Shown piece after piece: positions 1 to 34,223 of a DNA stretch of 34,223 nucleotides. The position numbers and the translations under genes were made by a program. This DNA is from Rhodobacter sp. (GTDB lineage: Bacteria > Pseudomonadota > Alphaproteobacteria > Rhodobacterales > Rhodobacteraceae): positions 1 to 34,223 of the forward strand of contig JADCEF010000125.1 of assembly GCA_020250445.1 (NCBI GenBank), read 5' to 3'. The first letter of the stretch is position 1; each line of letters opens with the position of its first letter. Under the pieces are notes generated by a model, which was given only the letters and a program-made list of their open reading frames with translations, made no database searches and was not told the DNA's origin.

Positions 1-133
1 ACCGCATCCCGCACGCCGAAACCCAATGGCGCACAGCCGCCGGACAGGCTTCAGGGCCACAGCCCGGAACCACGGCCGTCGCAAGGACATCCCCGCAGAA
101 ACCGCTTGCTGACCGCCAGGCCATTCCCCCGCA

Positions 134-158
134 GCGGCGGGTGCCGGGCACCTGCCGC
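134..158 (-). terminator. GC-rich hairpin after EamA gene
   Basis: Twelve bases (134-145) pair with 147-158, with one G-U wobble, just past the stop of the EamA gene. No T-run follows in the direction of transcription, so this is terminator-like rather than a textbook intrinsic terminator. The rest of 1-164 shows no gene that I can support. Confidence 0.4.
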
Positions 159-164
159 GGCGCG

Positions 165-1079
165 TCACGCCTGGCGGCCCGTTGCCGGATCATGCCCCGG
201 TCTTGGCTGGACCAGCGCCAGCCCCAAGAGCATCACCGCCCCCGCCACCCAGATCAGCAGACTGAACCGTTCGCCCAGAAGCAGCATCGCCCAGCCGACG
301 CCCGCCACCGTCACCACGTAAGAGGTCTGCGTCGCAAAGACTGCCCCTGCCGTGCGTGCCAGCCAGACGTAACCGGCATACATGAAGGCATGGATCACCG
401 ATGACAGGATCAGCGCCTGTTCCGGCGCACCCCAGCTTTGTCCGGGGTCGATCCACTGGCCGCTGGCCAGCGTCAGCGGCAGCACCATGACCGCCCCGAT
501 GACCGAGGCCGACAGCATCGCCTGCACCGGGTCAAGGCCCGCCGTGCCCCAGCGCGCCACGACATTGCCCTCGATGGCGTAAAACAGCGGGCCGATCATG
601 GCGAACAGCACCCACCCCGCCTGGGTTCCTGACGGAAGGCCGGCCTGCGGCAGCGCGATCAGGACCACGCCGGTCAGCCCGCAGGCCAGCCCGGCCAGGC
701 GCAGCGCGCTGAAGCGTTCCATCCCCAGCAGCAGGGCCAGCGGAAAGGCCAGGATCGGCACGGTGGAAATCAGGATCGACATGATCCCGGCGGGCAGATG
801 CGCCACGGACATGTAGAAGGCGGAATTCGGAATGAGGGTGCCGATCAGCGCGATCAGCGCGCCGAAGGCCAGCGTGCGCCGGGTCAGCGGCACGCCCCGC
901 CGCCGCACCGCCTGCACGGCACCCAGCACCAGCGCCCCGATCACCAATTGCCAGAAGATCAGGCCGAAAAAACCGTGCCCCGTGGACACCGCGACCTTGC
1001 CCAGCGACTGGGTGCTGCCCCAGCCGATCCCCAAGGTGAGCAGCACCCCAAGCAACAAGAACCGGCGCGGCGGGTTCAC
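165..1079 (-). CDS. EamA/DMT-family transporter
   Basis: A 304-residue, very hydrophobic protein with about ten predicted membrane helices arranged as two EamA repeats, typical of the drug/metabolite transporter superfamily. It should sit in the inner membrane and export or import a small metabolite; the substrate cannot be read from sequence. The N-terminus carries the usual WGSTQSLGK-type first helix, and the second half repeats the pattern (FYAIEGNVVARW, then LLLGERFS). It starts 4 bases inside the end of the upstream phosphoesterase gene, so it is the last gene of the mgtE operon. A second EamA protein lies at 20483-21394 but is not adjacent and looks only distantly similar. Confidence 0.85.
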   Translation of the reverse strand: MNPPRRFLLLGVLLTLGIGWGSTQSLGKVAVSTGHGFFGLIFWQLVIGALVLGAVQAVRRRGVPLTRRTLAFGALIALIGTLIPNSAFYMSVAHLPAGIMSILISTVPILAFPLALLLGMERFSALRLAGLACGLTGVVLIALPQAGLPSGTQAGWVLFAMIGPLFYAIEGNVVARWGTAGLDPVQAMLSASVIGAVMVLPLTLASGQWIDPGQSWGAPEQALILSSVIHAFMYAGYVWLARTAGAVFATQTSYVVTVAGVGWAMLLLGERFSLLIWVAGAVMLLGLALVQPRPGHDPATGRQA

Positions 1080-1888
1080 GGCAGCGCCGCTTCCAGACGC
1101 CCGCCCAGCCGGATCATGCGGACCCGTGTTGCCAGCCCGGTACGGTCATCGGTCTCGGCGTAGACGCCTGACAGCGTCGCCTCTCCCGCAGCCGGTTCAA
1201 AGCGGTCCCTCGCCATCCCGGTGATGAACCGCCGCAGCGGTTCGGCCTTGTCCATGCCGATCACCGAATCGTAGTCGCCGCACATGCCGGCATCGGTCTG
1301 ATAGGCCGTGCCGCCCGGCAGCAGCTGCGCATCGGCGGTCGGCACATGCGTGTGGGTGCCCACAACCAGGCTTGCCCGCCCGTCGCACCAATGGCCCATG
1401 GCCATCTTTTCGCTGGTGGCCTCGGCGTGGATGTCGATGATCGACGCCTGCGCCAGCCCGCCCAGCGGATGCGCCTTCAGCGCCGCCTCAACCGCCGAGA
1501 ACGGATCGTCAAAGGGGCGCTTCATGAAGACCTGGCCCAGCGCCTGCACCACCAGCACCTTGCGCCCGCCGGTCGCCGGATAAAGCCGCGCCCCGCGACC
1601 TGGTGCCGCCCTGGCAAAGTTCAGGGGCCGGATCAGGCGCGGCTCGCCGTCGATGAAACCCAGCATGTCCTTCTGATCAAAGGCATGATCGCCCAGCGTC
1701 ACGCAATCGGCCCCCGCCGCAAGCAGCAGCCGCGCATGATCCGGGGTCAGCCCGATACCGGATGAGGCGTTTTCGCCATTGACCACGACGAAATCAAGGC
1801 CCCAGTCCGCCCGCAGCCGGAGCAGCCGGTCGCTGATCGCCCGGCGTCCGGCACGGCCCATGACATCGCCAAGGAAAAGGAGTTTCAT
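1076..1888 (-). CDS. YmdB-family metallophosphoesterase
   Basis: A 270-residue member of the YmdB (TIGR00282) family of dinuclear-metal phosphoesterases, in which cyclic-nucleotide phosphodiesterase activity is known. Visible ligand motifs are GDVMGRAG (Asp8), NGEN (Glu39, Asn40), GDHAFD (His68), DIHAEATSEK (His154) and GTHTHVPT (His179, His181), followed by the usual TDAGMCG segment. The longer reading frame begins 24 codons earlier, but the ATG at 1888 is preferred: GGAGG lies 6 bases upstream and the family starts at MKLLFLGD. It overlaps the EamA gene by 4 bases and follows the cyclo-ligase by 108 bases. Cytosolic; the biological substrate here is not known. Confidence 0.9.
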   Translation of the reverse strand: MKLLFLGDVMGRAGRRAISDRLLRLRADWGLDFVVVNGENASSGIGLTPDHARLLLAAGADCVTLGDHAFDQKDMLGFIDGEPRLIRPLNFARAAPGRGARLYPATGGRKVLVVQALGQVFMKRPFDDPFSAVEAALKAHPLGGLAQASIIDIHAEATSEKMAMGHWCDGRASLVVGTHTHVPTADAQLLPGGTAYQTDAGMCGDYDSVIGMDKAEPLRRFITGMARDRFEPAAGEATLSGVYAETDDRTGLATRVRMIRLGGRLEAALP

Positions 1889-1996
1889 GAAACCTCCGAT
1901 AGGCCCGGCCAGACCAAAGGGCAAGGGGGCGACACCCGTGTCAACCCCGCCAGATCTCAAATTGAGACACTGCCCCGGTGCGGCGGGCGGCGCGGA

Positions 1997-2551
1997 TCAG
2001 GATCGCAGCGGGATCAGGCCGGTTTCGGTCAAGACGGCGTCAAGCCGCTGATCGGTCGGCTCGACGGGTACCGCATCCACCTCTTGCGCCGCAAAGGCAA
2101 AGCCCAGGGCCAGCGTGGGGCCGCGCGCGCGCAGCCGCTCCAGCGTGCGGTCATAGAACCCCCCGCCATAGCCCAGACGATGGCCGCGCCGGTCGAAGGC
2201 CAGAAGCGGCACGATCAGCACCTCCGGTTGCAGCCAGGCCCCTTCGGCGGGGATCAGCGCGCCGAAGTCGCCCGCAACCATGGGGCAGCCGGGCGTCCAT
2301 TCGCGAAAGCGCAGCGCCATCCCCGGGCCCGGAATGACCGGAACGCAGACCGGCCCCTGATGCACCGCCATGGCCGGCAGGGGATCAATCTCGGTCCGCA
2401 TCGGCATGTAGCCCGACAGCACCCGCCCCTTGTGATCGCCCAGGAAATCGGCCAGAAGCTCTGCCGCCTGCCCCTGCCCCGCCAGAAAGGCCGCCTTGCG
2501 CGCCGCATGGGCGGCCCGGCGCGCCCCGGCCTTCTGCGCCGCAAGGGTCAC
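1997..2551 (-). CDS. 5-formyltetrahydrofolate cyclo-ligase
   Basis: A 184-residue protein of the 5-FTHF cyclo-ligase (MTHFS) family, which converts 5-formyl-THF to 5,10-methenyl-THF with ATP in one-carbon metabolism. Seen: a basic N-terminus (RRAAHAARKAAF), the VLSGYMPMRTEIDP segment that binds the folate, and the glycine-rich LGYGGGFYDRTL phosphate-binding motif near the C-terminus. The start is GTG at 2551 and shares the four bases GTGA with the mgtE stop, so translation is probably coupled to mgtE. The gene often neighbours 6S RNA in other bacteria, but there is no room for 6S here. Confidence 0.93.
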   Translation of the reverse strand: MTLAAQKAGARRAAHAARKAAFLAGQGQAAELLADFLGDHKGRVLSGYMPMRTEIDPLPAMAVHQGPVCVPVIPGPGMALRFREWTPGCPMVAGDFGALIPAEGAWLQPEVLIVPLLAFDRRGHRLGYGGGFYDRTLERLRARGPTLALGFAFAAQEVDAVPVEPTDQRLDAVLTETGLIPLRS

Positions 2552-3933
2552 AGCAGCAGCACCGTGGCAAAGCCGAGGAAGGCCAGAAAACCCATCACAT
2601 CGGTCAGCGTGGTGACAAAGGTGCCCGAGGCCAGCGCCGGGTCCAGACCCATGCGGCTGAGCGTCAGCGGCACCAGCACACCGCCCAGCGCGGCCACGAC
2701 CTGATTGCAGATCATGGCAAGCCCCAGCACGATACCAAGGCGGTGGTCCCCGAAGATGACAAAGCCCGCAAGACCCAGGATCACGGCAAGCGCCACGCCG
2801 TTCAGCGCGCCCGCCCCAAGTTCGCGCAGCACCACACGCCTTGCGTTCTGGGCCGTCAGGTCCCGCGTGGCCAGGGCGCGCACCGATACCGCCAGCGATT
2901 GCGTCCCGGCAATGCCGCCGGTAGAGGCGACGATCGGCATCAGGGCGGCAAGGATCACAAGGACGGCAATGGTGCCTTCGAACTGCGCGATCACCATCGC
3001 GGAAAGGGATGCGGTAACCAGGTTGATGACCAGCCAGGGCAGACGCCGCCGCGCGGTGGCGAAGGGGCCGTCCGAGACGTTTGAGTCGTCGTTGACCCCC
3101 GCCAGACGCAGGATGTCTTCCTCGTGCTCTTCGTCCAGCACGTTCATCGCGTCATCGATGGTGATCACGCCCACCAGACGGCCATCCGCATCGACCACGG
3201 GGCAGGAAATCAGGTGATACTGGTTGAAGATATAGGCCACCTCGGCCTCAGCTTCGGTGACCTCGACGGTTCTGAAGCTGTCTTCGACAATGTCGCGCAG
3301 CCGCACGTCGCGCCTTGAGGACAAAAGCCGCCCCAGCGTGACATAGCCCTGCGGCTTCATGCGGGGATCGATCAGGATGACATGGTAGAACTGGTCAGGC
3401 AGCCAATCGGCCGTGCGCAGGAAATCGATCGCCTCGCCGACGGTCCAGTGTTCAGGCGCGACCACCACCTCGCGCTGCATCAGCCGGCCTGCCGAGCCTT
3501 CGGGATAGGCCATGGCGGCCTGCACGGCGACCCTGTCGGCAGCTTCCAGCGCGTTCAGGATCACGTCCTGCTGCGGCTGTTCCAGGTCTTCCAGAATGTC
3601 GACGACATCGTCGGTTTCCAGCTGTCGCACCGCGTCGGCCAGCACATCGCGCGGCAGGAATTCGATGACCTCCTCGCGGATCGAGTCGTCGATTTCCGAC
3701 AGGATCTCGCCGTCGATCCCGCCCGACCAAAGCTGCAGAATGCCGCGCCGCTCCGACGGGCTGACCTGCTCCAGAAGGTCGGCGATGTCGGCGGCATGCA
3801 GCGGTGCCATCAGGTCAGAAAGACGCTTTGTGTCCTGCGCATCGACGGCAGCCAGAATCGCGGCGATACGCACCGGATCAAGGCCCATCAGTTCCTCGTC
3901 CATGCCGTCGCGATCCGGGGCCAAATCTGCCAT
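2548..3933 (-). CDS. mgtE: Magnesium transporter MgtE
   Basis: A 461-residue MgtE Mg2+ channel. The order of domains is an acidic helical N domain (about 25-130), two CBS domains (about 135-265, including GYVTLGRLL and GVITIDDAMNVL), a linking helix with DDSNVSDG, then five membrane helices (about 290-461). The pore segment PIVASTGGIAGTQ is present with Ile where many family members have Asn, and the C-terminal LASGTFVTTLTDVMGF motif is intact. In this family the N and CBS domains sense cytosolic Mg2+ and gate the pore. A GGGA lies 6 bases before the ATG. First gene of the operon, divergent from guaD. No M-box riboswitch is evident in the 126-base leader region. Confidence 0.93.
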   Translation of the reverse strand: MADLAPDRDGMDEELMGLDPVRIAAILAAVDAQDTKRLSDLMAPLHAADIADLLEQVSPSERRGILQLWSGGIDGEILSEIDDSIREEVIEFLPRDVLADAVRQLETDDVVDILEDLEQPQQDVILNALEAADRVAVQAAMAYPEGSAGRLMQREVVVAPEHWTVGEAIDFLRTADWLPDQFYHVILIDPRMKPQGYVTLGRLLSSRRDVRLRDIVEDSFRTVEVTEAEAEVAYIFNQYHLISCPVVDADGRLVGVITIDDAMNVLDEEHEEDILRLAGVNDDSNVSDGPFATARRRLPWLVINLVTASLSAMVIAQFEGTIAVLVILAALMPIVASTGGIAGTQSLAVSVRALATRDLTAQNARRVVLRELGAGALNGVALAVILGLAGFVIFGDHRLGIVLGLAMICNQVVAALGGVLVPLTLSRMGLDPALASGTFVTTLTDVMGFLAFLGFATVLLL

Positions 3934-3971
3934 GTCATTCCCGTTCTGATTGGCGCGACCTTATCGAAAGG

Positions 3972-4011
3972 TGTTTCAAAGAAACAGGGCTGCGGCGGAA
4001 ATTTACGCCGC
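3972..4011. promoter_or_regulatory. Two inverted repeats between mgtE and guaD
   Basis: The 126-base divergent region contains TGTTTC AAA GAAACA (3972-3986), a perfect 6-base inverted repeat with a 3-base spacer, and GCGGCG GAAATTTA CGCCGC (3992-4011). Both lie between the two start codons, where operators or overlapping promoters are expected. The first has the shape of a dimeric regulator site. No cognate regulator is encoded next to it, so the binding protein is unknown. Confidence 0.45.
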
Positions 4012-4059
4012 CGCACAAAGCGCCTAGGGTTGCCGGGCGCAACGGGGACCGGGGGCGGA

Positions 4060-5337
4060 ATGGCAAGGCTTTTGCTGGGACAGGTGCTGTGGTTTGCCGA
4101 CGATCCCATGATCCTTGGCGCGGCGGCCGCACGGCACGAAAGCCACGGCGCCGTACTGGTGGATGCCGGCCAGATCGTGGCGGCAGGCCCGGCGGACCGG
4201 CTGCGCGCGGCCTATCCGGGCGCAGCCGTGACAGATTACGGGCGTGACCTGATTTCGGCGGGCTTTGTGGATGCCCATGTCCATTACCCGCAGACGGCCA
4301 TCATCGCCAGCTGGGGCAAGCGCCTGATCGACTGGCTGAACACCTATACCTTCCCCGAAGAGATGCGCTTTGCCGATGCCGGTTACGCCGCCGCGATTGC
4401 GGCGCGCTATCTGGACCTGACGCTGGCAAACGGCACGACCAGCGTCTGCACCTATGCCACGATCCACCCGCAAAGCGTAGAGGCGATCTTTGCCGAGGCG
4501 CAGCGGCGCGGGCAGCGGATCTGGGCGGGCAAGACCTGCATGGACCGCAATGCGCCCGACGGGCTGCGCGACACCGTGCAATCGGCCTATGACGACTCGC
4601 GCCGCCTGCTGAAGGGCTGGCACGGTCGCGATCGGCTGTCCTATGTGATCACGCCGCGCTTTTCGCCAACCTCGACCCCCGAACAACTGGCGGCCCTGGG
4701 GGCGCTGTGGCGCGAACATCCCGATTGCCTGATGCAGACGCATCTTTCCGAACAGACCGACGAGACTGCCTGGGTAAGACAGCTGTTCCCGCAGTCGCGC
4801 GATTATCTGGACACCTACGAGGCACAGGGATTGCTGCGCGAGGGCGCGGTCTATGGCCACGCCATCCACCTGACCCAAAGGGAACGCGACAGGCTGGCCG
4901 AGGCGGGGGCCAGCCTGGTGCATTGCCCGACGTCGAACACCTTCATCGGGTCCGGCCTGTTCGACATGGGGCTGGCCAGACGCCTGCGCGTGGGCCTTGC
5001 CACCGATACCGGGGGCGGATCATCGTTTTCGATGCTGCGCACCATGGCGGCTGCCTATGAGGTGGCGCAGCTGCGCGGGCAGTCCCTGCACCCTTCGCAG
5101 CTGTGGTGGCTGGCGACGCAAGGGTCCGCCCGCGCCCTGCGGGCCTGCGACCGGATCGGCAATATCGCCCCGGGGATGGAGGCTGATCTGGTGGTGATCG
5201 ACCTGGCCTCGACCCCGGCGATTGAACAGGCCACGCGGCGCGCCGAAGACATCTGGCAGGCGCTGTTTCCGACGATCATGATGGGCGATGACCGCGCGGT
5301 GCGGGCGGTGTGGGTGAATGGGGTGGTGCGGGCCTGA
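4060..5337 (+). CDS. guaD: Guanine deaminase
   Basis: A 425-residue amidohydrolase that hydrolyses guanine to xanthine and ammonia in purine salvage/catabolism; cytosolic, zinc dependent. Metal ligands are visible: DAHVH (His73, His75), QTHLSE (His228), YGHAIH (His267) and ATDTGGG (Asp316). The HYPQ after the HxH motif and the PRFSPTSTPEQL segment are characteristic of guanine deaminases rather than other amidohydrolases. The open frame extends 226 codons upstream, antisense through mgtE. The ATG at 4060 is chosen because family similarity begins there and a GGGGGCGG lies directly upstream. Divergent from mgtE; amn and purH elsewhere in the window are also purine genes but not linked. Confidence 0.93.
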   Translation: MARLLLGQVLWFADDPMILGAAAARHESHGAVLVDAGQIVAAGPADRLRAAYPGAAVTDYGRDLISAGFVDAHVHYPQTAIIASWGKRLIDWLNTYTFPEEMRFADAGYAAAIAARYLDLTLANGTTSVCTYATIHPQSVEAIFAEAQRRGQRIWAGKTCMDRNAPDGLRDTVQSAYDDSRRLLKGWHGRDRLSYVITPRFSPTSTPEQLAALGALWREHPDCLMQTHLSEQTDETAWVRQLFPQSRDYLDTYEAQGLLREGAVYGHAIHLTQRERDRLAEAGASLVHCPTSNTFIGSGLFDMGLARRLRVGLATDTGGGSSFSMLRTMAAAYEVAQLRGQSLHPSQLWWLATQGSARALRACDRIGNIAPGMEADLVVIDLASTPAIEQATRRAEDIWQALFPTIMMGDDRAVRAVWVNGVVRA

Positions 5338-5563
5338 TCCCGGACATTGCAAGGCAGACAGGAATGCTGCGCGGCTGATCAGGACCGGGACCGGTTAAGC
5401 AGACTGCCCGCCGGGGCCGCGACGGTGCCAGAGGCGGCAAGAAAGCTGTCCTCTGGATGGATGGTCTTGGCCCCGGCCATTCGACCGCCCCTTGTGTGAC
5501 CCCGGCTGCGTTTCTGCCCCCGGCGGTGCGGCAAGGGTACCAGCGCAGTCAAACGCGGTCTGT

Positions 5564-5601
5564 GGCGGCAATCGGACCTTGGTCCGGGGGTGATTGCCGC
5601 C
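5564..5601. repeat. Nested inverted repeat (hairpin)
   Basis: Ten bases GGCGGCAATC at 5564-5573 are complementary to GATTGCCGCC at 5592-5601. Inside them GGACC (5574-5578) and GGTCC (5581-5585) form a second stem. Wobble and Watson-Crick pairs extend the outer stem a few bases. Function unknown. Confidence 0.6.
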
Positions 5602-5813
5602 GCGGGGCCACCCGGTCGAGGACTGGAAACCGGGTGCGGTTCGGTGCGCGGGCAGGTCCATAAAAGCGCTGGCCGGTCATGTCCCGTGTCTTGGTGCAGC
5701 GACCAGTGCCCACCGTGATCCCGGACCTGTCCGGGCTGCGCTTCTGACTTCCATCATCGGCCCAGAGTTTGACAGGTGATCGTCTGCGGCTCTGACCGGA
5801 TTGGCAAGCAAAC

Positions 5814-5835
5814 CTTCGGCTGAGTCACGCCGAAG
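5814..5835 (-). terminator. Likely terminator of tRNA-Thr
   Basis: A perfect 7-base stem (CTTCGGC with GCCGAAG, 8-base loop) lies about 70 bases beyond the tRNA 3' end in its direction of transcription and is followed by the modest T-rich stretch GTTTGCTTG. Position and shape suit a tRNA terminator, though the T-run is weak. Confidence 0.45.
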
Positions 5836-5903
5836 CCAACACAGGGGGTAACGACCCTTCGGCTCGGCAATCTCAGTCAATCAATTGCTATTCTGATTCT
5901 TTA

Positions 5904-5978
5904 TGGTGCTGTGAGAGAGGATTGAACTCTCGACCTCACCCTTACCAAGGGTGTGCTCTACCACTGAGCTACCACAGC
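5904..5978 (-). tRNA. tRNA-Thr: tRNA-Thr (anticodon GGT)
   Basis: Read on the minus strand, 72 bases plus encoded CCA fold into a full cloverleaf. The acceptor is GCTGTGG with TCACAGC (one G-U), the D arm is GCTC..GAGC, the anticodon stem is CACCC/GGGTG with loop TTGGTAA (anticodon GGT), and the T arm is GAGAG TTCAATC CTCTC. Discriminator base A, CCA encoded at 5904-5906. Open frames across it are tRNA shadows. Confidence 0.95.
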
Positions 5979-6221
5979 CGCCTGTTTCCGAGACGTCACA
6001 TCGGGTGTTACCCCGACGCCGACAGGGTTCGGAACCCCCCCGCCGTGCCAGCCGCCTTTGCTTCCGCCCCTTGCCAAGGGTGCGACAGCCCCTTTTGGCT
6101 GCCACTGCGCCGGACGGTCCTTTCGGTCACGGGCGGCTGATTAGACGTATTCCGGATGCCGTGCAAGGGCTATCTGGAACGCAATCTGGACCCGGCCGGC
6201 GGCTTGCGCTAAGAGGTCTCA

Positions 6222-6443
6222 ATGTCGGATGCGCCGCGCCTTTCCTCTTCGGGGTCCGCTGCTGCGGGCGGCGCAAAGGGTTTGGTGCGCCAGGACAGGC
6301 TGAAGGCGGCGCTCAAGGCCAATATCGCCAGGCGCAAGGCGCAGGCAAGGGCACGGCAGGACGAGGATCGTCCCGGTCCGGGTGGCGCGGACCCGGCGAA
6401 AGACGGCTCCGGTCCGACAGACCGGCAACAAGACGATGAATGA
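6222..6443 (+). CDS. Small basic protein upstream of murA
   Basis: A 73-residue protein with a good ribosome binding site (AGAGG, 5 bases before ATG) and murA starting 9 bases after its stop, so it is probably the first gene of the murA operon. The middle is a basic amphipathic helix (RQDRLKAALKANIARRKAQARAR); both ends are rich in Gly, Ser, Asp and Pro and likely disordered. I recall similar short proteins with the RLKAAL..N..RRKAQ pattern before murA in other Rhodobacterales, which supports a real gene. No function is known to me; a nucleic-acid or protein-binding helix is possible but unproven. Confidence 0.7.
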   Translation: MSDAPRLSSSGSAAAGGAKGLVRQDRLKAALKANIARRKAQARARQDEDRPGPGGADPAKDGSGPTDRQQDDE

Positions 6444-6452
6444 GGCGGGCAG

Positions 6453-7721
6453 ATGGATTCGATACTGGTCAAGGGCAACGGCCCGCTGAACGGGGCAATC
6501 CCGATTGCGGGGGCAAAGAACGCCTGCCTTACCCTGATGCCCGCCACCCTGCTGACCGACGCCCCCCTGACCCTGACCAATGCGCCGCGCCTGTCGGATA
6601 TCCGCACCATGACGCAGCTGCTGCAATCGCTGGGCACCGAGGTGGCAAGCCTGCAGGGCGGGCAGGTGCTTGCGCTGTCGTCCCATGCGCTGACCAGCCA
6701 CACCGCCGATTACGACATCGTGCGCAAGATGCGTGCCTCGATCCTGGTGCTTGGGCCGATGCTGGCGCGGGACGGTCATGCGATTGTCTCGCTGCCCGGC
6801 GGCTGTGCCATCGGCGCGCGCCCCGTCGATCTGCACCTGAAGGCGTTGGAGGCGATGGGGGCACAGCTTGACCTGCGCGACGGCTATATTCACGCCAGGG
6901 CCAAGGCAGGCCGCCTGCAGGGCGCGGTTGTCGAGTTTCCTTTCGTGTCGGTCGGTGCCACCGAAAATGCGCTGATGGCGGCCACGCTGGCCAGGGGCAC
7001 GACAGTTCTGAAGAATGCGGCGCGCGAGCCGGAGATTGTCGATCTGGCGCAGTGCCTGCGCCGCATGGGGGCGCAGATCGATGGCGAAGGCAGCGGCACC
7101 ATCACCGTTGAGGGCGTCACCGGCCTGGGCGGGGCCACCCACCCGGTGGTCACCGACCGGATCGAACTGGGCACCTATATGCTGGCCCCCGCTATCTGCG
7201 GCGGCGAGGTGGAACTGCTGGGCGGGCGGATCGACCTTGTCGCGGCCTTCTGCGAAAAGCTGGATCAGGCCGGGATTGCGGTGTCCGAGACGCCCCGCGG
7301 CCTGAAGGTGGCACGCAGGAACGGCCGTATCCGGGCCGTCAATGTGGTGACCGAACCCTTTCCGGGCTTTCCGACCGACCTGCAGGCGCAGATGATGGCG
7401 CTGCTCTGCACAGCCGACGGCACCAGCGTGCTGGAAGAGCGCATTTTCGAGAACCGCTTCATGCATGCCCCGGAACTGGCGCGGATGGGTGCCAGGATCG
7501 AGGTGCGGGGCGGCACCGCGACCGTCACCGGCGTGGAAAAGCTGAAAGGTGCCCGGGTCATGGCGACCGACCTGCGCGCGTCTGTCTCGTTGATCCTGGC
7601 CGCACTGGCGGCTGAAGGCGAAACCGTGGTCAGCCGCGTCTACCACCTTGACCGCGGCTATGAGCGGGTGGAAGAAAAGCTGGGCGCCTGCGGCGCGCTG
7701 ATAGAACGGATACCGGGCTGA
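6453..7721 (+). CDS. murA: UDP-GlcNAc 1-carboxyvinyltransferase MurA
   Basis: A 422-residue EPSP-synthase-fold enzyme that transfers enolpyruvate from PEP to UDP-N-acetylglucosamine, the first committed step of peptidoglycan synthesis in the cytosol. Seen: IAGAKNACL with Lys22 and Asn23, the flexible catalytic loop [16 protein letters not shown] with Cys118 (the residue alkylated by fosfomycin), and the TDLRAS and RGYER segments of the C-terminal half. Length is normal for the family. A GAGG lies 7 bases before the ATG. The stop overlaps the start of the DUF2948 gene (TGATG), indicating translational coupling. Confidence 0.96.
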
Positions 7722-8203
7722 TGGCCGATGCAAGGTTCGAAGACGCCACCGACGCCCCGCTGCATCTGGTGGCGCGCGACGCCGGGGATCTGGCCGTGCT
7801 GTCGGCGCTGGTGCAGGACGCCGTCTTTCCGATCCTTGAGATGCGCTGGCAGAAGGGCAGGCGGCGCTTTGCCCTGTTGATCAACCGCTTCCGCTGGGAA
7901 GACCGCGACGCCGCCGAACGCGCCGGACGCCGGTTTGAGCGGGTGCAATCGCTGCTGGTCGTGGACGAGGCGCTGTCGGTGCGCACGCAGGGGTTGGACC
8001 GGCGGGACCGCGACCTGGTGCTGTCGCTTTTGTCGGTGGGGTTTGAACCGGGCGAGGATGGCACGGGCCGCGTGATCCTGACACTTGCCGGCGATGGAGC
8101 CATTGCGCTGGCGGTCGAGGCGCTGGAAGTGACGCTGAAGGATGTGACCCGGCCTTATCTTGCGCCGTCAGGTCATGCGCCGAAGCATCCTGTCGATGTC
8201 TGA
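7721..8203 (+). CDS. DUF2948 family protein
   Basis: A 160-residue soluble protein of the DUF2948 family found in alphaproteobacteria, commonly next to murA. Typical features: an N-terminal LHLVARDAGDLAVLSALVQDAV segment (split here by the family's variable positions), then RRFALLINRFRWED, and a C-terminal EVTLKDVTRPY motif. No catalytic residues or membrane segments stand out and no function has been assigned. Its start codon shares one base with the murA stop, so the two are probably translated together. It ends just before a GC-rich hairpin and a 142-base gap to hisD. Confidence 0.85.
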   Translation: MADARFEDATDAPLHLVARDAGDLAVLSALVQDAVFPILEMRWQKGRRRFALLINRFRWEDRDAAERAGRRFERVQSLLVVDEALSVRTQGLDRRDRDLVLSLLSVGFEPGEDGTGRVILTLAGDGAIALAVEALEVTLKDVTRPYLAPSGHAPKHPVDV

Positions 8204-8216
8204 AGGGGTGTCACCC

Positions 8217-8260
8217 CCGGGGGTTTTCCACCCCCGGACCCCCGAGGATATTTGAGAACG
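8217..8260. terminator. Hairpin plus CCCCCGAGGATATTT motif
   Basis: CCGGGGG (8217-8223) pairs with CCCCCGG (8231-8237) around a loop containing TTTT, 14 bases after the DUF2948 stop, and is followed by ACCCCCGAGGATATTTGAG (8238-8256). The stem could end the murA transcript. The following motif resembles one I associate with many intergenic regions of Rhodobacteraceae, which I cannot verify here. Confidence 0.4.
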
Positions 8261-8345
8261 GGAAAGGAAACGGGGATTTGGGGATGGTGCCTGGCAAGAG
8301 CCAGTCTCGGCATCGCGGCGGATGCGGGCAGTTAGGGAGCGTATG

Positions 8346-9659
8346 ATGCCGGTTTTCCTGAACACCCGCGATCCCGGTTTCGAGGCGGCCTTCGCCGCCC
8401 TGCTGGGCATGAAGCGGGAAGAGGCGGAAGATGTGGATGCCGCCGTTGCTGCCATCATCGCCGATGTGCGCAGCCGGGGCGATGCCGCAGTGCTGGAGCT
8501 GACCGCTGTTCATGACCGCCTGCGGCTGACGCCGGAAACCATGGCCTTTTCCAAAGGCGAAACCGACGCCGCCATTGCCACGGTCAGCGCCGAAGACCGC
8601 GCGGCGCTGGACCTTGCCGCCGACCGCATCCGCGCCTATCACGAACGGCAGCGGCCCGAAGATGCCATGTGGCAGGATGCCACCGGCGCGCGCCTTGGCT
8701 GGCGCTGGACGCCGGTTTCGGCGGCGGGGCTTTATGTGCCGGGCGGGCTGGCGTCATACCCGTCTTCGGTGTTGATGAATGCCATTCCGGCGCGGGTTGC
8801 CGGGGTGGAGCGTCTGGTCATCTGCTGTCCCACGCCCGACGGGGTGGTGAACCCGCTGGTGCTGCTGGCCGCGCGCATTGCGGGAGTCGATACCGTCTAC
8901 CGCATCGGCGGCGCGCAGGCCATTGCTGCGCTGGCCTATGGCACGCAAACCATCCAACCGGTGGACAAGATCACAGGCCCCGGCAATGCCTTTGTCGCCG
9001 CCGCCAAGCGCCGGGTCTTCGGGCGTGTCGGCATCGACATGATCGCGGGCCCGTCCGAGATTCTGGTCATCGCCGACCGGGACAATAACCCTGACTGGAT
9101 CGCGCTGGATCTGCTGAGCCAGGCCGAGCATGATGAAAGCGCGCAATCGGTCCTTGTCACCGATGACGCCGCCTTCGGTCAGGCGGTGGCTGCCGCCGTG
9201 ACCAGACACCTGGAAACGCTGGACCGCCGCGCCATCGCCGGGGCCAGCTGGCGCGACCATGGCGCGATCATCATCACCCGCGATCTGGCCGAGGCCGCCG
9301 CCCTGTCCAACCGCATCGCCCCGGAACATCTCGAACTGTGCGTGGCCGACCCCGAGGCGCTGGCGGACCGGATCACCCATGCCGGAGCGATCTTTCTGGG
9401 GGCCTGGACGCCCGAGGCGATTGGCGACTATGTCGGTGGCCCCAACCATGTGCTGCCCACCGCCCGCTCTGCCCGGTTTTCCAGCGGGCTGTCGGTGCTG
9501 GATTTCATGAAGCGCACGACGCTGGCGCGCATGACCCCGGCGTCGCTTGCCGCGATCGGTCCGGCGGCGGAACGGCTGGCCCGGTCGGAAAGCCTGCAGG
9601 CCCATGCGCTCAGCCTGCGGGCGCGGCTGGACCGGCTGAATGACGGGGGCCAGCGATGA
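8346..9659 (+). CDS. hisD: Histidinol dehydrogenase
   Basis: A 437-residue zinc enzyme that oxidises L-histidinol to L-histidine in two NAD-dependent steps, the last steps of histidine synthesis. Seen: the GLYVPGGLASYPSSVLMNAIPA nucleotide-fold region (in two pieces), DKITGPGNAFVAAAKR, AGPSEILVIAD, the zinc-binding QAEHDESAQ and GGPNHVLPT motifs, and AFSSGLSV-like ARFSSGLSVLDF. Starts exist at 8322, 8343 and 8346; the last is preferred because AGGGAG ends 6 bases before it and the family begins MPVFLNT. Its stop overlaps the UPF0262 start by four bases (ATGA). Confidence 0.95.
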   Translation: MPVFLNTRDPGFEAAFAALLGMKREEAEDVDAAVAAIIADVRSRGDAAVLELTAVHDRLRLTPETMAFSKGETDAAIATVSAEDRAALDLAADRIRAYHERQRPEDAMWQDATGARLGWRWTPVSAAGLYVPGGLASYPSSVLMNAIPARVAGVERLVICCPTPDGVVNPLVLLAARIAGVDTVYRIGGAQAIAALAYGTQTIQPVDKITGPGNAFVAAAKRRVFGRVGIDMIAGPSEILVIADRDNNPDWIALDLLSQAEHDESAQSVLVTDDAAFGQAVAAAVTRHLETLDRRAIAGASWRDHGAIIITRDLAEAAALSNRIAPEHLELCVADPEALADRITHAGAIFLGAWTPEAIGDYVGGPNHVLPTARSARFSSGLSVLDFMKRTTLARMTPASLAAIGPAAERLARSESLQAHALSLRARLDRLNDGGQR

Positions 9660-10132
9660 ACCGCCTGTGCCATATCGAGATTGATGAGCGGGGCCTTGTC
9701 CGGCCCACGCCCGAGATCGAACAGGAACGCCGTGTTGCGATCTTTGACCTGCTCGAAGACAACAGCTTTGCCCTGCCCCTGCGCGACGGGCGCCCGGTGC
9801 CCCCCGGCCCCTACCGGCTGGGCCTTGCGATCCGTGACGGGCGGCTGGTGTTCGACATTTCCGATGAGGCCGCAGAAAAGGTGGGCGAGTTCCACCTGTC
9901 GCTGGGGCCGTTCCGCCAGGTGGTGAAGGATTACTTCCAGATCTGCGAAAGCTATTTCGAGGCGGTGAAACGCCTGCCCCCCAGCCAGATCGAGGCCATC
10001 GACATGGCCCGGCGCGGCATCCACAACGAGGGCGCGCGGGTGCTGCAGGAACGGCTGTCGGGCAAGGCCCTGGTCGATGTCGATACGGCGCGGCGGCTGT
10101 TCACGCTGATCTGCGTGCTGCACTGGGGCTGA
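9656..10132 (+). CDS. UPF0262 family protein
   Basis: A 158-residue soluble protein of the UPF0262 family, confined to alphaproteobacteria and usually found after hisD. Conserved stretches include ERRVAIFDLLEDNSF, the central FDISDEAAEKV, GPFRQVVKDYFQICESY, and the C-terminal DMARRGIHNEGA and DVDTARRLFTLICVLHW. No catalytic motif, signal or membrane segment. Overlaps hisD by four bases and is followed after one base by the phosphatase-like gene, so the three form one operon. Function unknown. Confidence 0.9.
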   Translation: MNRLCHIEIDERGLVRPTPEIEQERRVAIFDLLEDNSFALPLRDGRPVPPGPYRLGLAIRDGRLVFDISDEAAEKVGEFHLSLGPFRQVVKDYFQICESYFEAVKRLPPSQIEAIDMARRGIHNEGARVLQERLSGKALVDVDTARRLFTLICVLHWG

Positions 10133-10133
10133 T

Positions 10134-10601
10134 GTGGCACAAAGCTTTCCCCAGTCGGTGCTGTTCTGTTGCGATCATAACGCCGTACGCTCGCCCATGG
10201 CCGAAGGGCTGATGAAGCAGATGTACGGCCAGCGCGCCTATGTGCAATCCGCCGGGGTGCGCAACGACATGGAGATTGACGGCTTTTCGGTGGCCGTCTG
10301 CAAGGAACTGGGGATCGAACTGTCGCGCCACCGCTCGCGCAGCTTTGACGAGATGCAGGACTGGGGCGATGACCTGTCGCAGTTCGACCTGATCGTGGCC
10401 CTGTCCCCCGCCAGCCAGCGCCAGGCGCTGGAACTGACCCGGTTCAACCACCTTGAAGTGGAATACTGGCCCATCCTTGATCCCACCGGCCTTGGCGAAA
10501 GCCGCGAGGCCAAGCTTGCCGCCTACCGCCAGGCCCGCGACCAGATCAGGGCGCGGATGCTGGACCGGTTCGGCCCGCCGATGGAAGCGCCCGGGTCCTG
10601 A
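10134..10601 (+). CDS. Low-molecular-weight phosphatase family protein
   Basis: A 155-residue LMW protein-tyrosine-phosphatase/arsenate-reductase fold protein. The P-loop CDHNAVRS (Cys13-X5-Arg19) near the N-terminus is the catalytic signature, and PILDPTGLG supplies the Asp-Pro general-acid region. The start is GTG at 10134, since the ATG two bases earlier is in another frame. It follows UPF0262 by one base; the hisD-UPF0262-phosphatase order recurs in many alphaproteobacteria. The phosphate-ester substrate is not predictable: the loop lacks the classic NICRS form of tyrosine phosphatases. The stop codon lies inside a GACCCGGAC hairpin shared with the convergent R-M gene. Confidence 0.88.
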   Translation: MAQSFPQSVLFCCDHNAVRSPMAEGLMKQMYGQRAYVQSAGVRNDMEIDGFSVAVCKELGIELSRHRSRSFDEMQDWGDDLSQFDLIVALSPASQRQALELTRFNHLEVEYWPILDPTGLGESREAKLAAYRQARDQIRARMLDRFGPPMEAPGS

Positions 10602-10636
10602 CCCGGACGCACGCCGCCCCGGATCAGGTCCGGGTC
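10600..10636. terminator. Hairpin between convergent genes
   Basis: GACCCGGAC (10600-10608) is perfectly complementary to GTCCGGGTC (10628-10636) across a 19-base loop. It begins inside the stop codon of the phosphatase gene and ends 29 bases before the stop of the convergent R-M gene, so it may terminate transcription from both sides. No T-runs flank it. Confidence 0.4.
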
Positions 10637-10665
10637 GGTGGCGCGCCGGTTCCCGGCAAACCGTC

Positions 10666-13600
10666 TTACCCCCGCCGCGCTGCCGCGATTTCAGCGACAA
10701 TGCCCATTGTTTCCACGCTGACCCGCACCACCCGCGCCAGCAGGTCCGCCACCCGGTCCTTGTGGTTGGCAAAGCGATAGGTGTTGAACTTTGCCCGGAT
10801 CGTCGGGTCTTTCGGGGTCTTTTCCTTGTGCTGGTCCAGCACCCAGTCAATGGCGCTGCGGTTGCCCAGGCGATAGTCCCAGGCGGCAGCGGGGATGCCG
10901 GAGAGCACCGTTTCGCTGTCGAGCGTGACTGTGCCCGCAGCGGGATCGGATTTCAGGATGACCTTGGGCGCAAGCCCCGCCGAGCGCGCCCGTTCGTCGG
11001 GGGTGTCGCGGCGCGTCAAGGGCCATGGCTCCACCCCCTCATACCCGATGTGCAGGTCCAAAAGGCGCTGGCCCCACCCGGCCCAAAGGCCGAAATGCGG
11101 GTGCAGCGGAATGCGCGGAAATTCCCGCTTCAGGTTGATCGCATAGGTTTCGCGCCACAGCGGATCATGCAGCGCGGCATAGACATAGGCAAAGATGCCA
11201 TCGCGGGTGACGCCCGCCGTTTTCCCGTAATGGTCGGTGAAGGTGGCCACGGCCCAGTCGGTGATATTGTCGATCCTCTCGCCGGAGGAGGTGTAGCGGT
11301 AGCGGGGGAGGGTTTGTGTACCGCCGGAACCTGGGCTAACAAAATTGTAATCCGGAATCGTATCTATTGCCAGAGAGAAGTACGGTTTCCCGGATGAATC
11401 GCCCATTAGTGTTATCGAACGAGTCTTGGCTTCCCCCATGAGAAAAATTTGCCTCGTAAGATTGGACATCTCATTAACCCATTCGTCACGATACATATTC
11501 GTCTTGAAGAACGGGCGATAGTTTGCCTCTATTATGCATTCGTTCTTGAATGAAAAATTTCTCCGCTTTTCTAGATTTCTCTTAACGGATCTTGTCCATT
11601 TAATATCATCCTTAGCCGCTATCTTGATAGCTTCAGGAGCATCAACAGCTGAGGCAGCAGCAACAGCATCATTATAACCAGAAGTGAGATAACTCATTTT
11701 TTTGATGAGTGTTTGTTGCGACAGGTCGTAAACCCAGTCATCGCGTGCAGTAACAACCCCCAACGAAAACAGCTTGAACACCGCCCGTTCCTGCCCCTTT
11801 GTCTTCGCCGCCTTGGTCCGCTTGTCCGCCACCGGGATCAGGCTGTCCCAGTCGTTGCTGGTCAGGTTGATCCAGTTGGCCGCCTTGTCCGGCACCACCC
11901 GATCAAAACCGATCTCGGACAGGCGCGTGGACCCGAGCCACGCCCGCTTGTCTTCCGCCGTGTCGAACTCGGGTCGCCGCACATAGCGGATCAGGCATTG
12001 CTTCGCGCCCTTGCGCTTGACCAGAAACGAAATCGCTACCCCGGTCTGGATGCCAAAGACGTTGTGCTTGGTGCCCGAAATTTTCGGGTTGGCCCGCACG
12101 TCGCCGCCCAGATCGACAATCCAGGCTTCCGCGAAATTCTCCTTCACGTATCTGCGGAACCCGTCGAAGGTGCGGCTGTCGATGAAGCTGCGGTTGGTGA
12201 CAAAGGCGATGATGCCGTCATCATGCACCCGGTCGAAGGACCACCGGAAAAAGCGGGCGTACATGTCATAGACCTTGGTCTTCTGCGCCGTCGAAAGCTT
12301 CACGAAGGACCGCTTGATAAGGTCATCGACCTTGGGATAGGCGCGGTTCTTGTTATTGTCGTTCTCGTTCTGCTGGTTGGCATTGTAGGGCGGGTTGCCG
12401 ATCACAACGGAAATCTTGCGGGAATTCTGCCGCCTCACCCGCTCGACGTTCTCTTCGCTCAGCGCCGCGAACAGGTCATGCTGGTGGCCCGCCTTGATGC
12501 CCAGCCCCGCCACATTGTCCAGCGTATCGACAAAACACAGGTTCGGAAACTCGGCATATTGGCCTGCCGCCGCCGCATAGGTCGCTTCGATATTCAGGTT
12601 TGCGACGTAATAGGGCAGGATCGCCACTTCGTTGGCGTGCAGCTCTTCCTTGTATTTGCGGTGCAGCGCCTGCGGCTGGCCCCGGAAATGTTCGATCAGC
12701 TCACAAATAAAGGTGCCGGTCCCCGTGGCCGGGTCCAGGATTTCCACCCCGGGTTCGATCAGCGTCTTGCCGAAATGGGTATGGCACAGCCAGTCGGCCC
12801 CTTCGATCATGAAGCGCACGATTTCATTCGGGGTATAGACCACGCCCAGCCGGTCTGCCGCCTTGGGGTTATAGACCTTGTAGAAGCCTTCGTAGATCAG
12901 CTTCAGGAACTTCTGCTTTTCCGCGTGCGATGTGATCAGCGCCGCGTTGGACTTGATCGATGCATAATAGGTCTTCAGCACATCCAGCACATTGCGCCGC
13001 ACTGACCCGGTGAAAAAGGCATCCTCCAGCCGGGACAATTCCCGCGCGATATTGTTTTCGCGGTGATACTGGCTGTCGTTGAACACCTGGGTGAAGATTT
13101 CTTCGGTCAGGATATGCTGGATCAGCATTTCCCGAACGTCCTCCTCGGTCAGCGTGGGGTTGATCGTGCCCTTGGCATGGTCCAGAAACTTCGCCGCCTG
13201 CGCTGTGAACCCCGCATTGTCGCGGTAGGCAGTGGCGATGGCGGCACGCAACCCCTCCAGGATTGCGGGCAGGTCGGCGGAAAACTGCGCCACCGCCTTG
13301 CGGAACTCGGCAATCTCGGGGCGTTCATAGTCAAAGAACAGCCGCAGCAGCCGCTCCAGCGCCTCGACATCCGTCATGGCGCAGCGCATCACCTCGACCC
13401 GGTTCTGGATCAGCACCGCCGTTGCGCTGTCTTCGAAAAGGATGTTCTCCTGCGGATAGCCCTTGCGCAGCTTCCTTTCGATCTCGCGGTCCAGAACGTC
13501 GGCGGTATCCTTTGCCTCCCAGTATCCCAGTGGCACGCGAAGTTCGTGCAGCACCGCCCCGTCCAGCTTGACGGTCTTCTTCTGTGGGGTCTGCAGGCTG

Positions 13601-13752
13601 TATTCAACCTGCAGAAACAGGTTTCGGTCGCGCGACCAGTCGCGCAGCAGGCTTTTGAACGCTTCGCGGATCACCTCTTCGGTCTGCGACCCCGAGAAGC
13701 GTCTGGTCCGGTCAATCTCCGAAAGATACCTGTTGATCAGAATCCGGCTCAT
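10666..13752 (-). CDS. Single-chain restriction-modification enzyme (type ISP/IIG-like)
   Basis: A 1028-residue fusion of nuclease, adenine methyltransferase and target recognition region. The N-terminus carries a PD-(D/E)XK-type site (KLDG Asp64, WEAKD Glu79-Ala-Lys81). A helical linker follows, then the methyltransferase with motif I DPATGTGTF (340-348) and motif IV NPPY (453-456), which predicts N6-adenine methylation. The C-terminal part resembles the recognition domain of type ISP enzymes. The long ISP enzymes (LlaGI, LlaBIII) carry a helicase between nuclease and methyltransferase; no Walker motif is seen here, so it is closer to type IIG. The frame extends 58 codons further, but family-like sequence begins at the ATG at 13752, which lacks a clear ribosome binding site. 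Residues about 664-817 lie in DNA of about 41% GC against 62-67% nearby. Confidence 0.85.
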   Translation of the reverse strand: MSRILINRYLSEIDRTRRFSGSQTEEVIREAFKSLLRDWSRDRNLFLQVEYSLQTPQKKTVKLDGAVLHELRVPLGYWEAKDTADVLDREIERKLRKGYPQENILFEDSATAVLIQNRVEVMRCAMTDVEALERLLRLFFDYERPEIAEFRKAVAQFSADLPAILEGLRAAIATAYRDNAGFTAQAAKFLDHAKGTINPTLTEEDVREMLIQHILTEEIFTQVFNDSQYHRENNIARELSRLEDAFFTGSVRRNVLDVLKTYYASIKSNAALITSHAEKQKFLKLIYEGFYKVYNPKAADRLGVVYTPNEIVRFMIEGADWLCHTHFGKTLIEPGVEILDPATGTGTFICELIEHFRGQPQALHRKYKEELHANEVAILPYYVANLNIEATYAAAAGQYAEFPNLCFVDTLDNVAGLGIKAGHQHDLFAALSEENVERVRRQNSRKISVVIGNPPYNANQQNENDNNKNRAYPKVDDLIKRSFVKLSTAQKTKVYDMYARFFRWSFDRVHDDGIIAFVTNRSFIDSRTFDGFRRYVKENFAEAWIVDLGGDVRANPKISGTKHNVFGIQTGVAISFLVKRKGAKQCLIRYVRRPEFDTAEDKRAWLGSTRLSEIGFDRVVPDKAANWINLTSNDWDSLIPVADKRTKAAKTKGQERAVFKLFSLGVVTARDDWVYDLSQQTLIKKMSYLTSGYNDAVAAASAVDAPEAIKIAAKDDIKWTRSVKRNLEKRRNFSFKNECIIEANYRPFFKTNMYRDEWVNEMSNLTRQIFLMGEAKTRSITLMGDSSGKPYFSLAIDTIPDYNFVSPGSGGTQTLPRYRYTSSGERIDNITDWAVATFTDHYGKTAGVTRDGIFAYVYAALHDPLWRETYAINLKREFPRIPLHPHFGLWAGWGQRLLDLHIGYEGVEPWPLTRRDTPDERARSAGLAPKVILKSDPAAGTVTLDSETVLSGIPAAAWDYRLGNRSAIDWVLDQHKEKTPKDPTIRAKFNTYRFANHKDRVADLLARVVRVSVETMGIVAEIAAARRG
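11300..11760 (-). other. Low-GC segment inside the R-M gene
   Basis: By hand count 11341-11700 holds 147 G or C in 360 bases (41%). The flanking lines 11821-11940 count 77 of 120 (64%). The segment codes for roughly residues 664-817, rich in Asn, Lys, Ile, Ser and Tyr, and coincides with the expected target-recognition region. The reading frame is intact across it. This looks like a swapped or foreign specificity module. Confidence 0.7.
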
Positions 13753-14138
13753 GCGACAGTCATGCAACAAGGCCCGCGCCGCTGCAATGCCTGGCAAGTG
13801 ACCGCAAAAGGGGACGTCGATGCGCCACGCGGGGTGGCCCCTGGCGATGCCCTCGCGACGGCTTTCGGCCCTGTGTTCTGGCCCTGCGACCGAAGCGGGG
13901 GCTTGCGGTTTTTCGGGGCATGGCACCCGGTTCAGGCAACCTGTCCAAGTGCCTGTCCTGCCGCCTGCACCGCTTGTGCAACCGCGTCATGTGCAACACG
14001 TCGGGCCATCGCCCCTGCCACAGGGCCACGCTGCCCCGTGGCAAACCTGTGGCCAAAGCCCCCGGCGGGCCCTTTGCCCCCGCCGGGCTGGGCACTGTCC
14101 CGCCACTGGTGCGGGCGGCACGGGTCTTTGCAGAAGCG

Positions 14139-14433
14139 TCGCGCGCAGGCGGGGGAACGCGGGTCGCGCTTCCCGGCCCCGCCCAAAGGGGCAATCCCGT
14201 TCCCCGGACCGGGAAGCGTCTCCCGGCAGGCTGGCGGTCGGATTGCTGTTTCAGCACCCCGTCAGGGACAACAGCGAACCTTTCCACCACACGCGTTCCG
14301 GCCAAGGCCATCACCCCTGGGGCCCGCGCAACGCGTGCCACCGATGCAGCGGGGCCAAAGCGCCCGGCCAGCGCCGGGTCCGGCGCTGGCCTTCGTTGCG
14401 TCTGTCCGAACGCTCCTCATGGGACCGTGGTCC
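14139..14433 (+). repeat. Dispersed repeat copy A (modules Y then X)
   Basis: Module Y (14139-14260) matches the minus strand of 23018-23140 at about 104 of 123 aligned positions, and module X (14265-14375) matches the minus strand of 23250-23358 at about 90 of 111, both by hand alignment. Here the order is Y-X; in copy B it is X-Y. X ends in a perfect 12-base stem (14366-14377 with 14380-14391), and a short GGACC-GT-GGTCC hairpin follows at 14422-14433. No coding function is evident. Confidence 0.75.
14366..14391. repeat. Perfect 12-bp inverted repeat at end of module X
   Basis: GGCCAGCGCCGG (14366-14377) is followed after GT by its exact reverse complement CCGGCGCTGGCC (14380-14391). The same arms, differing at the inner end, occur in copy B at 23179-23190 and 23248-23259 with a 57-base loop. 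Confidence 0.8.
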
Positions 14434-14518
14434 ATGACCGGGCAGCAAAACGCGCTGCGTTTCGGGGTCCGCCCGGAATTGCAAGTCGCCTTTCCGGCGG
14501 ATCAGCATCAATCCCGCC

Positions 14519-14571
14519 CGGCGAGCGGCAGGGATGCTTGTTCTGCACCCCGCTGGGGTCAGGATCAAACC
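14519..14571 (+). repeat. Degenerate third copy of the end of module Y
   Basis: The run CGGCGAGCGGCAGGGATGC, then CTTGTTCTGCACCCC and a GGATCAAACC tail, resembles the end of module Y plus the start of X (CGGCAGGCTGGCGG, then GCTGTTTCAGCACCCC and GCGAACC) with gaps. It lies 128 bases after module X of copy A. If real, copy A reads Y-X-Y, i.e. remnants of a tandem array. Identity is low and needs a proper alignment. Confidence 0.35.
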
Positions 14572-14726
14572 GATGCAGCCAAATGAGCCGATTTTCTGCC
14601 AGAGTTCGGGGGTATGGACCTGCGACCCGGTGCCACAGACGGCAGCCGAAGTCTGCGACCCTTTCAGGGAAGAATGCAGCACCTTCTTCACAGCCGCAGG
14701 CCATGAAGCCAAAGGAGCGAATCGCG

Positions 14727-15464
14727 CTAAAAAGCATTCACAAGCAGGAAGAGCGTCGCTTTCACCATAGCGTAAATGACGCCTGCCACGACAAAGATCG
14801 AGGCGGCGGCCACAGCGAAACCGCCAAGCACCCAGGCCCCGTCCCGTTCCAGAACGCCCAGCGAGATCAGGCTGATTGCGACCGCAGGCAGCATGTTGCC
14901 GAAGGGGATCGGCAGCATCAGAACAACAGCAAGCAACAGACACACGGCCCCGATGACATTCTGTGCGCGATCCTTGACAAAAAAGGAAAGGCGCGGCCTG
15001 AGCAGTTTTTCCGCCCGGGCCAGCAGCGGTGTCGCGCGCGAGATGGTCTGCGCGAAATCATCGCGGCTCATCGAGCGGTTGGCGATCACGGGCGGCAGCC
15101 AGGGCAGGCGGCCCAGCATCATCTGGGCCGAAAGATAGACCAGCGGCAGACCCAGGATGCCAGAGGTGCCGGGCGGTGTCGGCAGGACGTTCGGCAGGGC
15201 GAAGAGCAGCAGAAGCGCCCCCGTGGCCCGCCCTTCCATCGCCACCAGCAGGTCCGATACAGAAATGCGCGTGCGGGTTTCGTCGCTGCCGATTTCGTCC
15301 AGCAATTCGGACAGGCGCTTGCGCTGCGGTTGCGGTCGGCGGCCGAAGCGGCGCAGGCGGCCTGCGATACCCTCTGGTGTCGCATCATCCTGCAGGTCGT
15401 CGCCATCCTCGTGGTCGGGGCCATCGTCGTCGCGCGAAGAAGACTGCTTTGAAGAATCAGGCAT
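14727..15464 (-). CDS. exoD: ExoD family membrane protein
   Basis: A 245-residue inner-membrane protein of the ExoD family (exopolysaccharide synthesis, first described in Sinorhizobium). The first 50 residues are acidic and probably disordered (many Asp, Ser, Glu). Then come RLSELLDEI, the conserved ALLLLFALPNVLPTPPGTS segment with its proline-rich turn, and several C-terminal helices. The chosen ATG at 15464 matches the family-like N-terminus; an upstream in-frame extension has no support and the ribosome binding site is weak. It lies 161 bases after terC on the same strand. No polysaccharide gene cluster surrounds it, so a role in exopolysaccharide here is uncertain. Confidence 0.85.
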   Translation of the reverse strand: MPDSSKQSSSRDDDGPDHEDGDDLQDDATPEGIAGRLRRFGRRPQPQRKRLSELLDEIGSDETRTRISVSDLLVAMEGRATGALLLLFALPNVLPTPPGTSGILGLPLVYLSAQMMLGRLPWLPPVIANRSMSRDDFAQTISRATPLLARAEKLLRPRLSFFVKDRAQNVIGAVCLLLAVVLMLPIPFGNMLPAVAISLISLGVLERDGAWVLGGFAVAAASIFVVAGVIYAMVKATLFLLVNAF

Positions 15465-15606
15465 GGGCAAAGGGTTCTTTCGGTTTCGGCCATGCCAAGG
15501 TGGACCGCCCGACGCAAGAGGGCAAGCCGATTGCAGCGTGCATGCCTTGCGGCACAAGGCGCGGATCGTCCGGCCAGGCCCGGGCCGGTCGCCTGTGCGA
15601 CAGACC

Positions 15607-15621
15607 CGGGCAGGATGCCCG
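15607..15621 (-). terminator. Hairpin after terC
   Basis: CGGGCA and TGCCCG pair around a 3-base loop starting 4 bases after the terC stop. A second CCCGGG-based nested stem overlaps the arms (15575-15610). No T-run is present, so it is only terminator-like. Confidence 0.3.
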
Positions 15622-15625
15622 CGCT

Positions 15626-16618
15626 TTACTTTGCCTTCAGTGCGTCCGGCCTGCTGTCCCGGCTTTTCCACAGCGAAAAGACGATGCCGGCCGCAAGAAT
15701 TGCAAAGGTGATGCCCAGCGACCAGGACGCAGGGAATTTTTCCCATCCGGCCAGGTCCGCCACGAAGATTTTCGAGCCGATGAACACCAGCAGGACCGCC
15801 AGCGCGTACTTGAGATAGTGGAACCGGTGCAGAACCGCCGCCAACGCAAAATACAGCGCCCGCAAACCAAGGATCGCGAAGATGTTGGAGGTGTAGACGA
15901 TGTAGGGATCTGTGGTGATTGCAAACACCGCGGGCACCGAATCCACCGCGAAGACCAGATCGGCAATTTCGATCAGCACCAGCGCCAGAAACAGCGGCGT
16001 CATCCAGCGCACCGGTCTGCCTGTCTTTGGATCGGGCTGGATCACGAAGAAATCATGGCCATGCAGCTTGTCGGTCACGCGGAACCGCTTGCGCATGAAC
16101 CGAAGCACGGGATTCGTGTTCAGGTCCATTTCCTTGTCATCGGTGACCAGCATCTTGATGCCGGTAAAGATCAGGAAGGCGGCAAAGATGTACAGGATCC
16201 AGCCGTATTGTGCCACCAGCGTGGCCCCCAGTCCGATCATGATGCCGCGCAGCACGATCACGCCAAGGATGCCCCAGAACAGCACGCGGTGCTGATAGAT
16301 CCGGGGAATGGCGAAGTAGCTGAAGATCAGCGCGATGACAAAGACGTTGTCCAGCGCCAGGGTCTTTTCAACCACGAAGGCGGTCAGGTATTCTGCCGCC
16401 GATTGCCCGCCGAACTGGTACCAAACGAAGCCGCCGAAGCCGACGCCAAGCGTGATGTACAGCGCGGAAAGCCGCAGGCTTTCGGCAACGCCGATCTCAT
16501 GATCCTCCTTGTTCAGCACGCCAAGGTCAAACAGCAGCAGCGCCAGAACGATGCCGACAAACGCGAACCAGAGCCAAAGCGGGGTTCCAAGAAACAGGGT
16601 GAAAAGCAGGGTATCCAC
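15626..16618 (-). CDS. TerC family integral membrane protein
   Basis: A 330-residue TerC/Alx-family protein with about eight to nine membrane helices. The two acidic membrane motifs of the family are present: EKTLALDNVFVI in the first half and LIEIADLVFAVDSVPAVFA in the second. Relatives are implicated in metal (manganese) export and tellurite resistance; the ion handled here is not shown. Two starts are possible. TTG at 16624 directly abuts the ribosome binding site GAAGGAAGG, while GTG at 16618 stands 6 bases after it and is preferred. I looked for the yybP-ykoY manganese riboswitch often found before such genes and did not see it. Confidence 0.9.
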   Translation of the reverse strand: MDTLLFTLFLGTPLWLWFAFVGIVLALLLFDLGVLNKEDHEIGVAESLRLSALYITLGVGFGGFVWYQFGGQSAAEYLTAFVVEKTLALDNVFVIALIFSYFAIPRIYQHRVLFWGILGVIVLRGIMIGLGATLVAQYGWILYIFAAFLIFTGIKMLVTDDKEMDLNTNPVLRFMRKRFRVTDKLHGHDFFVIQPDPKTGRPVRWMTPLFLALVLIEIADLVFAVDSVPAVFAITTDPYIVYTSNIFAILGLRALYFALAAVLHRFHYLKYALAVLLVFIGSKIFVADLAGWEKFPASWSLGITFAILAAGIVFSLWKSRDSRPDALKAK

Positions 16619-16804
16619 AGGCAACCTTCCTTCATTCTCAGCAGCGTGCGCGGATTGAGCCTGGGACAGGGCCGGGCCGGCACCGAGCGCACTCGATGCG
16701 GTCCGACATCACGACACAGCGTCGTCAGAGGGGCCCGGTCCGCCGCGGTCACATGGGTGTGAACCGGACCGGCGGCAAGGCTGGCGGCAAAATTTTCTGA
16801 CGCA

Positions 16805-17650
16805 CTATGGGGTTTCGCCGCGCAGCAATGCCGCCAGCCCTGCCCGGTAATCGGGGTGGATCAGCCTTATGCCAAGCTCGGTCTTGATCCGGTCATTCCG
16901 GACGCGCTTGGATTCGGCATAAAAGCTGCGAGCCATCGGTGTCATCTCGGCCTTGTCAAAGGCGACGGCGGGGGGCAGCGGCAGCCCAAGCAGGGTTGCG
17001 GCATGGGCAATGACATCTTCCGGCGGGGCCGGGTCATCATCGCACAGGTTGTAGATCGCGCCGGGGCGGGGCCGGGTCATCGATGCCTCCAGCACCTGGG
17101 CGATATCATCGACATGGATGCGGCTGAACACCTGGCCGGGTTTCAGGATGCGGCGCGCGGTGCCGTCGCGCACCTTTTCAAAGGGCCCGCGACCGGGGCC
17201 ATAGATGCCCGCAATGCGGAAGATGTGCAGCGGCAGCCCCAGCGCCTGCCACGCGGCTTCGGCCTGTACCCGCTGGATGCCGCGCTGGGTGGCGGGGGTC
17301 AGCGGCGTGGTTTCGTCCACCCAGCCGCCCTGATGGTCGCCGTAAACCCCTGTGGTGGAAAGATACCCGACCCAGCGCAGGGGGGCACGGGCAATCTGTG
17401 CCCCGTGGGCCATCAGCACGGGGTCGCCCACCGCATCTGGGGCAATGGACGACAGCAGGTGCGTGGCGCGCCCCAGCGCATCGGTCAGATCGCAGGGCCA
17501 CAGCAGCGGCTCCACCCCTTCGGCGCCCAGCGCGCGCGCCTTGTCCGCATTGCGCGTCGTGCCGATGATGTGCCAGCCCTGCGGCAGCAGGCGGCGCGCC
17601 AGCGCGCTTGCGCAATAGCCGTGGCCAAGGGACAGAAGGGTTCCGCTCAT
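16805..17650 (-). CDS. NAD(P)-binding epimerase/dehydratase-like protein
   Basis: A 281-residue Rossmann-fold protein of the extended SDR superfamily, closest in form to the YeeZ-like group. Instead of the classic GxxGxxG it has SLGHGYCASALARRL at the N-terminus; YLSTTGVYGDHQG gives the Ser/Thr-Tyr region, followed by IFRIAGIYGPGRGP and the SRIHVDDIAQVLEAS motif common to sugar-nucleotide epimerases. The usual Lys of YxxxK is replaced, so dehydrogenase activity is doubtful. The open frame starts 27 codons earlier, but the ATG at 17650 gives the expected N-terminus. Divergent from the methyltransferase gene with 79 bases between starts. Confidence 0.8.
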   Translation of the reverse strand: MSGTLLSLGHGYCASALARRLLPQGWHIIGTTRNADKARALGAEGVEPLLWPCDLTDALGRATHLLSSIAPDAVGDPVLMAHGAQIARAPLRWVGYLSTTGVYGDHQGGWVDETTPLTPATQRGIQRVQAEAAWQALGLPLHIFRIAGIYGPGRGPFEKVRDGTARRILKPGQVFSRIHVDDIAQVLEASMTRPRPGAIYNLCDDDPAPPEDVIAHAATLLGLPLPPAVAFDKAEMTPMARSFYAESKRVRNDRIKTELGIRLIHPDYRAGLAALLRGETP

Positions 17651-17729
17651 GGCGAGACTATCGGGGGTGCCGCGGCGGCGCGCAAGCGGGGGGTTGATTT
17701 TCCGTCGACACCGGGTGCCAGATACGCCC

Positions 17730-18362
17730 ATGTCCGAACCCGATCTTCATGCCGCCTTTGCCCTTCGCACCCCCGGCGATTGCCAGCGCCTGTATCGCGA
17801 CTGGGCCGCGAGCTATGACGCGGGTTTTGCCGCCGGGATGGACTATCGCCTGCCCGCCCATGTGGCGGCAGCCTTCCTTGTGGGCGGCGGCACCGGGCCG
17901 GTACTGAATGCGGGGGCGGGCACGGGGCTTGTGGGGGCAGCGCTGCGCCGGCTTGGCTGGACCGGGCAGATCGACGGCGTCGATCTTTCGCCACAGATGC
18001 TGGACCAGGCCCGCGCAAAGCAGGTGTACCGTGATCTGATCGAGGCGGACATCACCCGGCCTTTGCCCCTGCCGGGCGGCTACAACGGTGTGGCAAGTTC
18101 CGGCACCTTCACCCATGGCCATGTCGGGCCGGACGCGTTCGGGCCGCTGCTGGCGGTGGCGGCACCCGGGGCGCTGTTTGCGCTGTCGGTCAATCTGCGG
18201 GTCTGGGCGGCTGCGGGGTTTGAATCCGCCCTGGCCGCCCTGGCCGGTCAATTGCGCGACCTGCAGCGGATCGAGGTCGCCATCTACGGCACCGCCGCCG
18301 CCCGGCTGGACCCCGATCATGCCGCAGACCGGGCGATGATCGTCCTGTTCCGCAAGGCCTGA
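17730..18362 (+). CDS. Class I SAM-dependent methyltransferase
   Basis: A 210-residue methyltransferase with a seven-strand Rossmann-like fold. Motif I is VLNAGAGTGLVG (about residues 57-68), the acidic end of strand 2 is IDGVDLSPQMLDQA, and a motif IV-like SSGTFTHGHVGPDAF follows. No C-terminal substrate signature is recognised, so the acceptor is unknown. The N-terminal YRDWAASYDAGF is typical of small-molecule methyltransferases of the UbiE type. The ATG at 17730 is preferred over the upstream in-frame ATG at 17649, which would overlap the divergent gene's start. Followed by the overlapping hairpins in the amn leader. Confidence 0.82.
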   Translation: MSEPDLHAAFALRTPGDCQRLYRDWAASYDAGFAAGMDYRLPAHVAAAFLVGGGTGPVLNAGAGTGLVGAALRRLGWTGQIDGVDLSPQMLDQARAKQVYRDLIEADITRPLPLPGGYNGVASSGTFTHGHVGPDAFGPLLAVAAPGALFALSVNLRVWAAAGFESALAALAGQLRDLQRIEVAIYGTAAARLDPDHAADRAMIVLFRKA

Positions 18363-18391
18363 CGCCGTCACGCAACTGACACCAAAGGCGT

Positions 18392-18423
18392 GCAAGGGGG
18401 GCTGACCCTTGCGGCGGCCCCCC
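18392..18423 (+). promoter_or_regulatory. Overlapping, mutually exclusive hairpins before amn
   Basis: GCAAGGG (18392-18398) pairs with CCCTTGC (18406-18412). The overlapping GGGGGGC (18396-18402) pairs with GCCCCCC (18417-18423). The two stems share bases 18396-18398 and 18402 lies in the other's loop, so only one can form. They lie 30 bases after the methyltransferase stop and 40 bases before amn, where they could act as terminator or attenuator. Confidence 0.5.
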
Positions 18424-18463
18424 GGTTCCGGTTTAGATGCCGGATGCGTTCTGAGAGTACCTG

Positions 18464-19945
18464 ATGACCGAAGAGACCAGCCTGCCCGTTTTGACCCCGC
18501 CGCGCTCTGCGCCTGTGGCCTTCAGCGATCCGGCAGCAGCCGTGGCGCAACTGGAATCGCTCTACGGGGAAGCGACCGGCTTTCTGGCCCGACACTTCAG
18601 CGCCGTCGTGCGTAGCGGCAGGCCCGCCGCCCGCATCCGCGCCTTTTACCCCGAAATCCGGCTGACCACGACCAGCTTTGTCAAGATCGACAGCCGCCTC
18701 AGCTTTGGCTATGTGGCGGGGCCCGGCACCTATTCCACAACCGTCACGCGCCCCGACCTGTTCCGGAATTACCTTCACCAGCAGATCGCGCTTCTGATCC
18801 AGAACCACGGCGTCCCGGTCATGATCGGCCCGTCGGAAACGCCGATCCCGGTTCATTTCGCCGTGGCGGGCAACCCTTCGGTTTCGGTGCCGCAGGACGG
18901 TGTTCTGGACTTCAGCCTGCGCGATGTCTTCGACGTGCCTGACCTGGCAACCACGAACGATGACATCGTGAACGGAACACGCCTGACGAACCCGGACGGG
19001 TCCTTTCCGCTGGCCCCCTTTACGGCGCAGCGGGTGGATTATTCGCTGGCGCGGCTGTCGCATTACACGGCGACAGACCCGGCGCATTTCCAGAACCATG
19101 TGCTGTTTACCAACTACCAGTTCTATGTGGATGAATTCGAAGCTTTCGCGCGCGCGGCGCTGGCCGACCCCGGGTCCGGTTACACATCCTTCGTCGTCCC
19201 GGGCAATCAGGAGATTGCGGGCCCCGATGATCCGGTTGACCTGCCGGCCAAGCTGCCGCAGATGCCGTCTTATCATCTGAGGCGAAAGGACGGGCAGGGC
19301 ATCACCCTGGTCAACATTGGGGTCGGCCCGTCGAACGCCAAGACGGCCACCGACCATATCGCGGTGCTGCGCCCGCATGCCTGGCTGATGGTGGGCCACT
19401 GTGCCGGCCTGCGCAATTCGCAAAGCCTGGGCGATTTCGTGCTGGCCCATGCCTATGTGCGCGAGGACCATGTGCTGGACGATGATCTGCCGGTCTGGGT
19501 GCCCATCCCGGCGCTGGCCGAGATTCAGATCGCACTGCAACAGGCCGTCGCCGAGGTCACCCGGCTGGACGGGTACGAGCTGAAGCGGATCATGCGGACC
19601 GGAACGGTGGCCACCATCGACAACCGCAACTGGGAGTTGCGCGATCAGTCCGGTCCGGTGCAGCGCCTGAGCCAGAGCCGTGCGATTGCGCTGGACATGG
19701 AAAGCGCCACCATCGCCGCCAACGGTTTCCGCTTTCGCGTGCCTTACGGAACCTTGCTGTGCGTGTCCGACAAACCGCTGCATGGCGAGCTCAAGCTGCC
19801 CGGTATGGCCAGCGAGTTCTACAGAACACAGGTGGCCAGCCACCTTCAAATCGGGGTCCGCGCGATGGAGTTGCTGCGCGAGATGCCGATCGAGCGGATT
19901 CACAGCCGCAAGCTGCGCAGTTTCGAGGAAACCGCCTTTCTGTAG
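18464..19945 (+). CDS. amn: AMP nucleosidase
   Basis: A 493-residue AMP nucleosidase, which hydrolyses AMP to adenine and ribose 5-phosphate in purine salvage. An AMN-specific N-terminal domain (about 25-200; YPEIRLTTTSF, RPDLFRNYLHQQIALLI) is followed by a nucleoside-phosphorylase-like domain with VNIGVGPSNAKTATDHIAVLRP, WLMVGHCAGLR, ALDMESATIAANGFRFRVPYG and LCVSDKPLHGELKLPG; Asp and Glu of the DMES segment are typical ligands for the ribose/base. Length is normal for the family. Its leader carries overlapping hairpins, so expression may be attenuated. HU lies 147 bases downstream and may be separately transcribed. Confidence 0.94.
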   Translation: MTEETSLPVLTPPRSAPVAFSDPAAAVAQLESLYGEATGFLARHFSAVVRSGRPAARIRAFYPEIRLTTTSFVKIDSRLSFGYVAGPGTYSTTVTRPDLFRNYLHQQIALLIQNHGVPVMIGPSETPIPVHFAVAGNPSVSVPQDGVLDFSLRDVFDVPDLATTNDDIVNGTRLTNPDGSFPLAPFTAQRVDYSLARLSHYTATDPAHFQNHVLFTNYQFYVDEFEAFARAALADPGSGYTSFVVPGNQEIAGPDDPVDLPAKLPQMPSYHLRRKDGQGITLVNIGVGPSNAKTATDHIAVLRPHAWLMVGHCAGLRNSQSLGDFVLAHAYVREDHVLDDDLPVWVPIPALAEIQIALQQAVAEVTRLDGYELKRIMRTGTVATIDNRNWELRDQSGPVQRLSQSRAIALDMESATIAANGFRFRVPYGTLLCVSDKPLHGELKLPGMASEFYRTQVASHLQIGVRAMELLREMPIERIHSRKLRSFEETAFL

Positions 19946-20092
19946 ACAGTGCAGCCTTTCATGGGAAATTCCTGCCGGTGATGGGCGAAATCGCTTGATT
20001 TGTTCGGCAAAACGCTGTGGAAGGGGCCGCATCGCCCCCGGTGGGGCAGGCACAGTCATTCGCATCCGCAGGACAGAAAAGAAGGAACAGCA

Positions 20093-20380
20093 ATGTCAAA
20101 ACCGATGACCAAGACGCAGCTTGTCGCCGCCCTTGCCGAAGAGATGGGAACCGACAGAAAAACGGCCGGTACCGCGCTTGACGCGATTACAGCCCTGATC
20201 ACGCGCGAGGTTGCTGCCGGTGGTGCCGTGACGCTGCCGGGCCTTGGCAAGGTTGCCTGCCGCGCCCGGCCCGAGCGGCAGGTTCGCAATCCTGCCACCA
20301 ACGAGATACTGACCAAGCCGGCCGACAGGCAGGTGAAGTTCACCATCGCCAAGGCGCTGAAAGACAGCGTCAACGTCTGA
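20093..20380 (+). CDS. HU family DNA-binding protein
   Basis: A 95-residue nucleoid protein of the HU/IHF family. An N-terminal helical dimerisation part (MTKTQLVAALAEEMGTDRK) precedes LPGLGKVACRARPERQVRNPATNE, which forms the beta arm with the Arg-x-Asn-Pro tip that intercalates into DNA, and the C-terminal FTIAKALKDSV helix. The ATG at 20093 has GAAGGA 6 bases upstream; the longer frame from 20000 is not supported. It is acidic-poor and Ala-rich as usual. A strong intrinsic terminator follows at 20418-20443. The 147 bases upstream probably hold its promoter, but no clear -35/-10 pair was identified. Confidence 0.92.
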   Translation: MSKPMTKTQLVAALAEEMGTDRKTAGTALDAITALITREVAAGGAVTLPGLGKVACRARPERQVRNPATNEILTKPADRQVKFTIAKALKDSVNV

Positions 20381-20417
20381 CCGGACACAGGCCGGTGCCC
20401 CGCAGCACAGGCGGACA

Positions 20418-20443
20418 GGGGTCGCCGCTTTGGCGGCCCTTTT
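20418..20443 (+). terminator. Rho-independent terminator of the HU gene
   Basis: GCCGC (20424-20428), loop TTTG, GCGGC (20433-20437), flanked by G-rich and C-rich bases that can lengthen the stem, then CCTTTT (20438-20443). It stands 38 bases after the HU stop and is the clearest intrinsic terminator in the window. Confidence 0.8.
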
Positions 20444-20482
20444 CAATCATGGCACCGTCAGGCGGGCAGCAGGGGCCGGAGC

Positions 20483-21394
20483 ATGGATTTTCGCGCCATC
20501 GCAATGGGGCTGGCCTTTTCGGCCATGTGGTCTTCGGCCTTCACCTCGGCCCGGTTGATCGTGATGGACGCGCCCCCCCTGACGGCGCTGGCGATCCGCT
20601 TTCTGATTTCGGGTCTGATCGGACTCGGGCTTGCCCTTCTGCTGGGGCAGAAGGCCCGGCTCAGCCGGGCGCAGTGGCGCAGCGTGGTCATCTTCGGCAT
20701 CTGCCAGAACGCGCTGTACCTTGGCTTCAACTTCGTGGCGATGACGCGGATCGAGGCGGGGCTGGCCTCGATCATCGCGTCGATGATGCCCCTGATGGTG
20801 GCCCTGCTGGGCTGGATCGTTTTCGGTGAAAAGGTGCGTCCGCTTGGCGTGGCGGGATTGTGCGCGGGCTTTCTGGGGGCGGCGATCATCATGGGGTCGC
20901 GCCTGTCGGGCGGCGTGGACGGCGTTGGGGTGATCCTGTGCCTGCTGGGCATGGGGGCGCTGGCGGTTGCCACCTTAAGCGTGCGCAGCGCCACATCGGG
21001 GGGAAACCTGCTGATGATCGTGGGTCTGCAAATGCTGGTGGGCTCTGCCGCGCTGGCGCTTCCGGCCCTGACGCTGGAGACATGGGCGGTGAACTGGACG
21101 CCGCGTCTGGGTCTGGCCTTTGCCTTCACCACCCTGGTGCCGGGGCTGCTGGCCACCTGGGTCTGGTTCCGCCTGGTGGGGCGGATCGGGGCGGTGCGCG
21201 CCGCCACGTTCCACTTCCTGAACCCGGTGATCGGCGTGTCCACCGGGGCGCTGTTTTTGGGCGAACGGCTGGCCCCGCCGGATCTGCTGGGTGTTGCGAT
21301 CATCGCGGGCGGCATTCTTGCCGTGCAATGGTCGCGCGGTGCCGCGCCCGCGCCCGGTTCGGGCGCGGACCGGGCTACGGATCAGGCCGCGTGA
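20483..21394 (+). CDS. EamA/DMT-family transporter
   Basis: A 303-residue inner-membrane protein with about ten hydrophobic helices in two EamA repeats. Seen: the first-helix motif AMWSSAFTSARL, ASIIASMMPLMVALLGWIVFGEKV closing repeat one (in two halves around the Met-Pro kink), and HFLNPVIGVSTGALFLGERL closing repeat two, both standard for the family. The C-terminal tail is Ala/Gly-rich and polar. The substrate is unknown. AGGGG lies 7 bases before the ATG. It begins 39 bases after the HU terminator and overlaps the end of the convergent GST gene by 13 bases. Confidence 0.87.
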   Translation: MDFRAIAMGLAFSAMWSSAFTSARLIVMDAPPLTALAIRFLISGLIGLGLALLLGQKARLSRAQWRSVVIFGICQNALYLGFNFVAMTRIEAGLASIIASMMPLMVALLGWIVFGEKVRPLGVAGLCAGFLGAAIIMGSRLSGGVDGVGVILCLLGMGALAVATLSVRSATSGGNLLMIVGLQMLVGSAALALPALTLETWAVNWTPRLGLAFAFTTLVPGLLATWVWFRLVGRIGAVRAATFHFLNPVIGVSTGALFLGERLAPPDLLGVAIIAGGILAVQWSRGAAPAPGSGADRATDQAA

Positions 21395-21999
21395 CGGCCC
21401 ATCAGCCGGGCATCGCTTTTCCTTGTGCGCGCCACGGCGGGGCGGGCCTGACAGCGCGCCACCCAATCCCGGATCACCGGCACATCCGGCGTCATGTTGC
21501 CGAACCAGGCAAAGGGCGAATGCACCAGCAGATCGGCGGCTGAAAATCGATCCCCCAGCAGCCAGGGGCCATGTGCCAGCGCCTGTTCGATCCGGGCCGT
21601 TACCTCTGGCAGACCACGGAAGGTACCGTGGAGAGCGGGATGACCAATCCCTTCTGCGGCAAAGACCATCACCGGCTCCATGACCGAACCGTACCAGTGC
21701 AGCCAGGTCAGGTATGCGCCGTACTTCGGATCGCCAGGGTTCGGGGCAAGGCCGGTGCCGGGGAACAGGCCGGTCAGATACTGGATCACGGCCGGCGATT
21801 CGGTGATCAGCGTTCCGTCATGCAGCAGGGCAGGCACCTTGCCTTCGGGGTGGGGGTTGGCCGGGTCGCGCCCGCCGCTGCCGTCGCGGCGCGCGATGGT
21901 GACGATCTTTGTATCGATCCTGTCGGCGATGCCCATCTCGTCGATCAGCGTCACGATGCGGGTTGAACGGGATTGTGGGGCGTGAAATAGGGTCAGCAT
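21382..21999 (-). CDS. Glutathione S-transferase family protein
   Basis: A 205-residue protein with an N-terminal thioredoxin-like domain and a C-terminal all-helical domain. The glutathione site is marked by APQSRSTRIV (candidate catalytic Ser) and by the cis-proline segment GKVPALL with LITESPAVIQYL, whose Glu-Ser contacts the glutamyl group. GPWLLGDRFSAADLLV is the standard helix 6 capping motif. A long in-frame extension upstream is antisense to the regulator gene. The ATG at 21999 is preferred because GGAG lies 6 bases ahead; the ATG at 22011 has none. Divergent from a WYL regulator, probably its controller. Substrate unknown. Confidence 0.9.
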   Translation of the reverse strand: MLTLFHAPQSRSTRIVTLIDEMGIADRIDTKIVTIARRDGSGGRDPANPHPEGKVPALLHDGTLITESPAVIQYLTGLFPGTGLAPNPGDPKYGAYLTWLHWYGSVMEPVMVFAAEGIGHPALHGTFRGLPEVTARIEQALAHGPWLLGDRFSAADLLVHSPFAWFGNMTPDVPVIRDWVARCQARPAVARTRKSDARLMGRHAA

Positions 22000-22042
22000 C
22001 GAAGTCTCCATTGCTCTGTTCGATGGGGTCTTTATCGTCGGG

Positions 22043-22070
22043 CTGTCCTGACAGAATCCGGCAGTATCCG
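22043..22070. promoter_or_regulatory. Operator-like repeats between GST and WYL regulator
   Basis: CTGTC-CT-GACAG (22043-22054) is a perfect short inverted repeat. It runs into two direct copies of CAG(A/T)ATCCG at 22052-22060 and 22062-22070, spaced exactly 10 bases. The set ends 1 base before the regulator ATG and covers the place of its ribosome binding site. It is a good candidate site for autoregulation and for GST control. Confidence 0.5.
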
Positions 22071-22071
22071 C

Positions 22072-22764
22072 ATGGCCCGCCCCGACCGTCTGTTTCGCCT
22101 GCTCGATACGCTGCGGCGGCTGCCGCAGCCGGTCACGGCGGCGCGGCTGGCCGAAGAGACCGAAGTCTCGCTGCGCACGCTGTACCGCGATATTGAAACG
22201 CTGCGGGCGGGTGGCGCGCTGATCGACGGCGCGCCTGGCCTGGGTTACACCCTGACCGAAGACCCCGCCCTGCCGCCGCAGATGTTCACCCGGCTGGAGG
22301 TGGAGGCACTGGTGCTTGGCCTGGCAGAAGTGCGCTTTGCGGGCGATCCGGCGCTGGTAAAGGCCGCCGATGCCGCGTTGGCGAAAATTACCGCAACTCT
22401 GCCGGAACGGGTGCAGCGGCAGGCGATTCATGCCGTGCAGATGAGCTACCGGTTTGAACGCCGCGCCCCCCCGCCCGCCTTTCTGCCGCTGTTGCGCACC
22501 GCCTGCTGGGAAGAACAGGCACTGCGCATCCGCTATGCCGATCAGGCTGGGGCAATGAGTGACCGGGTGATCTGGCCGCTGTCGGTGGTGTTTCTGGACC
22601 GGTCGCTGCTGCTGCTGGCCTTCTGCCGGTTGCGCATGGATTTCCGGCGCTTTCAACTGCATCGTATCACAGAGGTGCAGGAAACCGGTGAAAGCTTTCG
22701 TCCCCGCCGGGTGCCGCTGCTGCGCGATTTCATCCGCCACTTGCGTGGTGGACGGGGCGGTTAA
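22072..22764 (+). CDS. YafY-type WYL domain transcriptional regulator
   Basis: A 230-residue regulator with an N-terminal winged helix-turn-helix of the HTH_11 type (RLFRLLDTLRRLPQPVTAARLAEE, shown here in pieces: TAARLAEETEVSLRTLYRDIE is the recognition half) and a C-terminal WYL-like ligand-binding domain (RIRYADQAG, VIWPLSVVFLDRSLLLLAFCRLRMDFRRFQLHR region). This architecture is common for repressors encoded divergently from a metabolic or detoxification gene, here the GST. No clear ribosome binding site precedes the ATG at 22072; the repeats at 22043-22070 fill the space. The ligand is not known. Confidence 0.86.
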   Translation: MARPDRLFRLLDTLRRLPQPVTAARLAEETEVSLRTLYRDIETLRAGGALIDGAPGLGYTLTEDPALPPQMFTRLEVEALVLGLAEVRFAGDPALVKAADAALAKITATLPERVQRQAIHAVQMSYRFERRAPPPAFLPLLRTACWEEQALRIRYADQAGAMSDRVIWPLSVVFLDRSLLLLAFCRLRMDFRRFQLHRITEVQETGESFRPRRVPLLRDFIRHLRGGRGG

Positions 22765-22866
22765 CTCGGCGCTCGCACAAGCGTGACGTCACAGCACGCC
22801 GCGCCTGCATCAAGCTTTGTAGACGGGATGGTTCCCGGGTCTGTTCCCAAACCAGGGGAGGCTGAG

Positions 22867-23016
22867 ATGCACATGCACAAACGCCGATTGCTGACGGCAC
22901 CGGTAAGCCTGGCTGCGCCGATACCCCTGGAGAGACGCGGCATTTCAGCAGTTCTGCCCTGGCAAAAGCACGTCTCGCTCACGCGCCGCGCGGGCAAAGT
23001 GAAGGGTTCGCGTTAG
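22867..23016 (+). pseudogene. Orphan 5' end of an exported protein gene
   Basis: AGGGGAGG (22854-22861) stands 5 bases before an ATG that opens 49 codons. The first residues, MHMHKRRLLTAPVSLAAPIP, have the basic-then-hydrophobic form of a signal peptide; the remainder (ERRGISAVLPWQKHV onward) is basic and resembles no mature protein. The frame closes at the edge of repeat copy B. The likeliest reading is the surviving start of a secreted or substrate-binding protein whose body was lost. A genuine short peptide is the alternative. Confidence 0.35.
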
Positions 23017-23017
23017 C

Positions 23018-23358
23018 AGGGTGCCAAAAAAGCAATCCGACCGCCTGCCTGCCGGGAAAATCCTTCCGGTCCGGGGATAGGGATTGCCCCCTTGGGCGGG
23101 ATCAGGAAACGCGACCCGCGTTTCCCCCGCCCGCGCGCGACGGTGCCCTGTGGACCGGCGGGTCCAGGCACCACGAATGGCCAGCGCCCGGCGCGGCGGG
23201 GGCGAAACGCCCGACATGGGCGGGGCGGGCGATGGCCGGGGCCGGGGCGGGCGCTGGCCGGGGGCTGTTGCCCCACCGCATCGGTTGCACGCGCCACGCA
23301 GGCCCCGGAAGATGGCCTGGGCAGGAACGCGTGTTGCGGAAGGTTTCGCTGTTGTCCC
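23018..23358 (-). repeat. Dispersed repeat copy B (modules X then Y)
   Basis: Read on the minus strand, module X (23358 down to 23250) comes first, then a hairpin-rich spacer, then module Y (23140 down to 23018). Beyond Y, a short GCGAACCCTTCAC (about 23010-22998) resembles the start of X again. Both modules match copy A at 14139-14375 at roughly 82-85% by hand. X starts about 10 bases beyond the stop codon of the M16 gene. The spacer keeps GGACC/GGTCC arms (about 23152-23165) as in copy A. Confidence 0.75.
23179..23259. repeat. 12-bp inverted repeat with 57-base loop in copy B
   Basis: GGCCAGCGCCCG (23179-23190) and its exact complement CGGGCGCTGGCC (23248-23259) enclose a 57-base GC-rich loop that itself contains a GGGCG-AAA-CGCCC stem. 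It corresponds to the 2-base-loop palindrome of copy A. Confidence 0.75.
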
Positions 23359-23368
23359 CGCTGGCAGA

Positions 23369-24718
23369 CTATGGGGCAGGCACGCCTTCAGAACCTTGCC
23401 GATCCGCCGAATCCACGCCTTCCGGCTGGCCCACAACCACAAAATGCAGCTTGTCCGGCTGGAACAGCCGCGCGGCCACCCGCTTGACATCGTCCAGCGT
23501 CACCGCTTCGACCCTGGCGTTCCGCGTGGCCGGATAATCGATGGGAAGACCGTCCATCTGCAAGCCGACAAGGATATCGGCAATCTCGCTGTTGCCGTCA
23601 AACCGCAACGGATAGGACCCGGTCATATAGGTCTTCGTTGCGGCCAGCTCTTCCGCCGTGATGCCTTCGGTCGCCAGACGCTGCCATTCCTGACGGATCA
23701 ACGCGATCGATTGGGCAACTGTGGCGTTCGCGGTGCCCATCTGGCCCATATAGGCCTGGGCGAAATCCATGGGGGCCAGAAAGCTTGACACCCCATAGGT
23801 CAGCCCGCGCTTTTCGCGCAGTTCCGTCATCAGCCGGGCAGAGAATCGCTCGCCGCCCAGAACCTCGTTCAGGATAAAGGCGGCGAAGAAATCGGGGTCG
23901 TCCAGCCTCAGGCCTTCCTGCCCGAACAGGATCACCGACTGCGGCGAGGGGTAATCCACCACGGTGACCCCGCCGCCCAGGTGCCAGCCCGCGACAGCGG
24001 GCATCTGCCGGCCCACTGCGGGCAGGTCGCCCAGAAGACGGTCCAAAAGCGGGCCAAGCTCGGCCACCGAAATGTCGCCCGCAGCCGCCACATAGACCCG
24101 GTCGCGCGTCATCGTTGCCTTGTGCGCGTCCAGCACATCGGCCCGGGTCAGGGCCGCCACACTGTCCGGCGTCCCCTCGCCGGCGCTGCCATAGGGGTGC
24201 CCGGCAAAGGCCATCTCGTCGAAGCGCCGCATGGCAAGGACCCCCGGATCCTGCGCATCAGATGCAAGGCCCGCCAGAATCAGGCCCTTGACCCGTTCGA
24301 CCGCATCCTCATCAAAGCGGGGCTCGATCAGGGCGCTGCGCAGCAGGTCAATCGCCGCGTCGCGGTTTTCCGTCAGGAACCGTGCCGAAACGCCGATCGA
24401 ATCCTGCCCGGCGGAAAAGCCGAAACCGGCCGCCAGCGCATCGCGCGCCTCGGCGAAACCCTGCGCATCCAATGCGCCGGCCCCCTCTTCCAGCGTTGCG
24501 GCCATCAGATTGACCGCCCCGCGCGACCCCGGCAGGTCAAGGCTGGTGCCCCCCCTGAAGCGGATTTCCAGCGCGGTAAACGGGATATTGTGATCTTCCA
24601 CCAGCCAGGCGGTGATGCCGCCGGGCGAGGTTACGTTCTGAATGGCGATTTCGGCGCGCGCGGGAAACGCGGCCAGGACCAGCGCAACCACAGCCCATTT
24701 CATCACGGTCACAGTCAC
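23369..24718 (-). CDS. M16 family peptidase-like protein, non-catalytic partner
   Basis: A 449-residue two-domain M16 (pitrilysin/MPP-like) protein. It lacks the HxxEH zinc motif in the first domain (the region reads LPGSRGAVNLMAATLEEGAG), but keeps the C-terminal M16 features: GQEGLRLDDPDFFAAFILNEVLGG region (in pieces) and RLMTELREKRGLTYGVSS. In heterodimeric M16 enzymes one subunit carries zinc and the other this R/Y-containing C-domain, so it probably pairs with the product of the gene just upstream. The start is GTG at 24718, overlapping the previous stop as GTGA, or ATG at 24703, which gives a cleaner signal peptide (MKWAVVALVLAAFPARA). Expected in the periplasm. Confidence 0.88.
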   Translation of the reverse strand: MTVTVMKWAVVALVLAAFPARAEIAIQNVTSPGGITAWLVEDHNIPFTALEIRFRGGTSLDLPGSRGAVNLMAATLEEGAGALDAQGFAEARDALAAGFGFSAGQDSIGVSARFLTENRDAAIDLLRSALIEPRFDEDAVERVKGLILAGLASDAQDPGVLAMRRFDEMAFAGHPYGSAGEGTPDSVAALTRADVLDAHKATMTRDRVYVAAAGDISVAELGPLLDRLLGDLPAVGRQMPAVAGWHLGGGVTVVDYPSPQSVILFGQEGLRLDDPDFFAAFILNEVLGGERFSARLMTELREKRGLTYGVSSFLAPMDFAQAYMGQMGTANATVAQSIALIRQEWQRLATEGITAEELAATKTYMTGSYPLRFDGNSEIADILVGLQMDGLPIDYPATRNARVEAVTLDDVKRVAARLFQPDKLHFVVVGQPEGVDSADRQGSEGVPAP

Positions 24719-26049
24719 TGTCCCTGCTCCCCGGCGGCCTCAAGATATCCGGTGACGGCCGTGCGGCGATCCAGAACCTCTTGCGCGGCGGCCATCACAT
24801 CTTCTGCCGTGACGGCCTGCAGCACATCCGGCCAGGCCTGCACATCCGCGACGGTCAGGCCGATTGCCAGCGCTTCACCATAGAGGTTGGCAAGAGCACT
24901 GGTATTGTCGTCGGCGTAGATCTGTTCCGCCCGGATTTGCGTCTTCATCCGGTCCAGGGCAGCAGGGTCAACCCCGTCTTTCAGGAACTGGGCAATTGCC
25001 TCGTCCATCGCGGCCTCGGCCTGCGGCAGCGACACGCCGGGTGCCGGGGCCACGATCAGCCCGAAGGTGCCGGTATCCAGCGTATCGCCACTATAGAATG
25101 CCGAGGCATAAACTGCCGTCTGCGTGTCGAAGGTCAGCTTGCGCGCCAGGACCGATGTCGTGCCGCTTCCGCCCAGAAGGTAGGCCAGAATGGTCAGGGC
25201 CGCCGCCTTGTCCTGCGCGCCGCTGTTGCGTTCCGGCGCAAGATAGCTGCGCACGACATAGGGTTGGGCCACGCGCGGATCGGCCATGGACAGCCGCCGC
25301 TCTGCCAGTTGCGGGGGTTCGGACGGGCGGATGCGCGGCGGCAGACCTTCGGTCGGGGCAAGGGGCCCGTAATGCCGTTCTGCCAGCCGCTTCACCTCGT
25401 CCGGTGTCACGTCCCCGGCGACGACCAGCACAGCGTTGTTGGGGGCATAAAATCTGCGGTAGAAGGCCAGCGCATCGTCGCGGTCCAGCTGTTCGATCTC
25501 ATGGCGCCAGCCGATGATCGGAATGCCGTAGGGATGGTTCAGATACTGCGCGGCCTGCGCCTGTTCGCCAAAGAGGGCACCCGGATCGCTGTCTGTGCGG
25601 GTGGTGCGTTCTTCCAGGATCACCGCACGCTCGGTGACGACATCCTCTTGCGTCAGCCGCAGATCTCGCATCCGGTCCGCTTCAAGCTTCATCACAAGGT
25701 CAAGGCGGTCTGCCGCAACGCGCTGGAAATAGGCGGTGTAGTCCCACGAGGTGAAGGCGTTGTCGCTGCCCCCTTGCGCCTGCACGATTTCCGAGAATTT
25801 CCCGGACGGCACCTCATCGGTGCCCTTGAACATCAGATGTTCCAGAAAATGCGCAATGCCCGAATGCCCGGGCGGCTCGTCCGCCGCACCGACGCGGTAC
25901 CAGACCATATGAACGACGACCGGTGCCCGGTGGTCTTCGATCACCACCACCTGCAGCCCGTTCGGCAGGGTGAAATCGGTTACCGTTTCGGCAAGGGCCG
26001 GGCTGGCCAGCGAAAGCAGTACAAACGCAGAACGAAGCATCCGGATCAT
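24715..26049 (-). CDS. M16 family zinc peptidase, catalytic subunit
   Basis: A 444-residue M16 metallopeptidase with signal peptide (MIRMLRSAFVLLSLASPALA, cleavage near residue 20), so periplasmic. The inverted zinc motif HFLEH (His67, Glu70, His71) with the third ligand Glu147 (ERAVILEERTTR) is intact. The second domain carries AQPYVVRSYLAPERN and LLGGSGTTSVLARKL. It overlaps the next gene, a non-catalytic M16 partner, by four bases; the pair resembles bacterial processing-peptidase-like heterodimers. The ATG at 26049 is chosen because the signal peptide starts there and AAAGG lies 8 bases upstream; the frame extends 11 codons further. Physiological substrate unknown. Confidence 0.9.
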   Translation of the reverse strand: MIRMLRSAFVLLSLASPALAETVTDFTLPNGLQVVVIEDHRAPVVVHMVWYRVGAADEPPGHSGIAHFLEHLMFKGTDEVPSGKFSEIVQAQGGSDNAFTSWDYTAYFQRVAADRLDLVMKLEADRMRDLRLTQEDVVTERAVILEERTTRTDSDPGALFGEQAQAAQYLNHPYGIPIIGWRHEIEQLDRDDALAFYRRFYAPNNAVLVVAGDVTPDEVKRLAERHYGPLAPTEGLPPRIRPSEPPQLAERRLSMADPRVAQPYVVRSYLAPERNSGAQDKAAALTILAYLLGGSGTTSVLARKLTFDTQTAVYASAFYSGDTLDTGTFGLIVAPAPGVSLPQAEAAMDEAIAQFLKDGVDPAALDRMKTQIRAEQIYADDNTSALANLYGEALAIGLTVADVQAWPDVLQAVTAEDVMAAAQEVLDRRTAVTGYLEAAGEQGQ

Positions 26050-26141
26050 GGCGTCGGCCTTTCTTCTGATGCAGGGATACACGATCCACCGGCCCGGTCA
26101 AACCCCCGGCAGGGGCCCCCTGACGGGGAAGTGAGGTGCCG

Positions 26142-26678
26142 TTATTCGCCGGGTCTCGGCGGCGGGGCGGATTGGGTGCGCACGCCGCGGGCGCGCCAGC
26201 GGTCCAGTTCGCGGACCTGATCCAGCGACTGGGTTTCATAGGCGCGGTAATAGACATTGACGTTGAACAGACGCTCCAGCACCCGCCCGTCGTTGTCGCG
26301 CCGCCATTCCAGGTCTTCGGCCGCAAGGGTCTGGCGGATACCGGGTGTCACCCCGTAACGGCCCGCGTAACCGACGAGGCCCGTGTCAGACGCGGGAACG
26401 CCCGCACCCGGCGCACCGGGACGCCCGCCAAGCGCCACGATGGCATCGGCATTCGGCGTGGGGTCCGTCAGGTTGGCACCACCCGGTGTCGGGGCGGGAA
26501 GCTCGGCAAGATTTTCCGGAATGACCAGCGGCTTGCTTGGAAGGATTGCAAATTCATCAGGCCCGGCCCCCGGCTGGCGCACGTTCATCAGCGCGGGAAT
26601 ACCCTCGCTGTTGCTGCAGGCGGACAGCACCAGGGTCGCAACGGCCGCGATCACCAAGGCACCCCGTCCAGCCTGCAT
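26142..26678 (-). CDS. DUF3035 lipoprotein
   Basis: A 178-residue lipoprotein. The N-terminus has a hydrophobic signal (GALVIAAVATLVLSAC) with lipobox LSAC, so Cys is lipidated and the protein is anchored in a membrane facing the periplasm. The mature part is proline-rich (PDEFAILPSKPLVIPENLAELPAP region), matching the DUF3035 family seen beside lspA in Rhodobacterales. GGAGG lies 5 bases before the ATG at 26678; the earlier in-frame starts lack one. The neighbouring lspA makes the signal peptidase that would process it. Function unknown. Confidence 0.86.
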   Translation of the reverse strand: MQAGRGALVIAAVATLVLSACSNSEGIPALMNVRQPGAGPDEFAILPSKPLVIPENLAELPAPTPGGANLTDPTPNADAIVALGGRPGAPGAGVPASDTGLVGYAGRYGVTPGIRQTLAAEDLEWRRDNDGRVLERLFNVNVYYRAYETQSLDQVRELDRWRARGVRTQSAPPPRPGE

Positions 26679-26731
26679 GTCACCCTCCACCCTGCCTGTC
26701 CCGCGGTCTTTAGCGCAAAGCGCCCGGCGCG

Positions 26732-27226
26732 TCACGGGCTGTTTCCGCGGGCGTGTCCCGGCGGCTTGTCCTTGCCGGCGAAGATCACCAGCCCCAGGGC
26801 CCCCACGAAAATGCAGATATCCGCCACATTGAACGCAAAGGGGTTTTCAATGCCGCAGCAGGACATGTTCAGAAAATCGGCCACTGCCCCGTACAGCACG
26901 CGGTCCACGACATTGCCCAGCGCCCCGCCGATCAGCAGGCCCGCGAGCACCTGGGTACGCACCGAGGGCGCGTCGCGGCGCACCCAGATCCAGACCCATA
27001 CCGAAATGGCCAGCGCCACGGCAATCAGGCCCCAGCGCAGGGCATCGGCATCGCCCGCGAGCAGGCCGAAGTTCACCCCCCGGTTCCAGGCCATCCGGAA
27101 GTTCAGCAGCGGGGGAATCACGTCGATCTCGCCCCGTTCGGCCAGGTTAAGCCACCAGACCACGATGACCTTCAGCGCCTGGTCGATGACAAAGACAATC
27201 AATGCCGTCAGGTTGGCGATGCGCAT
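26732..27226 (-). CDS. lspA: Lipoprotein signal peptidase (SPase II)
   Basis: A 164-residue inner-membrane aspartyl peptidase with four helices that removes signal peptides from prolipoproteins after lipid attachment. The catalytic aspartates are Asp117 ([16 protein letters not shown]) and Asp136 ([10 protein letters not shown]); the NRGVNFGLL motif is also present. Length is usual. The start lies 2 bases after the purH stop, so it is translated from the purH-lspA transcript. The C-terminal tail ([14 protein letters not shown]) is polar and cytosolic. Confidence 0.95.
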
Positions 27227-27228
27227 GG

Positions 27229-28812
27229 TCAGTGCCTGAAATGGCGCTGGCCGGTGAAGACCATCGCCAGCCCCGCCGCATCTGCCGCTGCGATCACCTC
27301 GTCATCGCGCAGGGATCCGCCGGGTTGGATCACCGCCGCAGCCCCGGCTTCGGCGGCGGCCATCAGCCCGTCGGCAAAGGGAAAGAACGCATCTGATGCC
27401 ACCACCGACCCTGCTGTCAGCGGTGCGGACAGGCCCAGTGCCTTGGCCATGTCCCGGGCCTTGCCCGCAGCGATCCGGGTCGAATCGATCCGGCTCATCT
27501 GTCCGGCCCCGATCCCCACCGTGGCGCCGCCCTTCGCATAGACAATGGCGTTCGACTTGACATGCTTTGCCACGGTCCAGGCAAAGATCAGATCCTCCAG
27601 TTCGGCCTGCGTCGGGTGCCGCCGTGTCACCACCCTAAGGTCACCTGGCCCCAGCCGCCCTGCGTCGCGGTCCTGTACCAGAAACCCGCCGGCCACCTGC
27701 CGGAAGGCGGTGCCCGGTGCCGCCGGATCGGGAAGGGAGTCGGTCGTCAAAAGGCGCAGGTTCTTGCGGCCCGCGAACACCGCGCGCGCCGCCTCGTCCG
27801 CACCGGGTGCGATCACCACTTCGGTGAAGAATTCCGCAATCTCTGCCGCGGCGGGTCCGTCCAGCGGGCGGTTCAGCGCCACGATCCCGCCATAGGCCGA
27901 GGTGCGGTCGCAGTCATAGGCACGCGCGCAGGCCTCGGCCAGGGTCGCACCCCGGGCCACGCCGCAGGGATTGGCATGCTTGATGATCGCACAGGCCGGG
28001 CCGTCCTGAAACTCGGCCACAAGCTCGAAGGCGGCATCGGTATCGTTGATGTTGTTGTAGGACAGGTCCTTGCCCTGCCACTGGCGGGCCGTGGCCACGC
28101 CCGGCCTGCCCGATCCGTCGCTGTAGAAGGCCGCAGCCTGATGCGGGTTTTCGCCGTAGCGCAGCCCCTGCACCAGGGTCCCGGCAAAGCAGCGCCGGCG
28201 TGGCGCGGGGTCCTTCAGCGCAGCGGCAAGCCAGCCGGACACGGCGGCATCATAGGCGGCGGTGCGGGAATAGGCGGTCAGGGCCAGTTTCTGGCGGAAG
28301 GCATGGCTTGTTGCCCCGCCATGTCTGGCAAGCTCGGCCAGCAGCGCCGGATAATCCTGCGGATCGACGACGACGTTGACAAACCGGTGATTCTTGGCCG
28401 CTGCCCGGATCATCGCGGGGCCGCCGATATCGATGTTCTCCACACAGTCATCATAGCTGCCGCCACGCGCCACGGTGGCCTCGAACGGATAGAGATTCAC
28501 CACCAGCAGGTCGATGGGGTCGATCCCGTGCGCGGCCATGGCCAGAAGATGTTCGTCATCGTCGCGCAGCGCCAGCAGACCGCCATGAATGTTGGGGTGC
28601 AGCGTTTTGACGCGGCCGTCCATCATTTCGGGAAATCCCGTCACATCGGCCACATCGCGCACCGCCAGCCCCGCTGCCCGCAACCCCGCTGCGGTTCCCC
28701 CTGTGGAAATCAGTTCGATCCCCAGCGCCGACAGGGACCGGCACAGGTCGGTCAGACCGGTCTTGTCGGATACGGAAATCAGTGCGCGGCCGACGTGAAC
28801 GAGGTTGGGCAT
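27229..28812 (-). CDS. purH: Bifunctional AICAR formyltransferase/IMP cyclohydrolase
   Basis: A 527-residue enzyme for the last two steps of IMP synthesis. The N-terminal MGS-like IMP cyclohydrolase domain (about 1-195) shows [25 protein letters not shown] and [18 protein letters not shown]. The formyltransferase domain has [14 protein letters not shown], the catalytic [11 protein letters not shown] (Lys-His), [22 protein letters not shown] in pieces, and DAFFPFADG. Uses 10-formyl-THF, linking to the folate enzyme near the start of the window. Lies 26 bases after the heparinase gene in the same operon. Confidence 0.96.
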
Positions 28813-28838
28813 CGGGTTTCCCTTGCAGTTGACCGGCC

Positions 28839-30569
28839 TCAGGCCAGCGCGGCGGGATCGTCGCGGTCAAGGTCGCGGATCGCAAGCGGAGTATCCTGTG
28901 CCTTCGCCAAGGTCCAGCCGATCCGGGCCTTGGTCTGCTGAAGCGTGGCGGACAGAACGATCTGTCTGGTCGGGCGAGGTTTCAGCCGCCCCCGTTCCAG
29001 ATAGACCGATGGCTGAAGCGACAGGTCCGCCCCGCCTGAATGCCTGAAAATCCACAATTCGCCACTTTTCAGGACAAGGGAAACCGCAGCCCCGCCCATG
29101 TCGATTGCCGCATCGACATCCGGATGCAGGTGAAAGCGAATCATGAACTGCACACCCTGAAAGCGGGTCCGGTTCATGACCCGTTCAAACAGGCGGCGAT
29201 CCTCCGGCGTGATCGCTTCGAGGGTATCCTCGCCGCTCAGGTGCCGCCCGTCTTGGGTCAGGACAAGATGGCGCGTATGGGTCAGGCCATGCGTTTCAAC
29301 CCAGCCCTCATGGCTCATGTCAAGGCGTGCTGCCGACGGGTCGGTCCCCATCTCGGCAAGCGGGACCCAGGCAAGGTCGGTCAACTGCTCGTTCCCGCCG
29401 CCCCCCAGCCGTGAGGACGAGAAGCCTTCGATTTCCAGCGTGGAATGCGACGCCGTGGCGCGCCCCGCCCGCCGCCAGTCCGGCCCGAACGGCACCCCGG
29501 ACCCGCAACTGACAATCACGGCGCGCCGCCCGGACGTCAGCTCGAACGCCAGGGTCGAGGCATGGGCCGACAGCGATGCCTGCCCGTCCGGCGGGGGTGC
29601 TGCATCCGCGATCACGCTGGTGCGCCCGCCCGACAGCCGGGCAAAGCCCATTGCCAGCCCGGTCAGGGCGGCAGGCTTGACCCCGGAATCGGCAAGCGCC
29701 TGGTCCAGCCGCCCTTCAAGGCCCCGCCCGCCGCCGTGAAACCGTGCCAGCCCGCCATCGGCATGGCGCAGGGCGCGCAGCGTCGGCGCGACCCGCTCGA
29801 TCGCTGCCAGATGTGCCGCCCCCGGCCTGCGCCCGGTTTCGGCCAGCGCCTGCGCCGCCCAGATCAGCAGCGTGAACACCTCCAGCAGTTCTTCGGGGTT
29901 GCGTGTCGGAATACCGCCTTCGGCATCGATTTCCGCCGCGCATTCCCGGGCAAGCGCGGCCCGGGCGCGCGACACGTACCGTTCCATCCCGGTCAGGGCC
30001 AGCCCGGCGTAGATCAGCCCGGTCAGCGCCTCAAACCGGGGCAGCCCCGGGGCGGCCGTATGCCACCGGCGCGACAGGAAGACGGTTTGGCGCGACAGCG
30101 CGCGGTAGTATGCCTCGGTCGCCGTTCGGTCAAGGCCATTGAGCAGGAACAGCGCATGGTTGATCCATCGGATGATCCGCCGACCCGTCAGGTCCGGGGT
30201 CCAGCCCGGGCCGGTGCCACGGCCGAATCGCGCGATCCAGCCCCAGGTCCAATCCTGTGCCTTCTTGCGGGCGGCGGCATCGCCCACGGCCGCCAGATCG
30301 TCCAGCCAGGCAAAGCCCTGCACCTCGTCTTCGAAGGCGGGATCGGGGATGGCGATATCCCAGATCTGCAGACCGGGGGCCTCGATCAGATGGCCGGAAA
30401 ACAGGAAGTTGCCCGCAACAAGCTGCCGGCCCCGCGCGTAATGCCCGATGCTGCGCGGCTCGGGCTGCGATACGAATCCGGTCGCGGGCCGCGCCAGCCC
30501 GGCCAAGCGGGCATGCAGCCGGTGCAACGCCTGCGTCCGTCGCGCAGAAAGGCCCGCTTTTCCTGTCAC
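28839..30569 (-). CDS. Heparinase II/III family protein
   Basis: A 576-residue protein with an N-terminal alpha/alpha-barrel part ([30 protein letters not shown]) and a C-terminal beta-rich heparinase II/III domain ([49 protein letters not shown] and [12 protein letters not shown]). Such lyase-like proteins are encoded before purH throughout Rhodobacterales, but no polysaccharide substrate has been assigned to this group as far as I know, and no obvious signal peptide is present, which is unusual for a lyase acting outside the cell. The start is GTG at 30569; a later start cannot be excluded. Confidence 0.85.
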
Positions 30570-30648
30570 GCCTGTGTCACCTTTGCCTGCATCGGCTTTG
30601 CCCGCGACCGGGTCTTGGGGCTGACTTTACCTGTCGCATCCGGCCCTG

Positions 30649-31926
30649 TCACCGATCTTCCGGCTTGCGCAGCCGCACGATGAAGAAGCCGTCGATCCCG
30701 CCCCGGCCCGCCCAGAAATCGGGCCGAAGCCGCAGGGCACCCGCGGGGGTGAGCCAGCCCGGTTCCAGCCCAGGCACGCCCTGGGGCGGTTCCACCGTCA
30801 GGCCGGGGTGGCGCGCAAGCGCGGCGTCAAGCTGTGCCTCGCCTTCGTCGGGAAGCAGCGAGCAGGTGCAGAACACCAGCCGTCCGCCCGGGCGCAGTAG
30901 CCGCAGGGCCGCATCGATCATTTCGGCCTGCACCGCGATCAGGCTGCCGATGTCTGCGCCGTCCCTGACAAAGGGCAGATCCGGGTGCCTGCGGATCGTT
31001 CCGGTGGCCGAACAGGGTGCGTCCAGCAGCACCGCATCGAAGGGGGCAGGGCCGCGCCAGCGGGTCGCATCCCCTTGAACCACCTCGGCGCGAAGCCCGG
31101 TGCGCGCCAGGTTTTCGCGCAGGCGGGCCAGGCGCGGGCCGGACAGGTCCAGTGCCGTCACCTCTGCCCCGGCGGCGGCAAGCTGCAGCGTCTTGCCACC
31201 CGGTGCCGCACAGATATCCAGAATCCGTTCACCCGGTTGCGGGGCCAGCACCCGCACCGGCAGGGCCGCCGCCGCATCCTGCACCCACCATCCCCCCGCC
31301 GCATAGCCGCGCAGCGCGGACACCTGCCCGGCACCCGACAGCCGCAGACTGCCCGTCGGCAGCGCCACGGCCCCTTCGGGTGCCTCGGCCCCGTCGCGCA
31401 GCGTGATGTCCAGCGGCGGGCACAGCGCCTGCACGGCTTCCATTGCTGTGACAGCCTCGCGCCCCCAGGCGTGGACCAGCGGTCGGCGCAGCCACACCGG
31501 CATTTTCTGTGGGGACAGGCCGGCGAAAAGATCGGGCACCCCGGCCAGCTTGCGCAGCACCGCGTTCACCAGCCCGGCGGAATGCCCCGTCCTGCGCCCG
31601 TGCCGCACCAGATCGACAGCGGCATTGACCACGCCATGCGCCGCCGCCCCTTCGACGGCCAGTTCCACAACGGCCAGGCGCAGCACGTTCTGGACAGTGC
31701 GCGGGGGCGCGCGCCGCACATGCGGTGCCAGCACCCGATCCGCCTGTTCGAGGTGGCGCAATACCGTCAGCGCCAGGCGATGCGCCCGGCCCCGATCCCC
31801 GGGCACAAGCCCCGCCAAGGGACCGGCCGGATCGGCCAGCACATCGGGCATCATCCGGCGTTCGCCCAGAACCGCGTCCAGCAGCGCCACCGCAGCCCCC
31901 CGTGCCGCCAGACCGTCCGCCGCCAT
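30649..31926 (-). CDS. rsmB: RsmB-type rRNA cytosine-C5 methyltransferase
   Basis: A 425-residue RsmB/NOP family enzyme. An N-terminal NusB-like RNA-binding domain (about 5-130; LRHLEQADRVLAPHV) is followed by the SAM domain with motif I DICAAPGGKT (237-246), LDAPCSATGT (Cys305, resolving) and FCTCSLLPDEG (Cys355, nucleophile). The family methylates 16S rRNA at C967 using two cysteines. The frame also opens at GTG 31944; ATG 31926 is preferred but neither has a strong ribosome binding site. First gene of the long operon, divergent from the SDHAF4-like gene. Confidence 0.9.
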   Translation of the reverse strand: MAADGLAARGAAVALLDAVLGERRMMPDVLADPAGPLAGLVPGDRGRAHRLALTVLRHLEQADRVLAPHVRRAPPRTVQNVLRLAVVELAVEGAAAHGVVNAAVDLVRHGRRTGHSAGLVNAVLRKLAGVPDLFAGLSPQKMPVWLRRPLVHAWGREAVTAMEAVQALCPPLDITLRDGAEAPEGAVALPTGSLRLSGAGQVSALRGYAAGGWWVQDAAAALPVRVLAPQPGERILDICAAPGGKTLQLAAAGAEVTALDLSGPRLARLRENLARTGLRAEVVQGDATRWRGPAPFDAVLLDAPCSATGTIRRHPDLPFVRDGADIGSLIAVQAEMIDAALRLLRPGGRLVFCTCSLLPDEGEAQLDAALARHPGLTVEPPQGVPGLEPGWLTPAGALRLRPDFWAGRGGIDGFFIVRLRKPEDR

Positions 31927-31983
31927 GCCGCCACACCCCTGCACCTTGTTCCGTGAGGCAACCCGCGTATATCAAGCGGCAGG

Positions 31984-32184
31984 ATGACACAAGAAACCCG
32001 GTCCCCGATGTCCGATGCCACAGACCTGCCCCCTGCCGCCCTTCGTGCCCTTGCCGAAGCACAAGAACGTCGGCGCAAGGCGGCGGATCAGGTTTTTCCC
32101 CCCGAAATCGGCGGGCGCATCGGCGGGCCCGATCCGGTCCGCTATGGCGATTGGGAAAAGAAGGGTCTCGCGGTCGACTTCTGA
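31984..32184 (+). CDS. DUF1674/SDHAF4-like protein
   Basis: A 66-residue protein whose end, GGRIGGPDPVRYGDWEKKGL followed by AVDF, is the hallmark of the DUF1674 family. Its mitochondrial relatives are SDHAF4/Sdh8, an assembly factor that binds flavinated succinate dehydrogenase subunit A. The N-terminus is polar and alanine-rich (AALRALAEAQERRRKAADQV). Starts at 31984 or 32008 are both possible. The stop TGA abuts the stop of the convergent gene in the palindrome TGATCA. No sdh genes are nearby. Confidence 0.87.
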   Translation: MTQETRSPMSDATDLPPAALRALAEAQERRRKAADQVFPPEIGGRIGGPDPVRYGDWEKKGLAVDF

Positions 32185-32550
32185 TCAGCGCAGCCGGAAC
32201 GACGCCGAATCACCATCACCCTTGTCGACGGTGAAACGGACCCTTTCACCCTTGGACACTTCGACCAACTGGCAGTTGAACGGAATTTCCAGACCGCTCC
32301 AGTCCATTTCGCGGCAGAAGTAACCATCCTGCCAATCCCAGGTTCCCGACAGGTCCCAGCCCAGCGCGCTGCCCTCGATGCGGCCATCGCGAAGGACTTC
32401 GATCGAGATCTGGAACAGGTTCAGGCGCAACTCGCGGCCTTCGACCAGCGAAAGGAATGCCTCCTGATCGCGCACAGGCGCAAAATCATTGGCGGCGGCC
32501 GGCGAAAGAGTGGCCGCAGAAAAGGCGATGGCTGTCAGCACAGAACGCAT
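32185..32550 (-). CDS. Small exported protein of unknown function
   Basis: A 121-residue protein with a signal peptide (MRSVLTAIAFSAATLSPAAA, cleavage before NDFAPV). The mature part is a compact beta-rich domain with DWQDGYFCREMDW and a second Cys (FNCQLVEV), which could form a disulfide in the periplasm, and ends GDSASFRLR. I recall similar proteins beside dapB in Rhodobacterales that are sometimes labelled dihydrodipicolinate reductase, which this sequence clearly is not. It follows dapB by 74 bases on the same strand. No function can be assigned. Confidence 0.75.
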   Translation of the reverse strand: MRSVLTAIAFSAATLSPAAANDFAPVRDQEAFLSLVEGRELRLNLFQISIEVLRDGRIEGSALGWDLSGTWDWQDGYFCREMDWSGLEIPFNCQLVEVSKGERVRFTVDKGDGDSASFRLR

Positions 32551-32624
32551 TGCACGTCACGCTCCCTGATGTGATACCCCGGTTCTACGGAACCGTACCG
32601 CCCCCGGATCACACGGCGCGGCGG

Positions 32625-33434
32625 CTACAGCCCCAGCACATCGAACATATCATATTCGCCGGGCTTTTGCGACTGTCCCCACAGGGCTGCGCGCAGCGCG
32701 CCCCGCGCAAAAATCGCGCGTTCGGTCGCCACATGGCGCAACACGATCCGCTCGCCCTCGCCTGCGAAAATCACGTCATGCTCGCCCACGATATCGCCGC
32801 CGCGCACCGAGGCAAATCCGATGGCACCGCGCCGGCGTGCCCCGGTGATGCCATCGCGCGCCGCATCGCGCACCGCATCCAGCGCCACGCCGCGCCCTTC
32901 CGCCGCCGCCCCGCCCAGCATCAGCGCGGTGCCCGAGGGCGCATCCACCTTCATGCGGTGATGCGCCTCGACCACTTCGATGTCCCAGTCTGCATCCAGC
33001 GCTTCGGCAACCAGCCGCGTCAGGCGCACCAGCAGGTTCACACCAAGGCTCATGTTGCCCGCGCGCACGATCACCGCGTGATGCGCGGCCAGCGAGATGG
33101 CGCGCAGATGCCCAGGCTCCAGCCCGGTGGTGCCGATCACATGCACGGCGCGGGCCTGCGCCGCCAGCGCCGCAAACTGCACGGTTGCTGCCGGTGTGGT
33201 GAAATCGATCACCGCCTGCGCCCTGGCAAAGGCGTCCAGCGGGTCGTCGGTGACGACAACGCCCAGCGGCGCGCCCCCCATCACCTCGCCCACATCGCGG
33301 CCAATCCAGGGCGCGCCGGGCCGTTCCACGCAGCCCGCCAGCCGTGCCCTGCCGGAGGCCAGGATGGTGCGGATCAGCATCTGGCCCATGCGCCCGGATG
33401 CCCCGGCCACAACGATTCCCGGCAGGTCTGACAT
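32625..33434 (-). CDS. dapB: 4-hydroxy-tetrahydrodipicolinate reductase
   Basis: A 269-residue NAD(P)H-dependent enzyme of the diaminopimelate/lysine pathway. The Rossmann motif GASGRMG (11-17), FTTPAA at the nucleotide-binding loop, and the catalytic stretch [17 protein letters not shown] with His158, His159 and Lys162 are intact, as is the C-terminal [18 protein letters not shown] is also needed for peptidoglycan, as is the murA product. Divergent from rbfA with a 99-base spacer that contains a long hairpin. Confidence 0.95.
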
Positions 33435-33476
33435 GCGTGATCCCCCAAACGTGACCGGTCTTGCTTAGCGGCTTTG

Positions 33477-33509
33477 ACCGCCCGTGCAAGCGCGCCGTTG
33501 CGGGGCGGT
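33477..33509 (+). promoter_or_regulatory. Hairpin in the rbfA leader
   Basis: ACCGCCC (33477-33483) pairs with GGGCGGT (33503-33509), and GCAA (33486-33489) with TTGC (33498-33501) inside, giving an imperfect 11-pair hairpin 24 bases before the rbfA start. It lies within the divergent dapB/rbfA region. Confidence 0.45.
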
Positions 33510-33533
33510 GCGAAAGGCCTTAGATGCGAAAGC

Positions 33534-33959
33534 ATGACACAACGGCGATCTTTCCCCGGCACAGGCCCTTCGCAGCGTCAGCTGCGCGTCGGCGAACTGA
33601 TCCGGCGCACACTGTCGGAAACTTTGTCGCGGCAGGAGATTCATGATCCCGACCTGAACCGCATGTCGATCACCGTGGGCGAGGTGCGCGTGTCGCCCGA
33701 CCTGCGCATTGCCACGGTCTATGCCCTTCCCCTGGGCGGGCAGGACAAGGACGAAGCCATTGCGGCGCTGAAGCGGAACAACCACGAGCTGCGCCGTGCC
33801 GTGGCGAAGAACGTGTTGCTCAAGAACGTGCCGGAACTGCGCTATCAGGCCGACGATACCTTTGACCGGCTGGACGAGGCGCGCCGCCTCTTTTCGGACG
33901 AGACCGTGCAGCGCGACATCAAGGCAACCGGGGACGGTGCCGGCCGGCATGGGGATTGA
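33534..33959 (+). CDS. rbfA: Ribosome-binding factor A
   Basis: A 141-residue RbfA, a KH-fold protein that binds the 30S subunit near helix 1 of 16S rRNA during late maturation. Seen: RQLRVGELIRRTLSETLSR (split), ITVGEVRVSPDLRIATVYALPLG region and the C-terminal LRYQADDTFDRLDEARRLF. The C-terminus is short and basic/glycine-rich. The in-frame ATG at 33474 is not used; the ATG at 33534 gives the family's N-terminus. Divergent from dapB; the next gene starts 4 bases after its stop. A role in cold adaptation is known for the family. Confidence 0.93.
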   Translation: MTQRRSFPGTGPSQRQLRVGELIRRTLSETLSRQEIHDPDLNRMSITVGEVRVSPDLRIATVYALPLGGQDKDEAIAALKRNNHELRRAVAKNVLLKNVPELRYQADDTFDRLDEARRLFSDETVQRDIKATGDGAGRHGD

Positions 33960-33962
33960 CCG

Positions 33963-34223
33963 GTGCGGGCCGCGGCGCTTGTCGCCTGTCTTGGCCTGCT
34001 GGCCCTGCCGGCTTCGGCAGAGGCGGCCTGCCGCGACCGGGGTTACGAAGGTCGCGACTACACGGTCTGCGAGGTCACTGCCGCCGAAGACCTGCGCCTG
34101 TTCCAGACCGCGCCGGACGGCAAACCTTTTGGCACCTTTGACCGGATCAACGCGGCACTGGCCGACGAAGGGGCCACGCTTGGCTTTGCAATGAATGCCG
34201 GCATGTACCACCCCGACCGCGCG
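33963..34223 (+). CDS. Phosphodiester glycosidase family protein (partial)
   Basis: The first 87 codons of a gene cut by the window edge, beginning with GTG 3 bases after the rbfA stop region. The N-terminus is a signal peptide (RAAALVACLGLLALPASA), then a Cys-rich start of the mature protein (CRDRGYEGRDYTVCEV) and FAMNAGMYHPDR, the signature of the phosphodiester glycosidase (NAGPA-like) domain. Probably periplasmic or secreted and translationally linked to rbfA. The catalytic remainder is not visible. Confidence 0.82.
   Translation, partial: MRAAALVACLGLLALPASAEAACRDRGYEGRDYTVCEVTAAEDLRLFQTAPDGKPFGTFDRINAALADEGATLGFAMNAGMYHPDRA

Follow-up and report, generated by a model that had tools for sequence, protein, structure and literature searches.

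A Pair of Inverted Intergenic Repeats in Rhodobacter sp. as Parts of a Probable MITE Family with an Inner Hairpin Cassette

Introduction

A 34,223-nucleotide stretch of Rhodobacter sp. DNA (contig JADCEF010000125.1, positions 1 to 34,223; hereafter the window) contains two intergenic repeats, A and B, about 9 kb apart, which share two sequence modules, X and Y, on opposite strands and in swapped order: A reads Y-X, while B reads X-Y. What kind of sequence leaves such a pair behind? An earlier note, made from the letters alone, had pointed to what a decayed XYXY tandem array or a circularly permuted element would leave behind, and had seen no family signature in either copy. Here we describe the family to which both repeats belong, its ends, target and copy number, and the hairpin cassette that it encloses.

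Two Repeats, Three Copies of One Element

The two shared modules were recovered by blastn over the whole window, with the strands and the order that had been described. Positions 14058-14259 of A matched the minus strand of 23221-23019 (157/207 identical, 76%, E 6e-35), positions 14265-14395 matched the minus strand of 23358-23230 (105/131 identical, 80%, E 9e-27), and no further repeat pair besides A/B was found in the whole window at 1e-4. Within the module limits of the earlier note, the identity of about 85% given for Y was reproduced, while X reached about 80% rather than 82%. The genome-wide search which that note had proposed gave 73 matches for the A stretch and 74 for the B stretch (E ≤ 0.01) in the genome of origin (G000; 3,482,496 bases in 125 contigs); these counts, and those given below for the inner part and the cassette, are lower limits, as no more than 40 candidates were scored in each genome. 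Because the modules match 73-74 places in G000, they are members of a dispersed family. X and Y come from the left and right portions, respectively, of a single transposable element, of which the window holds three copies with the following features and neighboring genes.

13933..14261, plus strand: element A1, left end strongly decayed, right end clear (consensus comparison, profile search, TIR pattern)
14240..14261, plus strand: right terminal inverted repeat (TIR) of A1, GGATTGCTGTTTCAGCACCCCG
14263..14552, plus strand: element A2, a second copy directly after A1, about 40 bp of its left end missing
23017..23398, minus strand: element B, one whole copy of 382 bp, left end 23398, right end 23017
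23017..23039, minus strand: right TIR of B
23379..23398, minus strand: left TIR of B, CAAGGTTCTGAAGGCGTGCC, through which the M16 peptidase gene reads as codons
23094..23132, no strand assigned: hairpin H1 of the B cassette (predicted fold; helices covary in other copies)
23179..23237, no strand assigned: hairpin H4 (nested) of the B cassette, degenerate (alignment; consensus helix)
23369..24718, minus strand: M16 peptidase gene, last codons and stop in the left arm of B (Pfam PF05193, E 3e-30)
22072..22764, plus strand: WYL/HTH regulator gene, convergent, on the other side of B (Pfam PF13280, PF08279)
14727..15746, minus strand: ExoD gene to the right of A (Pfam PF06055, E 2e-56)
10666-13926, minus strand: type ISP restriction-modification enzyme gene adjoining A (Type_ISP_C, ISP coupler and Eco57I/N6 methylase domains)

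The left limit of A1 (~13933) was read by eye from CAGGCAACCTGTCCAAGTGCC, while its right end was located by profile search and also by the TIR pattern at 14246-14261. A2 begins, by eye, at a point corresponding to ~40 bp inside the left end of B, and its decayed right end (GGATGCTTGTTCTGCACCCCG) was located by profile search as L001_1921. Of module Y, the portion beyond hairpin H1 on the right forms the right end of the element; module X comprises the inner left arm and the beginning of the cassette. This accounts for the swapped order, since Y comes from the right portion of A1 (or B) and X from the left portion of A2 (or B). The module limits drawn earlier cut across the element boundaries; A1 starts before 14139, and A2 continues past 14433.

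These results bear on both readings that had been proposed for the pair, as well as on chance similarity of GC-rich sequence, which is ruled out by the E-value of 6e-35 within the window and by at least 63 matches at 1e-6 in G000. Tandem arrays do occur at other loci of the genome, as the XYXY idea would have it, but the part repeated there is the inner hairpin cassette, and the Y-X order at A is that of two adjoining copies, not the product of circular permutation. Since 19 aligned copies share one order between fixed ends, and no copy with parts permuted between intact ends was seen among the copies aligned, we regard remnants of an XYXY array or a circular permutation as scarcely credible. 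The absence of a family signature did not hold either, as the family has TIRs.

Ends, Layout and Copy Number of the Family

The ends of the family are inverted repeats (CAGGGTGCTGAAAAAG...), the left end beginning CAGGGTGCTGAAAAAGTGCC... and the right end, read inward, CAGGGTGCTGAAACAGCAATCC.... TIRs are thus present at both ends, as in a MITE, and the element is too short to encode a transposase, as is also typical of a MITE. In 19 of 25 aligned copies the layout is left TIR, left arm, H2, H3, H4, linker, H1, right arm and right TIR; the other six (L139, L209, L220, L229, L233, L235) stand in the alignment in reverse orientation, which lowers its quality and leaves the ends unaffected. Two copies (L208 and L029) are without part of the cassette. 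Single-cassette forms measure ~240-380 bp (307-382 bp for the 25 aligned copies), and the distance between the two ends is 159-373 bp in 28 of 33 pairs and 608-830 bp in the remaining five.

Profile searches yielded 59 distinct right ends, 52 in G000 loci and seven in loci of relatives. By eye, an inverted copy of the end (CAGGGTGCTGAAAA...) lies upstream of ~23 of the 59, mostly 240-375 bp away, and many of the remaining right ends sit in copies cut off by contig ends. A 16-nt TIR pattern with at most two mismatches matched 125, 105, 64, and 90 times in G000 and its relatives G003, G004, and G005, as compared with 0, 0, 2, and 1 times for the same pattern read backward; in G001, G002, and G006, which are of the same genus, the numbers were 11, 11, and 8 with a backward control of 1, 5, and 5. 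When three mismatches were allowed in G000, 292 matches stood against 51 of the control. The inner part matched at 1e-6 at least 63, 69, 87, and 73 times in G000, G003, G004, and G005, and not at all in G001, G002, and G006. In a scan of named genomes, one exact right-end form was found in 26 stretches, 17 of which came from metagenome-assembled genomes called Rhodobacter sp. (JADCEL, JADCDI, JADCEN), the remaining nine being single matches in other organisms.

Tandem inner units were detected with Tandem Repeats Finder at five of ten loci tested, with a period of 239-251 bp and 1.8-3.7 copies, array lengths being lower limits since contig ends cut many copies. The repeating unit at these loci consists of stacked hairpins. 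Single and multiple cassettes therefore occur between the same ends, in the form end module, inner module n times, end module.

Short stretches between element-like ends were observed at L231 1056-1214 (G003; 159 bp) and L076 1112-1353 (G000; 242 bp), and ~135 bp at the counterpart of the L222 site in G004 (contig C67, 16932-17066) start with a TIR match; all three are perhaps deletion forms without most of the cassette. Another copy (L207 1257-3750, G000 contig C5) is split by an insertion of ~2 kb with inverted ends of its own (GTAGTGTCTCAGTTTGAA...), which by eye carries a putative XRE/ImmA pair.

Empty Sites and Target Duplication

The joined flanks of 12 G000 copies were searched for in six relatives. 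Three of the 12 (L018, L026, and L013) aligned across the junction, at an identity of only 79-86%, and in each case the joined query was longer than the relative by a net four bases. At L018, CTGA/CTCA at the ends correspond to GTCA in G003 and G004; at L013, TTAA is present twice, with one 4-bp gap vs. G005; and at L026, CCAA is present twice, with two 2-bp gaps vs. G003, plus a 10-bp gap elsewhere. The other nine joined flanks gave one-sided or split matches, which are informative neither way. Because the empty sites are a net 4 bp shorter, these copies are insertions with a 4-bp target duplication, as expected of a MITE, and the empty sites are the main proof of such insertion. One-ended or rolling-circle movement, which a fixed right end with ragged left ends would suggest, was set aside in view of the left TIR and the 4-bp gains.

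Most copies no longer show this duplication. Exact agreement of the 4-bp flanks was found in 5 of 36 rows vs. 1.3 in permutations (p 0.006), or in 4 of 31 vs. 1.0 (p 0.013) once five rows were dropped, namely the second entries of L016, L026, L076, and L212, which had been counted in both orientations, and L127, which looks spurious. Matching 4-bp flanks were absent in the other 27 of the 31 rows, inverted agreement was equally frequent (4/31, two of these being the palindrome TTAA), and no full agreement at length 3, 5, 6, or 8 was seen in the 36 rows.

The flanks also point to a target preference. In row sets that include some repeated loci, right flanks are mostly Y-Y-R-R (94, 105, 94, and 96 of 118 rows, position by position) and left flanks mostly Y-T-R-R (35, 29, 36, and 38 of 41). 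Left flanks favor YTRR and right flanks YYAR, an inverted symmetry which is not predicted by plain duplication of YTAR; the targets at the empty sites, of the TTAA, CCAA, and CTGA/CTCA type, have the length of 4 bp but are not strictly YTAR.

Gene Ends and the M16 Peptidase Tail

At 11 of the 59 right ends, the element lies directly against the stop codon of the top-scoring frame, these stops being predicted by a codon model trained on 14 long window ORFs, not all of them verified. The 11 ends represent nine sites, owing to the orthologous pairs L019/L080 and L069/L081, and include L077 despite a listed distance of 2, since its match ended one base early. A G003 copy (L139) abuts the stop codons of convergent frames on both sides. 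At L002, L017, and L069 the same stop codon is present in relatives without the element at that point, indicating that the stop codon is native; at the L002 site the element is present in G003 and absent in G004, G005, G001, and G006. Beyond the L017 junction, homology to G003, G004, and G005 is gone except for a 37-bp match in the G003 locus, so a rearrangement occurred there as well. Stop-codon targeting through translation is probably superfluous as an explanation, because a TRR-like target would already favor stop codons.

The M16 peptidase gene takes its final codons from element B; its frame enters the left TIR at 23398 and stops at 23369. In G001, G002, and G006, which are without the family, homology to this gene extends to 23418, 23415, and 23403, shortly ahead of stop codons of their own, as read by eye. 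The in-frame tail is shared by G003, G004, and G005 with substitutions and no indel over 98-100 aligned bases. Judging from these sequences, B presumably inserted at or next to the M16 stop codon, and the gene would later have adopted the TIR to encode its C-terminus. In four species, the predicted M16 peptidase ends in a short tail that derives from the left inverted repeat of B (23369-23398).

The Hairpin Cassette Within and Beyond the Genus

Inside the MITE the cassette reads, from left to right, H2-H3-H4-linker-H1, with a period near 240 bp where it is tandem. Element B matched in 11 of 394 genomes of the bacterial family at E 1e-8, in a survey that scored two candidates per genome and thereby undercounts copies in other genera. 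With the cassette from one of these 11 genomes as the query, matches were obtained in nine of 13 genomes, which had been chosen from the earlier matches plus the genus of G000: at least 76 in G000, at least 46 in G253, at least 42 each in G211 and G201, and from at least 3 to at least 15 in five more, with none in G320, G001, G002, and G006. Alignments of 24 copies from G253 and 13 from G211 showed the unit H1-linker-H4-H3-linker-H2 and no conserved TIR. At 56 loci of other genera, the TIR pattern with three mismatches gave 4 matches vs. 5 for the backward control; by comparison, it gave 44 matches in 30 of 30 G000 loci. In G253 (L353-L372) and G211 (L373-L385) we thus observed a hairpin cassette of ~205 bp, with more than 40 matches per genome, without the ends of the MITE.

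The copies have strong predicted folds. In an alignment of 22 cassettes from eight genera, a 52-pair structure had 96.0% standard pairs; the 22 come from 25 stretches, and leaving out L342 (cut by a contig end) and the degenerate L016 and L031 (the latter being element B) favors clean pairing. Both-sided changes were found at 13 of the 52 pairs (65 of 1125 cells), which was equaled in 0 of 500 shuffles, and sliding the partners lowered pairing to 40-52%; the structure was written by hand after RNAalifold's weak outer pairs had been dropped and is favored by its control (b) for that reason. One of the five measures, the number of further pair types, was not above chance (32 vs. 30.0 in shuffles; 91/500). 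Most of the paired changes separate genera, so that few events are counted in many rows, and H4 is nearly invariant. That the cassette helices are maintained by paired changes across several genera calls for a function to be sought. Folded arrays behind stop codons may act on mRNA 3' ends.

Origin and Mobilization

Taken together, the family is best explained as a MITE with an inner hairpin cassette, which in some copies is tandem, and we put the probability of this reading at roughly 0.85. Its copies would be moved in trans by a DDE transposase of the IS5 type. This link is based on the length of the duplication, the target and a resemblance of the TIRs, the element end GGTGCTGAAAAAG being similar to the end of IS5. 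Since the stop codons TAA, TAG, and TGA fit a degenerate YYRR-like target, some harmless insertions would come to lie directly behind a gene and become its 3' untranslated region. The cassette may be an older REP-like unit of Rhodobacteraceae that was picked up by the MITE, and its tandem growth could have come later, through unequal recombination or slippage. More tentatively, and at somewhat less than even odds, we suggest that an IS5-like MITE of one clade took in an old hairpin cassette, whose shape is kept across genera by selection or by movement of its own; in that clade the cassette would spread both by transposition that favors stop codons and by multiplying in tandem into satellite-like intergenic arrays, the ends becoming new C-termini.

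The search for a mobilizer was based on PF01609, which had 42 matches in G000, G003, G004, and G005. No transposase with family ends was found around 41 of them (all but G005:C101), a weak absence since these are draft genomes, and among the PF01609 loci of the four drafts no autonomous IS had matching ends. TIR-like pairs were seen at three of 50 scanned loci (L178, L191, and L277), each needing the maximum of six edits allowed for the two ends together; none is convincing, and L277 alone is serious, as a distant candidate. L277 369-1853 (G000 contig C2) is an IS1182-family element (NF033551, 8e-88), whose TIRs agree at 19 of 20 bases and which is set in a C/G-rich palindromic site. A plasmid-borne origin was considered and found no match in PLSDB, and no viral contig had the exact left-TIR pattern.

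Derivation of the MITE from an IS1182-family element instead of the IS5 group is suggested by the TIR of this G000:C2 element (GGGGCTGTTGAAGAAG), which by eye shares 11 of 16 positions with the MITE end. Such agreement is weak, and IS1272 of the IS1182 family replaces stem-loops without a target site duplication (PMC5678879), whereas 4 bp are duplicated here; we therefore hold this origin to be rather unlikely. The cassette outside the genus is REP-like in look, and the high copy number, the stacked hairpins, the intergenic place and the arrays would all suit repeats of the REP/BIME type that a REP-associated tyrosine transposase (RAYT) mobilizes. However, the family has TIRs and 4-bp duplications, which are not known as features of RAYT-moved repeats, and PF01797 was not found in G000 by a search that was positive in 5 of 14 controls, including Caulobacter. 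A RAYT is hence unlikely for the MITE, to which we allow it only a very slim chance, and stays a candidate for the cassette of the other genera.

It could also be argued that the family is not mobile at all but a structured RNA or terminator that selection maintains at gene ends, as it sits at stop codons with strong folds and compensatory changes in the cassette. In the right end (52 of 59 aligned, the nearly complete ones), G-U exceeded A-C by 173 to 87 cells over all 45 predicted pairs, but this excess comes from three weak pairs picked by the folding program for G-U; the remaining 42 pairs, at least half Watson-Crick, make the fairer count and gave 88 to 82. There is thus no clear sign of RNA-level selection on the right end from this comparison. 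Rfam gave no match at E ≤ 0.5 in three loci, and five matches in the window stretch, the best at E 0.89 and all below the gathering scores. As the empty sites with target duplication indicate mobility, a non-mobile RNA or terminator is improbable.

Contig Breaks and Gene Neighborhoods

Contigs break at the arrays, with matches in the first 200 bases of at least 17 G000 contigs by hand count, which is a likely reason for the many breaks in the clade's draft genomes. Near A, homology to G003, G004, and G005 extends from the exoD side to 14649-14727, where that gene ends or shortly past it, and the type ISP restriction gene was not found beside exoD at the loci examined in these three genomes. 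A 442-bp match to the type ISP gene (93%) is present near the start of another G004 contig (C26), which indicates that the neighborhood was rearranged rather than that the gene was newly acquired there. The blocks to the left and right of B are 25 kb apart on one contig in G004, while in G003 both run out near contig ends and are perhaps joined through an array missing from the assembly. The repeats coincide with breaks of gene neighborhood, either as their cause or as mere occupants. What began as an odd pair of repeats is now a family whose ends, target and copy number are defined.

Comparison with Known Systems

We found no description of such an element in Rhodobacteraceae among the top results of open-licence PubMed Central, and Rhodobacter and Paracoccus are absent from the main text of a survey of REP sequences (PMC12306157). 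The family resembles REP/BIME sequences in its dispersed intergenic hairpin units, and the cassette of the other genera has this look (PMC3733652), but unlike REP/BIME with RAYT, G000 has no RAYT. It shares with the IS5 group a 4-bp target duplication, which in IS5 is that of a YTAR target (PMC10359306), and differs in having no transposase, a looser target (YYRR) and no autonomous partner found.

The nearest precedents are the pneumococcal BOX element and BrickBuilt of Porphyromonas. BOX of Streptococcus pneumoniae and S. suis consists of boxA, tandem boxB and boxC, and in S. suis the same boxB module is found between different end modules (PMC3049150). Like BOX, the present family is small, intergenic and MITE-like, with fixed end modules and a variable tandem inner module (PMC3049150); unlike BOX, it belongs to another phylum, and it has a unit of ~240 bp with several hairpins as well as 4-bp duplications at empty sites. 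This likeness is one of form, not drawn from sequence comparison. The BrickBuilt MITE of Porphyromonas gingivalis encloses a tandem repeat between a leader and a tail, with IS5-family-like TIRs and no transposase; its unit is 23 nt long, with 19 copies in one strain (PMC4596501). Here too a tandem repeat is enclosed between ends with TIRs and no transposase lies inside, whereas the unit is a hairpin cassette of ~240 bp that also occurs outside the MITE in other genera. Besides BOX and BrickBuilt, the Rhodobacter family would thus probably be a further bacterial MITE wrapped round a tandem array.
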